Source: Desulfovibrio sp. (GTDB lineage: Bacteria; Desulfobacterota; Desulfovibrionia; Desulfovibrionales; Desulfovibrionaceae). From it: DNA of 64,000 nt. The DNA lies in the NCBI GenBank assembly GCA_017415765.1, contig JAFQED010000017.1, positions 47,958 through 111,957 of the forward strand. Direction: 5' to 3'. Position 1 is the first letter of the stretch. Each line of letters opens with the position of its first letter. Both the position numbers and the translations under genes were made by a program. Below the pieces are notes generated by a model. It was not told the DNA's origin and made no database searches. It was given only the letters and a program-made list of their open reading frames with translations. This document shows, in pieces, positions 1 through 64,000 of this stretch.

Positions 1-675
1 CGCGAACTGACCGAACTTGCGGAAGGTGGTATTGCCCCCATGCACCCGCCAGAGGGTCAGGGGCGCGTCCACATGGTCAAGCTCCCAGTCATGGGCAATG
101 CGGTAAAAGACATCGGCCTCCTCGCAGACATTGAGGCTTTCGTCAAACCACTCTCCATGCGGGGCAATGCTTTCCAGGGCTTCACGCCGCAGCATGGCCG
201 CAGACATGGAGATCCACTGCCGTTCCATCAGGGCCGCAAAGACCATGCCCCGCTCGGGCCGGGCCTCGGCAAAGAGCCGTTTCAGTGTCCGTTTGCCGTC
301 AAATATCTCCGTATCCGTAGCTGTCAGGCCCACTCGTGGATTGCGGGCAAACAGGGCCAGCTGGGCTTCCAGTTTCTGCGGCCGCCAGACATCGTCACAA
401 TCCAGAAATGCCAGATAGTGCCCGCGTGCCTCGGCCAGGGCCAGATTGCGTGCCGCGCCCAGCGGCACGGTGCGCTCCCCCCGAAAATAGCGCAGTTTTG
501 GCCCGTATGCGCGGGCTATGGCCGGGCTTTCATCGGTAGAGCCATTGTCCCAGAAGATGATCTCAAGATCCTGACAGGTCTGGGCCATGACGCTGTCCAG
601 TGCTTGCGGCAGATGCCGGGCACTGTTCAGGCAGTTCATGATAACAGAAACCGTGGGTTGAGCTACGCTGTTCAC
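1..675 (-). CDS. GT2 family glycosyltransferase (3' end beyond window)
   Basis: Family 2 (GT-A) glycosyltransferase, likely transferring a sugar from a nucleotide-sugar donor in an envelope polysaccharide pathway. 225 codons are visible before the window edge. The N-terminus reads VSVIMNCLNSARHLPQALDS, followed by an EIIFWDNGSTDES segment and an AFLDCDDVW motif (the DxD metal/nucleotide site). The start is GTG at 675, whose GTGA overlaps the TGA of the upstream glycosyltransferase, so the two are translationally coupled. Acceptor and donor cannot be read from the sequence. The C-terminus lies outside the window. Confidence 0.85.
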   Translation of the reverse strand, partial: MNSVAQPTVSVIMNCLNSARHLPQALDSVMAQTCQDLEIIFWDNGSTDESPAIARAYGPKLRYFRGERTVPLGAARNLALAEARGHYLAFLDCDDVWRPQKLEAQLALFARNPRVGLTATDTEIFDGKRTLKRLFAEARPERGMVFAALMERQWISMSAAMLRREALESIAPHGEWFDESLNVCEEADVFYRIAHDWELDHVDAPLTLWRVHGGNTTFRKFGQFA

Positions 676-1664
676 AGGCTTTTTTCCACGATATAGCGCG
701 GGCGGCGGCGCACTTCGGTATAGATTTTTGCCAGATACTCGCCCATGACCGCCAGGCAGAACAACTGCACAGAGCCCAGCAAAAGCACCACGATGATGGT
801 GGATGTCCAGCCCGGTACGGCTGCGCCTGACAGCCATGTGGCCAGGGAGACCAGGCTGTACACCAGTGCCACCAGCATGCACAGCAGGCTCATGACGCCG
901 GCCAGCCGCAGCGGTGCTGCACTGCATGAGGTGATGCCCTTCCAGGCAAAGGAGAGCATTTTCAGCAGGGGATACTTGCTTTCGCCCGCCTGGCGCGACA
1001 AGCGGCGGTAATGCACCCTGGCTGTCCTGAAGCCCATGCGGGGGAAGAGCCCACGCAAGAAGAGGGCCTGTTCCTGCCACAGGGGCAGGGTTTCCAGCAC
1101 CGGGCGAGCCACCAGACGGTAGTCGGCATGATCCGGGATGAGCCGTACCTGAAGCCAGCCCATCAGGCGGTAGAAAAACTGCGCCGTGCCCCGTTTGAAG
1201 GGCGTATCACTGCTGCGGTCGTTACGCACGCCATAGACTATATCGCAACCTTCGGCGTAGCGTTCCAGCATTTCCGGGATGGCGGCAATATCGTCCTGCA
1301 AGTCGGCATCCAGACTGATGATGCAATCCACGCCCCAACTCCGCGCCGTCTCCATACCCGCCCAGACAGCATTCTGATGCCCGGCGTTGGCGGCAAAGCT
1401 GATAGCCCGGCAGTACGGGTCATGCTGGTGGCGTCCTGCCAGCAGCTCCCATGTGCGGTCGCGACTCCCGTCGTCCACATAGAGGGCAAAGCTCTCCGGA
1501 GCGATGCGCCCCTCGGCCTTGCAGCGGGCCAGCAGTTCTGCCAGTGCGTCCAGGGTACGGGGCAGGGTCTCTTGCTCGTTGTAGCAGGGAACGACCAGGG
1601 CCAGCAGGGGCGCGGGCCGTTGCCCTGTGTGTCGTGTCTGCGTGGCAGATGGCTGCTGGTTCAT
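672..1664 (-). CDS. Polyprenyl-phosphate glycosyltransferase (GT2, ArnC/GtrB/DPM-like)
   Basis: Likely loads a sugar onto undecaprenyl phosphate at the inner membrane. A GT-A domain (VVPCYNEQETLP, YVDDGSRDRTWELL, SLDADLQDD) is followed by two C-terminal membrane segments near residues 235-260 and 275-300, then a basic tail; this is the layout of ArnC/GtrB/dolichol-phosphate mannosyltransferases. An in-frame TTG lies at 1682, but the ATG at 1664 has GGGAGAAG seven bases upstream and is preferred (330 aa). It sits between a DegT aminotransferase and another GT2, so the three may make and transfer an aminosugar. Substrate is inferred only. Confidence 0.85.
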   Translation of the reverse strand: MNQQPSATQTRHTGQRPAPLLALVVPCYNEQETLPRTLDALAELLARCKAEGRIAPESFALYVDDGSRDRTWELLAGRHQHDPYCRAISFAANAGHQNAVWAGMETARSWGVDCIISLDADLQDDIAAIPEMLERYAEGCDIVYGVRNDRSSDTPFKRGTAQFFYRLMGWLQVRLIPDHADYRLVARPVLETLPLWQEQALFLRGLFPRMGFRTARVHYRRLSRQAGESKYPLLKMLSFAWKGITSCSAAPLRLAGVMSLLCMLVALVYSLVSLATWLSGAAVPGWTSTIIVVLLLGSVQLFCLAVMGEYLAKIYTEVRRRPRYIVEKSL

Positions 1665-1714
1665 GCGTCTTCTCCCGGTCAAGGGGCAATAGGGGCAATG
1701 TGTCCACCCTGCTG

Positions 1715-2875
1715 TTATCCCGCAGCCACAGCAGCTGCAAGGGCAGAGCAGACGCTGTCCACATCTTCCGGCGTCAGGCCGGGATGCAGGGGCAGGGTCA
1801 GCAATTCCGTGTACAGTCGTTCGGTAACGGGCAGACTGGGCTGACCATCACCAAAGAATCGCAAAAGGTGGTTGGGCCTGTAATGTACGCCCGTGGGGAT
1901 GCCCTGTGCAGTCAGGGCAGCGCGTACTGCCTCCTTGCGCCCGTCAAGGATGCGTACCGGCAGGATGTGCGGCACGATGAAGTCCGCCGGGTCACTGTGC
2001 AGCAGGGCCACGCCAGAAAGATGCGCCAGCCTTTCGGCATAGAGGGCCGCAAGCGCACGTCGCGCCGGGATGAACTCACTGTCCAGGCGGGCCAGTTGCA
2101 CTCGGCCAATGGCCGCCATGATATTGCTCAGATGATACCGCCAGCCCTGCCGCGTCACCTGTGGTTCCCACGAGCGGCCGCCGGTATAGCGTTGCTGGCT
2201 GTCCCCCTGCACGGACAGCAGACGGGCATCGGCCATAAGCTGGGCGGCGTGGGCGTCAAAGGCCACCACGCAGCCCCCTTCACCGGAGGTGATGTTTTTG
2301 ATGCCATCAAAGCTGAAGCAGACCAGATCGCCAAACGAGCCTATCTTGCGCCCCCGATGCTGGCAGCCAAGGGCATGGGCGGCATCTTCCACCACACGCA
2401 GGCCGTGTTGGGCGGCAAAGGTATGGACTTCGTCCAGCCCCCAGGGATTGCTGGCATAGTGGACGGGCATGATGGCAAGTGTGCGCGGGCCAAGCCGCCG
2501 GGCGGCATCTGCCAGATCCAGCGTGGCAGTGTCCGCCCGCACGTCACAGGCCACAGGGCGGCAGCCAGCCGCCGTAATGGCCTGAAAGGATGCCACAAAG
2601 GTCAGGGAGGGCACCAGCACTTCCGGCGGGCCAGCGTGAGGCCAGCCAGCCGCGCGGGCCTGCGCGGCCACGGCGTCCACGGCAAGGTGCAGGGCGGCAG
2701 TGCCGCTGTTGACGCTGATGAGCTGCTCCGGCTCCACACCCAGCCATGTTGCCAAATCGGCCTCAAAGCGGCGGGTTTCCGCGCCCATGCCCAGATAGCC
2801 GTCCTCCAGGATGACCCGGCGCACGGCATCGGCTTCGGCCTGACCCACAATGGAGCGAGAAAGACGCATCTTCAT
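1715..2875 (-). CDS. DegT/DnrJ/EryC1/StrS family sugar aminotransferase
   Basis: PLP-dependent sugar aminotransferase, expected to convert a keto-nucleotide-sugar to an amino-sugar. Fold type I features are clear: the substrate loop GYLGMGAETRRFE, NSGTAALHLA, the EDAAHALG aspartate site and the PLP lysine in FSFDGIKNITSGEGG. 386 aa, normal for the family. Start at 2875 with AGAGG upstream; a second ATG six bases further in (2869) is also possible. The gene is followed by an ArnC-like transferase, which suggests an ArnB-like role in a lipid A or glycan modification, but ArnB identity is not proven. Confidence 0.85.
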   Translation of the reverse strand: MKMRLSRSIVGQAEADAVRRVILEDGYLGMGAETRRFEADLATWLGVEPEQLISVNSGTAALHLAVDAVAAQARAAGWPHAGPPEVLVPSLTFVASFQAITAAGCRPVACDVRADTATLDLADAARRLGPRTLAIMPVHYASNPWGLDEVHTFAAQHGLRVVEDAAHALGCQHRGRKIGSFGDLVCFSFDGIKNITSGEGGCVVAFDAHAAQLMADARLLSVQGDSQQRYTGGRSWEPQVTRQGWRYHLSNIMAAIGRVQLARLDSEFIPARRALAALYAERLAHLSGVALLHSDPADFIVPHILPVRILDGRKEAVRAALTAQGIPTGVHYRPNHLLRFFGDGQPSLPVTERLYTELLTLPLHPGLTPEDVDSVCSALAAAVAAG

Positions 2876-2896
2876 GCCCACCTCTGCAAGCAATAT

Positions 2897-2932
2897 AAAA
2901 AACAAGGTTCCCCGCACTGGCGGAGAACCTTG
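2897..2932 (-). terminator. Rho-independent terminator after cheW
   Basis: A 13-bp stem with one mismatch (2903-2915 with 2920-2932) and a four-base loop is followed on the minus strand by TTTTTT. It lies directly downstream of cheW and upstream of the aminotransferase, separating the two transcription units. Confidence 0.85.
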
Positions 2933-2971
2933 AAAATACGCTCTCTTGGCACAAGGGGCAAGCCCCGTGGC

Positions 2972-3463
2972 CTACACCATATTAACGTTGGCCTCGTCCA
3001 GCAGATTGTCGAGATCCAGCAGGATAAGCAGACGGTCGTTCAGTTTGCCCACACCCCGGATGTATTCGGAGCCTATCCCTGCCACTACCGGCGGCGGATC
3101 CTGCACGGTGTTGGCCGGGATGCGGAGGACTTCCGAAACAGCGTCCACCAGAAATCCCACGATTTTCTGCCCAAATTCCATGACCACGATGCGCGTGTTG
3201 TTGTCATGCTCATGGGCGGGCATATTGAAGCGGGTACGCATATTGATGACGGGGATGACCTTGCCACGCAGGTTGATGACCCCTTCTATGCAGGCCGAGG
3301 CGTTGGGCACCATGGTTATCTGCATCAGGCGGATGATTTCCTGCACGGACAGGATGTCCACGCCAAACTCCTCCTCACCGATGTGGAAGGTGACCAACTG
3401 GATCAGCTCACCATCGTGCTGCAAAAGCTCGCTATCTTGCGTCACATCGCTGATTTGGCTCAT
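2972..3463 (-). CDS. cheW: CheW-like chemotaxis coupling protein
   Basis: CheW adaptor linking chemoreceptors to the CheA kinase at the cytoplasmic face of the membrane. One CheW domain fills the protein: QLVTFHIGEEEFGVDILSVQ, the conserved GVINLRGKVIPVINMRTRF core, and the IVGFLVDAVSEVLRI strand. 163 aa, typical length. Start at 3463 because GGAGG sits six bases before this ATG; the ATG at 3469 abuts the Shine-Dalgarno. It stands alone, with a strong terminator behind it and no chemotaxis genes nearby, so the partner receptor or kinase is elsewhere. Confidence 0.92.
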   Translation of the reverse strand: MSQISDVTQDSELLQHDGELIQLVTFHIGEEEFGVDILSVQEIIRLMQITMVPNASACIEGVINLRGKVIPVINMRTRFNMPAHEHDNNTRIVVMEFGQKIVGFLVDAVSEVLRIPANTVQDPPPVVAGIGSEYIRGVGKLNDRLLILLDLDNLLDEANVNMV

Positions 3464-3544
3464 CTGCATCCTCCACCATGCACAGTTTCTTCCGATATTA
3501 TCGGCAAGGATGCCGAATACTTGACCCCTGTGTGGCGATTTCCC

Positions 3545-4384
3545 CTATTTCCCTCGTTGGAAGCGGGCAGCAAGCTGCTCCCGCTCATCAGGGCGCAGAT
3601 ACGCAAACCATGCCTGACGCAAGGTTTCAAAATGGTTGATACGCAGATCCTTGAGCACTGCGCTGGTGGTGTCCCACGGTTTGGCCCCGTGAAAATGGAC
3701 GATATGCCCCTGCTCCAGGCTTTGTGTCAGATAGGGGGGGCAGTTCCAGCGTTCGTCCAGCCGGGTGATGCGCTTGCCAAAGAAGTAATTGAGCAGGGAT
3801 TGATCCAGATTGCCTATCTTGTCCACATTCTGGCCCGCAAAGGCCAGAAAATGACCGATCAGGTCACGGCGGCGCAGACGCTCCAGATTGAAGAGCACCA
3901 CCCCGCTGGAAAATGTCCAGATGGGAAAGGGCATGGGCACCACATGGCGATGGCCGCGCCAGAGGTATTCCATGCGCTGGTGTTCATGCCAGAAAGGTGC
4001 CGTATGCTCCCGCACCATGCCCATGTACGGGGGCAGCGGGCCGCTGAAAAGGGCATCCAGCGGCTGGCGGAACAGCACATCCGCATCGCAGTAAAGCACC
4101 GCATCGTCCCCGGCCAGTTCCGGCAGGATGGCCAGCTCCAGCTTGAGGAAGCAGCCCCGGCAGGCCAGGGCCAGCGGTGTCATTTTTTCTGTGGGGAGGC
4201 GCAACTGATGACGCGCCACAGGGATAGCCTCGGCGGCCAGGCTTTGCAGCACTTCGGCCTTGTCCCCGCCATAGACGCAGAGGCAGGGCGCGTCCGGCCC
4301 GTGCACGGCCCGCAGGGAGCGCACTGCCACCTTCAGCAGGAGCAGGTAGCCGGGGCTGTCATCAATGCAGAAAACTGTTTTCAT
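3545..4384 (-). CDS. Glycosyltransferase family 8 protein
   Basis: Retaining GT-A glycosyltransferase of the glycogenin/LPS galactosyltransferase type. It shows MKTVFCIDDSPGYLLLL at the N-terminus, the DxD metal site in VLYCDADVLFRQPLDALF (about residues 96-103), SSGVVLFNLE, and the late HFHGAKPW motif (HxxGxxKPW) that marks GT8. 279 aa. The start overlaps the 3' end of the hybrid kinase gene by 23 bases, so the two are probably co-transcribed although functionally unrelated. Donor and acceptor unknown; an LPS or envelope glycan is likely. Confidence 0.85.
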   Translation of the reverse strand: MKTVFCIDDSPGYLLLLKVAVRSLRAVHGPDAPCLCVYGGDKAEVLQSLAAEAIPVARHQLRLPTEKMTPLALACRGCFLKLELAILPELAGDDAVLYCDADVLFRQPLDALFSGPLPPYMGMVREHTAPFWHEHQRMEYLWRGHRHVVPMPFPIWTFSSGVVLFNLERLRRRDLIGHFLAFAGQNVDKIGNLDQSLLNYFFGKRITRLDERWNCPPYLTQSLEQGHIVHFHGAKPWDTTSAVLKDLRINHFETLRQAWFAYLRPDEREQLAARFQRGK

Positions 4385-7289
4385 GCCCGGCCCCGCTCAA
4401 CTTGCGGCGCAATAGGGCCGTGTGATCGGTCGCATCGGAGACATCAAAATTGTTGACCGCAGCCAGCAAGGCGCGCATATCTGCCGCAAGGGGCGTGCCC
4501 TGCACCAGGGGCATGAAGGCTTCCAGCGCGGCTTCCAAACCGCCCCAGTCCATCTGCAGACGGTTGGGCAGGTCTTGCAGCAGCTGCATGAGGCCCTGCT
4601 GATGCTCCCTGGCCAGTACCCGTGATACCGAGGTGACGGTGGCTCCAGCCCTGGTCTGCATCTCGTTGATCCTGTCCAGCGTGCCCTGCATGGCCGCCTC
4701 GAAGGCCGCCATGTCATCAGGGGTGGGCGGCTCTTGCGGCAGACGTGCTTCCATCTTCTTGCAAAGCTCCGTCAGGCGGACGAGGCCAAGGTTGGCAGAC
4801 ACGCCCTTGACCGTGTGCACCAGACGGGCCACAGCCGGCAGATCGTCCTGGGACAAGGCAGCCTGTATCTCGGCCATGCAGTTGCCGTAGGAGTCGGCAA
4901 AACGCTGCAAAAGCTCGTTGTACAGCTCCATATTGCCCCCCACGGCCCCAAGGCCACGCCCCTGCTCGATATAGGACACATCATCAGTGGCACTGGCTGT
5001 CAGGATGCCCGTGGCGGCATCCTCCGCCTGAGCGGGGCTGCTTGCAGGGATGGCACTGCCATCCTGCTTTGCATGTGCATCCAGATCCTGGGGGCTTTCG
5101 GGCAAACCGCCCGGCAGCCAACGCTCAAGCTGGGCTTTCAGGGCCTGTACGTCCAGGGGTTTTTCCAGATGGGCATTCATACCGGCCTTGATGCTCTCGT
5201 CGCGGGCTTCATCGTCCGCATGGCCGGTCATGGCGATGATGGGCAGGGTGATGCGCGAATGGCCCTGCTCCCGCAAGGTGCGACAGACCGTGAGGCCATC
5301 CATCACAGGCATCTGGATGTCCATCAGGATCAGATTGGGCTGCCGCTTGCTGACCGCGTCCAGAGCCTCCTGTCCATCCGTGGCGCGCATGGTTTCCACA
5401 CCAAGCTGTTCCAGCACTTCACAGGCGATCTCGAGGTTGATGGGGCTGTCCTCCACCACCAGTACCAGGGGACGGACCTGGGCCACAGCCGTATCCACAA
5501 GGACTGTGCAGCCCACCTCGAAAATGAAGGTGCTGCCCCGTGGGGAGGTCGTAAGGCGCAGTTCCCCACCCATAAAGTGCACCAGATGCCGCGCCAGAGC
5601 CAGCCCCATACCGAGGCTGGTGCCACTGTCCCCCGTATGTACGGTGCTGGTACCAAAAAGGCGTTCCTGCTCGTCAAGGCTGAAGCCCGGCCCGCTGTCG
5701 CTGATGCTGAAGCGCAGTCGCGTCTGTCCATCCTCGCTGTCAGCCAGCCGCTGCACCTCAAGGCCCACCTGCCCCGCAGCAGTATGCCGCACGGCATTCT
5801 CCAGCAGGATACGCAGGGTCTCTTCCATATGCCTTTTGTCCCCGGCGATCTCTGCCGGCAGATCCTTGCCGGTGCGAAGGCTGAAGGCAAGGCCCTTTTC
5901 ACTGGCGGCAGCGTCCACGCTCTGGCGCAGCAGCTCAAGGAAGGGGGCAAGGGCAAAGGCTTCCTTCTGCTGCCGCATGCCGTCTTCCTCAAAGCCGGAT
6001 ACGTCCAGGATACGGTTGAAAATATCCATCAGCGCGCCACCGCTCTGGTTGATGCGCAGCAGCCCGGCGTGCAGTTTCCTGTCCTCCACTACCTGCAGGG
6101 CCTGCCAGCTCATGCTCAGGATTTCGCTGATGGGCTGGCGTATCTCCCGGCCGACCTGTGCAAGGAATTTCTCCTGTGTGGCAAGGGCCTTCTGGGCCAT
6201 ATTGAGTGAGGACAGGGCCTGTGCCTTGGAAAGCATGGCCTGCTGACTGCTGGCCTGTGAGGCCCGCTCGCTGGCCTTGAGTTCGCGGATACGCAGGGAG
6301 AGCGTGCCCTGCAACTTGACCAGAGAGCCATACATGCTGGCCAGCTCGTCCCCGTACTTCATGGAAAGCGTTTCCGGCTCACCGCCACTGGCCACGCTCT
6401 CCGCATAGTCGCCCACCAGAGAGAGCGGGCGCACCACGCGCTTCCAGAGATACCAGCCAGTGACCGCCAGACAGCCGCACAGGGCCAATATCGCAAGCCC
6501 GACCAGTGCATAAACCCAGACAAGGGTAAATTTTTCCCGTTGCAGCCGGTCGTGCATATCCTCCCCTATATGCCGCCGCAACGACTGGAGGCTCCACCCT
6601 ATTTCTTTCGGCAGGTCAAGCAGCTCAGGGGAGTTGAGCAGCTCCTGTGCGCGTTCCGGCTGGGGCAGGCTCACGCACACCAGATTGCCATTGTCATCCC
6701 TGCCAAGACCGCCCGCCAGCATCACGGCCCATTGCAGTTTGCTGTTAAGCTCCCTGTTCTGTCCCAGGCAGCTTTCCATCAAGTCCGTCTCCAGTCTGCA
6801 CATGGCACGCGGAAGCAACAGGTCTGCCAGCCGGGCTTTTTCTCCGGGATGAGAGAGGGAGCTCTCCGGCCTGGGCTTCAGGCCCTCCTCCACCAGCCAG
6901 ATGTCCTGCAGGGCTTTGAGGGAGGCATTGCTGGCAGCAGGAGATGGGACAGGCTCGGATGTGGGGGACGATGAGGACGAGGACGCGGGCTTGGATGTGT
7001 CCCCTGTCCCTGCCTGTTCAGAAGCCTGTTCAGCTATGTACGCGGCTGCGTCCAGCTGCGCCGAGGGCGACAAGTCTGACATGGCATCGACATATGCCAG
7101 GGCGTGGCGATATTTGATGTCGATATTGTCTCGTAATTCGTCAATCAGGGCATCCGTGCTGGGCCGTGTGTCAAGGATGGTATTGACCTGCCACAGATCC
7201 CTCCCCAGCCAGAGTATGGAAGACACCAGCACCAGCAGGAGTGCCAGTTGCACAAAGTGGGAAGTTTTGATAATGGCCCGAATCGTCAC
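4362..7289 (-). CDS. Hybrid sensor kinase (HAMP-degenerate HisKA-HATPase-REC-Hpt), H-box His missing
   Basis: Membrane-bound hybrid two-component protein, 975 aa, GTG start with CAGGAG seven bases upstream. Order: TM1 (about 11-29), a periplasmic sensor region with a Ser/Pro-rich linker (100-120), TM2 (about 256-280), HAMP-like linker, a dimerisation helix pair (about 370-430), HATPase_c (450-595: N-box ENAVRH, G1 DSGPGF, G2 GMGLAL), receiver domain (607-725, Asp657 in LILMDIQMP) and Hpt domain (about 780-850, His825 in RLVHTVKGVSANLG). In the H-box, where SHEIRTPL is expected, it reads GREIRQPI: residue 381 is Arg (CGG), so the usual phosphoacceptor is absent. It may act as a phosphatase, a receiver/Hpt relay or a partner of another kinase. 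The signal sensed is unknown. Confidence 0.9.
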   Translation of the reverse strand: MTIRAIIKTSHFVQLALLLVLVSSILWLGRDLWQVNTILDTRPSTDALIDELRDNIDIKYRHALAYVDAMSDLSPSAQLDAAAYIAEQASEQAGTGDTSKPASSSSSSPTSEPVPSPAASNASLKALQDIWLVEEGLKPRPESSLSHPGEKARLADLLLPRAMCRLETDLMESCLGQNRELNSKLQWAVMLAGGLGRDDNGNLVCVSLPQPERAQELLNSPELLDLPKEIGWSLQSLRRHIGEDMHDRLQREKFTLVWVYALVGLAILALCGCLAVTGWYLWKRVVRPLSLVGDYAESVASGGEPETLSMKYGDELASMYGSLVKLQGTLSLRIRELKASERASQASSQQAMLSKAQALSSLNMAQKALATQEKFLAQVGREIRQPISEILSMSWQALQVVEDRKLHAGLLRINQSGGALMDIFNRILDVSGFEEDGMRQQKEAFALAPFLELLRQSVDAAASEKGLAFSLRTGKDLPAEIAGDKRHMEETLRILLENAVRHTAAGQVGLEVQRLADSEDGQTRLRFSISDSGPGFSLDEQERLFGTSTVHTGDSGTSLGMGLALARHLVHFMGGELRLTTSPRGSTFIFEVGCTVLVDTAVAQVRPLVLVVEDSPINLEIACEVLEQLGVETMRATDGQEALDAVSKRQPNLILMDIQMPVMDGLTVCRTLREQGHSRITLPIIAMTGHADDEARDESIKAGMNAHLEKPLDVQALKAQLERWLPGGLPESPQDLDAHAKQDGSAIPASSPAQAEDAATGILTASATDDVSYIEQGRGLGAVGGNMELYNELLQRFADSYGNCMAEIQAALSQDDLPAVARLVHTVKGVSANLGLVRLTELCKKMEARLPQEPPTPDDMAAFEAAMQGTLDRINEMQTRAGATVTSVSRVLAREHQQGLMQLLQDLPNRLQMDWGGLEAALEAFMPLVQGTPLAADMRALLAAVNNFDVSDATDHTALLRRKLSGAGHENSFLH

Positions 7290-7407
7290 TCGTCCGCTCC
7301 TGCCCTGTCGGCTGATCGTTTTGGCGCGTTCCCGGTGTTGTGCTTTGCCGTGAGCCTGTATCCAATGCCATTTTGTGATAATGACAGGGTAAACCTAGCA
7401 CAGTCAG

Positions 7408-8355
7408 ATGCAAAAATCATCACCCCGCAAGCCGGAAAATCCCGCAAAGATCGCTGCAAAAGGCAGGTTTGTCCCCCATCTTTCTCTCCTGCTGGCCATG
7501 CTGGTCTGGAGCAGCTCCTTCATCGCACTCAAACTGGCACTTTCGGGCCTGACGCCCATCCAGACCATGGCCGGGCGCATGTTCACGGCCTGTATCATCT
7601 TTGTGCCCATCTGGCCCGGCCTGTTCCGGGCCATCCGGCAACAGGGGCAGGTGGGGGCATTGCTGCTGCTGGGCCTGTGTGAGCCATGCCTTTACTTTCT
7701 GTTTGAGACCCATGCCCTGCAACTGACCACCGCCTCTCAGGCCGGTATGGTCTCCTGCCTCCTGCCCCTGCTGGTGGCCGTGGCCGCATGGCCCCTGCTG
7801 CACGAGCGTATCAGCCCCCGTGGCTGGCTGGGCCTTGGCCTTGCCGCGCTGGGGGTGATATGGCTTTCGCTGGCTGCCACGCCGGAAAAAGGCGCGCCAG
7901 CCCCCCTGCTGGGCAATGCGCTGGAAGCCCTGGCCATGACCTGCGGGGCCTGCTACACCATTGCCGTGCGCCGTCTTTCGTACAGCTACACCGCCTTGCA
8001 GATAACCGCTGTGCAGTCAGGTATCGGCCTGATCTTCTTTGCGCTGTTGCTCCTGCTGCCCGCCAGCCCGACGCGCATAGAGCTGGGCATGGATCTGCCC
8101 GCATGGCTGCCGTGGGCCAGTGTCGTCTATCTGGGGGCCTGTGTGACCCTGGGTGGCTATGGCCTGTACAACTACGGGGTGCAGCGTTTGGGCGCGGGCC
8201 AGGCAGCAGCCTATATCAACCTGCTGCCGGTCATGACCCTGGCCATGGGCGTGGCCCTGCTCAATGAAGTATTTTTGCCGGAACAGTACCTTGCAGCGGG
8301 CCTGATCATCCTTGGCCTTGTGCTGAGCCAGTGGCGGGGGAAGGAAAGCGGCTGA
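7408..8355 (+). CDS. EamA/DMT-family drug/metabolite transporter
   Basis: Inner-membrane transporter with two EamA repeats and about ten membrane helices across 315 aa; the substrate is usually an amino acid or metabolite being exported. The first repeat shows LLLAMLVWSSSFIALKLAL, and the second ends in a LAAGLIILGLVLSQW helix typical of the family. Divergent from the hybrid kinase. The start ATG has no strong Shine-Dalgarno. Substrate cannot be predicted. Confidence 0.88.
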   Translation: MQKSSPRKPENPAKIAAKGRFVPHLSLLLAMLVWSSSFIALKLALSGLTPIQTMAGRMFTACIIFVPIWPGLFRAIRQQGQVGALLLLGLCEPCLYFLFETHALQLTTASQAGMVSCLLPLLVAVAAWPLLHERISPRGWLGLGLAALGVIWLSLAATPEKGAPAPLLGNALEALAMTCGACYTIAVRRLSYSYTALQITAVQSGIGLIFFALLLLLPASPTRIELGMDLPAWLPWASVVYLGACVTLGGYGLYNYGVQRLGAGQAAAYINLLPVMTLAMGVALLNEVFLPEQYLAAGLIILGLVLSQWRGKESG

Positions 8356-8531
8356 CATGCGGAAGAGCCTCTTGCCAGGCAGGAACAGTGGGGATATATA
8401 GAAAGGGCTGCAACCCAGGATACCCGTTTTACGACCCCGACCCACCGCTAATGGGCCGGGGTCAACTCTTATGCAGCGTAGGACGCCGACGAACCGGATT
8501 TGCTGTTTACGCAGGAGGAACAGTTATAGCA

Positions 8532-8703
8532 TTTTTTGATTGAAACACTCCGTGTTTCAATCCATACGCTGCCTACGCTTCGCGGAAAAAACGCGGTTTT
8601 TCCGCTTGCTTACGGCACGGGCGTCCGCTTTGCGTCCGCCAGAGCGATGCCATTTTCCATGGCATTTCGCTCTAGAGCGACTGCCATTGGAAATGGCACT
8701 CTA
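8532..8703. repeat. Intergenic palindromic repeat, copy 1
   Basis: The 345-base gap between two convergent genes is filled by a compound palindromic element. It opens with a T run and a perfect hairpin (GATTGAAACA ... TGTTTCAATC), continues with a GCGGAAAAA/TTTTTCCGC hairpin and ends with AGAGCGA..GCCAT../..ATGGC..TCGCTCT arms, then one extra arm (8675-8703). Its first 50 bases match positions 37430-37479 at 49 of 50, and its AGAGCGA arms recur at 37596-37630. No protein is encoded. It resembles a REP- or MITE-like family and may act as a bidirectional terminator. Positions 8356-8531 hold nothing recognisable. Confidence 0.75.
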
Positions 8704-9291
8704 TTTGCCGGCCTGAGCACGAAGGCGCAGACCTTCCTCTGCCAGTGCCTTCATTTGTGGGTCATCAGGCTGGAGTTTCAAGCCGTTGCGCAGATGCCCC
8801 AGGGCGCGCACATACTCCCCGGCGTCCAGCAAGGCTCTGGCTATCATGCTGTAGGCGGCATACTCCGTGCGGCAGTGTGTAAGGGCCTCCGTGAAACAGT
8901 CATCAGCCTCGGAAGCGCGTTTCTGCTCCAGCAGGTGCTTGCCCTCCCGAATGGCACGGTCAAGCCGCAGCTTGCGCTGGAGGGTGGCCTCGTAATCTTC
9001 CTGATCTTCCTGTCCTTGCAGCTTCTTGTACAGCTTGACAAAAAAAATCAGCAGCTCGCGCTCCTTGCCGGGCTGGTAGCTTACCGCTGTCCCACACTCT
9101 TTCTTGTACTGTGGGTCCTTGGTCAGTGCTTCCAGCGCGGTGCGGATGTCCCCGCGCAGGTCACTGGGGGCAGGATGCCCGCCCAGATCCTTGAGGGCTG
9201 TGATGGTCAGGTAAACGGCACGGGGAAAGTCGCGCCGCTGGCAACTGGCCTTGGCGCGGCCCAGGTCTTCGCGTATCTTGCGTATATTCAT
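8701..9291 (-). CDS. TPR-like helical repeat protein, function unknown
   Basis: 196-aa soluble, charged protein. Its C-terminal half has tetratricopeptide-like helix pairs (ASEADDCFTEALTHCRTEYA, then RALLDAGEYVRALGHLRNGL), ending in KALAEEGLRLRAQAGK; the N-terminal half is helical and lysine-rich. Probably a protein-interaction scaffold. Start is the ATG at 9291 (MNIRKIREDLG); the frame stays open far upstream, but that stretch lies antisense to the next gene and does not look coding. Its TAG stop is supplied by the last bases of the intergenic repeat. Confidence 0.7.
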   Translation of the reverse strand: MNIRKIREDLGRAKASCQRRDFPRAVYLTITALKDLGGHPAPSDLRGDIRTALEALTKDPQYKKECGTAVSYQPGKERELLIFFVKLYKKLQGQEDQEDYEATLQRKLRLDRAIREGKHLLEQKRASEADDCFTEALTHCRTEYAAYSMIARALLDAGEYVRALGHLRNGLKLQPDDPQMKALAEEGLRLRAQAGK

Positions 9292-9420
9292 GCGGCAAGT
9301 ATGCCGGATTCCCCGGCCAAGAGCAAGGCTCGGCTGATACGCGGCAGAACATCCGCTCCCGTGCGTTGACGCCAGGTGAGGCGGTTGGTAGGCTTGCTGC
9401 ATAAACAGCAGGAGACCAGT

Positions 9421-10503
9421 ATGGCACGCATCCTTTACGGCATCCACGGTACCGGCCATGGCCACGCCATGCGCGGCCTGACCATTGCCCGACGTCTGGG
9501 CAGACACGAATTCCTCTTCGTGGCCGATGACGATGCCCCCAGGGTGCTGGAGCCAGAATTCCGCGTCCAGCGGCTTCCCAATCTGGGAACGGTCTTCCGC
9601 AACTACATGGTCGATCTGCGGGCCACCGTGGGGCGGGCCATCCCCCTGCTCTGGCACCGCAAACGCTACATCAGCCAAGTCTTGCGGCTGATAGAGGACT
9701 TCAAGCCCGATGTCTGCATGACAGACCTGGAATACTTTGTGCCACGCGCAGCAGAACAGGCCGGGCTGCCCTGCCTGACGCTGGATCATCAGCACATCAT
9801 CACCTGCTGTCGGCATGACCTGCCCCCCAACCTCTGGTGGGACGCCTTTTTACAGGGGCTGACACCGCGCTGGCTATTCCGCCCCACAGAAGAAAATCTG
9901 CTTGTTTCATTCTACGCTCCACCGGTATTGCCCAAATACCGGGCGCGTGTAGCCCCGCCCATTTTGCGCGAGACCGTGCTGGCCCTGCGGCCGCGTGACG
10001 AGGGCCATGTGCTGGTGTATCAGAGCAACTCCACCCACAGGCGGCTCATCGAATTTTTGCAGACTGCCACCCGGCGCACCTGCTATGTCTTTGGCTATGG
10101 GCGCGAGGAAGGGCGCGAGGGCAATGTGGTCTTTATGAAAAAGAGCGAGGAAGGCTTTTTGCGCCTGCTGGAAGGCTGCGCCTATGTGATCCAGGGGGGC
10201 AGCCATACCCTGATGAGCGAGGCCCTGCATCTGGGCAAGCCGATCTTGACCCTGCCCCTCAAGGCCATGGTGGAGCAGCGGTTCAACGCGCTCTATGTGG
10301 AGCGACTGGGCTACGGTATGCAGGCTGATATGCTGGGGCTGACGCCGGGACTCCTTCAGGATTTTGAATCCCGCCTGCCGGGCTTTGCAGCCAATATCGG
10401 ACAGGGCCGCTTTTGCGGTAATGAAGAGGTTTTCGGCCTTGTGGATCATTTTGTACGCCATGGCCGACTGCCGGAACGGGGTACACCGCAGGTGGTGGGA
10501 TAG
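9421..10503 (+). CDS. GT-B glycosyltransferase (MurG/UGT-like)
   Basis: 360-aa glycosyltransferase of GT-B fold. The N-terminus ARILYGIHGTGHGHAMRGL has the glycine/histidine-rich acceptor loop seen in MurG-like and PseG-like enzymes, and the C-terminal donor site reads YVIQGGSHTLMSEALHLGKP followed by a Gln at the end of the nucleotide loop (MVEQRFNALY). AGGAG sits seven bases before the ATG. Stand-alone gene convergent with the liv operon. A role in glycosylating a lipid or envelope polymer is inferred; substrate unknown. Confidence 0.75.
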   Translation: MARILYGIHGTGHGHAMRGLTIARRLGRHEFLFVADDDAPRVLEPEFRVQRLPNLGTVFRNYMVDLRATVGRAIPLLWHRKRYISQVLRLIEDFKPDVCMTDLEYFVPRAAEQAGLPCLTLDHQHIITCCRHDLPPNLWWDAFLQGLTPRWLFRPTEENLLVSFYAPPVLPKYRARVAPPILRETVLALRPRDEGHVLVYQSNSTHRRLIEFLQTATRRTCYVFGYGREEGREGNVVFMKKSEEGFLRLLEGCAYVIQGGSHTLMSEALHLGKPILTLPLKAMVEQRFNALYVERLGYGMQADMLGLTPGLLQDFESRLPGFAANIGQGRFCGNEEVFGLVDHFVRHGRLPERGTPQVVG

Positions 10504-10521
10504 CCGCATCGGCTGCAGGTA

Positions 10522-11226
10522 CTACATGCCCAGATAGGCACTGCGCACTTCCTCGTTCTGCAGAAGAGACTGTGCCGAATCTGCCATGACGATGCGGCCG
10601 TTTTCCATCACATAGCCACGGTGGGCAATGCGCAGGGCCTGATTGGCGTTCTGTTCCACCAGAAAGACCGTGGTGCCGTTGGCATTGACGCGCTGGATGA
10701 TGGCAAAGATCTGCTGGATGATGATGGGGGCCAGCCCCAGTGACGGCTCATCCAGCAAGAGGAGTTTGGGACGGGCCATCAGGGCGCGGCAAATGGCCAG
10801 CATCTGCTGCTCCCCGCCGGAGAGCGTCCCGCCGGGCTGACGGCGGCGTTCTGCCAGGATGGGGAAGAGGCTGAAGACATAGTCCAGATCGTCCCTGATG
10901 CCCTGTGCGTCACGCCGCAGGAAGGCACCAAGGTCAAGGTTTTCGCTGACGCTGAGATCCGGGAAGATCAGACGCCCTTCGGGAACCTGCGAAATACCAA
11001 GGGCCACTATCTCATGCGGCGAAAGCTCGTGGATAGGCTGGCCGTTCCAGATTATCTCTCCCTGACGGGCGCGGTTGATGCCGCAAATGGTCATCAGTGT
11101 GGTGGACTTGCCCGCACCGTTGGCCCCGATAAGGGTGACTATCTCACCATCGCGTATCTCAAGGGAGACATCCCGCAGGGCCTGGATGTTGCCGTAAAAG
11201 GTATCCACATGGCGCATCTCAAGCAT
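10522..11226 (-). CDS. livF: Branched-chain amino acid ABC transporter ATPase LivF
   Basis: One of two cytoplasmic ATPases of the high-affinity Leu/Ile/Val importer. Walker A GANGAGKST, ABC signature LSGGEQQM, Walker B LLLLDEPSLGLAP and the switch His region are present; 234 aa, the usual LivF length. Start at 11226 (MLEMRHVDTFYG) after GGGGGAAAG; the frame continues upstream but only inside livG. It overlaps the livG stop by eight bases, last gene of the livKHMGF operon. Confidence 0.95.
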   Translation of the reverse strand: MLEMRHVDTFYGNIQALRDVSLEIRDGEIVTLIGANGAGKSTTLMTICGINRARQGEIIWNGQPIHELSPHEIVALGISQVPEGRLIFPDLSVSENLDLGAFLRRDAQGIRDDLDYVFSLFPILAERRRQPGGTLSGGEQQMLAICRALMARPKLLLLDEPSLGLAPIIIQQIFAIIQRVNANGTTVFLVEQNANQALRIAHRGYVMENGRIVMADSAQSLLQNEEVRSAYLGM

Positions 11227-12004
11227 CGCTTTCCCCCAGATAGGCCTTGATGACACGCGGGTTGGCCCGCACTTCTGCCGGTTTGCCCGTGGCGATGCAC
11301 GAACCGTATTCCATGACATAGATGCGGTCAGAAAGCGACATGACCATGCTCATATCGTGTTCTATGAGCAGGATGGAGAGCTTGCGTGTGTCGCGGATGT
11401 GCCGCACCAATGCCTCAAGCTCGTTGGTCTCCTGCGGGTTCATGCCCGCAGCGGGTTCATCCAGTAGCAGCATTTGCGGTTCTGTGGCCAGGGCGCGGGC
11501 TATCTCCAGCCGGCGTTGTGCCCCGTAGGAGAGATTGCACGCCAGGTCGTTCCAGAGATGCTGCAAGTGCAGCTCTTCCAGCAGGGCATAGCTCTGGTCA
11601 ATGCTTTCCTGCTCCTCGCGCCGGGTTCGGGGGTCGCGCAGCAGCGCGCCCAGGATGCCTGCCCGTGTACGGCAGTGGCGGCCTGTCATCACGTTTTCCA
11701 GCACAGTCATATTGCTGAAAAGGCGGATGTTCTGAAAGGTGCGGGCCATGCCAAGGGCCGTGATCTGGTGTGGCTTGCGGCCATTGAGCAGGGTCTTGCC
11801 ACCGTCCGCATGGTGCAGCCACATCTTGCCTTCGGTGGGCGTATAGATGCCGGTAACACAGTTGAAAAAGGTGGTCTTGCCAGCTCCGTTGGGGCCGATC
11901 AGGGCCACGATCTCGTTGGCGTCCACACGCAGGTCAAGGTCGCTCAGGGCGCGCAGACCACCAAAATCCTGTGAAAGCCCGGTCACTTCCAGCACTGGTC
12001 TCAT
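11219..12004 (-). CDS. livG: Branched-chain amino acid ABC transporter ATPase LivG
   Basis: Second ATPase of the branched-chain amino acid importer. Walker A GPNGAGKTT, Q-loop region MARTFQNIRLFSNMTVLENV, an LSYGAQRRLEIARAL signature, Walker B MLLLDEPAAGMNP and the C-terminal extension ANPRVIKAYLGE that marks the LivG/LptB-like group. 261 aa. ATGA overlap with livM and an eight-base overlap with livF indicate coupled translation. Confidence 0.95.
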   Translation of the reverse strand: MRPVLEVTGLSQDFGGLRALSDLDLRVDANEIVALIGPNGAGKTTFFNCVTGIYTPTEGKMWLHHADGGKTLLNGRKPHQITALGMARTFQNIRLFSNMTVLENVMTGRHCRTRAGILGALLRDPRTRREEQESIDQSYALLEELHLQHLWNDLACNLSYGAQRRLEIARALATEPQMLLLDEPAAGMNPQETNELEALVRHIRDTRKLSILLIEHDMSMVMSLSDRIYVMEYGSCIATGKPAEVRANPRVIKAYLGESDA

Positions 12005-13233
12005 GCCTGGCCTCCCTGCCCACTCGCACTGGCTGTGCCCTTGAGGGCCGTGATGCTGTAGCGGCGGCGTTCACCGCTCACAAGGCCCTGTGGCCGGAAT
12101 ATCATCATCACCACCATGATGGCCCCAAAGATGAGCATACGGTATTCGGAGAAAGCCCGCAGGTATTCCGGCGCGAGGATCAGGATCATGGCCGCAATGA
12201 CCACACCCGCAATGGAACCCATGCCCCCCAGGACAACCATGGAGAGGATCATGGCCGATTCCATGAAGCCAAAGCTGGAAGGATTGATATAGGTGGTCTT
12301 GGCTGCAAAGATGACCCCGGCAAAACCGGCCCAGCACGAGCCAAGGGCAAAGGCCGAGAGTTTCACGCGGGTGATGTCGATGCCCATGGCCTCACAGGCG
12401 ATCTCGTCTTCACGCAGGGCTTGCAGGGCCAGGCCGACGCGGGAGTTCTTGAGGCGCGAGATGACCACGATGGTCAGCACCACAGCCGCCAGCACCAGAT
12501 AATAAATGTAGATGGTGGAGGCGTTGATGTCCATATCCATGCCAAACAGGCCCGGACGCGGGATGTTGCTGATGCCCGCCGGGCCACCGGTGAGGCTGGG
12601 CCAGTTGAGCAGGGTAAGCCGTACTATCTCGCCAAAGCCGAGGGTGACGATGGCCAGATAGTCTCCGCGCAGCCGCAATACAGGAAATCCCAGGGCCAGC
12701 CCGAACAGTACGGCCAGCAGTCCGCCAACGGGCAGACATGTCCAGAAGCCCCAGCCCAGAAACTGGTGCAGCAATCCGTAGGAATACGCCCCCACGGCAT
12801 AAAAGGCCACATAGCCAAGCACCAGCTGCCCTGCCAGTCCTACCACGATGTTCAGGCCCAGTGCCAGCATGACATAGAGCAGGGCCGCGATCATGATATT
12901 TGTCTGGTAGATGGAGCTGAGCAGGGGCATAAGCAGCATGCCCACAGCCAGCAGGGAGAGGCCGCCCAGGCGGCAGCGCGGGTCTCCACGCAGATTGGCA
13001 GCAAGGCGTGTCAGCCCATGCCCAAAGGAAATGATGGGCTGGCCCTTGGCCTTGCGGGCAAAACACCAGTCCCAGAGCAGGGCCAGTACAAAAACGCCGC
13101 AGCCCAGCCAGAGGGCGCGTTCAAAATGCCAGTGGACGCTGTTGTCGATACTGTTGACCTGGATACACATGACCGGGAAGGTCAGCAGCATGAACCAGAC
13201 GGCGCAGAGCAGGGCTTTGGCGATACGCGGCAT
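12001..13233 (-). CDS. livM: Branched-chain amino acid ABC transporter permease LivM
   Basis: Inner-membrane permease pairing with LivH. About ten helices, with the family core ALGLNIVVGLAGQLVLGYVA and the EAA-like cytoplasmic loop RVGLALQALREDEIACEAMG. 410 aa, longer than minimal LivM because of an extra N-terminal helix and a basic loop (about residues 60-85), as in E. coli LivM. The four-base ATGA overlap with livG is in the normal operon order. Confidence 0.94.
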   Translation of the reverse strand: MPRIAKALLCAVWFMLLTFPVMCIQVNSIDNSVHWHFERALWLGCGVFVLALLWDWCFARKAKGQPIISFGHGLTRLAANLRGDPRCRLGGLSLLAVGMLLMPLLSSIYQTNIMIAALLYVMLALGLNIVVGLAGQLVLGYVAFYAVGAYSYGLLHQFLGWGFWTCLPVGGLLAVLFGLALGFPVLRLRGDYLAIVTLGFGEIVRLTLLNWPSLTGGPAGISNIPRPGLFGMDMDINASTIYIYYLVLAAVVLTIVVISRLKNSRVGLALQALREDEIACEAMGIDITRVKLSAFALGSCWAGFAGVIFAAKTTYINPSSFGFMESAMILSMVVLGGMGSIAGVVIAAMILILAPEYLRAFSEYRMLIFGAIMVVMMIFRPQGLVSGERRRYSITALKGTASASGQGGQA

Positions 13234-13235
13234 GG

Positions 13236-14141
13236 CTACACCTTTTGCACCTTGGCTTTGCCCAGGATACCGTCAGGGCGTAGGATAAGGATAAGGATAA
13301 GGATGGCAAAGGCAAGGATGTCCTCATAGTTGCCGGATACATAGCCCGTGGTAAAGCTCTCGGCCAGGCCCAGCACCAGCCCCCCCACCATGGCACCGGG
13401 GATGGAGCCGATACCGCCCAGCACGGCAGCAGTAAAGGCCTTCATGCCGGCCAGGAAACCGATATTGTAGTTGATGACCTGCATGTGCGAGGCTATCAGC
13501 ACACCACCGAGGGCCGCAAGGCTGGAACCGATGATGAAGGTCAGCGAAATGATCTTGTCTGCATTGATGCCGAGCAGCAGGGCCATCTTGCGGTTCTGGG
13601 CCGTGGCGCGCATGGCCTTGCCCATGCGGGTGTAGCGGATGAAGAGGGCCAGAACGATCATGGCTACGGTGCTGACCATGAGGATCAGAAAATTGCTGGG
13701 GCTGAGGACGGCCAAATCGTCCAGAAAGGGCATTTCCGGCAGCAGATAGGGGAAGGGGACAAAGTCCGGGGTCTGGGCCAGCAGCACATAGTTCTGCAAG
13801 AATATGGACATACCGATGGCCGAGATCAGCGGCGACAGGCGCGGCGCGCCGCGCAGGGGCTTGTAGGCCACCTTTTCCAGGGTAAAGCCGTAGGCCGCAC
13901 ACCAGACGATGGCTGCCAGTGTGGCCACGATGAGGATACCCCCAAAGGGGAAGCCGTACACCCCAAGCACACCGGCCACCAGCAGGGCAGTAAAGGCACC
14001 AAGCATGTACACTTCACCGTGGGCGAAGTTGATCAGCTCGATGATACCATAGACCAGCGTATAGCCCAGCGCGATCAGGGCGTAGATGCTGCCTCTGGTC
14101 AGGCCCCCAAAGAACAGCTCGACAAAGAACTCTATATCCAT
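13236..14141 (-). CDS. livH: Branched-chain amino acid ABC transporter permease LivH
   Basis: Inner-membrane permease of the Liv importer; about eight helices in 301 aa. The hallmark segments are IYALIALGYTLVYGIIELIN, INFAHGEVYMLGAF and the GMAMRATAQNRKMALLLGIN-type cytoplasmic loop (GKAMRATAQN). The ATG at 14141 (MDIEFFVELFFG) is chosen as it matches the family N-terminus; the Shine-Dalgarno there is weak. Two bases separate it from livM. Confidence 0.93.
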   Translation of the reverse strand: MDIEFFVELFFGGLTRGSIYALIALGYTLVYGIIELINFAHGEVYMLGAFTALLVAGVLGVYGFPFGGILIVATLAAIVWCAAYGFTLEKVAYKPLRGAPRLSPLISAIGMSIFLQNYVLLAQTPDFVPFPYLLPEMPFLDDLAVLSPSNFLILMVSTVAMIVLALFIRYTRMGKAMRATAQNRKMALLLGINADKIISLTFIIGSSLAALGGVLIASHMQVINYNIGFLAGMKAFTAAVLGGIGSIPGAMVGGLVLGLAESFTTGYVSGNYEDILAFAILILILILRPDGILGKAKVQKV

Positions 14142-14162
14142 GATGCCAGATGCCCCATACAC

Positions 14163-14196
14163 GCCGGACGGAGCGCGGGCAGCCACTCCGTCCGGC
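14163..14196 (-). promoter_or_regulatory. Perfect 11-bp hairpin between livK and livH
   Basis: Bases 14163-14173 and 14186-14196 are perfect complements with a 12-base loop. No U run follows, so it is more likely an RNA-stability or processing hairpin that keeps binding-protein mRNA above permease mRNA than a terminator. The role is inferred from its position. Confidence 0.6.
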
Positions 14197-14205
14197 GGGA
14201 AGCCG

Positions 14206-15336
14206 TTATTTCAGGGTCAGGTTGTGATCCAGTTCCACAAACTTGCCGTTCTGGACCTGATAGATGGAAAGAGCCATGCCCGAAGCATCGCCCAGTTCGT
14301 TAAAGTTGATCTTGCCCAGCGGGGTGTCCACAGAGGTCTCACGCAGGGCAGTCTTCAGCTTGGCAGTGTCCGTGCCACCGCTCTTTTCAATGGCGGCCAG
14401 CAGGCACTGGGCAGCCGCCCAGGCGTTGTAGTAGCCAAAACCCGGCTCACTGCCAAAGGCCTTGATGTGGGCCTCGCGGGCTTCCTTGTACAGGGGCAGG
14501 GCACTGGTGTCCTTGGGATAGGAGGCGTACACGCCTTCGCTGGCCTTGCCGGTCATCTTGAGGAAGGTCTCATCCTTGACGCCGTCAGGGCCGATGAAGG
14601 GGGTCTGCACGCGGTCGCGCCGCATCTGCTGCACCAGCTTGGAGGCCAGGGGCTGATAGCCACCAAAGACCACGGCATCGGGCTTCAGACGACGGATCTT
14701 GCGGACAACAGCCGAAAAATCCACGGCATCGGCACTGACGGCTTCGTACAGCACGGTCTCCACACCTTCCTTTTCAAGGAAGACGCGGTTGTTGTCGGCA
14801 AAGCCCTTGCCGTATTCGCCATTGTCGTGCAGGAAGGCCACCTTCTTGACACCCAGCTTCTTGAGCAGGAAGTCGCTGGTCAACTGGGCCTGAGCGTTGT
14901 CATGGGCCACAGTGCGGAAGAAGAGCGGGTGCTTGCCGGCGGTGGTCAGCGCAGGTGCAGTGGCCGTGGGGGACACCACAATGATATTGGCCTGCTGGAA
15001 AATGGGCAGCGAAGCTGTGGTGGGGCCGGTGCAGATGGGGCCAACCACCACGTCGGACTGGTCAGAGATCAGCTTGGTGGCAGCGTTGGTAGCCATTTCA
15101 GGTTTGCACTGGTCGTCCTGAGCCACCAGTTCCACCTTGCGCCCAAGGACACCGCCCTTGGCGTTCACCTGCTCGATGACGAGCTTGACGGCATTCAGGC
15201 TGGGGACGCCGTAGGAAGCAAGGTCGCCGGAGTGGGCACCCTGCACGCCGATCTTGATGGTTTCTGCCGTCTGGGCAGGGGCAGCCAATGCCAGGCAAAG
15301 GGCCATGGCCGCAAGACAGGTCAAGCCTTTTTTCAT
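14206..15336 (-). CDS. livK: Branched-chain amino acid ABC transporter periplasmic binding protein
   Basis: Periplasmic solute-binding protein of the Liv system, 376 aa. Sec signal peptide MKKGLTCLAAMALCLALAAP with likely cleavage after AQTA, followed by the type I periplasmic fold (TIKIGVQGAHSGDLASYG, VVVGPICTGPTTASLPIF, FLHDNGEYGKGFAD). GGAGG lies nine bases before the ATG at 15336. First gene of the operon. Ligand is probably Leu/Ile/Val, although related proteins bind other amides or amino acids. Confidence 0.93.
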   Translation of the reverse strand: MKKGLTCLAAMALCLALAAPAQTAETIKIGVQGAHSGDLASYGVPSLNAVKLVIEQVNAKGGVLGRKVELVAQDDQCKPEMATNAATKLISDQSDVVVGPICTGPTTASLPIFQQANIIVVSPTATAPALTTAGKHPLFFRTVAHDNAQAQLTSDFLLKKLGVKKVAFLHDNGEYGKGFADNNRVFLEKEGVETVLYEAVSADAVDFSAVVRKIRRLKPDAVVFGGYQPLASKLVQQMRRDRVQTPFIGPDGVKDETFLKMTGKASEGVYASYPKDTSALPLYKEAREAHIKAFGSEPGFGYYNAWAAAQCLLAAIEKSGGTDTAKLKTALRETSVDTPLGKINFNELGDASGMALSIYQVQNGKFVELDHNLTLK

Positions 15337-15427
15337 GCTCTCTTCCTCCCGGAATGGTATTGCAGATGCACGCACAGCCCGTGGCTGGGTGATATACTGT
15401 GCGCTTCTGGATGAACCAGAATCATAT

Positions 15428-15457
15428 ATTATTGCCCCATCAGGCCAAAACTGTCAA
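15428..15457 (-). promoter_or_regulatory. Sigma-70 promoter for liv operon
   Basis: On the minus strand a perfect -35 TTGACA (15457-15452) is followed after 18 bases by AATAAT (15433-15428), about 90 bases before the livK start. The leader between contains complementary GCACAG/CTGTGC arms that could form a hairpin. Confidence 0.65.
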
Positions 15458-15492
15458 TCATGGGCGTTTGTTCCATATTTCACTACTGCTGG

Positions 15493-16872
15493 TCAGTTCT
15501 TTTTATGCCCCTTGGCATGGCTGGAACGCAAGTGCAGGCGCACAGGGGCATGGCTGATAGCAAAAAGGTGGCGCAAGGCCCGTTCCAGATAGCGGGCGTA
15601 GCTTTCGGGCACGCGCTCGGCATCGCTCACAAAAAAGACAAAGGTGGGCGGTGCGGTCTCGGCCTGTGTCAGGTAAAAGAATTTGGCCCGCACCCGTTTG
15701 ACCACCGGGGGCTGGTGCCGGGTGAGGGCAGTTTCCATGGCCCGGTTCAGTTGACCGGTGGGGATGCGGATCTGACATTCTGCATGGATCTGGGTGGCAA
15801 GCGGCAGTATCTTGCGCAGGCCGGAACGCTTGAGGGCAGAGACCGTCAGGATGGGCACATGCCGACAAAAGGCAAGGCTGTTGCCCACATTCTGCCTGAG
15901 TTGATCCAGTGCGCGGGGCGGCACAAGGTCACACTTGTTGATAAGCACCATGAAGGGGATCTTGCGGGTATCCAGCATGTCCATCAGGCGTTTGTCCTGC
16001 TGGCTGACGCCTTCGGTGGCATCCAGCACCAGCAGGGTCACATGGGCCTTGGTACTGGACTTGATGGACGAGTTGACCGAAAAACGCTCCACGCTGTCGG
16101 TGATCTTGCTGCGCCGCCGTATGCCCGCTGTATCCACAAAGACATATTCCTTGCCATCCACGCTGAAGCGCACGTCAACACTGTCGCGGGTGGTACCGGC
16201 CACATCGGAGACGATCATCCGTTCCTCTCCGGCAAGGGCGTTGATCAGCGAGGACTTGCCCGCATTGGGTCGCCCCAGCATGGCCAGCCGCAGGGTGGGC
16301 GGGGCAGGGTCAGGCGCGCTGTCGCCGGGAGCAGGGGCGGGCAGCAGGGCTGCCAGCTCTTCACACAGGGCATTGATATTGTGCCCGTGTTCGGCCGAGA
16401 CCGGCAGCAATGGGAAGCCCAGACTATGAAATTCGGCCATTTGCTCGTCTTCCCGTTCCAGCCCGTCCACCTTGTTGACCACACAAAGGGTGGGCAGGCC
16501 CTTGCGGCGGATATGCGCGGCCAAATGCTCGTCCAGCGGCAGCAGACCATCGCGCCCGTCCACCACAAAGGCCACGGCCACAGCATGTTGCATGGCAGCC
16601 TCGGCCTGGGCGAGGATGTCCTCTTCAAAACCGCGAATGCCCTCCGGCCCTTCCGTGACAGTGGCGTGGGCGTCCAGTGTGATGCCGCCCGTATCCACGA
16701 TGCCAAAGACCGGCAAACCCCTGCGCCGCACGATGCCCTCCATGCGGTCACGGGTGATGCCGGGGCGGTCGTGCGTAATGGCGCGGTTGCTGCGGATCAG
16801 ACGGTTGAAAAGGGTGGACTTGCCCACATTGGGCCGCCCGACCAGGATTATCTGGGGCAGTTGTTCAGACAT
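15493..16872 (-). CDS. der: Ribosome biogenesis GTPase Der (EngA)
   Basis: Essential GTPase for 50S subunit maturation. Two tandem G domains: the first has GRPNVGKST, DTGG and NKVD; the second has GRPNAGKSS, DTAGIRRRS and NKCD. A C-terminal KH-like domain (RAKFFYLTQAETAPPTFVFF) follows. 459 aa, standard length. ATG at 16872 preceded by AAGGTG. Ends 156 bases before the liv operon start. Confidence 0.97.
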   Translation of the reverse strand: MSEQLPQIILVGRPNVGKSTLFNRLIRSNRAITHDRPGITRDRMEGIVRRRGLPVFGIVDTGGITLDAHATVTEGPEGIRGFEEDILAQAEAAMQHAVAVAFVVDGRDGLLPLDEHLAAHIRRKGLPTLCVVNKVDGLEREDEQMAEFHSLGFPLLPVSAEHGHNINALCEELAALLPAPAPGDSAPDPAPPTLRLAMLGRPNAGKSSLINALAGEERMIVSDVAGTTRDSVDVRFSVDGKEYVFVDTAGIRRRSKITDSVERFSVNSSIKSSTKAHVTLLVLDATEGVSQQDKRLMDMLDTRKIPFMVLINKCDLVPPRALDQLRQNVGNSLAFCRHVPILTVSALKRSGLRKILPLATQIHAECQIRIPTGQLNRAMETALTRHQPPVVKRVRAKFFYLTQAETAPPTFVFFVSDAERVPESYARYLERALRHLFAISHAPVRLHLRSSHAKGHKKN

Positions 16873-17028
16873 GGTTCACCTTGTTCGGCTCAGGACGATA
16901 AAGCGAATCATCCTACCTGTTTTCAGGTCAGAAGGAAAGGCCCGTCTCTGCGCCATGCACGCTGTGGATTGACGCCAGCCCATCCCCTGATTAGACTGCG
17001 CCCTATTCCAAACACGAGGGAGAAAACC

Positions 17029-17559
17029 ATGCCCCAGCTGCAAGAAGACTTTCAAAGTGCCGTCTGGCGTGTGCTGGAAGCCGTCATGTTTGAAAACTGG
17101 CTGCGCTTCTACTTTATTTCGGAAAAGCCCGACGCACCGGAAGGGCCGGACGGTGAAAAGCCGCTGTTTCTGGCCATCCCCGAAAAAGGCATGGAGCGCA
17201 TTGCCGAACTCTACCCGCATCTGCAACCGCTGGCCCTTGACATGAACGGCAAGGAACTGAGCTTTGAAAGCTCGCAGCGGGCGGTCTGCTCCTTTGTGCT
17301 GGATCATGTGGACGGCAAGACCATGCCGCGTGATACAGCGGGGACCATCTTCAATTCCAGCACATTCCAGGTGCAGATGCAGCTCTTCAACGCCTGGGTG
17401 CAAATGCACGAAGACCAGCTTGATCAGGGCTTTGTGGAATTTGGCGCGTGGCGCAAGCTCTTCAACCAGTGGCGGGAAAGCCCCGGTGCCACAGAACTGG
17501 CGGGCAAACTGGCCCTGTCGGTGTCTGGCACAAGCGTCAGCAAGAGCACTGTGCAGTAA
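17029..17559 (+). CDS. Conserved-looking cytoplasmic protein, function unknown
   Basis: 176 aa, acidic, no signal peptide or membrane segment, rich in Phe/Trp and Gln (AVWRVLEAVMFENWLRFYFI, STFQVQMQLFNAWVQMHEDQ). GAGGGAGA precedes the ATG. Codon use matches its neighbours, and eight bases later the methyltransferase starts, so the two probably form an operon. I do not recognise a family. Confidence 0.7.
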   Translation: MPQLQEDFQSAVWRVLEAVMFENWLRFYFISEKPDAPEGPDGEKPLFLAIPEKGMERIAELYPHLQPLALDMNGKELSFESSQRAVCSFVLDHVDGKTMPRDTAGTIFNSSTFQVQMQLFNAWVQMHEDQLDQGFVEFGAWRKLFNQWRESPGATELAGKLALSVSGTSVSKSTVQ

Positions 17560-17567
17560 GGGCGCGT

Positions 17568-18242
17568 GTGATTGCCGACAGCCGCCCCAGCCTGCTGGAT
17601 CATCTGGCCCACGCTGCCCTTGTGCGGGCCATGACAGCCCTTGCCGAGGCCGGGCCGCTGCTTCTGCTGGATGCCACCTGCGGCAACGGGCATGACAGCC
17701 TTTTCTTGCTTTCACACGCCCCGCCACAGGCCCGTCTGCTCTGTATGGACGTGCAGCCGGCCGCCCTTGCGGCCACGCGCAGGCGACTGGAAGCAGCAGG
17801 GCTTGCAGCACGGGCCGAGCTGCGCCTGCAGGGGCATCAGGAGCTGGACACCATCCTGCCGTCCTGTCTCAGGCAGACAGGCGATACGGAGGAGCAAACC
17901 GCCGTGTGCCTTGGCTGTGCCTGTTTCAATTTGGGCTGGCTGCCCGGCGGGGACAAAAACCTTGTGACACGGACAGAAAATACCCTGCGCGCTTTGGAGG
18001 CCGTGCTGCACCATCTGGCCCCGCAGGGCTGCGTCAGTCTGCATTGCTACACCGGCCACCCCGGCGGGCAGGAGGAGGCCGAGGCCATCCGTGACCGTGT
18101 GGCCAGTCTGCCACCACGGCAATGGCGTGTACTGTCTGCGGCAGACGCCAACCGCAGCAGCCAGGGCGAGAGCCTCCTTGTGCTGGAACGGCTGCCCCGG
18201 CGACAAACGAAGGCAAGCAGCAAGGTACAGGGCAGCCCCTGA
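17568..18242 (+). CDS. Class I SAM methyltransferase, MnmM/YtqB (rRNA_methylase PF06962) type
   Basis: 224-aa SAM-dependent methyltransferase. Motif I is LLLDATCGNGHDSLFL, followed by LLCMDVQPAALAATRRRL, and the family-specific FNLGWLPGGDK segment that marks the YtqB/MnmM group, whose characterised member methylates the wobble uridine of tRNA (nm5s2U to mnm5s2U). GTG start at 17568 after AAGGG, eight bases beyond the previous stop. Family assignment is firm; tRNA substrate is by analogy. Confidence 0.8.
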   Translation: MIADSRPSLLDHLAHAALVRAMTALAEAGPLLLLDATCGNGHDSLFLLSHAPPQARLLCMDVQPAALAATRRRLEAAGLAARAELRLQGHQELDTILPSCLRQTGDTEEQTAVCLGCACFNLGWLPGGDKNLVTRTENTLRALEAVLHHLAPQGCVSLHCYTGHPGGQEEAEAIRDRVASLPPRQWRVLSAADANRSSQGESLLVLERLPRRQTKASSKVQGSP

Positions 18243-18447
18243 ACGGATAATTTTTTGAACCTGCCATGCCCGTCCTGGCCAACGAGAGCGGGGAAAAGTA
18301 AAAGTTTTTTTACCGGGCATGAGAAGGGGTTTGGCAAAAATATCAATAAATAGAGTATGTTACAGGTATGGCGCGAGCGGTTTGTGTCTGGCATGGCTGT
18401 TGCATGGATAAAAATACCTTCCTTTCTTTTTGTTGACAGCCTCCTCC

Positions 18448-18484
18448 AGAACGAACGGCCCGCCCCCAGCGGGCCGCTTGTTCT
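18448..18484. other. Strong hairpin upstream of speB
   Basis: Sixteen-base arms (18448-18463 and 18469-18484) pair with two mismatches around a five-base loop; the core is CGGCCCGC/GCGGGCCG. No U run on either strand. It lies about 55 bases before the agmatinase start and could end the upstream transcript or form a leader structure. The rest of 18243-18447 shows only a weak TTGGCA-type promoter candidate near 18333 and no gene. Confidence 0.5.
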
Positions 18485-18540
18485 GTCTGCCCCTGACGTG
18501 ACATCCTGCCTGTGAGCCATAACCAGCGGAGGACAAGCCA

Positions 18541-19467
18541 GTGGAAAGCATGGCATTTCTGGCATCAGAATATCCCCCTGCCGCCCCGCAGGCGGCGGGC
18601 TTTCACATCATCCCCGTGCCGCTGGAGCGCAGTGTCTCCTACGGGGGCGGCGCAAGCCGTGGCCCGGCGGCTATCCTGGCGGCCTCGCAGCAGTTGGAGG
18701 CATGGGAGTGCGGGCTTGCGCCGGGTGAGTCAGGATTTTATACCGCCCCGCCGGTGGATTGCTCCGGCCCGGCCAAAACTGTCATGCAGCGCATCAGTGC
18801 TGCCGTGTCCACTGCCCTGGACTGCAATGCCGTGCCTGTCCTGCTGGGGGGGGAACACAGCGTCAGCCTGGGGGCCTTGCGCGCACTGGCGGCCCATCTT
18901 TCCCGGCAGGATCCCACAAACGGAGCAGGGGATGCGAAGGGCGCACCTTTCGGTATCGTCCATTTTGATGCCCATGCCGACCTGCGCTGTGATTACGAGG
19001 GCGACCCCTTTTCTCACGCCAGTGTCATGTATCGGGCCGTGACTGACCTTGGGCTGCCCCTTGTGCAGATCGCTGTACGCGATTTTTGCAGGGAAGAGGC
19101 CGATGTGCGCCGGGCGCATGGCGTCACCCATTATGATGCCCATTTTCTGGCGCGGGTGGGGCTGCCCGAACAGCCATTGCCAGAGGACTTTCCGCGCCGG
19201 ATTTACATCAGCTTTGATGTGGATGCCTTTGACGCAGCCCTGATGCCGGCCACAGGGACGCCCTCGCCGGGCGGACTGAACTGGCGGGAAGCCCATTTTA
19301 TCCTGGAACGCTGTGTGGCCGGACGCGAGGTCGTGGGGCTGGACGTGGTGGAGCTTGCCCCCATCCCCGGTCTGCATCATGCGGATTTCACCGCCGCCAA
19401 GCTGACCCATCTGCTGTTGGGGCTGGCCTGGCAAAGCCGCCGCGATGATGGGGCAGGCGAGGTCTGA
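18541..19467 (+). CDS. speB: Agmatinase / arginase-family ureohydrolase
   Basis: Hydrolyses agmatine to putrescine and urea (or a related guanidino compound). All dinuclear manganese motifs are seen: LLGGEHSVSLGA, HFDAHADLR and YISFDVDAFDAALMPATGTP, with a late GLDVVELAP glutamate. 308 aa. GTG start supported by CGGAGG eight bases upstream. panB begins one base after its stop codon. SpeB specificity over other ureohydrolases is likely but not certain; a polyamine route is not otherwise visible here. Confidence 0.88.
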   Translation: MESMAFLASEYPPAAPQAAGFHIIPVPLERSVSYGGGASRGPAAILAASQQLEAWECGLAPGESGFYTAPPVDCSGPAKTVMQRISAAVSTALDCNAVPVLLGGEHSVSLGALRALAAHLSRQDPTNGAGDAKGAPFGIVHFDAHADLRCDYEGDPFSHASVMYRAVTDLGLPLVQIAVRDFCREEADVRRAHGVTHYDAHFLARVGLPEQPLPEDFPRRIYISFDVDAFDAALMPATGTPSPGGLNWREAHFILERCVAGREVVGLDVVELAPIPGLHHADFTAAKLTHLLLGLAWQSRRDDGAGEV

Positions 19468-19468
19468 G

Positions 19469-20299
19469 ATGAAGAATACTGTCAGCACATTCCGGCAAGC
19501 CAAGGGGCAGCGCAAGCTCTCCATGCTCACGGCCTACGACTACACCACTGCCCGGATCATGGATGGCTGCGGTGTGGATGCCCTGCTGGTGGGGGATTCT
19601 CTGGGTATGGTCATGCTGGGGCATAGCGATACCCTGTCGGTGACGGTGGATGACATGGTGCGGCACTGCGCGGCCGTGGCCCGCGCCGCAGACCATGCCC
19701 TTGTGGTGGGCGATATGCCCTATCTGAGCTATCAGGTCTCAGTGGCTGAAACTGTCCGCAATGCCGGACGTCTGGTGACAGAAGGGCGTGTGCAGGCCGT
19801 CAAGCTGGAAGGCGGAGCAGACTTTGTGCCGGAGGTACGCGCCCTGGTGCGGGCCTCCATCCCGGTCATGGGGCATCTGGGCCTGACGCCGCAATCGGTC
19901 AATGCCCTTGGCGGGTACAAGGTGCAGGGCAAAAGCCCTGCCGCAGCGCAAAAACTGCTGGATGACGCCCGCGCCCTGCAGGATGCCGGTATCTTTGCCC
20001 TTGTGCTGGAATGTGTGCCCGCAGGACTGGCTGCGCGTGTCACGGCAGAACTGTCCATCCCGGTCATCGGCATCGGGGCCGGGTCTGGCTGTGACGGGCA
20101 GGTGCTGGTCTGGCAGGATATGCTGGGCCTGGGGGAACGGCCCGCACCCAGATTCGTGCGTCAGTTCGGCGCGCTGGGCACGGCCATGCGCGAGTCTGTG
20201 ACGGCCTATGTGGCGGCTGTGCAGTGTGGGGAGTTCCCCTCTGCCGCCCAGTGCTATGCCGTGGAGGATGAGGCCGGGCTGCTGGAACGCCTGTACTGA
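19469..20299 (+). CDS. panB: 3-methyl-2-oxobutanoate hydroxymethyltransferase (PanB)
   Basis: First committed step of pantothenate synthesis: transfers the hydroxymethyl group of methylene-tetrahydrofolate to 2-oxoisovalerate. Conserved segments LTAYDYTTARIMD, LLVGDSLGMVMLGH, GHLGLTPQSVNALGGYKVQG, LECVPAGLA and GIGAGSGCDGQVLVWQDMLG fill a 276-aa (beta/alpha)8 barrel. Start ATG lies one base after the agmatinase stop. The 3' end overlaps the convergent acetyltransferase by 46 bases. Confidence 0.97.
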   Translation: MKNTVSTFRQAKGQRKLSMLTAYDYTTARIMDGCGVDALLVGDSLGMVMLGHSDTLSVTVDDMVRHCAAVARAADHALVVGDMPYLSYQVSVAETVRNAGRLVTEGRVQAVKLEGGADFVPEVRALVRASIPVMGHLGLTPQSVNALGGYKVQGKSPAAAQKLLDDARALQDAGIFALVLECVPAGLAARVTAELSIPVIGIGAGSGCDGQVLVWQDMLGLGERPAPRFVRQFGALGTAMRESVTAYVAAVQCGEFPSAAQCYAVEDEAGLLERLY

Positions 20300-20982
20300 G
20301 CGGTGGCAGTCTCGGCTGAACCTTCCGGCTCAAGGCAACGGATGACCCGCGCCGGATTGCCCGCTGCCAGGCAGCGCGGTGGCACATCACGCGTAACCAC
20401 ACTGCCCGCGCCCACAATGGCCCCTTCGCCTATCCGCACTCCCTTGAGGATGATGCAGTCCATACCTATCCAGGCATGGTCGCCAATGCTGACCGGCGCA
20501 TCGTGCTCGTAACCGGGGGTATGGATGCGGGCTTCCGGCGGCCAGTGGGCGTGGAAGTCCGAATCCACGATGACGCAGTTGGGGGCCAGCAAGACCTGCC
20601 GCCCGATCTGGATAGCAGTTGAGCGTGCGGTGATGGATACACCGCTCAGTTGCGCGCCCTCACCTATCTCGATGCTTGCCCCCGGCCCGAAAACGCGCAG
20701 CCGTACCGGGGCCTTGAGGCTGGCGGCTGTGGCCCGCCGCCACGAGGAGATAAGGCTCACGCCCGAGCCAATGCAGATACGCCCGCCAGGCCAGCGCAAA
20801 AGGCCCACTGGCCCGTGGGCGCGCACATCCTTGCCCAGCTCCACCCCCAGCAGACGAGCCTTGCAGCGCAAGCGTGCTGTCCCCCACCACTGCCCCCAGA
20901 CCCGCATCAGTTCCAGCGAGGCCCAGGCCAGGACATTGGCGGGTGTCAGCCCGCGCTGGCGGGCCTTATGCAGAAGATCCAT
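20254..20982 (-). CDS. Hexapeptide-repeat acyltransferase (LbH)
   Basis: Left-handed beta-helix O-acetyltransferase-like protein of 242 aa. Imperfect hexapeptide repeats run from about residue 65 (GGRICIGSGV, ASIEIGEGAQ) to 205, with the C-terminal coil VRIGEGAIVGAGSVVTRDVP and the catalytic-type His in DSDFHAHW. Probably acetylates a sugar of an envelope glycan. ATG at 20982 with GAGG nine bases upstream; overlaps the thiolation gene by 17 bases. The last residues are antisense to panB. Confidence 0.8.
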   Translation of the reverse strand: MDLLHKARQRGLTPANVLAWASLELMRVWGQWWGTARLRCKARLLGVELGKDVRAHGPVGLLRWPGGRICIGSGVSLISSWRRATAASLKAPVRLRVFGPGASIEIGEGAQLSGVSITARSTAIQIGRQVLLAPNCVIVDSDFHAHWPPEARIHTPGYEHDAPVSIGDHAWIGMDCIILKGVRIGEGAIVGAGSVVTRDVPPRCLAAGNPARVIRCLEPEGSAETATAQYRRSSSPASSSTA

Positions 20983-21880
20983 CACGCAATGCCTCACGGA
21001 TACGGCAGACGCCGCACAGATCGCCGGAAGAGGTGGGATAGCCGCAGTCCGTACAGGGGGCCAGCGGCTGGCCCTCTTCGGTCTCCCGCCGGGCAAAGAC
21101 CGGGCGGCCGCGCTTGAGAAAACCCTGATAAAAGTCCAGCTTGCGGCCGGGCATGGCGGCTTCCAGACGCTGCATCAACCCCTTGAGGGTGGTAAAGCTG
21201 GCTCCGGGGCTGTAGGGGCAGGGGGCGTAATGGTGTTCGATGCCCATCAGGAAGGCGTAGTTGGCGGTTTCAAATTCTGTCAGCCGCCAGAGGGGTTTGA
21301 CCTTGCGGGCAAAGCCCTGCTCACCGTCCAGCAGCGGCCCCTGGTCGGAAAGGTAGGCCGTGTCCCAGCGCAGGGTATTGCTGAAAAGGCGGGCCACTTC
21401 ATCGTCCAGATTATGGCCCGTGGCAAGGGCGTCAAAGCCTTCTTCCAAAGCCACCTTATTGAAGAAATGCCGTTTGATCTTGCCACAGGCCGAACAGACA
21501 GGACGGTTGAGCCGTTGCTTCACCAGCGGGATGGGCAGCCCCTCGGCAGTCATGTCCCTGACCATGAGCCGCAGACCATGCACAGCGCAAAAGCGTTCCA
21601 CCACGCCGCGTGCCGCTACCGAAGAACCGGGGATGCCCAGGTCGATGTGCAGGCCGGTCACGTCATAGCCCTGCCGGGAGAGTTCCAGCATCAGGGCCAG
21701 CGAATCCTTGCCGCCGGAAAGAGCCACCAGCACCCTGTCTGAACGGCTGAAGAGCTTTTGCCCTTCGATGCCACGGGCAACCTGGCGGGCAAAGAACTCC
21801 TTGTAGCATGCGGCGCAAAAGCCGGCGTTATGGCTTTTCAGGGCCACAACAGCCGTGGCCTTGCAGATCTTACACTTCAT
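20966..21880 (-). CDS. TtcA/TtuA-like tRNA thiolation enzyme (PP-loop ATPase)
   Basis: 304-aa ATP-dependent tRNA sulfur-transfer enzyme. The N-terminal zinc finger has CKIC...CAACY, the PP-loop is VALSGGKDSLALML, the iron-sulfur pair appears in RPVCSACG, and a C-terminal zinc finger is CTDCGYPTSSGDLCGVCR; this CxxC-PPloop-CxxC-finger order is the TtuA/NcsA plan. Start at 21880. Overlaps both the glycosyltransferase (11 bases) and the acyltransferase. Which uridine or cytidine is thiolated cannot be told. Confidence 0.85.
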   Translation of the reverse strand: MKCKICKATAVVALKSHNAGFCAACYKEFFARQVARGIEGQKLFSRSDRVLVALSGGKDSLALMLELSRQGYDVTGLHIDLGIPGSSVAARGVVERFCAVHGLRLMVRDMTAEGLPIPLVKQRLNRPVCSACGKIKRHFFNKVALEEGFDALATGHNLDDEVARLFSNTLRWDTAYLSDQGPLLDGEQGFARKVKPLWRLTEFETANYAFLMGIEHHYAPCPYSPGASFTTLKGLMQRLEAAMPGRKLDFYQGFLKRGRPVFARRETEEGQPLAPCTDCGYPTSSGDLCGVCRIREALRDGSSA

Positions 21881-23168
21881 GGTCGTCCGTCCGCTGGGGG
21901 GAGAGGGCTGCGGGCTGGCGGGCAGATGCGGCGGTTTCCAAGCCGCGCAGCCAGCCTTCAAACATGGTACAGCCCTGTGTGGCCATGTGCTGCCATCCCA
22001 CTTGCCGGCCCAGGGCTTGGCTGCGCCGTGCCAGTTCCATCCGCAGCTCCTTGTTCTGGAGGATGTCGATCATGGCACGGGCCAGGGCCTGGGCATCATT
22101 CATGGGAACAAGGACGGCCGGGCCTTTGGGCCAGTCCGGCGACGCGTGAGGGGCAAGCCGCTCCTCATGCAGGGGGTTGGCACTACAAATCAGCGGCAGC
22201 CCTGCGGCACAGCCCTGCCACAGGGTTTCCGGGGCTTCGTCCGGCGCGTTGCCGGGGGCAAGCCAGGCATGGCAATGGCGCAGGGCCTCGGCTGGCTCCT
22301 GATCTGCCAGCAGGCAAAGGCGGGAGGCGACCCCCAGATTGCGGGCCTCGTCCAGCACCTCGGCAAAACGCGGGCCACTGCCCAGCATCCGCACTTCCCA
22401 CGGGGGCAGGTCTGCGCGTTGCCACAGGGCCGCCATGGCCCGTACCACGGTTTGCGCGCCGGAGCGCGGCACAAGACTGTCCGCCATCCCGAAGATGAAG
22501 TGTTGTCTGCCAGAGACCTCTGCCACGGGATCACCAGAACAGGCAGGATATGCGTCAGGGGGCTGCGGCTGGCCTGTGCCGGGGCTGTCCAGGTACATAC
22601 TTTCACTGTTGATGCCCGGTGCAAGGTGTTCCAAAACATCACAGGGAGGGGCTGACTGGCCTTGCGGCAAGTCCTGCCAGGCTTCCAGCAGCCGCTGGCG
22701 CACATGGTCAGAGCCGTACAGGATACGCTGGGCAGTCAGCATATCCTTGCTGCGGCAAATGGCAGCATCGGGGGGGCGCAAAAAAAAGGCATGCCCCAGC
22801 AGGGCACTGCCCGCCGGACGCAGACGCAGAAGACGGCGGCCAAGGGGCATGGCCTCCTCCCCCACAGTCTGGATGAGCAAATACCGGAAACGCCGCTGCC
22901 ATCGCCAGAGCCGCAGCAGCCCCCAAAGGCTGCCGGGACTGCCCACAGTCATGCAGGGCAGGGAAAACTCCTGCGCCAGCCTGTGCAGACGCATACCCTT
23001 GCGGCAAACCAGCATGGGAGCGATGTTGCCACCGTCGCGCATGGCGCGGGCCAGGGCAATGGTCTGGTCTTCCTCTGTGCGGATACGTCGTGCCTGTGCG
23101 GCGGGGTCGGCCTTACCGTCCCCATGCCCGGCAGACTGACATTGCAGAGCGATCAGCAGGATGCGCAT
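21870..23168 (-). CDS. GT4-like glycosyltransferase
   Basis: 432-aa GT-B glycosyltransferase. The C-terminal half has the donor-binding layout of GT4 (RMLGSGPRFAEVLDEARNLG, LLADQEPAEALRHCHAWLAP, then EAPETLWQGCAAGLPLICS with the E-x7-E-like pattern). The N-terminal half is less conserved. TGATG overlap with the upstream aminotransferase. Envelope glycan role inferred. Confidence 0.75.
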   Translation of the reverse strand: MRILLIALQCQSAGHGDGKADPAAQARRIRTEEDQTIALARAMRDGGNIAPMLVCRKGMRLHRLAQEFSLPCMTVGSPGSLWGLLRLWRWQRRFRYLLIQTVGEEAMPLGRRLLRLRPAGSALLGHAFFLRPPDAAICRSKDMLTAQRILYGSDHVRQRLLEAWQDLPQGQSAPPCDVLEHLAPGINSESMYLDSPGTGQPQPPDAYPACSGDPVAEVSGRQHFIFGMADSLVPRSGAQTVVRAMAALWQRADLPPWEVRMLGSGPRFAEVLDEARNLGVASRLCLLADQEPAEALRHCHAWLAPGNAPDEAPETLWQGCAAGLPLICSANPLHEERLAPHASPDWPKGPAVLVPMNDAQALARAMIDILQNKELRMELARRSQALGRQVGWQHMATQGCTMFEGWLRGLETAASARQPAALSPQRTDDHEV

Positions 23169-24124
23169 CAGAAGGGCGTCCCCTCTTCCAGCATATGGTC
23201 ATGCAGTGCCTCGCGAAACCAGTGGGCCAGCGGGCCGGGTTTGCCCCGCTGTTCCCCCTGACCCACGGGCTGCCCATCAAAATGGCTGATGCCCACACAG
23301 AGGCTGGAACTGGTAAAGAGCAGCATTTCGCGGGCTGTGGCGATCTCGTCCCGGTGGACAGGGCCTTGCAGACTTTCCAACCCTTCGCGCCCGCGTGCCA
23401 GTTCCAGCGCGGCCAGCATGGTGGTGCCGGGCAGGATGCGCCGGACATCAGGGCAGCGCAGCCGTCCCTGACTGTCAATGATGGCCAGATTGGCAATGGC
23501 CGCCTCGCCCATAAAGCCGTCTTCATCAAAGCTCACAGCCACATCCTGCCCTCTAGCTGTGGCCTCTGCGGCCATGAGCACATTGGGCAGATAGTTGGTG
23601 GACTTGATGCTGGACAGATAGTCCTGCTTGGGGGGGATGCGGCTGGTAAAGGCTGTCAGGCCGCGCTGGTACAGAGCAGGATCGAGGGGCTTGGCCTTCA
23701 GGGCCACCATGTACAGGCCCGCTGTGGGACATTCGCCCGGGGAAATGCCGAAACCACCCGGCCCACGGCTCAGAAAAATGCGTAGATCCCCCTCCTGCCG
23801 GCCCGAAGCGCGGGTTACGTCCAGTACACGCTGGCGTATCTCGTCCCACGGGCAGGGTGGGGTGATGGCAAGGGCCTCGGCCCCCTGCCGCAGCCGTTCC
23901 AGATGGGCCGACAGGGCAAGGATCCTGCCCTGCCGATAGCAAATGCTCTCAAACAGGCCGTCACCACGGTGGCAGATATGGTCATCCAGCGGCAGGAGCA
24001 TCAGGCGGGCATCCGTGCCGATGCAGCCCACACGCTGGTCAAAGAAAGCCAGCACCCTGTCTGCCCCCGGCCGGGGGGCAGACAGGAGAGCCTGCAAGTA
24101 GGCATCGGCAGATACGGCCCGCAC
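23168..24124 (-). CDS. Class IV PLP aminotransferase (BCAT / ADC lyase-like)
   Basis: Fold type IV PLP enzyme, 318 aa. The PLP lysine is in LSSIKSTNYLPNVLMAAEA, with the N-terminal GDGLFESICYRQGRILALSA segment and the phosphate-binding ILPGTTMLAALELA loop. It could be aminodeoxychorismate lyase, a branched-chain or a D-amino acid aminotransferase; the sequence alone does not settle it. GTG start at 24124, 15 bases after asd, weak Shine-Dalgarno. Confidence 0.82.
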   Translation of the reverse strand: MRAVSADAYLQALLSAPRPGADRVLAFFDQRVGCIGTDARLMLLPLDDHICHRGDGLFESICYRQGRILALSAHLERLRQGAEALAITPPCPWDEIRQRVLDVTRASGRQEGDLRIFLSRGPGGFGISPGECPTAGLYMVALKAKPLDPALYQRGLTAFTSRIPPKQDYLSSIKSTNYLPNVLMAAEATARGQDVAVSFDEDGFMGEAAIANLAIIDSQGRLRCPDVRRILPGTTMLAALELARGREGLESLQGPVHRDEIATAREMLLFTSSSLCVGISHFDGQPVGQGEQRGKPGPLAHWFREALHDHMLEEGTPF

Positions 24125-24139
24125 AGCGCGTCCCGCTGC

Positions 24140-25183
24140 CTAGGCAAAGACCGTGGTGTCGGGCACGCGCACCAGATCGCGGCGTACCAGTTCCTCAGCG
24201 ATCTGCACGGCGTTGAGGGCCGCGCCCTTGCGCACATTGTCCGCCACGATCCACATATTCAGGCCGTTTTCTATGCTCTCGTCCTCGCGGATACGGCCCA
24301 CATAGGTGGGGTCTTCGCCAATGCAGTAGGCTGGCATGGGGTAGAGCAGCTCACGCGGGTTATCAAATACCTTGATGCCCGGAGCCTGCGAAAGCAGGAT
24401 GCGGGTTTCCTTGGCAGTGATTTTTTTGACCGTTTCGATATTGACCGACTCGGCATGGCAGAAGAAGACCGGCACACGGGCGCAGGTGGCCGTGACCCTG
24501 ACCGAGGGATCTTCCAGGATCTTGACCGTTTCGTTGACCATTTTCATTTCTTCCTTGGTGTAGTCATTGTCAAGGAAGACGTCGATGTGCGGCAGCACGT
24601 TGAAGGCGATGCGGTAGGGATAGGTCTTGTTTTCGGGGTCGCGCCCGTTGAAGAGGTCGCGCACCTGTCGTTCCAGCTCTTCAATGCCCTTTTGGCCCGT
24701 ACCGGAAACCGCCTGATAGGTGGAGACCACCACGCGCTTGATGCCCACGGCATCGTGCAGGGGCTTGAGGGCCACCAGCATCTGGATGGTGGAGCAGTTG
24801 GGATTGGCGATGATGCCCTGATGCTTGTCCAGCGCGTGGGGATTGACTTCCGGGATGACCAGGGGGCAGCGGTCGTCCATGCGCCAGGCGGCGGAATTGT
24901 CCACCACCACACAGCCCGCCTGGGCAGCGTGGGGAGCAAACGTGGTGGAAGTGGCCCCCCCGGCAGAAAAGATGGCAATGTCGATACCGGCAAAGACATC
25001 TTCCTTCAGTTCTTCAACGGTCAGCTCTCCCTCGCCGAAGGGCACCTTGCTGCCGGCAGAGCGGGCAGAGGCAAAGGCGCGCACTTGCGTCGCCGGGAAT
25101 TTGCGTTCATGCAGTGTCTTGAGCATTTCACGGCCCACGGCACCCGTGGCACCCACAACGGCAACGGTCAGATTTTGGCTCAT
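24140..25183 (-). CDS. asd: Aspartate-semialdehyde dehydrogenase
   Basis: Reduces L-aspartyl-4-phosphate to the semialdehyde for Lys/diaminopimelate, Thr and Met. N-terminal NADP site VAVVGATGAVGREML, active-site Cys in IIANPNCSTIQML, YQAVSGTGQKGIEEL and RVPVFFCHAESVNIET. 347 aa. Start ATG at 25183 with AAGGAG seven bases upstream; the open frame beyond it is not coding-like. Confidence 0.97.
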   Translation of the reverse strand: MSQNLTVAVVGATGAVGREMLKTLHERKFPATQVRAFASARSAGSKVPFGEGELTVEELKEDVFAGIDIAIFSAGGATSTTFAPHAAQAGCVVVDNSAAWRMDDRCPLVIPEVNPHALDKHQGIIANPNCSTIQMLVALKPLHDAVGIKRVVVSTYQAVSGTGQKGIEELERQVRDLFNGRDPENKTYPYRIAFNVLPHIDVFLDNDYTKEEMKMVNETVKILEDPSVRVTATCARVPVFFCHAESVNIETVKKITAKETRILLSQAPGIKVFDNPRELLYPMPAYCIGEDPTYVGRIREDESIENGLNMWIVADNVRKGAALNAVQIAEELVRRDLVRVPDTTVFA

Positions 25184-25281
25184 GGCCTTCTCCTTGCTGG
25201 CGAGATGTCTGTGAGGGCTTCCGAAACGAAAGCGGGGTGGAGTATAGCCTGCCTTGCCCCAAATGTGAAGTATGGGCAAAC

Positions 25282-25375
25282 GACGAGAGTTTCACTTTTT
25301 GAATGAAAAGCAATCTCCAACCTATTGAAATGCCAATAGAAATTTTTACAAAATCATCAGGAAAGTAAATGTCTC
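25282..25375 (+). repeat. IS-end repeat A (inverted partner at 29039-29132)
   Basis: These 94 bases match the reverse complement of 29039-29132 at 83 of 94 positions, with the first 29 identical. The remnant ISAs1-type transposase start follows immediately, so this is read as the left end of an insertion sequence. The stretch is AT-rich against its GC-rich surroundings. Confidence 0.8.
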
Positions 25376-25569
25376 CAAACAACTTGCCGAGGGCTGACGC
25401 ATCCAAAAAAGTCTGTAAGGAGAGCTGGATGAAAGCTCAATATGAAACAGCTCTGGACGTATTTCGGATGTTGCCTGACCCGCGAGTGGAAAGAACCAGG
25501 ATTCTTATAGTATATCGACTGGCCGTACTCCCTCTCAGGGCAGCGCAAAGCACTGAATTCCCCTCCTGA
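25369..25569 (+). pseudogene. ISAs1-family transposase N-terminal remnant
   Basis: A short open frame contains MKAQYETALDVFRMLPDPRV followed by ERTR; the 'lPDPRVERTR' segment is typical of the N-terminus of ISAs1 (H-repeat associated) transposases. Resemblance fades after about residue 40 (RLAVLPLRAAQSTEF), and the reading frame ends a few bases before nrdG. Everything with the catalytic residues is gone. GGAGAG precedes the inner ATG at 25429. Confidence 0.6.
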
Positions 25570-25575
25570 TCCTGT

Positions 25576-26151
25576 TCAATGTCCCTGCGGGGGAGTCAGT
25601 AAGGTGGCGCGAGCGGTTCTGTCCAGCAATCGCTGATTGGAACTCCCCCGAAATGGCAATTCCAAATCCCGCAGGGACTCCATGTACGGGCCATCAATGA
25701 GCAGGTCTGTTTCGTCCAGTAGCTGCGCTACAGCGGCATACCCAGCCGCACTGATGCGACAAAGATGCTCAAAGCAGTACCCCGTATACGTAACCACTGT
25801 ACCACCTGCCATATGCACTGCTCTGGCCACTTCAGTCAAGGCAGCGGCTTGCAGGAATGGCTCTCCACCTGAAAAGGTTATCCCTGCCAGTAAAGGGTTT
25901 TCGGCATAGGCTGCCACAATATCCCTGCCATGGTAGAGAGTACCACCTGTGCAAGAATGGGTTTCCGGGTTGTGGCAGCCCTTGCACCCATGCGGGCAGC
26001 CCTGCGTGAAAAGGACATAGCGCAAGCCTGGGCCATCTACACAAGACTCCTCAACGATGCCGGCCAGCCGTAACATACCGACCGGCATTGCCAAGGGTGT
26101 AAAATCCTGTGGAGAGATCAGTCCCACGGGCTTGCATTCAGGCTCAGGCAT
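25576..26151 (-). CDS. nrdG: Anaerobic ribonucleotide reductase activating protein NrdG
   Basis: Radical SAM activase that installs the glycyl radical in NrdD. The 4Fe-4S motif CxxxCxxC is in FTQGCPHGCKGCHNPETHSC, followed by GITFSGGEPFLQ. The start used is the ATG at 26151, overlapping the stop of the small upstream ORF by eight bases; internal ATGs at about residues 22 and 26 are alternatives because family members usually begin shortly before RLAGIVEESCVDGPGLR. Last gene of the nrd operon. Confidence 0.92.
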   Translation of the reverse strand: MPEPECKPVGLISPQDFTPLAMPVGMLRLAGIVEESCVDGPGLRYVLFTQGCPHGCKGCHNPETHSCTGGTLYHGRDIVAAYAENPLLAGITFSGGEPFLQAAALTEVARAVHMAGGTVVTYTGYCFEHLCRISAAGYAAVAQLLDETDLLIDGPYMESLRDLELPFRGSSNQRLLDRTARATLLTPPQGH

Positions 26152-26317
26152 GATGAATACGATCCTGCTCCTCGGCACGTTTGGCATCATTAAAACGATC
26201 CAGTGTCCCTACCAGATACCCGGTAATACGGCGGATGCGTTCAAAACCCAATCCCTGCCCTACAGTCGTCTGTTCCTTATTGGCGCACTCTTCAAACAGT
26301 CGAGATTCCATCAGCAT
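26144..26317 (-). CDS. Small NrdD-associated protein
   Basis: 57-aa ORF between nrdD and nrdG with CGGAG seven bases before its ATG. It contains RRITGYLVGTLDRFNDAKRA followed by EEQDR, the conserved segment that in many anaerobes sits in a small separate protein beside nrdD. Overlaps nrdG by eight bases. Function unproven; an accessory or regulatory subunit of the class III reductase is plausible. Confidence 0.8.
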   Translation of the reverse strand: MLMESRLFEECANKEQTTVGQGLGFERIRRITGYLVGTLDRFNDAKRAEEQDRIHHA

Positions 26318-26363
26318 AGTATAACTCCGTGTTTTTATGTAACAGAATTTTGTCGGAGGAGGG

Positions 26364-28625
26364 TTATCCCCACCGAGTCATATCAGGGTACTTGCGGCGC
26401 AGTTCACGCAATTTTTCAAGGCTCAGCCCCTCCCCCTCTCGTCGGCCACAGCGGGGGCAAACATCGTTAATGATGCCGGTATAGCCGCAGATTGGATCGC
26501 GATCTACGGGATGATTGACAGAGCCATAGCCTACACCCTGATCGTGCATATAGCGGATGATACTTTCAAAAGCCTGAAGGTTTCTGCACGCATCACCATC
26601 CAACTCTACATAGGTAATGTGGCCGGCATTGGTTAAAGCATGGTAAGGGGCCTCAAGCTGTATCTTGCGGAATGCCTTGATAGGAAACCAGACAGGAATA
26701 TGAAAGGAATTCGTATAATAGTCTCTGTCTGTCACACCAGGGATATTCCCGTAGCGGGCCTTGTCCAGAGCGACAAAGCGGCCACTCAGACTTTCAGCCG
26801 GGGTGGCGATGAGAGAGAAATTGAGTCTGGTCTTTTGCGCCTCCTCATCGGTACGACGACGCATATGGCCGACAATCTCCAACCCCAGCTTCTGGGCTTC
26901 CTGGCTTTCGCCATGATGCGTGCCCAGCAAGGCTATAAGGGCTTCGGCAAGGCCTATAAAACCCAGGGTAAGTGTGCCGTGTTTGAGTACCTCAGCCAAG
27001 TTATCGTCCCACTCCAGCTTGTCAGAGTCCAGCCAGATGCCGTTACCCATAAGGAAGGGATAATTGCGTACCTTCTTGCCACACTGGATTTTAAAACGGT
27101 GCATCAGCTGGCGAAAGACCAGATCTATACGGTCATCCAGCAAGGTATAAAATTTCCTGACATCACCGGTTGCCTCCAAAGCCAGGCGGGGCAGGTTGAT
27201 AGAAGTGAAGCTCAAATTGCCCCTGCCACAGGTTACCTGACGTTCCGGGTCATGGACATTGCCAAGAACCCGGGTTCGACAACCCATGTAGGCCACCTCA
27301 CTGTCATAATCACCGGCTTTGTAATGCTGAAGATTAAAGGGGGCATCAAGAAAGCTGAAGTTGGGGAAGAGCCGTTTGGCCGAAGTTTCCATGGCCAACT
27401 GAAATAAATCGTAATTGGGTTCGCCTTCGTTGTAGTTTAGCCCTTCCTTTACCTTGAATATCTGGACAGGAAAAATGGAGGTTTCACCGCCGCCCAGCCC
27501 GGCCTGCGTGGCCAGCAGCAAATTGCGTACTACCATGCGGCCTTCGGGTGAGGTATCGGTACCGTAGTTGATGGAAGAGAAGGGTACCTGCGCCCCGGCA
27601 CGGGAGTTCATGGTGTTGAGGTTGTGAACAAGGGCCTCCATGGCCTGATAAACCCGCCTGTCCGTATTGGCAAAGGCTTCCTCTCGTGCATAAGTATGGG
27701 CCTTGGCCACCAGCGGACGGATGTGGGCCGGTGCAGCAGCCTGAAGGGCCTGACCGAGAGGGGCAGCCTCGGCCTCGCTGCCAGCCAGTCGCAGGGGCTG
27801 ATTAGCCAACAGGCAGTTGGCTGTAGTCACAGCCTCCTCGCGTGACATTGCCCCTGCAAGATGCAAACAGGCCACAAAAGCCTTGCGATACTCCTTGGCC
27901 CATGTTTTGCTGACGCCCGGTGCCAGGGCAAAATCAAAGTGAGGTACACTCTGACCGCCATGCATCTCATTCTGGTTAGCCTGAATGGCAATGCAGGTGA
28001 GAGCGGCATAACTTTCGATAGAGTTGGGTTCCCGCAAAAAACCATGCCCTGTAGAGAAGCCGTGCCTGAATAGCCGAATCAGGTCTATCTGGCAGCAGGT
28101 CTCTGTCAGCATATAAAAATCCTTGTCATGAATATGGATGTCACCACTACGGTGTGCGGCCGAGGCATCCTTGGGCAGGACGTAGTTGTCAATAAAAAAC
28201 TTGGAGCCTTCGGAACCGTATTTAAGCATGGTTCCCATAGCCGTATCGCCATCGATATTGGCATTTTCCCGCTTAATATCTTCTTGTATCGCTGGCGACC
28301 ATGTCAGTTTTTTATAAATCTCCATCAGCCACGATTCAGCATTGCGAATTTTGGTATGCTCAGCCCGATACAGAATATAGGCTTTGGCTGTCCTGGCATA
28401 GTCATATTGGATGAGGGAGTCTTCCACCACATCCTGTATCTCTTCCACATGGGACAGGCCGCGCGCATCCAGATTTTTACAGACTTTTTCAGTGACAAAA
28501 AGCAGATCCGTGGGAGACATGTCCTCGCCTCCCACAGCCTGGTTGGCCTTACTGATGGCATTAAGAATCTTGAGAGAATCAAAGGGCACAGGGGTGCCGT
28601 CCCGCTTGATGATGGTCTGCGGCAT
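26364..28625 (-). CDS. nrdD: Class III anaerobic ribonucleoside-triphosphate reductase NrdD
   Basis: Oxygen-sensitive glycyl-radical enzyme that reduces NTPs to dNTPs. An N-terminal ATP-cone (IIKRDGTPVPFDSLKILNAI) precedes the catalytic barrel. The C-terminus has the zinc site CGYTGII..CPRCGRREGE. In canonical NrdD the glycyl radical lies in an RVxGY loop; here the separate small ORF carries the similar RRITGYL. Start is the ATG at 28625 (MPQTIIKRDG) after CGGAG. The frame runs to 28745, but that leader is riboswitch expression platform, not protein. 753 aa. Confidence 0.95.
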   Translation of the reverse strand: MPQTIIKRDGTPVPFDSLKILNAISKANQAVGGEDMSPTDLLFVTEKVCKNLDARGLSHVEEIQDVVEDSLIQYDYARTAKAYILYRAEHTKIRNAESWLMEIYKKLTWSPAIQEDIKRENANIDGDTAMGTMLKYGSEGSKFFIDNYVLPKDASAAHRSGDIHIHDKDFYMLTETCCQIDLIRLFRHGFSTGHGFLREPNSIESYAALTCIAIQANQNEMHGGQSVPHFDFALAPGVSKTWAKEYRKAFVACLHLAGAMSREEAVTTANCLLANQPLRLAGSEAEAAPLGQALQAAAPAHIRPLVAKAHTYAREEAFANTDRRVYQAMEALVHNLNTMNSRAGAQVPFSSINYGTDTSPEGRMVVRNLLLATQAGLGGGETSIFPVQIFKVKEGLNYNEGEPNYDLFQLAMETSAKRLFPNFSFLDAPFNLQHYKAGDYDSEVAYMGCRTRVLGNVHDPERQVTCGRGNLSFTSINLPRLALEATGDVRKFYTLLDDRIDLVFRQLMHRFKIQCGKKVRNYPFLMGNGIWLDSDKLEWDDNLAEVLKHGTLTLGFIGLAEALIALLGTHHGESQEAQKLGLEIVGHMRRRTDEEAQKTRLNFSLIATPAESLSGRFVALDKARYGNIPGVTDRDYYTNSFHIPVWFPIKAFRKIQLEAPYHALTNAGHITYVELDGDACRNLQAFESIIRYMHDQGVGYGSVNHPVDRDPICGYTGIINDVCPRCGRREGEGLSLEKLRELRRKYPDMTRWG

Positions 28626-28655
28626 GGAAGGGTGCTCCGGCAGTTGCGGGCTGAT

Positions 28656-28687
28656 AAAAAAAATCCCGCCCAGACTGATGGGGCGGG
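28656..28687 (-). terminator. Riboswitch-controlled terminator before nrdD
   Basis: CCCGCCC (28687-28681) pairs perfectly with GGGCGGG (28671-28665) and is followed by eight Ts (28663-28656). It lies between the cobalamin aptamer and the nrdD start, so it is probably the expression platform: adenosylcobalamin binding would favour termination. Confidence 0.85.
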
Positions 28688-28759
28688 CAGAAGGCAATGC
28701 CTTCTCAATACTCATGCGGCAAAAGCCCCGTTGCCCATGAATCATCCTCTGCGATGGCG

Positions 28760-28917
28760 TTCTGAAGCAGGTCTTCCGGCTTGCCTACCAACTTTTCGGC
28801 CTTCCCGGCACTGAGGCCAGTGGCACATTGGAAAAGCGGCTTATCCAGGCTTACGGCGGCGGGTCCGCTCCCGATTTCAACGGGATTCCCTATGAAGCCC
28901 TAAAGGGCACTTCAGAA
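28760..28917 (-). ncRNA. Cobalamin (B12) riboswitch upstream of nrdD
   Basis: The leader carries the conserved B12-element blocks in order: GGGAATCCCGTTGAAATCGG, then GAGCGGACCCGCCGCCGTAA, GCCACTG, and CCGGGAAGGCCG. The outer arms TTCTGAAG (28917-28910) and CTTCAGAA (28767-28760) are perfectly complementary and close the aptamer as P1. A terminator follows 70 bases on. Repression of a B12-independent reductase by cobalamin is the expected logic when the cell also has a B12-dependent one. Confidence 0.92.
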
Positions 28918-28933
28918 CTTTTCTGAATGTTTC

Positions 28934-28962
28934 TTATGCTTCTGCCAAAAGCTGAAGCATAA
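28934..28962. promoter_or_regulatory. Perfect 9-bp inverted repeat before the riboswitch
   Basis: TTATGCTTC (28934-28942) and GAAGCATAA (28954-28962) are perfect inverted repeats with an 11-base spacer, 17 bases upstream of the aptamer. It may be an operator or the foot of another hairpin. No known regulator site is recognised. Confidence 0.45.
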
Positions 28963-29038
28963 ATAACTTTTTGAAAAATACGGCACACCCTGCGGGACGT
29001 CAATAACAAAATCTGTCCAGAGCCAGGGCTGTCTTGTC

Positions 29039-29132
29039 GAGACATTCACTTTACTGATGATTTTGGTAAAATTTCTATTGGTATTTCAATGAGTTACAGA
29101 CTACTTTTCATTCAAAAAGTGAAACTCTCGTC
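29039..29132 (-). repeat. IS-end repeat B (inverted partner of 25282-25375)
   Basis: Reverse-complement copy of repeat A, 83 of 94 positions alike. No transposase remnant follows it; beyond its inner edge the sequence leads directly into the nrdD leader. The two copies face inward and enclose the nrd operon. Confidence 0.8.
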
Positions 29133-29179
29133 TTGTCACCCCGGTTTACGGCGGGGCTGAAAGCCGTTACCATACAGGT

Positions 29180-30148
29180 ATGGCGTTCCTGCATGGTTTA
29201 CAAGGCATCCTTGGTTTGCTGCTGGTAGTGGCTGTTGGCTGGCTGCTGGCGGCGCGGGGCTGGTTTTCTGCGGAGATGGGCACACTCCTGCCCCGGCTGG
29301 TCACACGGGTGGCCCTGCCGCCCTTTTTGATGTGTACCATGCTTGACTTTTTCAAACGGGAGGACTTGCTGCGCAATTTTTCGGCCTCTCTGCTGCCGCT
29401 GCTTGCCATGATCCTCACCTTTGTGCTGGCCATGTGGCTGGGACGGCGGCTGGGGGTGGCGCGGCAGCATTTTGGGCTGTTTTGCGTCTGTGTTGCCAAC
29501 CCCAACACCATTTTTATTGGTATCCCGGTCAATCTGGCCCTGTTCGGGCAACAGTCCCTCCCCTTTGTGCTGCTTTACTACTTTGCCAGTACCTGCTTTT
29601 TTTGGACAGTAGGGCATCATTATGTCCGGGCAGACAGCCATGTTTGCCCGACGCAGGGCCTGGCCGCACAGATACGGGAGGTCATCGGGCAGATCCTGTC
29701 CCCGCCCATGCTGGGCTTTCTGGCGGGTCTGGGCCTGGTTCTGGCTGATGTGCGCCCGCCGGACTTTCTGATGCTGGCAGCGGATTTTCTGGGAGACCTC
29801 ACCACGCCGCTGGCCCTCATCTTCATCGGCATGACCGTGCAGGGGGTGGACTTGCGCCAACTGCGGCGGCAGGGTGGGCACAGTCTGCGAGACATGGCCC
29901 TTGCCCTTGTGGGACGGCTGGTGCTGGCCCCGCTGATCATGGCCGTGCTGGTGCTGATTTTTCCCGTGCCTGAGCTGATGGGCAAGGTTTTCATCATGCA
30001 GGCGTCCCTGCCGGTCATCGTGCAGGTAGCCATTTTGAGTGCCTACTACCGTTCTGACCCGCAGTTCGGGGCCTTGATGGTTTCGCTCTCCACCCTGTGT
30101 TCAGCCCTGACCATCCCTGTGTATATGCTGCTTCTGCAAGGCTGGTAG
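29180..30148 (+). CDS. AEC (auxin efflux carrier) family transporter
   Basis: 322-aa inner-membrane carrier with about ten helices in two halves. The family signature is the FCVCVANPNTIFIGIPVNLA segment with its broken helix, mirrored by MQASLPVIVQVAILSAYY in the second half. Related bacterial members move malate, malonate or other organic acids. The Shine-Dalgarno is weak. Convergent with the diguanylate cyclase. Confidence 0.88.
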   Translation: MAFLHGLQGILGLLLVVAVGWLLAARGWFSAEMGTLLPRLVTRVALPPFLMCTMLDFFKREDLLRNFSASLLPLLAMILTFVLAMWLGRRLGVARQHFGLFCVCVANPNTIFIGIPVNLALFGQQSLPFVLLYYFASTCFFWTVGHHYVRADSHVCPTQGLAAQIREVIGQILSPPMLGFLAGLGLVLADVRPPDFLMLAADFLGDLTTPLALIFIGMTVQGVDLRQLRRQGGHSLRDMALALVGRLVLAPLIMAVLVLIFPVPELMGKVFIMQASLPVIVQVAILSAYYRSDPQFGALMVSLSTLCSALTIPVYMLLLQGW

Positions 30149-30187
30149 CTACGGCACAGCAACGCGACGTGCCCAAAATACGGGAGC

Positions 30188-31591
30188 CTATTGCAGTTTG
30201 CCCTGGCTGTTGTGGCTGGCAGTGATCTGACGGGGCATGCCTTGCCCTTCAGGCGTGTCGTCAAAGATGCAGACCCGGTTGCGGCCGCTGTGCTTGGCGC
30301 GATACAGGGCATCGTCCGCATTGCCTTGCAGGATCGAAATATCCTGTCCTGGCTGGTACTGAGCCACCCCCACGCTACAGGTGACAGGCTTGCCGTTGGG
30401 CAGTCGGAGCGTGTTTTCCACGTTCTGGCGGATGCGTTCGGCCAGAGTCCAGGCATTGCCGGCATTGCCCCTGATGAGGATGGAGAATTCCTCTCCGCCC
30501 ATCCGCGCCAGCACATCCCCCTCACGACAGCAGCCTTTAAGGATGGCGGCAAAATCGCGCAGGACTTCATCCCCATAGGTATGGCCCCAGGTGTCATTGA
30601 CGGATTTGAAAAAGTCGATGTCCAGCCCCAGCAGGGAAAAGGGCTGCCCGTCCCTGTCATGGTCAGTGCGGAATTCCTTTACCCTGTTGTCGAAGTACCG
30701 CCGGTTATGCAGAGTGGTCAGGGGGTCGGTGGTACTTTTTGCCATCTCGTCTTCAAGCCTGTCCAGCATGATATTGAGGGTAGTGGCAAGCTGGCCGATC
30801 TCATTATGCGCCTTTTCGTCCAGACGCTGGTGCAACTTGCCCTGCCCGATACCCCTGGAAAAGGCAGTGATCCGGCGCAACGGTTGCAGGATATAGGTGC
30901 GGCTGTACCAGAGCAACGGCAGTACCGTACCCAGCATCAGGATGAGCAGGGCAAGCTCGATGGAACTGCCCAGAATGGCTGTGTCGGCCTGTTCCACAAT
31001 GGATGCCTCGGCCCGCTGGCGGGCTGTGCCCAGCAGGGAGAGCAGGGGCTCCAGTATCTTTTGCTGCCATGCCACATAGTCGACACCAAAAACCATATCC
31101 ACAGCCCGTTCCCAATCCGGGCCGCTCAAACGCCCGCCGTCATTCTTGAGCTGCATCTGTCTGACGGCGTTGATAGCCGCATTTTCCAAGTCCACAAGCT
31201 TTTGTGACAAAGCATGGGCCTCTTCCACGAGCCGGAAATCTTCGGGGGAGGGGGCAGTCTCCCGCAGCAGTTGTATCAAGGGGACAGCCATGCCTGGGGC
31301 TACGGCTGCATTGTGGGGTCGGGGCTGCTCCCCATTGCGCTGGCGGGCCACATGCAGGAACTCCTGCTCATGGGTGGGGTTGCCTGTTACCACATAGAGC
31401 CGCACAAACTTGGTCAGCAGATGCGAAGAGATCTTCAGCTCGTGGGTCAGCTCGATGAAGGCGCGAGTGCGCTCGGCCTGCTCCTGGTTTTCCCGCGCAC
31501 GCTTGTTGAGCAGCCATACGCTGCACAGTGCCAGCGCAAGCACACTGACAAGCAGGATGTTGACTATCTTCAAAAAGCGGGCAATGGGCAT
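30188..31591 (-). CDS. Membrane diguanylate cyclase (HAMP-GGDEF)
   Basis: Makes cyclic di-GMP. 467 aa: TM1 (about 9-28), a helical periplasmic sensor (30-205), TM2 (about 210-230), HAMP (232-285) and a GGDEF domain with the active-site sequence GGEEF at 365-369. The inhibitory site RxxD is intact (REGD, 356-359, five residues before GGEEF), so product feedback is expected. AAGGAAA precedes the ATG. No EAL domain. The sensed signal is unknown. Confidence 0.93.
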   Translation of the reverse strand: MPIARFLKIVNILLVSVLALALCSVWLLNKRARENQEQAERTRAFIELTHELKISSHLLTKFVRLYVVTGNPTHEQEFLHVARQRNGEQPRPHNAAVAPGMAVPLIQLLRETAPSPEDFRLVEEAHALSQKLVDLENAAINAVRQMQLKNDGGRLSGPDWERAVDMVFGVDYVAWQQKILEPLLSLLGTARQRAEASIVEQADTAILGSSIELALLILMLGTVLPLLWYSRTYILQPLRRITAFSRGIGQGKLHQRLDEKAHNEIGQLATTLNIMLDRLEDEMAKSTTDPLTTLHNRRYFDNRVKEFRTDHDRDGQPFSLLGLDIDFFKSVNDTWGHTYGDEVLRDFAAILKGCCREGDVLARMGGEEFSILIRGNAGNAWTLAERIRQNVENTLRLPNGKPVTCSVGVAQYQPGQDISILQGNADDALYRAKHSGRNRVCIFDDTPEGQGMPRQITASHNSQGKLQ

Positions 31592-31806
31592 TATCTTTCC
31601 TTGTCACTTGCTGGTGGACAGCAGCCAGCACTCCCCCCAAAAAACCTTGCGATATTTATATATTGAGGATAGTGACAAGTTTCCGAAAAAGTCAATCCCT
31701 GTCTGTTTGTTGTTGTCAGTGTGATATGCGACAGCACGGGGCTTGAGACCCTGCCCCGTATGACGTATAAGCAGGGCAATGCGCGCCGCAAAGGAGGTTG
31801 CCCCGC

Positions 31807-32250
31807 ATGAGTCCTTCTGCCGCCCTTGCCCGCTGTCTGGGCGCACGATACCGCAGTTTTGCAGGCCGCTCCTGCCGTTCGGAATTCTGGTGGTTCAGCG
31901 GCGTGGCCTGGCTGACGCTGGCCTACATCCTTACCACCTTTCCCTTTCGTTCCCTCAGTGCCACAGTCCCCATCATGGCTGTTCTGGCCCTTGTGCCCCC
32001 CTGCCTGTCTGTTACGGCCCGCCGTCTGCACGATATGGGGCTTTCGGGCTGGTGGCAGACGCCTGTGCTGGTGCTGCTGGTGCTGGCGGCCTTTCTTGCC
32101 GCAGGGCAGGGCGGGCTGCGGGTGCTGGGCTTTGTCCTGCTGGTCTTGCTGCTGGCCCCGTCCTGCTGGCTGCTGGCCCGCCCCGGCACTGACGGGCCAA
32201 ACCGTTTTGGCCCTGACCCATTGACCGATCCGCTGGAGGTGCAGGCATGA
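31807..32250 (+). CDS. DUF805 membrane protein (first of tandem pair)
   Basis: 147 aa with the DUF805 signature: the N-terminal RYRSFAGRSCRSEFWWFSGV, the ARRLHDMGLSGWWQ loop and a C-terminal GPNRFGPDP. About four helices. AGGAGG lies nine bases before the ATG at 31807. An ATGA overlap couples it to the next DUF805 gene. No biochemical function is established for the family. The 215-base stretch before it shows only a GC hairpin (about 31738-31761). Confidence 0.85.
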   Translation: MSPSAALARCLGARYRSFAGRSCRSEFWWFSGVAWLTLAYILTTFPFRSLSATVPIMAVLALVPPCLSVTARRLHDMGLSGWWQTPVLVLLVLAAFLAAGQGGLRVLGFVLLVLLLAPSCWLLARPGTDGPNRFGPDPLTDPLEVQA

Positions 32251-32723
32251 CCATTCGTGAATCATTCCGTATTTGCCTGATGCAAAAATACTGGGACTTC
32301 AAAGGGCGGGCCAGCCGCTCGGAGTTCTGGTGGTTTGCCCTTTCTGTGCTTGTGCTCAGTATGGTGGCCAGCAGCATCTTCATGTACATCCTGCCCCAGC
32401 CCATGCAGGCCTGGGCAAGCCTTGCCGTGTCCCTGGCCCTGGCGATCCCCAATCTGGCCGTGACCGTGCGCCGTCTGCACGACCGCAACCTGCGCGGCTG
32501 GTGGGTGCTGGCCCCCATGCTCAGCCCCCTGCTGGGGCAGACGCAGGAGGCCATCCTGAATGTCCTGATGCTCAGCATGACACTCTGCTTTCTGACCCTG
32601 CTGGCCCTGCCCGGCAGCAAGGGGCCAAACCGCTTTGGGCCGGACCCTCTCGAAGCAGGCCCTGCTGCGCCCGCTGCCCCCAGCCGTGGGGACGCCGCGC
32701 CGCAAGGAGACAGACAGGACTGA
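32247..32723 (+). CDS. DUF805 membrane protein (second of tandem pair)
   Basis: 158 aa, a paralogue of the preceding protein: KYWDFKGRASRSEFWWFALS, TVRRLHDRNLRGWWVL and KGPNRFGPDPLE, then an Ala/Pro-rich tail. The pair probably arose by tandem duplication and may form a heteromer. Fifty-seven bases separate it from the KdnB-like gene, so co-transcription is possible. Confidence 0.85.
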   Translation: MTIRESFRICLMQKYWDFKGRASRSEFWWFALSVLVLSMVASSIFMYILPQPMQAWASLAVSLALAIPNLAVTVRRLHDRNLRGWWVLAPMLSPLLGQTQEAILNVLMLSMTLCFLTLLALPGSKGPNRFGPDPLEAGPAAPAAPSRGDAAPQGDRQD

Positions 32724-32780
32724 CACGCCTTGGGGCTGAAGGCTCGCAGGCACTCCAAATCACGAAGATCGAGGTAAGAT

Positions 32781-33860
32781 ATGTACCGCAATGCCAAGAA
32801 TGTCGGCTATTACATGATAGGCAAGGGCGCGCTGCGCCAACTGGGCGATGTGCTGGCCCCGCGCCGCAAGGCTGTTGACGGCCCGGCCATTTTCTTTCTT
32901 GACCATTTTTTCAGCACCCAGTGCCTTGCCGCACGTCTGCCCGTGGAACAGGGCGACCATATCATCTATGTGGACACCAGCCACGAACCCACCACCGACA
33001 GTGTGGACGCGTATACCGCAGAGGCCCGCGCCTTTCTGGCAGGCCGTACCCCCTGTGCCCTGCTGGCCTTTGGCGGCGGCTCCACCATGGATACCTGCAA
33101 ATGCGTGGGCAATTTGCTGACCAACCCCGGCAAGGCCGAGGACTATCAGGGCTGGGAGCTGGTCAAACATCCCGCGCCGTATAAAATCGCCGTGCCCACG
33201 CTGGCGGGCACAGGCTCGGAGACCTCGCGCACGGGCATCATCTGCAACGAGGCCCGCAACATCAAGCTGGGCATGAACAGCGACTTTACCATGTTCGATC
33301 AGGTGCTGCTCGACCCGGAACTGACCGCCAGTGTGCCGCGTAACCAGTTCTTTTACACGGGCATCGACACCTATATGCACTGCTTTGAAAGCCTGGCCGG
33401 ATCCTACCGCAATGTGGTGGTGGATTCTCTGGCAGAAAAGGCCATAGACCTCTGCAAGCAGGTGTTTCTCTCGGCAGATATGATGCGTGAGGATAATCTG
33501 GAAAAGATGATGATAGCCTCCTATCTGGGGGGTATGGCTGCGGGCTTCGTTGGGGCGGTACACCCCATCTCGGCGGGTCTGAGCATGATCCTGCACACCC
33601 CGCACGGCCTTGCCAACTGCTATGCCCTGACAGTGGTGGAAGATATTTACCCCGAACAGTACCGCGAATTCATGACCATGCTGGAACGGCAGGGCATCGA
33701 CCTGCCCAGGGGCCTGTGCCAGGATCTGACCGATGCCCAGTACGATGGCCTGTACGAGGCCAGCATCGTACACGAAAAGCCCCTCAGCAACTGCCTTGGG
33801 CCGGATTTCCGCAATATCCTGACACGGGAAAACGTCATCGCACGCTTCAAGCGCATGTAG
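32781..33860 (+). CDS. kdnB: Iron-containing alcohol dehydrogenase, KdnB-like (Kdo 8-oxidase)
   Basis: 359-aa type III (iron-dependent) dehydrogenase. NAD-binding GGGSTMDTCK and PTLAGTGSETSRTGI; metal-site region FYTGIDTYMHCFESLAGSYR and HPISAGLSMILHTPHGLANC. It resembles Shewanella KdnB, which oxidises C8 of Kdo to an aldehyde so that KdnA can aminate it. The neighbour is a DegT aminotransferase, supporting this assignment. GAGGT sits six bases before the ATG. KdnB activity is inferred from family and context. Confidence 0.8.
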   Translation: MYRNAKNVGYYMIGKGALRQLGDVLAPRRKAVDGPAIFFLDHFFSTQCLAARLPVEQGDHIIYVDTSHEPTTDSVDAYTAEARAFLAGRTPCALLAFGGGSTMDTCKCVGNLLTNPGKAEDYQGWELVKHPAPYKIAVPTLAGTGSETSRTGIICNEARNIKLGMNSDFTMFDQVLLDPELTASVPRNQFFYTGIDTYMHCFESLAGSYRNVVVDSLAEKAIDLCKQVFLSADMMREDNLEKMMIASYLGGMAAGFVGAVHPISAGLSMILHTPHGLANCYALTVVEDIYPEQYREFMTMLERQGIDLPRGLCQDLTDAQYDGLYEASIVHEKPLSNCLGPDFRNILTRENVIARFKRM

Positions 33861-33869
33861 GGGCAGGGC

Positions 33870-35069
33870 ATGAACAGCAGCACGGAGATCAAGATAAACT
33901 TTAGCGGGCGGGCCATCCGCTATACGGAAGAGGAAATCGCCGTGGTGGTGGACGCCATGCGCCACGCCGACCCCCTGACCCAGGGGGCCTTCATGCGGGA
34001 ATTTGAGCGCAAGTTTGCCGTATATCAGGGCGTGCCGGAAGGAAGCTGCTTTACCACCATGAACGGCTGTGCCGCGCTGGAAATGTCTGCCCAGCTCTGC
34101 CGCTTCAGGCCGGGGGATGAAGTCGTCATCCCTTCGCACACCTTCACTGCCTCGGCCTATCCCTACCTCAAGAAAGGGGCCAGACTGGTCTGGGCAGACA
34201 TTGACCCCCAAAGCCGCGTGGTCACGGCCGCAAGCATAGAACGGGTGCTGACCCCAAAAACACGGGCCGTGGTGGTGGTACACTTGTACGGTTATGTGGC
34301 AGATATGCCCGCCATCATGGCCCTGTGCCGTGAGCGGGGCATCCTCTGCATTGAGGACGCAGCTCAGGCCATTGGGGCGGAGCTGGACGGGCGCAAGGCG
34401 GGCAGCTTTGGCGACATGGGCATTTTCTCCTTCCATTCGCACAAGAACATGACCACCCTAGGTGAGGGCGGTATGCTCTATGTGGCAGACCCGGCCCTGG
34501 CCGCCGTCATCCCGGCCCTGCGCCACAATGGGCACTGCGCCTATGCCTTTGAGCGGCCCGACTACTGGAAACCCGCCATGGGCAATGTGGATGTGCCCAT
34601 GCTGGACGGGGATCTGCTGTTGCCTAACAACTTCTGCCTTGGCGAGGTGGAATGTGCCCTTGGGGCCAAACTGCTGGACAGGATCGACCAGATCAATGAC
34701 GAGAAGCGGCAGCGTGCCCTACGCTTTATTGATGCCCTGGCTGACTTCCCCCAACTGGGATTCCACCGGGTGGAGAGCCGCCGCCATAACTACCATTTGC
34801 TGGCAGCCCGCATGACCACTGGGCCGGAGCAGCGTGATGCCTTTATCCGTACCATGTTCCACGAAAAGGGCGTCAAGTGTGTGGTGCAGTATATCCCTCT
34901 TGACCGTTACGACTTCTATCGGCGTTTTGGCCTGAGCGAAGCAAACTGCCCCCATGCGGATGCCTTTTTTGACAGCATGGTGTCCTTTCCCTTCCAGCAC
35001 TGGCTGAGCGAGGAAGAGTTTGACCATATGCTGGCAGCCACACGGGAGACTTTGGCGAATTTGGGCTGA
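33870..35069 (+). CDS. kdnA: DegT-family aminotransferase, KdnA-like (8-amino-8-deoxy-Kdo)
   Basis: 399-aa PLP aminotransferase of the DegT fold. Features: ADPLTQGAFMREFERKFAVY, TMNGCAALEMSA, IEDAAQAIGAELDGRKAGSF, and the PLP lysine in FSFHSHKNMTTLGEGGM. Nine bases after the KdnB-like gene, so the two are the oxidation/transamination pair that in Shewanella converts Kdo to 8-amino-3,8-dideoxy-octulosonate. The same chemistry on another keto-sugar is possible. Confidence 0.8.
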   Translation: MNSSTEIKINFSGRAIRYTEEEIAVVVDAMRHADPLTQGAFMREFERKFAVYQGVPEGSCFTTMNGCAALEMSAQLCRFRPGDEVVIPSHTFTASAYPYLKKGARLVWADIDPQSRVVTAASIERVLTPKTRAVVVVHLYGYVADMPAIMALCRERGILCIEDAAQAIGAELDGRKAGSFGDMGIFSFHSHKNMTTLGEGGMLYVADPALAAVIPALRHNGHCAYAFERPDYWKPAMGNVDVPMLDGDLLLPNNFCLGEVECALGAKLLDRIDQINDEKRQRALRFIDALADFPQLGFHRVESRRHNYHLLAARMTTGPEQRDAFIRTMFHEKGVKCVVQYIPLDRYDFYRRFGLSEANCPHADAFFDSMVSFPFQHWLSEEEFDHMLAATRETLANLG

Positions 35070-35074
35070 ACCCC

Positions 35075-36712
35075 ATGAAGGAACGCTGCATCGTCATCCC
35101 GGCCGTCAAGAAACATGCGGTCATCCCCGACCAGCTCATCAAGCGGCTGGCCGGGGTGACCCTGATGGAGCGGGCCATCCATACCGCCCGTGGCGTCCTG
35201 CCCGGCGAAGACATCATCGTGCTTACCGACAGTCAGGAGATCTCCCTGCTCTGTGAGCGGGCCGGGGTACGCTTTTGCTATCGGCCAGAGCTGCGCTTTA
35301 CCAGCCTGGATATTGTGGCCGACATGGGGGATCTGCTGGCAGATCTGGCCCGGAGCTATCAGCACTGCATCATCTTGCGGGCTTCCTGTCCGCTCTTGAC
35401 CTGGGTGGATGTAGAAGACGCCTGGAAATGCTATCGGGCTGCCGAGGCCGGGCGATTGGTGACGGTAAGGGCAGTGCGCCAGCGTATCTGGAACGTGCAT
35501 AACGGCCATCTGCACAGTCTGGCGGACGGTTCGTCTGATGCAGGTGATGGGACGGGCGGAAAGGAACAGGATTTTGTGGTGGAAAGCCGCGCCCTGCTCA
35601 TCCAGCGATTATCGCAGGCTGCACCGCACGGCCCGCTGAAGACCATCCCCTATTTTTTGAACGAGCGGGCCATCGAGATTCAGAACTATCAGGACTGGTG
35701 GATCTGTGAGCGGCTTCTGCTTCGGCGGCATCTGGTTTTTGTGGTGGCGGGCTGGCCAGCCATCGGTATGGGCCATGTCTATCGCGCCCTGATGCTGGCC
35801 CACGAGATAAGCGAACACAAGATAACCTTTGTCTGCACCCGTGAGAGCGAGCTGGCCGTGGAAAGCATCGCCCGCAGGGATTACCGTATCGTGCGGCAGG
35901 GGGCGGAGGATCTGGCCACAACCGTGCTGGCCCAGCGGCCGGATCTGGTCATCAACGATATCCTCGATACAGACCCGACCTATATGCAGACCCTGCTGGC
36001 TGGCGGGACGCGCTGCGTCAATTTTGAGGACAGCGGCCCTGGCGCGGCACTGGCCCATCTGGTCATCAACGCCCTGTACGAGGACGCCGCCAGCAGTGAG
36101 CGCGTGCGCTGCGGGCCGGACTACTTTTGTCTGCGCGATGAATTTGTGGGGGGGCGGCGCAATGTCTTGCGGCCTGCGGCCCGCACCATACTGGTCACCT
36201 TTGGCGGTACGGATCAGCGGGACTGCTCGCGCCGTGTTCTGGACATCATTGAGCCGATCTGCCGGGCCTACGGCATTGCCATCCGCCTGGTGGTGGGGCC
36301 GGGCTATGCCCACCGCGCGCGGATGGAAGCCCACATCCACGCCCTTGGGAATCCCCTTGTGGAATTTGCCTGGGCCACCAATGTCATGAGCCGGATGATG
36401 GAAGGGGCTGACCTTGCCATCTGTTCTGCCGGGCGCACGGTGTACGAGCTGGCCCATATGCGCGTGCCCGGCATGGTGCTGGCCACACACGAGCGCGAGG
36501 CCCGGCACGGCTTTGCCCGGCCGCGCAACGGTTTTGCCTTTGTGGGCCTGATGGACAGGGTGGGGGACGGGCGCATCCGCAACGTCTTTCTGGCCATGCT
36601 CAAGCAGGAGCGGCGGGCACGGTACTGGCGTCGGCAGGACAGGCTGGACTTTACCGGCAACAAGGCCCGCGTGGTCAACCTGATGCTGCACCAGCTTGCG
36701 GAGAAGGAGTAG
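35075..36712 (+). CDS. Bifunctional sugar cytidylyltransferase / PseG-like nucleotide-sugar hydrolase
   Basis: 545-aa fusion. Residues about 1-215 are a NeuA/KdsB-like nucleotidyltransferase (CIVIPAVKKHAVIPDQLIKR, ASCPLLTWVDVEDAWKCY), but the usual ARGGSKR P-loop is replaced. Residues about 220-545 are a GT-B domain like PseG, with GMGHVYRALMLAHEI at its start and CSAGRTVYELAHMRVPGM at the donor site. Pseudaminic acid pathways use separate PseF and PseG proteins. Five bases after kdnA. Probably activates or hydrolyses a sugar made by the preceding pair. Confidence 0.75.
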   Translation: MKERCIVIPAVKKHAVIPDQLIKRLAGVTLMERAIHTARGVLPGEDIIVLTDSQEISLLCERAGVRFCYRPELRFTSLDIVADMGDLLADLARSYQHCIILRASCPLLTWVDVEDAWKCYRAAEAGRLVTVRAVRQRIWNVHNGHLHSLADGSSDAGDGTGGKEQDFVVESRALLIQRLSQAAPHGPLKTIPYFLNERAIEIQNYQDWWICERLLLRRHLVFVVAGWPAIGMGHVYRALMLAHEISEHKITFVCTRESELAVESIARRDYRIVRQGAEDLATTVLAQRPDLVINDILDTDPTYMQTLLAGGTRCVNFEDSGPGAALAHLVINALYEDAASSERVRCGPDYFCLRDEFVGGRRNVLRPAARTILVTFGGTDQRDCSRRVLDIIEPICRAYGIAIRLVVGPGYAHRARMEAHIHALGNPLVEFAWATNVMSRMMEGADLAICSAGRTVYELAHMRVPGMVLATHEREARHGFARPRNGFAFVGLMDRVGDGRIRNVFLAMLKQERRARYWRRQDRLDFTGNKARVVNLMLHQLAEKE

Positions 36713-36723
36713 GGGAAGGTGTT

Positions 36724-37419
36724 ATGAGCAAAACCATTGCCATTATCCAGGCCCGGCTTGGCTCCAGCCGTCTGCCGCTCAAGAGTCTGTTGTGTCTGCG
36801 CGGTCTGCCCGTCATCGACTGGGTGACGCGGCGGCTGGGGCAGGCTCGGCGGCTGGACGGACTCATGGTGGCCCTGCCGGACAGCCCTCTTGACCGTGTA
36901 CTGCAGGAGCATCTTGAACGTCAGGGTGTTCCCTGCATGAGCGGGCCGGAGGATGACGTGCTGGAGCGTTTTCGTCAGGCTGCGGCACTGGCCGGGGCGG
37001 AGACCGTGGTGCGCGTCTGCGCGGACAATCCGTTGATTTGGGGCGAGGCTGTGGACAGGCTGGTAGCGCATTATGGCCGTACCGGCTGCGATTATGCCTA
37101 CAACCACATCCCGCGTGGCAACCGCTGGCCCGATGGCCTGGGAGCCGAGATCTTTTCTCGCTCCCTGCTGGAAGAGATGGCCCATGCGGCCCAAAGTCCG
37201 GCCCAGAGGGAGCATTGCTGCAATTATATATGGGACAATGCGGATCGTTTTCGCATCAGCACCTTTGACCCGGCCGAGGCATGGCTGTGCCGCCCGGAAC
37301 TCAGACTGGACATGGACAGCCCGGATGACTTCCGTCGTCTGGCCCTGCTGCCCATCGCGCCGGACATGGACGCCCGCGCCATCATTGACGCCTGTGATCG
37401 GGCAGAGGCGGCATACTGA
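36724..37419 (+). CDS. SpsF-like CMP-sugar cytidylyltransferase
   Basis: 231-aa cytidylyltransferase of the SpsF / NeuA group: IAIIQARLGSSRLPLKSLLC is the nucleotide-binding motif, followed by VVRVCADNPLIWGEAVDRL and LRLDMDSPDDFRRL. An AGGAG-rich stretch precedes the ATG, 12 bases after the fused gene. Likely the CMP-activating enzyme of the cluster, compensating for the divergent N-terminal domain of its neighbour. Exact sugar unknown. Confidence 0.8.
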   Translation: MSKTIAIIQARLGSSRLPLKSLLCLRGLPVIDWVTRRLGQARRLDGLMVALPDSPLDRVLQEHLERQGVPCMSGPEDDVLERFRQAAALAGAETVVRVCADNPLIWGEAVDRLVAHYGRTGCDYAYNHIPRGNRWPDGLGAEIFSRSLLEEMAHAAQSPAQREHCCNYIWDNADRFRISTFDPAEAWLCRPELRLDMDSPDDFRRLALLPIAPDMDARAIIDACDRAEAAY

Positions 37420-37429
37420 CCTAGAGTAT

Positions 37430-37630
37430 TTTTTTGATTGAAACACTCTGTGTTTCAATCCATACGCTGCCTACGCTTCCCCGCAAAGCGGGACAAGCGC
37501 GGGAAAAGCGCGGTTTCCCAGCGGGCTGGACAAGTCCCGCTTGCTGACGGCGCGGGCGTCCGCTCTCCCAGCGAAGCTGGACAAGCGCGTCCGCCAGAGC
37601 GACTGCCATTTTCAATGGCATTTCGCTCTA
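37430..37630. repeat. Intergenic palindromic repeat, copy 2
   Basis: Second copy of the element at 8532-8703. The first 50 bases (37430-37479) differ by one base, and the closing AGAGCGA..GCCAT palindrome (37596-37630) is shared. The middle is longer and holds extra CCGCAAAGCGG-type hairpins and three GGACAAG steps. It fills the gap between convergent genes and its last bases form the TAG stop of tunR. Confidence 0.75.
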
Positions 37631-38728
37631 ATCCAGATTCAGGATGACGGCAAAAGCCCCAAAACCCACGCGCACCCGTGCGCCCGCTTCCAGAGCCGGC
37701 GGCACGGCAGTCTCCTTGCGCAGCAGGGCGCAGATCTGAGTGCCTTCGGGCAGGGCTGCCACGATTTCCACGGCCATTGCATCCTCGCGCACCCGCTCCA
37801 CCACGGCATCATAGCTGTTTTCCGCATCCAGAGGCACGGCAGCCAGCGGGCTGACCAGCACCCAGGGGGCTTTGACGCTGGCATTGACCAGCTTGCCCTC
37901 CACAAGGGCAAGGCGGTGGCAGCTTTCATCGGTGATGCGAGCCAGAATGGTCAGCCCCCCGGCAGTGACCAGGCGCACATCCACCAAAAGGCCGTAATGG
38001 TGCAGGTGGGTGATCCGTCCCTGAAAAACATTACGGGCACTGGTCTGCATGGGGCGTTCTTTCTGGATGTGCTGGCGCAGGATGCGTCGGGCCTCGGCTG
38101 TATCGCAGCGCATCAGGCCAGCAGGGGACGTGCGCCGTCCCAAGAAAATATCCAGTGCGGGCAGGGGCAGGCCCTGCCGGGCCAGTTCCAGCGCACGGCT
38201 GCGCCGCAGACTGCGTGCGCAGAGCAAGCCCTTGGGCAATCCGCAAGCCGCATTGCAGCGGGCCATCACCCGCCGCACAAGACTGGCATCACAACGGGTC
38301 AGCGGGCCATCAGGCGGGCAGAGGCCGGGGTCGTCCAGTACCCGGCCAAGCCGGTGGCTGACCTCCAGTGGCAGGGGGACTTCCCGCGTCTGCGGCCCCG
38401 GTACCTGGATGCAGCCGTGCTGCCAGTCCAGATGCTCCCGGCAGAGGGAAAAGACCTCCTGCAAGCGCAGGGCACCGTGGCGCAACAGCATAAAGACCAG
38501 CCACATCCGCAAACGTGCCCAGCGTTCGCGTGGGCTGTTTGCGGCAGCTGCCTGCTGCCAGAACCAGGCCTCGGCAGCCAGTAATTCCTGTCGGCTGAGG
38601 CGGCTGCTGCCCTGAAGCAGGGCCGCAGAGTCCCGCCGCAGCAACTGCTGCCGCAGCCAGGCCAGTTCTGTCGGCGCAAGTGAGTGCAAAAGACTGGTCA
38701 GTTCTTCTTGTCTGACAGGGGGATCCAT
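37628..38728 (-). CDS. tunR: TunR-family tungstate/molybdate-responsive regulator
   Basis: 366-aa transcription factor. Residues about 1-230 resemble XerC/XerD tyrosine recombinases (RMWLVFMLLRHGALRLQEVF, LLCARSLRRSRALELARQGL), but the HxxR and nucleophilic Tyr motifs are gone. Residues 240-366 hold two Mop/TOBE oxyanion-binding domains (SARNVFQGRITHLHHYGLLV). This is the published TunR layout from sulfate reducers, where it activates mod genes and responds to tungstate. Start at 38728 after GGAAGGA. Divergent from modABC. Confidence 0.88.
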   Translation of the reverse strand: MDPPVRQEELTSLLHSLAPTELAWLRQQLLRRDSAALLQGSSRLSRQELLAAEAWFWQQAAAANSPRERWARLRMWLVFMLLRHGALRLQEVFSLCREHLDWQHGCIQVPGPQTREVPLPLEVSHRLGRVLDDPGLCPPDGPLTRCDASLVRRVMARCNAACGLPKGLLCARSLRRSRALELARQGLPLPALDIFLGRRTSPAGLMRCDTAEARRILRQHIQKERPMQTSARNVFQGRITHLHHYGLLVDVRLVTAGGLTILARITDESCHRLALVEGKLVNASVKAPWVLVSPLAAVPLDAENSYDAVVERVREDAMAVEIVAALPEGTQICALLRKETAVPPALEAGARVRVGFGAFAVILNLD

Positions 38729-38860
38729 ATTCCTTCCATAGCCAGAGGCAGGGCAAAAAACAGCCCCCGCACGTTTTTGGGCAAAGCGTGGCCGTATTGT
38801 TCTGCCCGGGACATTGTGACACTGTGCTGCAATCCACTCCATCTGTCCCGTGGAGGATAT
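38729..38860. promoter_or_regulatory. tunR-modA divergent control region
   Basis: A 132-base region that should contain the TunR site and both promoters. It holds an imperfect inverted repeat TTGTGACAC-T-GTGCTGCAA near 38815 and a GC-rich TGTTCTGCCCGGGACA block just before it. Neither can be called the TunR operator from this sequence alone. Confidence 0.4.
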
Positions 38861-39622
38861 ATGAAAGTCCGTGGCTTTGCCAGCATCGTTGTCCTTTGTT
38901 ACGGCATGGTCTGTCTGCCCGCTGTAGCGGACAGGGCGCAGGCGGCAGAAGTGGTCGTCTCTGCTGCGGCCAGTCTGAGCAATGTTTTCAACGAGCTGAA
39001 AGCCCTGTTTGAAAAACAGCACCCCGGTCTTGTGGCCCATTGCAACTATGCTGCCTCTGGTGTGCTGTTCCGGCACATTCAGGAAGGCGCGCCCGTGGAT
39101 GTGTTTGCCGCAGCCGATCAGATCACTATGGACAAGGCCGTGGCCGCCGGAGTGGTGGATGCCGCCAGCCGCAGAGATTTTGTCCGCAACAGCCTTGTGC
39201 TCATCGTACCCAGGGGGGGCAAACGTCCTGCCGCGCTGGCGGATCTGACCTCCTTTGCACGCATTGCCGTGGGCGCACCGGCCTCGGTACCGGCTGGCCG
39301 TTACGCAAAGGAGGCCCTGCAAAAGGCCGGGCTGTGGGATAGGCTGCAAGGGCAGTTGATCTTTGGCAATAACGTGCGTCAGGTGCTGGGCTATGTGGCA
39401 CAGGGGGAGGTGGATGCAGGCCTCGTCTATGCCACAGACGCCCGGCAGCAGGCTGCCACCGTAGATGTGGTGATGCCTGTGCCGGGGCATGGCCCTGTAC
39501 TCTACCCCATCGCCGTGGTCAGCACGGGTAAGGATCCCGCTATGGGCCAGGCTTTTCTGGACTTTGTACTGACGCCGGAGGCCGGGGCCGTGCTTGCCGG
39601 ATATGGCTTTGAGCGGCCATAG
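38861..39622 (+). CDS. modA: Molybdate/tungstate ABC transporter binding protein ModA
   Basis: Periplasmic molybdate/tungstate-binding protein, 253 aa. Signal peptide through about residue 28 (cleavage near AQAAEV), then VVSAAASLSNVFNELKALFE with the oxyanion-binding serines, NYAASGVLFRHIQEGAPVDV, and GNNVRQVLGYVAQGEVDAGL. GGAGG precedes the ATG. First gene of modABC, likely activated by TunR. Confidence 0.95.
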   Translation: MKVRGFASIVVLCYGMVCLPAVADRAQAAEVVVSAAASLSNVFNELKALFEKQHPGLVAHCNYAASGVLFRHIQEGAPVDVFAAADQITMDKAVAAGVVDAASRRDFVRNSLVLIVPRGGKRPAALADLTSFARIAVGAPASVPAGRYAKEALQKAGLWDRLQGQLIFGNNVRQVLGYVAQGEVDAGLVYATDARQQAATVDVVMPVPGHGPVLYPIAVVSTGKDPAMGQAFLDFVLTPEAGAVLAGYGFERP

Positions 39623-39637
39623 AGCGAGAATACCGTT

Positions 39638-40348
39638 ATGCAGCACACAGCGGAGAACCTGTTGCCAGCGGAGTGGCTTGGGCAGTCTGTCTGGCTGCCC
39701 CTGGAGCTTTCGCTCCGTATCGCGGGGCTGGCGACCCTTATTTCCTTTGTGGGGGCTGTCCTGGCGGCCTGGCTTCTGGCCCGTCGCCGTGGCCCGTTGC
39801 CAGCCATGCTGGATTCCCTTTGTACTCTGCCGCTGGTCTTGCCCCCCACGGTACTGGGCTATTATCTTATCCTCATGGTGGGGCGGCGGGGCGTGCTTGG
39901 GCCGTGGCTGGCCGAAATGGGCATCCAGCTGATCTTTTCCTGGCAGGGGGCTGTACTGGCGGCCACGGTGGTGGTTTTTCCCTTGCTCTACAAATCGGCA
40001 CGGGCTGCACTGGAACAGGTGGACGCCCATCTTGAGGACGCTGCCCGTACCCTTGGAGCTTCAGAATGGCGGGTTTTTCTGACGGTCTCCCTGCCTCTTG
40101 CCGGGCGGGGCATCCTTGCCGGTCTCATGCTGGCCTTTGCCCGTGGCATGGGTGAGTTTGGTGCTACCCTGATGGTGGCGGGCAATATCCCCGGCAAAAC
40201 GCAAACCCTGGCCCTTGCCATCTATGATGCCTTTCAGGCCGGGGAGGACATCCGGGCTGCCGGATTGGTGCTGGTAACGTCGCTGGTCTGTATCGGGCTG
40301 CTCATGACGGCAGAGCTGCTGCTGAAGCGGGGGGATAGCCGTGCTTGA
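39638..40348 (+). CDS. modB: Molybdate ABC transporter permease ModB
   Basis: Inner-membrane permease with about five or six helices, 236 aa. VLPPTVLGYYLILMVGRRGV and the EAA loop EDAARTLGASEWRVFLTVSLPLAGRG are diagnostic, as is ARGMGEFGATLMVAGNIPGK. Fifteen bases after modA, overlaps modC by eight. Confidence 0.95.
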   Translation: MQHTAENLLPAEWLGQSVWLPLELSLRIAGLATLISFVGAVLAAWLLARRRGPLPAMLDSLCTLPLVLPPTVLGYYLILMVGRRGVLGPWLAEMGIQLIFSWQGAVLAATVVVFPLLYKSARAALEQVDAHLEDAARTLGASEWRVFLTVSLPLAGRGILAGLMLAFARGMGEFGATLMVAGNIPGKTQTLALAIYDAFQAGEDIRAAGLVLVTSLVCIGLLMTAELLLKRGDSRA

Positions 40349-41162
40349 GGTGCGGCTGCAAAAATGCTTTAGGGCCAGACGGGGGAGAGGGCGCAGCTTC
40401 AGCCTGGATGTGGCGTGGCACGTTACTGCCGGGCAAAGCCCTGTAGTGCTGTTTGGGTCTTCAGGCTCCGGCAAGAGCCTGACCCTGAACTGTCTGGCAG
40501 GGCTGAGCCGACCTGATGCCGGCTTTATCCGGCTGGGGGCAGACTGCCTTTATGACGGAGCCAGGGGGCTTTGCCTTCCGGCACGCAAGCGGCGCGTGGG
40601 CTATATGTTTCAGGATTATGCCCTGTTCCCGCATCTGGACGTGCTGCACAATGTGGCCTATGCCTGTACGGGCCTTGCAGGTCTTACGGGATTTGTGGGG
40701 CTGCGTGGCTGTGGGCGCATCCCTCCACGGCAGCGGGTGCGGGCGCAGGATCTGCTGGCACGGCTGGGGCTGGCCGAACTGGAAAGGGCATTCCCTGCCC
40801 AGCTTTCGGGTGGGCAACGCCAGCGAGTGGCCCTGGCCCGCGCGCTTTTTGCCGAGCCGCATCTGCTTTTGCTGGATGAGCCTTTTGCTGCGCTGGACAC
40901 CATGCTGCGCGAGCAGCTCCGGCAGGAACTGCTCACGACGTTGCGCGGCCTGTCCATCCCCGCAGTTATCATCACGCACGATCCGGCCGATGTGGAGGCC
41001 TTTGCCCGGACAGTCATCCTGTACGAGCAGGGCCGGGCCAGGCTTGTGCCGGACTTTCCGACCCTGCGTCAGAGCTTTGCCTCGGCCGCCTGCTGTTTGC
41101 GTCATGTGCAGACGGCCGGGGAAGATATTGGGGAATCGGGGCTTGTTATTGCGAGAGACTGA
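40341..41162 (+). CDS. modC: Molybdate ABC transporter ATPase ModC
   Basis: ATPase of the molybdate importer, 273 aa. Walker [12 protein letters not shown], signature [15 protein letters not shown], Walker [13 protein letters not shown] and the H-loop IITHDPADV. The long C-terminal Mop domain of E. coli ModC is absent, as is common in Desulfovibrio-type systems; sensing falls to TunR. GTG start at 40341 inside modB. Overlaps the convergent hydrolase by 17 bases. Confidence 0.93.
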
Positions 41163-41835
41163 CCCGCTGGCCCGGTGTGAGCGTGAGACAGCGACAGGCC
41201 GGACAGCGTTGGGCCAGTTCTGCGGTAAAGGCTGTGGTATCCTGCGCCAGCACGGGGAAAGTCCCCCAGTGCATGGGGATAACGGTTGCACAGCCCAGAA
41301 GCTGACACGCCAGTGCCGCCTGCGCTGCGTCCATGGTGAAGACGCCACCGATGGGCAAGAGGGCCACATCGATCGTAAAGAGTTTGCCCCACAGCTCCAT
41401 CCCGCTGAACACGCAGGTGTCCCCCGCGTGATAGATGGTGCGCCCATCGGGCATTTGCACGATATAGCCGGCAGGTGAGCCGGATTCGCTGGAATGGTAG
41501 GCCTGGGTCATGGTGATGCGCGCACCCTTGTGCGACACAGTGCCGCCCATGTTGAAGCCGATGCCGTTCAGAAGCTGGGCCTGCGGCACACCTGCGGCCA
41601 CCAGTTTTTCGGCCGTTCCCACAATGGCCCCCAGCATGGCCCCGGAATCGCGGCAAATGTTGACGGCATCGCCCACATGGTCGCCGTGGTCGTGGGTGAC
41701 CAGCACCACGTCCACCGGGCCGGGGCCAGTGTCGTCCAGGCCGGAAGCAGGGGTGAAAAAGGGGTCTATCAGGATGTCCAGCCCGGGGCTGGAAAGTTTG
41801 AAGGCCGAATGGCCATACCAGGTGATGTCGCTCAT
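41146..41835 (-). CDS. UPF0173 / UlaG-like metallo-beta-lactamase-fold hydrolase
   Basis: 229-aa metal-dependent hydrolase. [11 protein letters not shown] at the N-terminus, the metal motif [11 protein letters not shown] (HxHxDH-like), YHAGDTCVF and [10 protein letters not shown]. Start ATG at 41835 with AAGGAG four bases before. Substrate unknown; the family includes phosphodiesterases and lactonases. Confidence 0.88.
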
Positions 41836-41972
41836 GTGGCTCCTTGCCGGACAAAGCGGCGTTGCTTGCAGTTTATGGATGCCGTATTTTTCCCACAAGC
41901 GGCGTTCCTTGTAAACTGTCGGGATCGCAGACTTGACAGCAGACCGGACAAGGCATATCACAAAGCCTCTGC

Positions 41973-42049
41973 GCGCCCGTAGCTCAGCCGGATAGAGCGT
42001 TGGCCTCCGGAGCCAAAGGCCGTGCGTTCGAATCGCGCCGGGCGCGCCA
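41973..42049 (+). tRNA. tRNA-Arg(CCG)
   Basis: 77-base cloverleaf with encoded CCA. Acceptor arms GCGCCCG/CGGGCGC pair perfectly, D-arm AGCTCAGCCGGATAGAGC, anticodon stem TTGGC..GCCAA around CTCCGGA (anticodon CCG), T-loop GTTCGAATC. Terminator follows at once. Confidence 0.97.
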
Positions 42050-42059
42050 AGGATTTCAA

Positions 42060-42096
42060 GCCCTTACGTCACCAAACGGCGTAAGGGCATTTTTCT
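42060..42096 (+). terminator. Terminator after tRNA-Arg
   Basis: GCCCTTACG (42060-42068) pairs perfectly with CGTAAGGGC (42080-42088), followed by ATTTTTC. Confidence 0.9.
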
Positions 42097-42170
42097 TCCC
42101 AACACCATTCCCGGCACACGCCACGCAAAAGCCCCAAAAATTATGATGGGAAGCCTTGCTGACAGGCAAT

Positions 42171-42192
42171 AAAAAGCCGGGTTGCCCCGGCT
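42171..42192 (-). terminator. Terminator after the small DUF4926-like gene
   Basis: On the minus strand AGCCGGG-GCAA-CCCGGCT is followed by TTTTA, only 14 bases beyond the stop codon of the small gene. Confidence 0.85.
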
Positions 42193-42205
42193 GTGTGTCC
42201 GCTAC

Positions 42206-42385
42206 CTATTCAAGAACTAAAACATCGGGCTTGCAATCAAGAAGCTCGTTCATATCAAGGTCAACCGTAAAGCCTTCTGGGTCTTCATAAACTTCTACAA
42301 TGGTACCATGAGAACCTTTTGGTATCTTCATGCCGCCCCAGCCCAGAGAATCTTTTACGGTCACAACGCGGTCGTATAATTTCAT
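42206..42385 (-). CDS. Small DUF4926-like protein
   Basis: 59 aa with GAGGGG before its ATG and its own terminator behind it. MKLYDRVVTVKDSLGWGGMK, then GSHGTIVEVYEDPEGFTVDL, resembles the DUF4926 beta-barrel proteins often found beside toxin-like or host-interaction genes. AT-richer than the surroundings. No partner toxin is visible; it may be an orphan. Confidence 0.65.
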   Translation of the reverse strand: MKLYDRVVTVKDSLGWGGMKIPKGSHGTIVEVYEDPEGFTVDLDMNELLDCKPDVLVLE

Positions 42386-42421
42386 TTTCCCCTCAGGGTA
42401 AAAAGACTCACACTTGGCAGA

Positions 42422-42709
42422 CTACATACTCAAAAGCAACCGGGCATCCACCTGTAAAACATCCCCCAGCTTGCGGGCATTTTGCTTACCAATGGGCCGT
42501 TTGCCGTTCTCCATCTCGGAAATATGCCGCTTGGGTAAGCCTGTCAGGTCGGCAAGTTGCTGTTGCGTCAAGCCTTCCCGATGGCGCGCGCCCCGCAGGC
42601 TGATTGCAGGCAGGGCGGCGGCGTCAATCCCCAGAGCTTCACGCCACGCCACGGCGTCCCGCTCCTCTGCAATGCCATGTAGGCGCATAAAATCCCGAAC
42701 CTCCCCCAC
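42422..42709 (-). CDS. XRE-family HTH regulator, probably N-terminally truncated
   Basis: 95 aa from a GTG at 42709. The C-terminal half is a clear Cro/C1 helix-turn-helix: HREGLTQQQLADLTGLPKRH followed by ISEMENGKRPIGKQNARKLG. Protein-like sequence (GYPNGDTVTLSFSVPAAIVG) continues upstream to a TAA at 42770-42772, so the real gene once started further up and lost its start at the junction described below. Could be an orphan antitoxin. Confidence 0.65.
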   Translation of the reverse strand: MGEVRDFMRLHGIAEERDAVAWREALGIDAAALPAISLRGARHREGLTQQQLADLTGLPKRHISEMENGKRPIGKQNARKLGDVLQVDARLLLSM

Positions 42710-42799
42710 TATCGCGGCGGGAACGGAAAAAGACAGAGTGACGGTATCGCCATTGGGATAGCCTTTGAGTTACACGGTGGGTAAGCCCCCTTCGAGGGG

Positions 42800-43045
42800 C
42801 TAGTATCTGATTTCAAACGAGCAGCATGATTTCCCATCGGCATATATTCGATAACTATGTCATACTGCGGAAATCTCTCTTTCAGACGCTCAGCATAGTA
42901 CTTATTACGGTATTCCTCAGCAGAGGAGTAAACAATAATACGATCTTCATCAGCTACAGCAAATGTACTTTGTATGTGAAAAAACAGCAAAAAACATGAG
43001 TACAATGGCTGTTTTCCCAAAAGTATTTTTTACAAAACACCTCAT
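42800..43045 (-). pseudogene. Truncated, frameshifted extracellular solute-binding protein
   Basis: Begins with MRCFVKNTFGKTAIVLMFFA (signal peptide, ATG at 43045, GGTGG upstream), then the frame shifts to STFAVADEDRIIVYSSAEEY, RNKYYAERLKERFPQYDIVI and EYMPMGNHAARLKSD, the mature N-terminus of a periplasmic ABC binding protein of the iron/phosphonate type. It stops at about 42800, after which the sequence joins the XRE remnant. Both frameshifted and cut. Confidence 0.7.
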
Positions 43046-43054
43046 GGTATCCAC

Positions 43055-43423
43055 CTATATTGCCTTTTGCAAAATCAGGGGGATGGCGTGCAGCTCTCGG
43101 CTGATCTCCTCTGTGGAGCCAAGTTGCCAGTTCACATCGCTCCAGCCAAGGTGTTGGGCCACGGCCCTGGCTACCCCCGCCACGTTCAGGATGGGATGAC
43201 GCTGGAAGACCTGCGGCAGTCCGTAGGTCAGGTTACAGGCAAGGCACTTGCCGGGCCGCTGGTGCAGCTCAAAGGCCAGCACGGCTCTGTCTGCCTCTAC
43301 CGTGCGGCAGACCAGGCGGATGTCATACGCGCCTTCCTCTGCTCCGCCGAACAGGGCATCAAAAAAAGCATTGGTGCGTTCTTCTGCCGGAAAAATGCTG
43401 TCCAGAAATGCGTTGTCCACCAT
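43055..43423 (-). CDS. Conserved-looking small protein, function unknown
   Basis: 122 aa starting at ATG 43423 after AAGGAGGG. MVDNAFLDSIFPAEERTNAF continues into a segment with two Cys (GKCLACNLTYGLPQVFQRHP) that might bind metal. Well-formed ribosome site and codon use like neighbours argue it is real. No family recognised. Co-directional with gluQ. Confidence 0.65.
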   Translation of the reverse strand: MVDNAFLDSIFPAEERTNAFFDALFGGAEEGAYDIRLVCRTVEADRAVLAFELHQRPGKCLACNLTYGLPQVFQRHPILNVAGVARAVAQHLGWSDVNWQLGSTEEISRELHAIPLILQKAI

Positions 43424-43517
43424 GGGATCCCTCCTTGCAGGCTTGGGCGCGGTACTCTCGGTAAGCGCAGTTTGCCCCATGTCCTGCCATGATGGCAAGC
43501 CCCACCACATCAGGCAA

Positions 43518-44495
43518 TCAGGCAAAAAACGTGGCTACGTCTTCCCGACGGCATAGCTGATCATCTTTGGGCAGACGCTCCCACGCAAAGCGGGGCAGCA
43601 GTTCTGCCGGGCTCGCTGTCTGCTTCACGGGCAACAGCCCCGCACGCCAGCCCAAGAAACCCACGATACGCCGGGCATCTGCCCCCTGTTGACGCAATTC
43701 CCGTATGGCAAGGCTCTGATGCCGTTTTGCCAGCCTCTCGCCATCACCGTCCAGTAAAAGAGGCACATGCCCGTACTGCGGCGCAGCATAGCCCAACAGG
43801 GCCAGGATAGCCAGTTGACGCGGTGTAGAAGGCAGGATGTCCCGCCCGCGCACCACCTGTGTGACACCCATCAGGGCATCATCCACAGCGACTGCGAGCT
43901 GGTAGGCCCAAACCCCGTCCGAGCGGCGCAGGGCAAAGTCTCCGCCACAGTGGACAAGGCTGGCCTCCTGCGGCCCCAGGGCAAGGTCGATAAAACACAG
44001 AGGTTCGGACGGGCAGCGCAGACGCAGACTGGCCTTGCGACCACTGGCACGGTGTGCGGCACATTCTTCTGCTGACAGATCACGGCAGGTTCCGGGATAG
44101 GGCGCGCCCGCGTCATCCAGATGGGGTGCACCAGCCAGCTGACGCAGCTCCCTGCGGGTACAGAAACAGGGATAGACCAGACCGGCCGCTTCCAGCCGCT
44201 GCACAGCGGCTGCGTACAGTGCGCCCCGCTGGCTCTGCCGATAGCTGCCAGCCGGGCCGCCCACGTCAGGGCCTTCGTCCCAGTCCAGTCCCAGCCAGCG
44301 CAGGTCTTCAAGCATGGCATCGGTATAGACGGGACGGGAACGCTGGGGGTCAATGTCCTCCAGACGTAAAATGACCCTGCCCCCGGCAGAACGTGCAGCC
44401 AGCCAGGCCAGCAGAAAGGCCCAGACATTGCCCAGATGGATATATCCCGTAGGGCTGGGGGCCAGACGCCCGCAGACGCTGGCCGAAGGGGACAT
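43518..44495 (-). CDS. gluQ: Glutamyl-Q tRNA(Asp) synthetase
   Basis: Truncated class I synthetase that attaches Glu to queuosine in tRNA-Asp. It has the HIGH-like site in GRLAPSPTGYIHLGN, LRLEDIDPQRSRP, the zinc site CFC..YPGTC and a KMSKS-like RLAKRH, and lacks an anticodon-binding domain (325 aa). Start at ATG 44495, two bases after the rhodanese stop; weak Shine-Dalgarno. Confidence 0.92.
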   Translation of the reverse strand: MSPSASVCGRLAPSPTGYIHLGNVWAFLLAWLAARSAGGRVILRLEDIDPQRSRPVYTDAMLEDLRWLGLDWDEGPDVGGPAGSYRQSQRGALYAAAVQRLEAAGLVYPCFCTRRELRQLAGAPHLDDAGAPYPGTCRDLSAEECAAHRASGRKASLRLRCPSEPLCFIDLALGPQEASLVHCGGDFALRRSDGVWAYQLAVAVDDALMGVTQVVRGRDILPSTPRQLAILALLGYAAPQYGHVPLLLDGDGERLAKRHQSLAIRELRQQGADARRIVGFLGWRAGLLPVKQTASPAELLPRFAWERLPKDDQLCRREDVATFFA

Positions 44496-44497
44496 GA

Positions 44498-45010
44498 TTA
44501 TTTCTTGTTCCAGGGCATGGCGGCCAGAAGGCGGCCAAGCCCACAAAAGCCTGTAATCCCCGCAAACATCAGCCCGCCCCCCACAAAAGCCGAGAGCCAG
44601 AGCATAGCAGGTGCGGCAAGGCTGCCAACCAGCCCCAGCAAGACCAGTGCCCCGGCCCCAACCTGCACCTGCCTGTCAATGGGCAGCCCCTTTTGGACGC
44701 GCTCCACCGGCAGACCGGCCTTCTCCCACGCGTCCACGCCGCCTTCAAGCTGCCATGCCGGGCCGTGGGCCAGCGTCTGCAACAAATCGCTCTGCTTGGT
44801 GGTGCGTCTGCCGGAGTGGCAGGTAAAAACAATGGCTTTGTCTTTCTGTGCGGGTGCAAGCGTCATCCAGCGGATAACGGACAATGGTGCAGCTTCTGCG
44901 CCGGGAACGCGCACGCTTGCCATTTCTGCTGGTTCGCGGATGTCAACAAGGCGGATGCTGCCATCCTGCAATTTTTGCATGGTCTCGGCAGGGCTGATAA
45001 CAGGGAGCAT
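44498..45010 (-). CDS. Rhodanese-domain membrane protein (YgaP-like)
   Basis: 170 aa. A rhodanese domain (ISPAETMQKLQDGSIRLVDI, catalytic CHSGRRTT) is followed by a DUF2892-like pair of membrane helices (VQVGAGALVLLGLVGSLAAP and AFVGGGLMFAGITGFCGLG). E. coli YgaP has the same plan and is an inner-membrane sulfurtransferase. Directly upstream of gluQ. Confidence 0.88.
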   Translation of the reverse strand: MLPVISPAETMQKLQDGSIRLVDIREPAEMASVRVPGAEAAPLSVIRWMTLAPAQKDKAIVFTCHSGRRTTKQSDLLQTLAHGPAWQLEGGVDAWEKAGLPVERVQKGLPIDRQVQVGAGALVLLGLVGSLAAPAMLWLSAFVGGGLMFAGITGFCGLGRLLAAMPWNKK

Positions 45011-45025
45011 AACAAATCCTTGAGG

Positions 45026-45922
45026 TCAGGAACGCCGCTGCTGCTTGCGCTGTTTTTGCGCTGGCTTGCCCTGGGCCATGTTGGCGTTCTTTTTTCGTTG
45101 TTGAGTTCTGGCCTGCTGGGAACGCCGCTTTTCGCCCTTGCGGACTTCTGCGCGACGTTTTTCGGCCTTGCGCGCCTCTGCACGGCGTTTGTCTGCTTTT
45201 CTGGCTTCAGCGCGGCGTTTTTCTGCCTTGCGGGCCTCGGCCTTGGGCTGCTGTTTTTTCTGTTTGACCGCAACAGTCTGTTTTTTGGGGGCTGACTGCC
45301 CTGTGCGGGCAGAGGCCGTGCCCTCCTGACTGTGATCCAACTCGCGCAGGGCCTTTTCTTCGGCGTAGTCGGCAAGACGTATCTGGGTGAGCAACTCGTC
45401 GCCGCCCTCCAGGCTGACCCGGCGCGCCCCCAGAAAGGTGGTGCTGAAGTAGGAGTCTGTCAAGCGATTGATACGGACGGTCTTGCGCCGCTGGGGGCTG
45501 TGGATGAACTTGCCGTCACCCACATATATGCCGGTATGGTAGCCCCGCCGGGGATGGCGAAAGGCAACGATATCCCCTGGGCGCATTTCGCTGACTTCGG
45601 TGATGTGCTCGCCCACGCGGGACTGCTCCCGCGCAGTGCGGGGCAAAGAGACGCCCACACTCTTGTAGGCCCAAAGCACAAGGCCGGAGCAGTCAAAACC
45701 GCCGGGCCTGGTACCGCCGAACACATAGGGGGTGCCGATGGCCGCATGGGCCTGTTCCAAAAGTTTTTCCTCGGCTTCTGCCCGCTGCTTTTCCCGGGCC
45801 TGGGCTTCGGCCGCCAGACGGGCAGCTTCCAGCTCCTCCGGGCTTGGCTCCCGTTTGAGACCACAGCCCACCATGCTGACACAAAACACAAGCAGCACGC
45901 ACAGCTTCAGATATTTCCCCAT
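45026..45922 (-). CDS. NlpC/P60 lipoprotein peptidase with basic C-terminal repeats
   Basis: 298 aa. Lipoprotein signal with lipobox MVGC (Cys about 20), Ala/Glu coiled coil (about 30-60), NlpC/P60 domain (about 62-180; catalytic Cys in GGFDCSGLVLWA, His in YHTGIYVGDG), then about 100 residues rich in Lys/Arg with tandem KAEKRRAEAR-type units. Probably a cell-wall endopeptidase whose tail binds acidic polymer. Start at ATG 45922 with AAAGGA; a further GTG is at 45940. Confidence 0.9.
   Translation of the reverse strand: MGKYLKLCVLLVFCVSMVGCGLKREPSPEELEAARLAAEAQAREKQRAEAEEKLLEQAHAAIGTPYVFGGTRPGGFDCSGLVLWAYKSVGVSLPRTAREQSRVGEHITEVSEMRPGDIVAFRHPRRGYHTGIYVGDGKFIHSPQRRKTVRINRLTDSYFSTTFLGARRVSLEGGDELLTQIRLADYAEEKALRELDHSQEGTASARTGQSAPKKQTVAVKQKKQQPKAEARKAEKRRAEARKADKRRAEARKAEKRRAEVRKGEKRRSQQARTQQRKKNANMAQGKPAQKQRKQQRRS
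45125..45250 (-). repeat. Coding tandem repeat (about 27-30 bp units)
   Basis: Four near-copies encode the KAEKRRAEAR / KADKRRAEAR / KAEKRRAEVR / KGEKRR run of the NlpC/P60 lipoprotein tail. Units vary at third positions, so the repeat is old rather than freshly expanded; copy number may still vary between strains. Confidence 0.7.
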
Positions 45923-46039
45923 TCTCCATCCTTTGTGCACACAACACAGGTATCAAAAGACAAAACAAGGCTGACGTGCAGGGCCATGCCCTGCCACGCA
46001 ACCAAATACTGCCCCCTCAGGCGCGATCCCTGTCAGGCG

Positions 46040-46420
46040 TCAGGCTCGTATGTCCAGCACCGTCCCCAGCATGTCGTCCGCTGTTCTGACAACGACGGCA
46101 TTGGCTTCAAAGCTGCGCTGGGTACTGATCATGGAGGTCATCTCACGGGCCAGATCCGTACCGCTGGGCGATATGCTCAGGCTATCCCCCCCAAACACGC
46201 CCGATACAGTATCCTGACCGGGCGAACGGGCAAGTCCGTCCCCCTGGCTGACGGCATTGAGCCGTACCCCCCTGTCCTGCGGGGCATCGGCATAATGAGC
46301 GCGCTGCGGCTCAAAGGCGTCTGTATTGACATTGGCCACATTGTGGGTACCGATGGCCATGCCCCATGAATGGACACCAAGGGCAGAAGCCCCGACCTGC
46401 ATACTGCTGCTTACACTCAT
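46040..46420 (-). CDS. Flagellar basal-body rod-like protein
   Basis: 126 aa. N-terminal GASALGVHSWGMAIGTHNVA then NVNTDAFEP resembles the FlgB/FlgC/FlgG rod N-terminus, and the C-terminus DLAREMTSMISTQRSFEANA matches the rod-protein C-terminal helix. The middle domain is very short compared with FlgG. No flagellar genes adjoin it. Might be a proximal rod component or a divergent relic. Confidence 0.75.
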   Translation of the reverse strand: MSVSSSMQVGASALGVHSWGMAIGTHNVANVNTDAFEPQRAHYADAPQDRGVRLNAVSQGDGLARSPGQDTVSGVFGGDSLSISPSGTDLAREMTSMISTQRSFEANAVVVRTADDMLGTVLDIRA

Positions 46421-46464
46421 ATGCCCCTCTTTTGGCTAGTATAGCCCAAAAGTCAGCGGGGTGT

Positions 46465-49400
46465 CTAGCCCGCGTTGATCTTTCCATCCTCCACCCTGTA
46501 CAGGGCTGCGCCGGGGGCAGCAGCCCGCAGTATTTCCACCATGTGCGGCTGGCAGGTAAAATAGAACAGCTGGTGGGTTTGGCCGTCATCCCCCTCGCTG
46601 AGGGAGGCAAAGGCCCGCGCCGTACGTTCTGCCCGTTCCGGGTCAAAGTTGACAAGCACTTCGTCCATGATGATGGGCAGGGGCGTGGCATGGCTGGCAT
46701 GACTTTTGATATAGGCCAGCCGCAGGGCCAGATAGGCCTGTTCCTGCGCGCCACGGCTCAGGGCTTCTGGTGCTAGGGGTTCGCCCTGCTGCGGCAGGAT
46801 GGCAAGGCTGGAATCTTCCAGCGAGGCACTGATGCCGCGCCACCGCTGTCCGGTAATGCGGGCAAATATCTCCGAGGCCTGTCGGATGACCTCTGGCTGG
46901 CGTTCTCGCTCAAAGGTCAGCTTGGCCTCGCGCAGGATCTCTCGCGCAAGGGAGTTGCGCGCCCAGGTGCGGGACATCCGCTCCATGCTTTCCAGCAGAA
47001 GGGCCTCCTGCTGACGCAAGGAACTCAGGTCATCAGTACGGGAAAGGGCAGCCACCCCGGCGTCCAGTTCGGCCACTCCGGCAGCCAGGCGTTCCTCCTC
47101 TGTCTGCAACTGTTCCAGCTCGTTCTGGACGAGGATGTGGCGTTTTTCCTGACTGTCCTGTTCTTCCTCCTGAAAGGAGGCCAGAAAGTCCGCCAGGGGC
47201 AACTTGCCGGCGGCCAGTTTCAGGGCATCTTCCAGATCAGCGCGGCGTTGACGGCGGCTGCGTTCCTCTTCGCGCTGGGCTGCCATACGCAAGAAGTCTT
47301 CGGCATCCTGGGCCCCGGCCAGGGCCAGCAGGTCATTCTCGTTGTGGCGGGCTTCGGCCAAGGCTGCTTCACCCGCACGCAGTCCGTCCTCCTCCTCGGC
47401 CATCAGGCCGGCAAGGCGGGTCTTTTCGGCCTGAGCCCGGTCAGCAGCTTCGGCATCGCTGAGGGCAGTATCCAGACTTTGCAGCCAGTCGATGTCCCCT
47501 GTGTCGCCCTCCTCACCGGGCAAGGGTGTGCGACCAAGGCTTTCGAGCAGGGTGGCCAGAGGCTCTCGCAGGGCCGCCAGCTCTGCCAGACTTTGGGCCT
47601 GTTCGCTACGGGCGCGTTCCAGCGCGGATTCTGCCGCGAGGCAATTTTCCATGTAGTTGAAGCCTTCGCGCACGGTTTCCGGGTCAAGCTCCTCGCCAAG
47701 GCCGAGGCCCTGCAGGCAGTGGCTCCAGTTTTCCCGTGCGTTGGCAAGCCGCTCCTCGGCAATGCGCAGGGCATCCACCCCCTGTCCCTGACGGGTTTGG
47801 GCGCGAGCCAGCTCGTTTTCATGATTTTGCAGTGCGGCCGTGGCCTTGATGCGCTGTTCGCGGGCAGCATCGGCCTCCCGGCAGGATTCCAGCACAAGCC
47901 GTACCGCATCGGTCAGGGCCATGCTGTTTGCCGTGGGCAAGATGGCTTGCGGGGCAACCGACGTGTCTTCCTGGGCTGCGGGGGCGTCCTGTTCGTCCTG
48001 TGGCGTAATGGGTGGGGGTGGGGCCAGGCGTTCTGCCACAGGGGGCAGACTGCACATGCGGTTTTCCATCTGCTCGATGGCTTCGTTCAGGCTGTGCAGT
48101 TCGGCCTGGGCTGTGGTGACGCCCGTCAGAGCCATACGGGCAGATTCGGCCCGCGCAAAAAAGGCGGCAGCCCCTTCGGGCGAGGGTACATTGCCCACCC
48201 GCAGTGAAAGCATCAGCTCGTGCCAGCGGCGGCGCGTCTGCTGTACACGGCCTTCGGCTTCGTGGGCCTTGCCCTGCTGCATGCCCACCTGTGCGCGTGC
48301 CAAGCCCATTTCCTGCTTGAGGGCATCCATATCCTGCCGGGCGCGTTCCTCGTGGAAGCACTGCTCACGCTCGCGCTCCAGCAGTACTTCCGTAGCTTCA
48401 AGGGTAATGGGGTCAGCACTTTCGATCTCTGCTGTCAGGCAGAGCTGACGGGCCTGTTCTTCCAGCTCGGCCAGATGCAGGGCGCAGGTTTCGCGCCGGC
48501 TGCGAAGCTGCTCCATTTCGAGCTTGTGCTGTTTGGCTTCAGGGCCGGAGCGCGGCACGCCTCCGGCCAGAAAGGCTACACCGCAGGTGAGTACCAGATA
48601 GCCTGACCAGAGGGTTATGGGCACGGTAAATGTGGGCGTGAGGGCAAATTCGTTGATGCCATAAAACCAGTGCGCCCCCAGCATGGCCATGCCCCCGGCA
48701 AGCAGAATCAGCCCCAGCAGCATGAGCGGCAGACTTTTTACCGGTGATGGGGCTTTTTCTGTGGCGATCCTTTCATCCAGCTCGCGCAGACGATCTTGCT
48801 CTGTGCCAATACTGGAAGCCAGGGCGCGCAACTGACGCAGTGCCGTGGTACGGGTATCCAGATTCTCCCGGCTAGGGCCGCCCCAACTGCGCTGGGCCTC
48901 GCGCAGCTCGTCCATCTTGCGTTTGACAGCGTCCACCTGCTCCTGTGCCTGTTGGACGGCCAGACTGGCCTCCTGCGCTTCCTGCAGCAGAGTCTGCATT
49001 TCTCCGGCAAGTTCCAGGGCTTCCTGCTGGCGGTCCAGCAGATTGTCCAGGGCCGCGCCTTGTGCTTCGGCATCCTCGGCAGAGGCGGCCTGGCCGGGCC
49101 GGACAGGCATGGTCAGACGCAGTGGGCCAAAGGCACGGGCAAAGGCCGTACGGGCATTTTGCAGGGCGCGTTCACGTCCGGGCAACTGGCGGCGATTATC
49201 CTCAAGACGGGCAAGAGTATGGCGCAGCTCATCGCGGGCTTCATCACCCAGGGCTGCCACCGGGGCTGGCAAGAGGGCAAGGGCGTTACGGGCGGTAGTG
49301 ATGTCGCGCTCGGCCAGCTCCACATCCCGGTTGGCCTGGGCCAGACTGTCCACAGCAGCCTGATGGGCCAGGGCAGACGCGCTCATTTCCCGCGCCTGTT

Positions 49401-50556
49401 TTTCAAGGTCTTCGCGGGCAAAGAGGGAACGGTCAGTGGCACGGATACGCGCACAGTCCCAGTCCGGCCCAAGGCGAGCCAGTTCCCGTGCAAGGTCGGC
49501 CTCGGCGCGGCGGCAATTTTCCTTCTGGCCGGGCAAGGCACCCAAGGCCTGCCGGAAGCCGCTTTTGCGTTCAGCCAGGCGGCGCAGCTGGGGCAGGGAC
49601 TGGAGCAGGGGTAGGTCCACCGTAATGGCCTGATGGCGTTGCCGCAGCCGGGCCAGTTTTTCATTTTGGGCGGCCACCTGCCGTTCACAGGTTTCGCGGG
49701 CTTCCTGCAAGCGGGCCAGTCGGGCCGGGCCGTTTTCGGGAAAGGTGGGGCTGGTGGAGGGGATACGCTCAAGGCTCAAGCCCAGCACGCGCCATTCATC
49801 CCACTGCCGCCAGACGCCAAGGCGGCGTTCCAGCAGACGGCGTTCTTCTTCCAGCGTGCCCTTGTGCTGGCGCAGGGCATTCAGGGCCTCGCGTTTTTCG
49901 GCCAACTCCCTGGCCTTGGCGTCAAAGCCCGCGCATTGCAGGGTCACCTCCTCGATCCTGCTGCGGATCTCCTCCAGTTGGCGCAGGGCCGCGTTCAGAG
50001 GCGGATTGCTGCCATTCCGCCTGAAGATCTCATCGCACTGTCGGTCAAGCAGACGGATAGCCTCGCCCGGCGCACGCAGACCCGGCCCGAAACTCGCGCC
50101 GTAGAGCGCGCTGCGCACCTCATCGGCACTGAGGCTTTCCAGACGCTCCAACTCACTCAGGCTGAAGCCAAAAACATTACAGTATACTTCGCGGCTGATG
50201 CCCTGCATGATTTGCTGCCATAGCTCTGGCGCAAGGGATGTGCCATCGGCGCGGCAAAGGTTGAAGCTACCGCCGCCCGGGCCGGGCCGCCGTGTCAGGT
50301 GGACGGCTTCCTGCCCCGGCAGACGCAGGACAAGGCTGCCCCCGGCCTGTCCGTTGTGGAGCGGAGCAAAACTGCGCCGGGCTTCGCGGCTGCGCGGGGC
50401 AGGGTAACCAGCCAGACAGGAACGCAAAAATTCCAGACAGGTGGATTTGCCCGCCTCGTTGCGCCCCAAAAAGATGGAAAGGCCCGGCGGCAGGTCGTCC
50501 ACCTGCACATCGGACAGGATGCCAAAGCCATCTATGCGGAAGGAGGAAATATACAT
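46465..50556 (-). CDS. YhaN-like AAA ATPase (SbcC/Rad50-type DNA repair)
   Basis: 1363-aa P-loop ATPase with long coiled coils. N-terminus MYISSFRIDGFGILSDVQVD, Walker A FLGRNEAGKST, coiled-coil regions (about 200-620 and 690-1180), a predicted hydrophobic pair (LPLMLLGLILLAGGMAMLGA and a second near 650), and the ABC-type C-terminus LSRGAQEQAYLALRLAYIKS with PIIMDEVLVNFD. Overlaps the nuclease gene by TGATG. Probably forms the YhaN-YhaO complex for DNA end processing. Confidence 0.88.
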   Translation of the reverse strand: MYISSFRIDGFGILSDVQVDDLPPGLSIFLGRNEAGKSTCLEFLRSCLAGYPAPRSREARRSFAPLHNGQAGGSLVLRLPGQEAVHLTRRPGPGGGSFNLCRADGTSLAPELWQQIMQGISREVYCNVFGFSLSELERLESLSADEVRSALYGASFGPGLRAPGEAIRLLDRQCDEIFRRNGSNPPLNAALRQLEEIRSRIEEVTLQCAGFDAKARELAEKREALNALRQHKGTLEEERRLLERRLGVWRQWDEWRVLGLSLERIPSTSPTFPENGPARLARLQEARETCERQVAAQNEKLARLRQRHQAITVDLPLLQSLPQLRRLAERKSGFRQALGALPGQKENCRRAEADLARELARLGPDWDCARIRATDRSLFAREDLEKQAREMSASALAHQAAVDSLAQANRDVELAERDITTARNALALLPAPVAALGDEARDELRHTLARLEDNRRQLPGRERALQNARTAFARAFGPLRLTMPVRPGQAASAEDAEAQGAALDNLLDRQQEALELAGEMQTLLQEAQEASLAVQQAQEQVDAVKRKMDELREAQRSWGGPSRENLDTRTTALRQLRALASSIGTEQDRLRELDERIATEKAPSPVKSLPLMLLGLILLAGGMAMLGAHWFYGINEFALTPTFTVPITLWSGYLVLTCGVAFLAGGVPRSGPEAKQHKLEMEQLRSRRETCALHLAELEEQARQLCLTAEIESADPITLEATEVLLEREREQCFHEERARQDMDALKQEMGLARAQVGMQQGKAHEAEGRVQQTRRRWHELMLSLRVGNVPSPEGAAAFFARAESARMALTGVTTAQAELHSLNEAIEQMENRMCSLPPVAERLAPPPPITPQDEQDAPAAQEDTSVAPQAILPTANSMALTDAVRLVLESCREADAAREQRIKATAALQNHENELARAQTRQGQGVDALRIAEERLANARENWSHCLQGLGLGEELDPETVREGFNYMENCLAAESALERARSEQAQSLAELAALREPLATLLESLGRTPLPGEEGDTGDIDWLQSLDTALSDAEAADRAQAEKTRLAGLMAEEEDGLRAGEAALAEARHNENDLLALAGAQDAEDFLRMAAQREEERSRRQRRADLEDALKLAAGKLPLADFLASFQEEEQDSQEKRHILVQNELEQLQTEEERLAAGVAELDAGVAALSRTDDLSSLRQQEALLLESMERMSRTWARNSLAREILREAKLTFERERQPEVIRQASEIFARITGQRWRGISASLEDSSLAILPQQGEPLAPEALSRGAQEQAYLALRLAYIKSHASHATPLPIIMDEVLVNFDPERAERTARAFASLSEGDDGQTHQLFYFTCQPHMVEILRAAAPGAALYRVEDGKINAG

Positions 50557-51836
50557 CAGCGCAGCTCCAGAAGATCCATGCAAAGGCGTTCGGCTTCGTC
50601 CAGCAGTTCCCGCATTTCGGCGTCATCGGGCTGGGCCAGTGCCCTGCGCAGACGACTGTGCCCAAAAAGCGGCTCCAGCGCAGTGCGCCCCAGCCGTTGC
50701 AGGGTATCCCCTTCCTCCCGCATCTGCTGCACAAGGCGCAGACTTTGGCCAAGGATGTCCTCCCGCTGACGGTATTCGTCCATATCGGCCAGGGGGCGGG
50801 TTTCGATGCGCATATCCTTGATCCAGATCCCCGGCGCACCGGTGCTGAAATGAAACAACCGTTCAGCCAGGTCAGTGCGGGTGGCATTGTCGCGCAGCAG
50901 GGTATCCAACGGGGTGCGCCCGCTCAGGGCAAGACGCACCACCAGCCCCTTGCAGCCGGGGTCGACACTGTCGGCAAGGCTTTCCAGCCGCTGACAGAGG
51001 CGGCGTTCCACCTCATCAATGTGGCTGACACCTTCAAGACTGATGTCCAGCTTTTCCCACTGTACCGGGCCAAGCCGCAGGAAGCGGGATGCGCAGTCCC
51101 AGCCAGCGGCAGTGGGAGTGGCTGTCACCAGCAGACAGCCGCGCGGCCCGCTTTCATTGATGTGCAAGCCCTGGGTGCTGCCGGGATAGGCCACGAAGGG
51201 CTGGCGGCAGAGTTCGCGCCGCTCGTGGACGTGCCCCAGTGCCCAGGCGTCCAGACCACTGGCACGGAGGTCATCAAGGGAGCAGGGGGCGTAGCGGTCG
51301 GCCTTGTGTTCGCCTTCTACCGTGCAGTGGAGCACACCGAGCTGGAAGCAGTCGTAGTGCTCGTCCCGCGAAAAGAAGCGGGCCAGGTTGCGACCTTCGC
51401 GCAGACTGGCATGGCTGATGCCGTGGACAAGGGCCAGCGGCTCTCCCTGACGTTCCAGCAGATGGCGTTCCGGTTCTGGGCCGAAGATGGTCACGTTTTC
51501 GGGCCAGTCCACCGTGGTAAGGCGTGAATCCAACGGGTCGTGGTTGCCGTGGGCCAGAAAAACGCGGATCCCAGCCTGTTGCAGGCGGCGGCAACCGTCT
51601 CGCAGACGCAACTGGGCTTTGACGCTGTGGTTTTCCTGATTGTAGATGTCACCCGCAAGGACAAGAAAATCCGGCTTTTCGGCCTCGCAGTGGCCAAAGA
51701 GGCGGTCAAGGGCGGTGAAGGTGGCCTCCTGCATCAGGCGCACAAGGCTGCCTTCCTGCGCGGCCTCACGCACAAGCCCCTGGAAGGGGGTGTCCAGATG
51801 CAGGTCGGCCGCGTGGATGTAACGGATCGCGTCCAT
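50556..51836 (-). CDS. YhaO-like DNA repair metallophosphoesterase (SbcD/Mre11-type)
   Basis: 426 aa. Calcineurin-like motifs in order: YIHAADLHLDTPF, LVLAGDIYNQENH, FLAHGNHDPLD, VLHC and ALGHVHERREL, with a C-terminal cap. Acts as the nuclease partner of the long ATPase encoded next. Start ATG at 51836. Confidence 0.92.
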   Translation of the reverse strand: MDAIRYIHAADLHLDTPFQGLVREAAQEGSLVRLMQEATFTALDRLFGHCEAEKPDFLVLAGDIYNQENHSVKAQLRLRDGCRRLQQAGIRVFLAHGNHDPLDSRLTTVDWPENVTIFGPEPERHLLERQGEPLALVHGISHASLREGRNLARFFSRDEHYDCFQLGVLHCTVEGEHKADRYAPCSLDDLRASGLDAWALGHVHERRELCRQPFVAYPGSTQGLHINESGPRGCLLVTATPTAAGWDCASRFLRLGPVQWEKLDISLEGVSHIDEVERRLCQRLESLADSVDPGCKGLVVRLALSGRTPLDTLLRDNATRTDLAERLFHFSTGAPGIWIKDMRIETRPLADMDEYRQREDILGQSLRLVQQMREEGDTLQRLGRTALEPLFGHSRLRRALAQPDDAEMRELLDEAERLCMDLLELR

Positions 51837-51976
51837 GCCAAAGCCTCACTCGTGGGGATGATTTCAGGCAAAAGTCTAGACTTTTTCAAGTTGCCTGACA
51901 AGCGCGTACAGGCAGATCATGCCGCGCACGTGAAGGTGGCTTATTGTGGCAGGACTTCAAGGCACCGTCAGCGACC

Positions 51977-52504
51977 TCATTCTACCCGAATGGGCGGCGC
52001 ATGGCCTCCGGCCTGGAGCATGGCACCCATATGACGGCGGGCCAGATGCAATTCGCTTTCGCTCACCGGGGGCATGTCCGGTGGGCGGGTGTTGCCCATG
52101 TCATTGCCTTCGGCCACAATGACAAGGGCGGCGGCCATCCGTCCCATCACGCAAAAAAAGCGCACAGGCTGCCAGCCGTGTTCCTTGACCCATTGGGCCG
52201 CCTTGGGAGAATATAAAAAGTCGGGCTTGCCCTGCCGCTGGACAGGGTGGGCCTCCTCCTGATTGCTCTGTGCCCAGTTCCGAAAGGCGGGCAACAGTTC
52301 CAGAAAGGAGAGCAACTCCTTTTCCTGCACGGGGGGCTGTTTTTCATACACCGTGGCCGTGGCCTTTTTCTGGCTGGCCCGTGCGGCGTGGGCTTCGGGA
52401 GGGGTACACGGTGGCAAGGGGGCCAGGGTCAGCAGGGCCGCGCCCAGCACGACCCCGGTCAACCCCTTGCGAATACTGGATACCCTCAATATCGGGGATG
52501 TCAT
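51977..52504 (-). CDS. Exported protein of unknown function
   Basis: 175 aa. N-terminal signal-like segment (KGLTGVVLGAALLTLAPLPP) with cleavage likely near AHAARA, then a small globular domain with GWQPVRFFCVMGRMAAALVI. Start ATG at 52504 shares one base with the glpX stop (TGATG), so the two are coupled. No family recognised. The 140 bases after its stop side, to 51836, contain no gene. Confidence 0.65.
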   Translation of the reverse strand: MTSPILRVSSIRKGLTGVVLGAALLTLAPLPPCTPPEAHAARASQKKATATVYEKQPPVQEKELLSFLELLPAFRNWAQSNQEEAHPVQRQGKPDFLYSPKAAQWVKEHGWQPVRFFCVMGRMAAALVIVAEGNDMGNTRPPDMPPVSESELHLARRHMGAMLQAGGHAPPIRVE

Positions 52505-53487
52505 CAATACTGAACCGCGCTGATTTTGGAAAGTCTGTCCATATTGTGGTAGGATTCCACATAGCGCAGGGTACCGGTCTTGCCGCGCAGCACCAGCGAG
52601 TGCGTCACGGCATGTTTGCCGCTGTACCGTACACCGCGCAGGAATTCCCCACCGGAAATGCCCGTGGCAGCAAAGAAGCAGTCATCGCTCTTCACCAGAT
52701 CATTGACGGTCAGTACTTCGCGGATATCGATGCCCGCCTCGTTGATAGCTTCTTTTTCCACATAGGACTGCGGGTCAAGCCGGGCCAGGATCTGTCCGCC
52801 CATGCCCTTGATGGCGCAGGCCGCCAGCACGCCTTCGGGCGTACCGCCGGTTCCCATCATCATGTCCACTTCCGAACGGGGATCCACGGCCATCAACGCG
52901 CCAGCCACGTCACCATCTGTCTGGAGCTGGATGCGTGCGCCAGCGGAGCGGATCTCCTCAATAAGCCGTTCGTGCCGGGGTTTGTCCAGCACAAAGACCA
53001 CCAGATCCTGGATACGCTTGCCCAGCGCACCAGCCACACTGGCAAGGTTTTCCTTGACCGGGGCATCCAGATCCACCACTTCGCGGGCTTCCTTGGAAAC
53101 CACCAGCTTCTGCATATAAAAGCTCGGCCCGGGGTTGAACATACTGCCACGCGGGGCCACGGCCACTACCGAAATGGCGTTGGGCCGCCCATAGGCCAGC
53201 AGACTGGTGCCTTCCACCGGGTCAACGGCCACGTCAAGCAGGGGGCCAGCCCCCTGTCCCACCCTTTCTCCATTGGAGAGCATGGGGGCCTTGTCCTTTT
53301 CTCCTTCACCGATGACCACAAGGCCATCGATGTACAATGTGCCGAAGGAATTGCGCATGGCCTCTACCGCTGCTCCGTCCCCGGCGTTTTTGTCGCCACG
53401 GCCAAGCCAGCGTGCCGATGCAAGGGCGGCAGCTTCAGTAATGCGAACAATGTCAAGGGCCAAGTTTCTTTCTGGTGCTTCAGCCAT
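52504..53487 (-). CDS. glpX: Class II fructose-1,6-bisphosphatase GlpX
   Basis: Gluconeogenic phosphatase, 327 aa. Metal-binding VVIGEGEKDKAPMLSNGE and VAVDPVEGTS, plus DGDVAGALMAVDP and GTGGTPEGVLAACAIKGMGG. Start ATG at 53487 behind GGAGGAG. The exported protein behind it is translationally coupled. Confidence 0.95.
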   Translation of the reverse strand: MAEAPERNLALDIVRITEAAALASARWLGRGDKNAGDGAAVEAMRNSFGTLYIDGLVVIGEGEKDKAPMLSNGERVGQGAGPLLDVAVDPVEGTSLLAYGRPNAISVVAVAPRGSMFNPGPSFYMQKLVVSKEAREVVDLDAPVKENLASVAGALGKRIQDLVVFVLDKPRHERLIEEIRSAGARIQLQTDGDVAGALMAVDPRSEVDMMMGTGGTPEGVLAACAIKGMGGQILARLDPQSYVEKEAINEAGIDIREVLTVNDLVKSDDCFFAATGISGGEFLRGVRYSGKHAVTHSLVLRGKTGTLRYVESYHNMDRLSKISAVQY

Positions 53488-53546
53488 GATCTCCTCCGCT
53501 GAACTTTCTTGGGTTGCCCCTGTTTTACTCCACTGCGTGTCTCTCT

Positions 53547-55220
53547 TCAAGAAAAATCAGGCAGACGGTAGCGTCCGTTCAAGGGGATGCGCCAGCCCTG
53601 CCCAAAGGGCATATCACTTATCACAAGGGCTGGCGGCAACTGCCGTCGCTTGAACTCTGCTGCAAACAGTCTGCGCCGCACGTCCGACCCGACAGCATCA
53701 AGCATGTATCCGGGCCGGGGCCGCAGGCATTGCGCCAGCAGGGGGTCAAGCACATCGTAGGGAGGCAGGGTGTCGCTGTCCTTCTGATTGGGGGCAAGCT
53801 CGGCTGAGGGTTCCTTTTCCAGAACGCGCTGCGGGATGACCTCCTCCCCTCGCCATTGATTGTACCAACGCCCCAGCGCAAAAACCTCGCTCTTGCTCAG
53901 GTCGCCAATGACGCTGAGCGCGCCCACGCTGTCGCCGTACAGGGTGCAGTAGCCCATGCCCGCCTCGCTCTTGTTGCCCGTATTGAGCACCAGAGCCCGT
54001 GCCCGGTTGGCCAGGCAGGTCAGCAATGTGCCACGGATGCGCGACTGCACGTTCTCAAAGGTGGATTCTCCCTCCCAGGGCGCAAACTGCTCCAAACCGG
54101 GGGCCAGGCTTTGGGCAAAGCTCTGCATCAGTGGTTCAATGGGCAGACAGATGGTGGTCACGCCAAGGTTGTCGGCCAGACGGCGGGCATCCTCCAGCGA
54201 AGCCTCACTGGTGTAGGGCGAAGGCATCAAGACTGCGCTGACGCGCTCCGACCCCAGGGCAGCAGCCGCAATGCAGCAGACAAGGGCTGAATCCATCCCG
54301 CCAGAAAGGCCCAGCAAGACCTGCTCTGCCCCGCATTTGGCCACAAAGTCATGCACACCAAGCACCAGGGCACGCCAGCAGGCCTCCTCCGGGCAGGCGC
54401 ACTGCGCTTCTATGCGGTTGCTGGTCTTCTCCTTGCTGTCAGAGGCACATCCCACAAGCAGCAGGTCCTCCTCAAAGGCCCGTGCGCGGGCCAGCAGGCG
54501 GCCTGTGGGGTCAAAGGCAGTGGACTGGCCGTTGTACACATGGACATCGGTGCCCCCTACCATATTGACCGAAAAAAGGTGGATATGATGCCGCGCCGCC
54601 ACATGGGAGAGCAAATGCTCCATTTCGCTCTGGATACCCAGCCTGAACGGTGTTGCCGTCATGTGTACCACGGCATCCACACCGCGCTGGATCATTTCCA
54701 TCAGGGGATTATGCCCGCTGGCGTAAGGGGTTTTCCAAAAAGAGCTGCCACCGCCCGAAGCCCCCTCACACAGCACGACCCCCAGCCGCCAGCCACACAG
54801 GCTGATGATGCCGCAGGAGATGCCCCTGTCAAAATGGTACAGGTCGCCCTCATGGCCGGGATTGCGCCCCAGACCCTGATAGACCTTGCGTGATGCCACC
54901 TGCCAGCCGCCGTTCCTGACAAGGGCAGCCGCGTTGGAAAGCAGCCCCGTGGCATACACGCTGGGCACAGGCACACCCACCAGCAGGGGAGGGCCATCGG
55001 CAAGGGCTTTGGCCAGATGATCCAGCGCGGCGCGGCAGCCGGGGGCAAAGTCGGGCGCGCACAGGTATTCCCCCGGCGTGACACCGCACAGGGCAAGCTC
55101 TGGTGTAACACAAAGGTCTGCCCCGGCCCGTGCGGCCCGCCGGGCTGCCAGCAGCACACGCTCCAGATTGCCGACCACATCACCGCTGACGCTGTTGCAC
55201 TGTAACAAGGCGACTTTCAT
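53547..55220 (-). CDS. nadE: Glutamine-dependent NAD+ synthetase
   Basis: 557-aa two-domain enzyme. Residues about 1-265 are a nitrilase-type glutaminase (Glu in VTPELALCG, Lys in ASRKVYQGLG, nucleophile Cys in GVVLCEGASG). Residues 285-557 are the amidating synthetase with PP-loop LGLSGGMDSALVC, NKSEAGMGYCTLYGD and DLSKSEVFALG. Two ATGs stand side by side; the second (55220) fits the weak Shine-Dalgarno better. Confidence 0.94.
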   Translation of the reverse strand: MKVALLQCNSVSGDVVGNLERVLLAARRAARAGADLCVTPELALCGVTPGEYLCAPDFAPGCRAALDHLAKALADGPPLLVGVPVPSVYATGLLSNAAALVRNGGWQVASRKVYQGLGRNPGHEGDLYHFDRGISCGIISLCGWRLGVVLCEGASGGGSSFWKTPYASGHNPLMEMIQRGVDAVVHMTATPFRLGIQSEMEHLLSHVAARHHIHLFSVNMVGGTDVHVYNGQSTAFDPTGRLLARARAFEEDLLLVGCASDSKEKTSNRIEAQCACPEEACWRALVLGVHDFVAKCGAEQVLLGLSGGMDSALVCCIAAAALGSERVSAVLMPSPYTSEASLEDARRLADNLGVTTICLPIEPLMQSFAQSLAPGLEQFAPWEGESTFENVQSRIRGTLLTCLANRARALVLNTGNKSEAGMGYCTLYGDSVGALSVIGDLSKSEVFALGRWYNQWRGEEVIPQRVLEKEPSAELAPNQKDSDTLPPYDVLDPLLAQCLRPRPGYMLDAVGSDVRRRLFAAEFKRRQLPPALVISDMPFGQGWRIPLNGRYRLPDFS

Positions 55221-55253
55221 CATTCCATCCCAGTTGAGGTAAACAGGCCAGAC

Positions 55254-57107
55254 TCAAAAACAGCCGTGCAGCGGCCCGCCGGGCGCGGCCAGGGCCTCCA
55301 CCCTGCGGACGACATCCGCATCCTCCTCCAGCGGCGGCGCATGAAAGGGCTTGAGCCGGGCATCCAGCAATAACGGAGCGGCACAAGCCCAGTGCTTGGC
55401 AACCTGCCGGGCATCTGCCCCATAACTGTCTGTGGCCGGATCGGAACGGGTAAAGACCGTCCAGAGAAAGTTATCCAGACTGGCAGTGGCAAAGCCACTG
55501 TCATCCACCACAGCCAGCAGAGGGAAAGCCTCTGCCTGCTCCCAGCCTTGCAGACAGCGGGCCAGCTCTTCCATGCGGGCGTCCTGCTCACCCCGGCCAA
55601 GCCCGTGGCGCGGCCCGCGCAGCACCAGCATACCCGGCCCGGCCACGCGGGCATCGCCAAAGCCATCGGGCAGGGCTGGCAGGCTGCGCAGCTCCGTGCC
55701 CAGCTCCCGCCGCTTTGGCCCGGCCGCAACCCAGACCAGCTTGGAGCCTTCGTGCAGGCCGCTGCCGGTATAGTCCAGCGTGTCGTTGGTCGTGCAGGTG
55801 ATAAAATGCAGGTCGCGGGCAAAATCCGTGCGTTCCAGCATATGGCGGAAAAAGGCCCCCACATCACGGGCGCACAGGCCGGGGGCATCCTCATGGGCGG
55901 CCACCAGCAGATATTTGGCCAGGGCGGTCTGGCTGGTACCCAGCAGGTGCATGGCGGCGGTCAAAATTTCACGCGGGCGGCGCACCTCCTCATAGGGGGT
56001 GTAGCGTTCACTGCCCAGGGCCAGCAAGAGTGGATGTACCCCGGCGGCGTCCACGGCGTGGACTTCTCGCACCCCGGCAAAAACCTGCGGGATGAGCGGG
56101 CCGGTCAGTTCGTGGATAAAGTCGCCAAAGACGGTATCTTCCTGCGGGGGACGCCCCACCGTGGTGAAGGGCCAGATGGCGTCCGGCCGGTGATACACGG
56201 CCTCTACCTGCACTGCCGGGAAGTCGTGGGCAAGGCTGTAGTAGCCCAGGTGGTCGCCAAAGGGGCCTTCTGGTCGCAGCGTGCGGCTGATGCGCCCCAC
56301 AATGCAGAAATCTGCCTCGGCCAGCACAGGCAGGGCCATGCCCGACACACGGGCCAGCTCCATACGCCGCCCCCCCAGCAATCCGGCAAAGCGCAGTTCC
56401 GAAAGCCCTTCGGGCAGGGGCATGACCGCCGCCACAGCAAGGGAGGGCGGCCCCCCCACATAGATATGCACCGGCAAGTCATTGCCCCGTTCCAAAGCGT
56501 GGGCGTGGTGTACACCGATACCCCGGTGGATCTGATAGTGCAGGCCCACCTCATCAGGGGCATAGGCATTGCCCGACAACTGCACCCGGTACATGCCAAG
56601 ATTGGAGGCATCCAGCCCCGGCCGGGCCGGGTCTTCGCTATAGACCAGCGGCAGGGTGATGAAGGGGCCGCCGTCCCTGGGCCAGCAGGTCAGTTGCGGC
56701 AGGTCGGTCAGACGGCAACGCCCGGCCAGCACCGGCACTCTGGCCGTATCCCGCACGCGCCTTGCCCGTGGCAGCATCCACCACAATCCCGGCAGGGCGG
56801 GCAGCCCCTGCCACGGCCGGGCCAGCAGGGCCGCCGGGTCAGCCTTGGCCGCCAGCACGGCCTCTACAGCGCGCAAACTGTCCCGAAAAATATAGCGCAG
56901 CCGCTCCCGCGTACCATAAAGATTGGCCAGCATGGGAAAGCGCGTCCCCCGCACCCGTGTAAAGAGCAGGGCCGGGCCTTTGGCCTGAAAAGCACGTCGT
57001 TGTATAATGCCCAGTTCCTGATCGGGATCCAGCTCCACATCCACACGCCGGAGCTGCCCCTGTGCCTCAAGGTCGCGCACGCATTGGGCAAGGTTTGCAT
57101 GGGCCAT
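55254..57107 (-). CDS. UbiD-family decarboxylase (menaquinone pathway type)
   Basis: 617-aa prenylated-flavin-dependent decarboxylase. NAYAPDEVGLHYQIHRGIGV, LPVHIYVGGPPSLAVAAVMP, LRPEGPFGDHLGYYSLAHDF and HFITCTTNDTLDYTGSGLHE are UbiD core segments. Its length fits the group annotated for futalosine-type menaquinone synthesis. A UbiX partner is not in the window. Exact substrate inferred. Confidence 0.85.
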   Translation of the reverse strand: MAHANLAQCVRDLEAQGQLRRVDVELDPDQELGIIQRRAFQAKGPALLFTRVRGTRFPMLANLYGTRERLRYIFRDSLRAVEAVLAAKADPAALLARPWQGLPALPGLWWMLPRARRVRDTARVPVLAGRCRLTDLPQLTCWPRDGGPFITLPLVYSEDPARPGLDASNLGMYRVQLSGNAYAPDEVGLHYQIHRGIGVHHAHALERGNDLPVHIYVGGPPSLAVAAVMPLPEGLSELRFAGLLGGRRMELARVSGMALPVLAEADFCIVGRISRTLRPEGPFGDHLGYYSLAHDFPAVQVEAVYHRPDAIWPFTTVGRPPQEDTVFGDFIHELTGPLIPQVFAGVREVHAVDAAGVHPLLLALGSERYTPYEEVRRPREILTAAMHLLGTSQTALAKYLLVAAHEDAPGLCARDVGAFFRHMLERTDFARDLHFITCTTNDTLDYTGSGLHEGSKLVWVAAGPKRRELGTELRSLPALPDGFGDARVAGPGMLVLRGPRHGLGRGEQDARMEELARCLQGWEQAEAFPLLAVVDDSGFATASLDNFLWTVFTRSDPATDSYGADARQVAKHWACAAPLLLDARLKPFHAPPLEEDADVVRRVEALAAPGGPLHGCF

Positions 57108-57130
57108 CAGATCGGCTCCTTTACTGCACT

Positions 57131-57619
57131 TTACAGCGGCTCCACGGCCGCCAGTTGGCGATGGCCGGCCAGTACCTCACAAAAGTCGCCCAGGATACGG
57201 GCGTGGTCAAAGGCCATGTCCGCAGGCAGGGCATCCAACGGGTAAAAACGGGCATCGGCGGCATCATCCCCGGCAGACAGGGCGGCCAGATCCTGCGCCC
57301 GCCCGGTAAAGACCAGCCCCAGGGTGTGCTGGCGCGGGTCACGTCCGGGGCTGGAATACACTCCCAGAAGTCCTGTCAGCTCCACGTCAAGCCCTGTTTC
57401 CTCACGCATTTCGCGGATGGCTGCGGCCTCGGCCTGTTCGCCCTCGTCAATAAAACCGCCGGGCAGGGCATGACCAAGGGGGGGATTGCGCCGCCGGATG
57501 AGCAGTACGCCGCGTTCCGGCTCATAGATGATGACATCCGCCGTGGGCGTGGGATTACGAAAGGTAGTGTATGTTTTGCCGCAGTGGGGACATTCCAGAC
57601 TGACTTTCATGCCTGTCAT
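57131..57619 (-). CDS. NUDIX hydrolase with zinc ribbon
   Basis: 162 aa. An N-terminal CPHCGKTY half zinc-ribbon precedes the full Nudix box GGFIDEGEQAEAAAIREMRE followed by ETGL. Likely cleaves a nucleoside diphosphate derivative such as NADH or ADP-ribose. The start may be the ATG at 57619 or 57610; neither has a good ribosome site. Follows UbiD-like and NAD synthetase genes only by order. Confidence 0.88.
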   Translation of the reverse strand: MTGMKVSLECPHCGKTYTTFRNPTPTADVIIYEPERGVLLIRRRNPPLGHALPGGFIDEGEQAEAAAIREMREETGLDVELTGLLGVYSSPGRDPRQHTLGLVFTGRAQDLAALSAGDDAADARFYPLDALPADMAFDHARILGDFCEVLAGHRQLAAVEPL

Positions 57620-57737
57620 GGTAAGCCAGAGCTGCCAAGGCCGCAAGGCCCGTGTGGCGGGGCTTAAATCAAGCACTCAACAAATAAAAAAGTTTTCCGA
57701 TACGAATTTCTCTCTCAAAAATGATATATTTAATGCT

Positions 57738-57751
57738 ATTTTTGCAAAAAT
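57738..57751. promoter_or_regulatory. Perfect 14-bp palindrome, candidate activator site
   Basis: ATTTTTGCAAAAAT is its own reverse complement and lies about 70 bases upstream of the sigma-54 promoter, in the range used by enhancer-binding activators. Assignment to the PrpR_N-type regulator is by position only. Confidence 0.45.
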
Positions 57752-57820
57752 ACATTTCACATCCACGAGGGCATTTAAAAAATATCTGCAATTACAGTAT
57801 GTTATAATACGTTTCTGCAT

Positions 57821-57836
57821 TGGCACATGGCTTGCT
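57821..57836 (+). promoter_or_regulatory. Sigma-54 (RpoN) promoter
   Basis: TGGCAC-N5-TTGCT with GG (57822-57823) and GC (57834-57835) exactly ten bases apart, the -24/-12 consensus. It lies 32 bases before the TSUP gene, within reach of the downstream sigma-54 activator. Confidence 0.9.
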
Positions 57837-57867
57837 TTTAACAGTCAACATCACATTGGAGCAAGCC

Positions 57868-58617
57868 ATGATCATTCTTCTTCTGGCCATCGCCATGCTT
57901 GTTGGTGGCCTCATCGGAACTGTGGGGGTAGGTGGTATTTTACTGATACCTGCCCTGAGCAGCCTTGGAGGCCTAAGTACACATGCAGCTATGGCCACAT
58001 CTCTTTTCAGTTTCATTTTTACCGGTATTCTGGGGACCTGGCTATACTGCAAACATGGCAGTATCTGCTGGGGTATTACCATCCCAGTCTGTATCGGAGG
58101 GCTTATAGGCGGATACCCCGGTGCCCTGGCCAACTCTCTTGCCCCAGCATGGATACTCAATCTCATCCTGGGCTGTATTATTATCTTTGCTGGCATCTAT
58201 GCACTGTTCCCTGCCAAGGGAGGCAGCATTACCTATAAGCCGGGTGACTACAGGCAACGCATACAGCTTCTTCTTATTGGAGCCATTGTAGGTTGTGGCT
58301 CTGGTCTGACAGGCGTTGGTGGCCCCGTGCTTTCCGTCCCCTTCATGGTCATTTTGGGTTTTCCCCCTCTCGTGTCCATAGCTACCAGCCAAGTCATCCA
58401 AATCACAGCTGCCACTTCTGGATCTATCAGCAACTTTACCAATGGTTTTGTTGACCTCCACATGGCTCTGATGGTCACGGTAGCGGAGCTTATTGGTGTT
58501 ATGGCCGGTGTCAGACTGGCCCACAGCATCTCGTCCGGTGTTCTGAAAAAAATAGTTTCCATCGTCTGTATCCTGGTAGGCGGCTTCATCTTTGTCCGCG
58601 CATTGGTGCAGGCCTGA
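57868..58617 (+). CDS. TSUP (TauE/SafE) family anion transporter
   Basis: 249-aa inner-membrane carrier with about eight helices in two repeats: GGLIGTVGVGGILLIPALSS and the mirror GCGSGLTGVGGPVLSVPFMV. Members move sulfite, sulfonates, sulfoacetate, thiosulfate or sulfate. Start is the ATG at 57868 with GGAG seven bases upstream; the open frame to 57820 would begin inside the promoter. First gene of the sigma-54 unit. Confidence 0.88.
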   Translation: MIILLLAIAMLVGGLIGTVGVGGILLIPALSSLGGLSTHAAMATSLFSFIFTGILGTWLYCKHGSICWGITIPVCIGGLIGGYPGALANSLAPAWILNLILGCIIIFAGIYALFPAKGGSITYKPGDYRQRIQLLLIGAIVGCGSGLTGVGGPVLSVPFMVILGFPPLVSIATSQVIQITAATSGSISNFTNGFVDLHMALMVTVAELIGVMAGVRLAHSISSGVLKKIVSIVCILVGGFIFVRALVQA

Positions 58618-58646
58618 AAACTACAACCCTAAATAAGGAGATTCCC

Positions 58647-59801
58647 ATGCCTCTCAATCTCGAAGAACGTCCTATTTTCATGATTGGAGCCGAACGCTCC
58701 GGGACAACCCTGGTGATGGCCTTGCTGGGCTGCCATTCCCGTATCGCTGTACCCGAGGTGGTCTGGTACTATCCCCGCTTTTATCCCTACCTGCATACCT
58801 ATGGTGACCTTTCCATCGAAGCCAACTTCCGAACCTTGGCCCAGGAAATGGTCTTTGGACTCAAGACACCATTCTGGGGGATGCAGGTCAACCCCCGTAC
58901 CATTGTTGATGAAGTTATTGAGCTGGCCCCTGAGCGCAGCTTTGCCGGCCTGTACGCGGGTATGCATCTGCGCTTTGCCCAATATGTAAATAAACCTCGT
59001 TGGGGAGAAAAAACACCGCATAACCTCTATTTCGTTGGCCCCATGCATAACGATTTCCCCAATGCCCAGTTTATTTACATTACCCGCGATGGCCGTGATG
59101 CCAGCGTAGATTATATGGAATCCTCCTTCGGCCCCACCAACATCTATTGTGCCGCCGATTCCTGGAAACGCTGCTGGAACGCAGTCAAGGAGTGGCGTGA
59201 ACCCCTGCGCGAAAAAGGCCTGTGGCTGGACGTACGTTATGAAGAACTGGTGCGTGAGCCGGAAAAAGTCATGCGCGGTGTTTGCGAATTCCTGAACGAA
59301 GACTTTGAAGAAGGCATATTTGAATTCTACAAGACTGATATGTGCAAAGCCCGAGGTGCATCACGTGATCATGCCCCACTGGGTAAACCAATCAGTGATA
59401 AGTATATCGGCATCCACAAGGATCTTCTCTCCCTACGTGACCAGCGTATCTTTGCCGCTGTGGCTGGCAAAGAACTGGAAGAAGCCGGTTATGTCAATAC
59501 TGTTGAGCCTGAAATGCCCAGCCAACTCATGATTAACAAATATATTGAATTTGATGGGCGCGTCCGTGCTGCCACATTGGATGGTTTTGAAGGTCATATA
59601 GTTTATGAAAGCTATAATGACTGGCTTATTGACCAACGTGAAGAACGCCGCAAAAAGGGATTATGGAGCCCAGATACAGCTCCAAAGATTTTCCCTACTG
59701 GTGACCAAAACGAAGAATATATTATTGGACAGCGCGCGTCTGACAAATGGAAAAAACATTTTTCCGTCAAAAGGCGTTACGTTGGAGATGTTGTGCTTTA
59801 G
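58647..59801 (+). CDS. Sulfotransferase-family protein
   Basis: 384 aa, cytoplasmic. The 5'-phosphosulfate loop reads IGAERSGTTLVMALLGCHSR (RSGTT about 17-21), WGEKTP at 119-124, and the 3'-phosphate region YITRDGRDASVDYMESS (RDGRDAS at 147-153). This is the PAPS sulfotransferase layout. AAGGAG precedes the ATG, 29 bases after the TSUP gene. Acceptor unknown. Noticeably AT-richer codons than most of the window. Between an anion exporter-like and an anion importer-like gene, it may handle an organic sulfate, in either direction. Confidence 0.85.
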   Translation: MPLNLEERPIFMIGAERSGTTLVMALLGCHSRIAVPEVVWYYPRFYPYLHTYGDLSIEANFRTLAQEMVFGLKTPFWGMQVNPRTIVDEVIELAPERSFAGLYAGMHLRFAQYVNKPRWGEKTPHNLYFVGPMHNDFPNAQFIYITRDGRDASVDYMESSFGPTNIYCAADSWKRCWNAVKEWREPLREKGLWLDVRYEELVREPEKVMRGVCEFLNEDFEEGIFEFYKTDMCKARGASRDHAPLGKPISDKYIGIHKDLLSLRDQRIFAAVAGKELEEAGYVNTVEPEMPSQLMINKYIEFDGRVRAATLDGFEGHIVYESYNDWLIDQREERRKKGLWSPDTAPKIFPTGDQNEEYIIGQRASDKWKKHFSVKRRYVGDVVL

Positions 59802-59887
59802 ACCGTCCAGGTATTCATAAGCCCCCGCAGTCTGATCTGATACATAAAGGGTGGGCCGCAAGGTCCACCATAAAACTGGAGGCCTCT

Positions 59888-61366
59888 ATGTCTGAATCTC
59901 TCTCCCCCTCCCGCGTGCTGTGCTTTCTGGGAGGCCCTGCCCTGCTGCTGTTGGCCCTGGCTCTGCCCCTTTTTGGTCCTCTGGAGTCCCGCTTTGGTTT
60001 CGGCATCCTGTTCTGGATGGTCTGGTGGTGGATTACCTGCATCGTGGATATCAAGCTGACCTGCCTGGTACCCATCTTTGTCGCCTGTGTGTACAGTTAT
60101 ATGCCCTTGGGCAAGGTTCTTGAAGCCTATGTACACCGTGAAGCTGTCCTTATTTTCGGAGCCACGGCCATTACCTGTGCATGGGTTCGCTGGGGATTTG
60201 CCCGTCGGCTGGCACTGAATTTTCTTATGCGTGTCAACGGCAGTGTACGTGCCCAGACCGCTGGATGGTTTCTCCTTTGCGGGGCGACATCGTTTGTTGT
60301 AGGCAACACTACTGTAGCAGCCATGTTTGCCCCTGTAGCTGTAGCTTCTCTCATGTATGCCGGTTTCCACAGCAATGAACAGCGCTGGCACTCCAAGGCA
60401 GCCTCAAATATCCTCATTGCTGTGGCCTGGGGGGCCAGCGTAGGCGGTATGGCTACGCCCCTGGGAGGCGGTCAATCTGTGGTAACCTACGGATTACTCA
60501 ACAAATATCTGGGATACGATATTTACTTTATCGACTGGACTCTCCGCATGATTCCCCTCTCCCTGCTGATTATGGCAGGTGTGGCTATCATAATGTACTT
60601 TATGCGCACGGATATGGAAAGATTCAGCGGCAGCAAGGAGTTTTATCGCCAAGAGCTGGAAAAACTTGGCCCTATGACGTATGAGGAAAAGATTTCCTTC
60701 TACGGTTTCGCTCTGGCTATTCTTCTTGCCGTCTGCCAGCCCCTTTATGCTCCTTATACCAAGGGACCCCAGTGGGCCTGGCTCAAACCCACCCAAATGT
60801 TCTGCATCATTCCCCTGCTGTTGCTGTTCTGGCCCTCCCGTCAGGTTAAGGGCGAGAGCATCCTGTCCGGCAAAACCATGAAGGAGTATTTTCCCATCAC
60901 CATCCTTTTCATGTGGCCTGCTTCAGTCGCCCTGAGTAAAATACTGGGTGCCACGGGGGCCGGGGCCGTGTTTGGCCAGTGGCTTGCTCCCTTCATGGGC
61001 GGCAGCGATACCCTGTCCATTGTCGCCTGGTCATTAGTTCCCAATATCCTGTCCCAGGTAACCAGCGACACTGCTGCCGCCGGCGTCATGGTTCCTCTGG
61101 CCATCGAAGCCATGTCCAACTGGCGTGGGTTGCCTTTTGGTGCCGTTCCCTGGGTTTGGATCACCGGTTCTGCCATCAGCTGGTCCTATGCCGTGGCTTC
61201 TGCAACGGGTGCCCAAGGTATTGCGGCCGGTTACGGGGCCAATCTGCGAACTATGTTTGTATGGGGTCTGATTGCGGCCTTCATTTCCGTCCTACTGACT
61301 GTACTCTACTTCTGGGTGACTGTGGTTATCCTGGGCCTGGATTTCTACATTATGCCTCCGGCATAA
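59888..61366 (+). CDS. SLC13/DASS family anion transporter
   Basis: 492-aa membrane protein with about eleven helices. The two DASS SNT-type motifs are seen as GATSFVVGNTTVAAMFAPVA and ILSQVTSDTAAAGVMVPLAI. Family members carry sulfate, thiosulfate or dicarboxylates with sodium. GGAGG precedes the ATG at 59888. Third gene of the sigma-54 unit, 86 bases after the sulfotransferase. Confidence 0.9.
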   Translation: MSESLSPSRVLCFLGGPALLLLALALPLFGPLESRFGFGILFWMVWWWITCIVDIKLTCLVPIFVACVYSYMPLGKVLEAYVHREAVLIFGATAITCAWVRWGFARRLALNFLMRVNGSVRAQTAGWFLLCGATSFVVGNTTVAAMFAPVAVASLMYAGFHSNEQRWHSKAASNILIAVAWGASVGGMATPLGGGQSVVTYGLLNKYLGYDIYFIDWTLRMIPLSLLIMAGVAIIMYFMRTDMERFSGSKEFYRQELEKLGPMTYEEKISFYGFALAILLAVCQPLYAPYTKGPQWAWLKPTQMFCIIPLLLLFWPSRQVKGESILSGKTMKEYFPITILFMWPASVALSKILGATGAGAVFGQWLAPFMGGSDTLSIVAWSLVPNILSQVTSDTAAAGVMVPLAIEAMSNWRGLPFGAVPWVWITGSAISWSYAVASATGAQGIAAGYGANLRTMFVWGLIAAFISVLLTVLYFWVTVVILGLDFYIMPPA

Positions 61367-61445
61367 CCAACGTATAATTATTGGCCGAGAAAAGAAGCAT
61401 CCTCCATCCTTCGGTAGCCAAATCCTCCTACCCTACTCGGCCCCT

Positions 61446-61480
61446 CCCGGGACTGCCGCACACAGCGTCAGTCCCGGGTT
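61446..61480 (+). terminator. Terminator-like hairpin after the SLC13 gene
   Basis: CCCGGGACTG (61446-61455) pairs perfectly with CAGTCCCGGG (61469-61478) around a 13-base loop; only a short T pair follows, so termination may be leaky. The rest of 61367-61671 holds no gene; it should contain the activator promoter, which I cannot assign. Confidence 0.55.
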
Positions 61481-61671
61481 CATATATGGAAGGCAAGGAT
61501 TCTTAAGCTCACCGAAGAGAGGATAAACACCTGAAAATCAGGTAATCAAAACCATATGATACATAACAAATATCACACTCCTTGCCACAGCCCCCCCTTG
61601 TTTGCTATCTTCATATTTTTGATGCCAATCTCGGCATCCCATATCGCACAACTGATCGGATAAGAAGCTCC

Positions 61672-63585
61672 ATGCACTCCTCTTCCTTTTCTTTTGCCTT
61701 TGTTTCCAATTCTATCGTAGTCGCAGAAAAAGTTCAGTCTTATGCCAGAGAACATGGGTGGCCACTGACAGAAGTACGCCTGAGTACAATGGAAGACGCC
61801 CTGCCTGTGGCCAGACAACTATTCAAGCAAGGCGTAGATGTCATTCTGGGGGGTGGAGGTACCGGCAAGCTTCTCCGGCGACATCTGAAGGAGCCAATTG
61901 TCACCATTTCCCGAAGCCATATGTCCATTCTACAGGCTCTGATACAAGCCCGTGAATATACGGATAACATCGCTGTTACCTGCTATGACGCCATCCCACC
62001 TTGGACAGAACTCTTTTCCAGCCTATTACACATCCACCTTCATCCTATCCGCTTTACCAACTCACAGGAGCTGACCTTGGGTATAACCCAAGCCATTGCC
62101 CAGGGTGCAGGCTGTATCGTTGGAGGTGGTATATGTGTCTCTATTGCTCAAACTCACCTCTGTCGTGGCATAGTGATTTGCCCAGAAAATGAGGCTTTAG
62201 AACGGGCCTTTGAAGAAGCCCTCAATATCGCCTCGGCACGACGCCGGGATCGCGAGCACGCCGTCTGGCTGCAGGATGTGGTCGATGCCCTGCACGAAGG
62301 GGTCGTTGGTGTCGATCCTTCTGGCAAGCTTGCCATTTGTAATTCGGTGGCCAGGCAAGCTCTCGGGCAAAAACGTCTTCAGGACGGCTGGGCACTGCAA
62401 CATCTCGGCCTTGAGAAAAGCCTGCAAAGCGGAAACCTCACAGAAGGTACTGTAAAGGGGGAAAACGGGCAGGATCTCGTCTTTACCAGCAATGCCGTTG
62501 TTGTTGATGGTATCAAAAAGGGTGCACTGAGTGTTCTGACTCCCGATGTTGTCCTTACAGACCTGCATCGAAGGCTGAAGTATTCCCGCCAGGTAGGACT
62601 GAAGGCTCGATTCACTCTAAAGAACCTGCTGGGCGAAAGTCCCACCATGCAAACATTACGGATACATGCACAGCGTTTTGCAGAATCCGATGCAGGCATA
62701 TACATTCATGGGGAATCAGGAACAGGCAAGGAAGTTTTGGCACACGCCATCCATAACGCCAGCACCAGACGCCATGCTGCCTTTGTAGCAGTCAACTGCG
62801 GGGCTCTGCCAGAAAGCCTTCTGGAAAGTGAACTCTTTGGCTACACAGAAGGGGCCTTTACAGGTGCCCGGCGTGGGGGGAAACAAGGACTGTTTGAACT
62901 GGCGCAGGACGGTACTATTTTTTTGGATGAAATAGCAGACATCAGTGCTGCCGTGCAAGTCAGGCTTTTGCGTGTTCTGGAAAGCGGTGAGATATTCCGC
63001 CTTGGCGGAGACAGGCCGGTGACCGTCAATACTCGCGTTATCTGTTCTTCCTGGAAAGATCTCGTGCGCGAAGTGCGGGAGGGGCGTTTTAGGGCAGACC
63101 TGTACTACCGCCTGACCCTCTTGCGATTAGAGATACCCCCTCTGCGGGATCGCCTACAGGATATCCCTCTTCTAGCCCATCACCTGCTGCGGCGGATGGG
63201 TATGGCGCACAAAGACATAAATTCAGAAGGCATCGAACTTCTCTGCAGCTACCCTTGGCCGGGTAACATTCGCGAATTGGACGCGTTGTTGCGCCGCTAT
63301 AGCCTGATGTCCACCAGTGATACCTGTCAAATCTCCTTGCTGCAAGATCTTTTGCTCGATATGCGGCAGACCCAAGGCCCCCTTGCACTCTCCGCTGCTC
63401 CACAGGAAATGCAGACAGAACAGCGTATTCCTGATACAGGCAGCTTGCGCCAGCGCTTACGCCAGACGGAAAAACAGATTATCCGCCAAGAGCTGGCTCG
63501 TCAGCAGTATAGCAAAAAAAGGACGGCCCAATCTTTAGGCATCAGCCTCAATACCCTCTGGCGCAAGATGTACGACATCGACTGA
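61672..63585 (+). CDS. Sigma-54-dependent activator with PrpR_N sensor domain
   Basis: 637-aa enhancer-binding protein. Residues 1-190: PrpR_N (propionate catabolism activator) fold, with [20 protein letters not shown] and [12 protein letters not shown]. Residues about 195-300: PAS-like. Residues 320-555: AAA+ domain with Walker A GESGTGKE (347-354), GAFTGA (394-399) that contacts sigma-54, and Walker B GTIFLDE. Residues about 600-637: Fis-type HTH ([20 protein letters not shown]). Start ATG 61672; weak Shine-Dalgarno. Likely activates the promoter at 57821. Ligand unknown. Confidence 0.92.
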
Positions 63586-63872
63586 GGATTGTTAAAAAAT
63601 TTCTTACTCACAGTGAGGGGCCTGTTATACCAAGTCAGCAGGGGAGAAATTGGAGGACAACCACGATGGAGCGGCACTGTCCAAAAATCCACCTCCAAGC
63701 TTTTGAATTCAATGAAGTTTTCAGGGTTGCTGGTACGTTGCCGCAGAAAAAAAGCGCAAAGGAATTGGTACCTGCAAAAATACCAAGATCTTTTGTTGAT
63801 GTCCACGTTGGTACCTGGATTTCTCTGGACAAACGAGAAGGGCCGGAACCACGATTTGCTTAGATAGTGTCG

Positions 63873-64000
63873 TCAAATTATTTTTGCCCACAATGAGATG
63901 CACCTGATTTGCACGGCTGCAAGGAAGGAGAGGCTTCGTTTTGCATAACGTGTAGCGATGCCACGCCATCTCTTCAGGTGAAGAAAAGTGTTCTCTACCA
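63873..64000 (-). mobile_element. IS5-family transposase, C-terminal end (continues off window)
   Basis: In frame from the window edge: VENTFLHLKRWRGIATRYAK, then RSLSFLAAVQ and LWAKII before TGA. 'VE..F..LK.WR.IATRY.K....FLAAV' is the C-terminal signature of IS5-type transposases. The 287-base gap between the regulator and this stop shows no recognisable gene, though part may be further IS debris; the IS end probably lies just past the stop, near 63862-63872. Confidence 0.75.

Follow-up and report, generated by a model that had tools for sequence, protein, structure and literature searches.

The four genes analysed here, which encode a TSUP transporter, a sulfotransferase-fold protein (SULT), a DASS-family transporter and a sigma-54 activator with a PrpR_N sensor, are, judging from gene content over related genomes, a dedicated unit, and on the same evidence the set is common to some sulfate reducers, including the human gut species Desulfovibrio piger. 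We read it tentatively as an inducible unit for one anionic compound, which may be linked to APS/AMP and may work by preference in the catabolic direction, a reading that, taken whole, has in our estimate a modest chance of being correct.

The window, i.e. the whole stretch of 64,000 nucleotides that was analysed, comes from a draft genome (G000) of 2.10 Mb in 74 contigs, with a completeness of 91%. This genome is close to D. piger: the SULT proteins of the window and of D. piger PG-251-APC-1 share 94% identity. The four gene assignments had been made in an initial annotation and were borne out: all genes are open on the + strand at the positions listed in Table 1, and all four products score above the Pfam gathering cut-offs. 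The activator consists of a PrpR_N sensor, an AAA+ domain with GAFTGA in the translation and a Fis-type HTH. Genes for NAD synthase, UbiD and a NUDIX protein lie upstream of the cassette on the opposite strand. The G+C content of the cassette genes is low (49-55% vs 60% for the window), thus the cassette was possibly acquired.

Table 1. Positions of the cassette genes and of the associated elements in the window.
Feature	Position	Strand	Score or description
RpoN-type promoter element TTGGCACATGGCTTGCT	57820..57836	+	near consensus; GC element about 32 nt 5' of the TSUP ATG
TSUP (TauE/SafE) transporter, 249 aa	57868..58617	+	PF01925 131 bits, cut-off 32.6
SULT, sulfotransferase-fold protein, 384 aa	58647..59801	+	PF13469 (Sulfotransfer_3) 111.1 bits; PF00685 49.8 bits
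DASS-family transporter, window type 'DASS1', 492 aa	59888..61366	+	PF00939 (Na_sulph_symp) 75.6 bits, cut-off 27
Strong RNA hairpin between DASS and activator	61367..61560	+	z -4.49 vs 200 shuffles
Sigma-54 activator, 637 aa	61672..63585	+	PF06506 (PrpR_N) 109.9 bits; PF00158 (Sigma54_activat) 213.4 bits; PF02954 38.5 bits

A pattern-based scan over 84,980 species genomes yielded 12 loci from close relatives, and SULT matches at E 1e-20 or better were found in 26 of the 288 genomes of the family; with the distant L052-L054 set aside, 23 SULT genomes were retained, 22 with the window type and one (G165) with a sister type. Gene content was compared over 22 loci in 22 genomes (the window, L002-L012 and L041-L050), among which SULT is 69-94% and the activator 42-84% identical to the window protein. 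TSUP and some DASS are present in all 22 loci, the DASS being DASS1 in 20, one of which (L012) is truncated where the contig stops, and of a different type in L046 and L047, whose proteins share 92% identity with one another and 46-47% with a DASS passing TIGR00785; the activator is present in 21, the contig of L012 stopping before its position. The order of the genes varies: activator and DASS are divergent in L005 and L008, L007 starts with DASS, L049 and L050 show the order SULT-DASS-TSUP-activator, and in L010 four dms-type genes are inserted between DASS and activator. Moreover, a DASS1 search at E below 1e-240 matched 19 of the 288 family genomes, and SULT is present in all 19. The unit thus persists although its genes are rearranged and its DASS can be exchanged for another type, and this constant membership despite reshuffling is strong evidence for a joint function, which, together with the confinement of DASS1 to SULT genomes, argues for a dedicated unit and rules out a chance neighbourhood. 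The search for the same genes elsewhere, proposed with the initial annotation, thus found the set again in other genomes, in varying order.

Two loci deserve a separate mention. At L010:5894-10564 the inserted genes (dmsB, dmsC, dmsA and a dmsD-like gene) lie on the same strand, an arrangement that looks as though the activator also controls a DMSO/S-oxide-type reductase. At L013:1017-1697 (G087) the SULT frame is short, which points to a damaged copy or a misassembly.

An RpoN-type promoter had also been claimed for the cassette, and a near-consensus -24/-12 site is indeed found before TSUP. Taken alone, this site is not beyond chance in the window, where the pattern TGGCACN5TTGC has 3 exact matches, the other two at 8694-8708 (+) and 50231-50245 (-), and 13 matches with at most one mismatch vs 10.4 expected; the weight of the argument comes instead from its recurrence across loci. 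Using a hand-weighted score (maximum 26) over the 300 nt 5' of the first cassette gene, and a threshold of at least 22.5 that about 1.4% of random 300-nt stretches reach, a site was found in 17 of 20 loci of the window's SULT type (L006 and L011, which start too close to a contig end, were left out of the count). In 16 of these 17 loci it sits 22-37 nt 5' of the start codon. The score remained below 22.5 in these 300 nt at L007, L008 and L010, and none of four sister-type SULT loci reached the threshold.

The activator had been described as following the unit. Its own activator does adjoin the cassette, with the correction that DASS and activator are separated by a gap of 305 nt and a strong hairpin, from which we suggest that the activator may be transcribed separately from TSUP-SULT-DASS. 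A terminator scan did not include this hairpin among its terminators.

Several lines of evidence concern the nucleotide used by SULT. In mouse SULT1E1, according to passages of PMC4199319 and PMC10889563, Arg130 and Ser138 contact the 3'-phosphate of PAP. Of this PAPS-type pair, i.e. an Arg and a Ser at R+8, the window SULT retains the Arg (R147) and has an Asp (D155) where known sulfotransferases have Ser. The loop for the 5'-phosphosulfate (P-loop, ERSGTT) is intact, and its residues E-R-S-G-T-T are invariant in both SULT alignments. D155 is present in all 22 cassette SULTs, as compared with 46 Ser and 2 Gly among 48 other PF13469 domains placed by HMM alignment, which come from 47/48 other loci and are part of a longer list of PF13469 matches. 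The sister clade has Thr at this site in 4/4 proteins (L051, L159, L160 and L161), the fifth relative, L162, being cut before the nucleotide site and hence outside this count. In the SULT tree the D155 group separates from the sister group with a support of 100/99, and a fork holding only D155 rows has 92/96. The HMMER alignment with TPST1 has a one-residue gap in the motif, which makes the exact TPST partner of D155 ambiguous, and an AlphaFold model of SULT built from 12 close rows reached a mean pLDDT of 46, too low to be informative.

The label 'PAPS-type' that SULT had received fits the P-loop and R147, but is made doubtful by the replacement of Ser by an invariant Asp and by the 9 of 23 genomes in which an APS kinase was not detectable. 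A degenerate PAPS site had been named beforehand as an argument against the initial reading; the site is degenerate in part, yet the change is conserved, which suggests a changed nucleotide more than a dead enzyme. Asp is the residue that discriminates NAD from NADP sites and, by analogy, Asp155 would accommodate a ribose whose 3'-hydroxyl is free, whereas a 3'-phosphate would be repelled. The PAPS dependence of SULT is thus doubtful, and for the window's clade the nucleotide is, by a narrow preference, probably APS/AMP.

The distribution of APS kinase bears on the same question. The kinase (PF01583) was detected at E 1e-10 or better in 198 of the 288 family genomes, and was missing at this threshold from nine SULT genomes (G041, G052, G053, G095, G096, G104, G171, G172 and G173), of which seven are at least 99% complete, with G053 and G096 being single contigs, while G104 and G173 are 76-77% complete. 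A looser PF01583 search gave partial matches in all nine (best E 1.5e-4 to 7e-3), those of eight passing the low Pfam cut-off of 21.1 bits; in the six of the nine whose best frame was scanned, it codes not for an APS kinase but for a cobyrinate synthase-CPT fusion (L068, L069, L075), SRP54 (L073, L074) or 6-phosphofructo-2-kinase/6PF2K (L076). The remaining 14 SULT genomes have an APS kinase or a homologue, strong in five and divergent in nine, i.e. the window's genome (113 bits, with 149 of 152 positions covered) and eight others; one such divergent protein is encoded at L014:1361-1795.

By contrast, the kinase is found at E 1e-10 in all 73 genomes that have other PF13469 proteins and no SULT (strong in 67) and, with the 6 SULT genomes holding a second PF13469 protein added, in 79/79 genomes with another PF13469 sulfotransferase, vs 8/17 genomes with SULT alone and 111/192 without any PF13469 protein. 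Since 'alone' here means no second PF13469 match at E 1e-6, families recognised only by PF00685, for instance, are outside this count. Genomes with SULT alone therefore resemble those without a PAPS user, and the several SULT genomes lacking the kinase suggest that SULT may use APS in place of PAPS. On the other hand, the absences fall within about three lineages, that is, few independent events, so that the association is less strong than the p values (6e-7 and 2e-8) imply and the argument for APS/AMP is weakened. The Thr-type sister clade has an APS kinase in 4/4 genomes.

The retained R147 and the 14 genomes with a divergent or strong kinase-like protein count against APS/AMP and, together with the intact P-loop, agree with a conventional PAPS sulfotransferase in which Asp155 makes no difference or is compensated, PAPS being supplied by divergent or unrecognised kinases. 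To our knowledge, all close SULT relatives of known function are PAPS users. We nevertheless regard this explanation as unlikely, given the invariance of D155 and the nine genomes without a kinase homologue, most of them nearly complete.

For the APS/AMP reading, a link to APS metabolism is suggested by the aprA matches of the SULT genomes and by the neighbours of SULT relatives. The aprA model was matched by all 27 SULT genomes tested, 25 of them above the cut-off, the two below it (G104 and G239) having gene fragments. Beyond the family, four more genomes out of 395 of the phylum have a near SULT relative (G333, G368, G431 and G658), each with a strong APS kinase. In G333 and G368, which belong to one genus (loci L159/L160), a DASS and a PhnD-like binding protein are encoded in the locus of the SULT relative. 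The locus also codes for an AprA-like flavoprotein, which at 610 bits exceeds the NF005331 cut-off of 557, and for an AprB-like ferredoxin, which at 95.6 bits stays under its cut-off of 135.65; Crp-like regulators, recognised by eye, are present as well, as are one gene resembling HdrA and one weakly resembling QmoC. The presence of SULT and DASS beside an AprA-like/AprB-like pair speaks for APS/AMP; against it, these neighbours were found in two genomes that belong to the same genus and carry a Thr-type SULT. Among solved structures, the AprA-like protein is closest to the Methanothermococcus thermolithotrophicus PAPS reductase (531 bits, compared with 364 for the A. fulgidus APS reductase). 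An AprAB-like paralogue occurs in 13/23 SULT genomes and in 65/288 overall (Fisher p 2e-4, kinship uncorrected); the association is suggestive only and, with the paralogue missing in 10 SULT genomes, we discarded it as an obligatory partner of SULT.

Related gene groups were also observed. A module of DASS, AprA-like and AprB-like genes, often with a Crp-like regulator, recurs in L204, L206, L208, L159 and L160, and could serve as another system for anions resembling sulfate. At L162:1383-6468 two TSUP genes lie beside the cut SULT relative and a DASS, presenting the SULT-DASS-TSUP theme in another family. Finally, paralogous sets at L194:224-8675 and L198:5016-12613 comprise a DASS relative (33%) adjoined by a small conserved protein, a flavoprotein (NF006131, above cut-off) and a PrpR_N activator (42%).

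In these last two loci the nearest DASS and PrpR_N paralogues thus adjoin a fumarate-reductase-like flavoprotein, and this, with the chance that Asp155 might spoil PAPS binding, would fit a SULT that no longer transfers sulfuryl groups and binds another ligand, in a unit for carboxylate uptake or sensing whose link to sulfur is accidental. It is the least probable of the explanations considered, as SULT is highly conserved over its full length with an intact P-loop, has a TSUP partner and occurs in genomes matching aprA in every case tested.

Returning to the APS/AMP reading, the mechanism that we propose would start with the PrpR_N activator, which would sense a small ligand and switch on TSUP-SULT-DASS from the RpoN promoter. 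DASS would import the compound, probably a carboxylate bearing, or able to take, a sulfate group; SULT would shuttle the sulfuryl group between the compound and an adenine nucleotide, in the window's clade most likely APS/AMP and not PAPS/PAP; and TSUP would release the product or sulfite from the cell. The transport roles and the ligand are those that we infer. In the preferred direction, organosulfate + AMP would give APS + alcohol or phenol, and the APS formed would feed into dissimilatory sulfate reduction, sparing the ATP that ATP sulfurylase consumes. With APS/AMP as the nucleotide, we lean slightly towards this catabolic direction, which accounts for the dedicated importer, for the aprA match of all SULT genomes tested and for the AprAB-like neighbours in the sister clade. 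In its most specific form, in which SULT would convert imported organosulfates, e.g. phenolic-acid sulfates, to APS without ATP and so feed sulfate respiration, it is a doubtful proposal. On energetic grounds, the charging of AMP would be restricted to activated sulfates, for example aryl sulfates; alkyl sulfates, which would be incapable of it, count against the catabolic direction, as do the exporters in the TSUP family, better suited to the forward reaction. Phenolic-acid sulfates, our guess for the substrate, are also dianions suited to DASS. An organic sulfate or sulfonate had been suggested at the outset: an organic sulfur oxyanion fits the gene set, a sulfonate being just one option.

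In the forward direction, SULT would use APS to sulfate an imported or internal acceptor, and TSUP would export the organosulfate for detoxification, signalling or competition. We consider this nearly as likely as the catabolic direction, i.e. possible rather than probable. It shares the nucleotide evidence (D155 and the missing APS kinases), and agrees with the TSUP exporter kept in all 22 loci and with the known chemistry of the fold: forward transfer is its known direction, the transfer potential of APS is high and, as far as we know, the known enzymes of the sulfotransferase fold run from PAPS to product. Conversely, it would consume activated sulfate in competition with APS reductase, it would be odd to dedicate an importer to a compound merely sulfated and then exported, and the AprAB-like neighbours in L159/L160 speak against it.

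Sulfate reducers spend two ATP equivalents per sulfate activated. If APS were obtained from organic sulfates, this cost would be bypassed and an extra electron-acceptor niche would be available to gut Desulfovibrio. If the reaction were instead forward, SULT would be an APS-dependent O-sulfotransferase, of which we know of none elsewhere, and a microbial source of gut organosulfates.

Among known systems, the individual components have relatives from which they differ. SULT shares family, P-loop and Arg with the PAPS-dependent sulfotransferases (Sulfotransfer_3/Sulfotransfer_1; solved TPST1, TPST2 and CurM sulfotransferase), and TPST1 is its best structure-database match (E 1e-7 with the single sequence, 4.5e-15 with a profile). 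It differs from the PAPS-dependent sulfotransferases by Asp in place of Ser at R+8, by a C-terminal part (about residues 240-384) outside the matches with the solved enzymes and by its occurrence in some genomes without APS kinase. The window DASS shares PF00939 with the SLC13-like carriers of sulfate and di-/tricarboxylates and weakly matches solved SLC13 and NadC-type structures, but fails the NCBIfam subfamily TIGR00785 (94.7 bits vs a cut-off of 198.6); it carries GNT and SDT at the positions of the SNT motifs, which we take to be the family signature. Since DASS proteins also carry di-/tricarboxylates, the claim that all three families handle sulfur oxyanions was too strong. The activator has the PrpR_N sensor, AAA+ and Fis-type HTH of PrpR, the activator of propionate catabolism; it falls below the equivalog cut-off (TIGR02329, 399.5 vs 499.2 bits) and no propionate genes adjoin it. 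In the L159/L160 AprA-like protein, Gly-Trp-Asp replaces the Lys120-Arg121-Ser122 that a part of PMC10322725 proposes for PAPS in the FAD-type PAPS reductase of M. thermolithotrophicus, and no such gene is present at the window's locus.

Two candidate links were rejected. The glycyl-radical enzyme upstream in L012 (L012:3328-8563; 823 aa), which is accompanied by an activase and a sigma-54 activator, falls short of every NCBIfam equivalog cut-off and its best match is not the solved isethionate lyase, which removes the link to isethionate lyase. As for andrographolide C-sulfonation by D. piger, the relevant part of the paper credits APS reductase and bisulfite, not a sulfotransferase.

The initial annotation knew of no described system with this set. 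No title or abstract listed by one open-access library on a Desulfovibrio sulfotransferase or an APS donor describes the set. A part of PMC5840216 considers DASS and TSUP proteins as carriers of sulfate in sulfate reducers; the paper makes no mention of 'sulfotransferase'. The word is likewise absent from PMC4641369, whose section 7, as far as it extends to such operons, describes no DASS/SULT set. Within the parts of these sources covered, the claim may hold for the set as a whole, but not for its TSUP/sigma-54 portion, which has a precedent in D. vulgaris: there, a part of PMC4641369 reports nine sigma-54 operons encoding TSUP or PSE transporters, and the feature common to them and to the unit described here is a TSUP gene that is preceded by an RpoN-type promoter and has an activator of its own.
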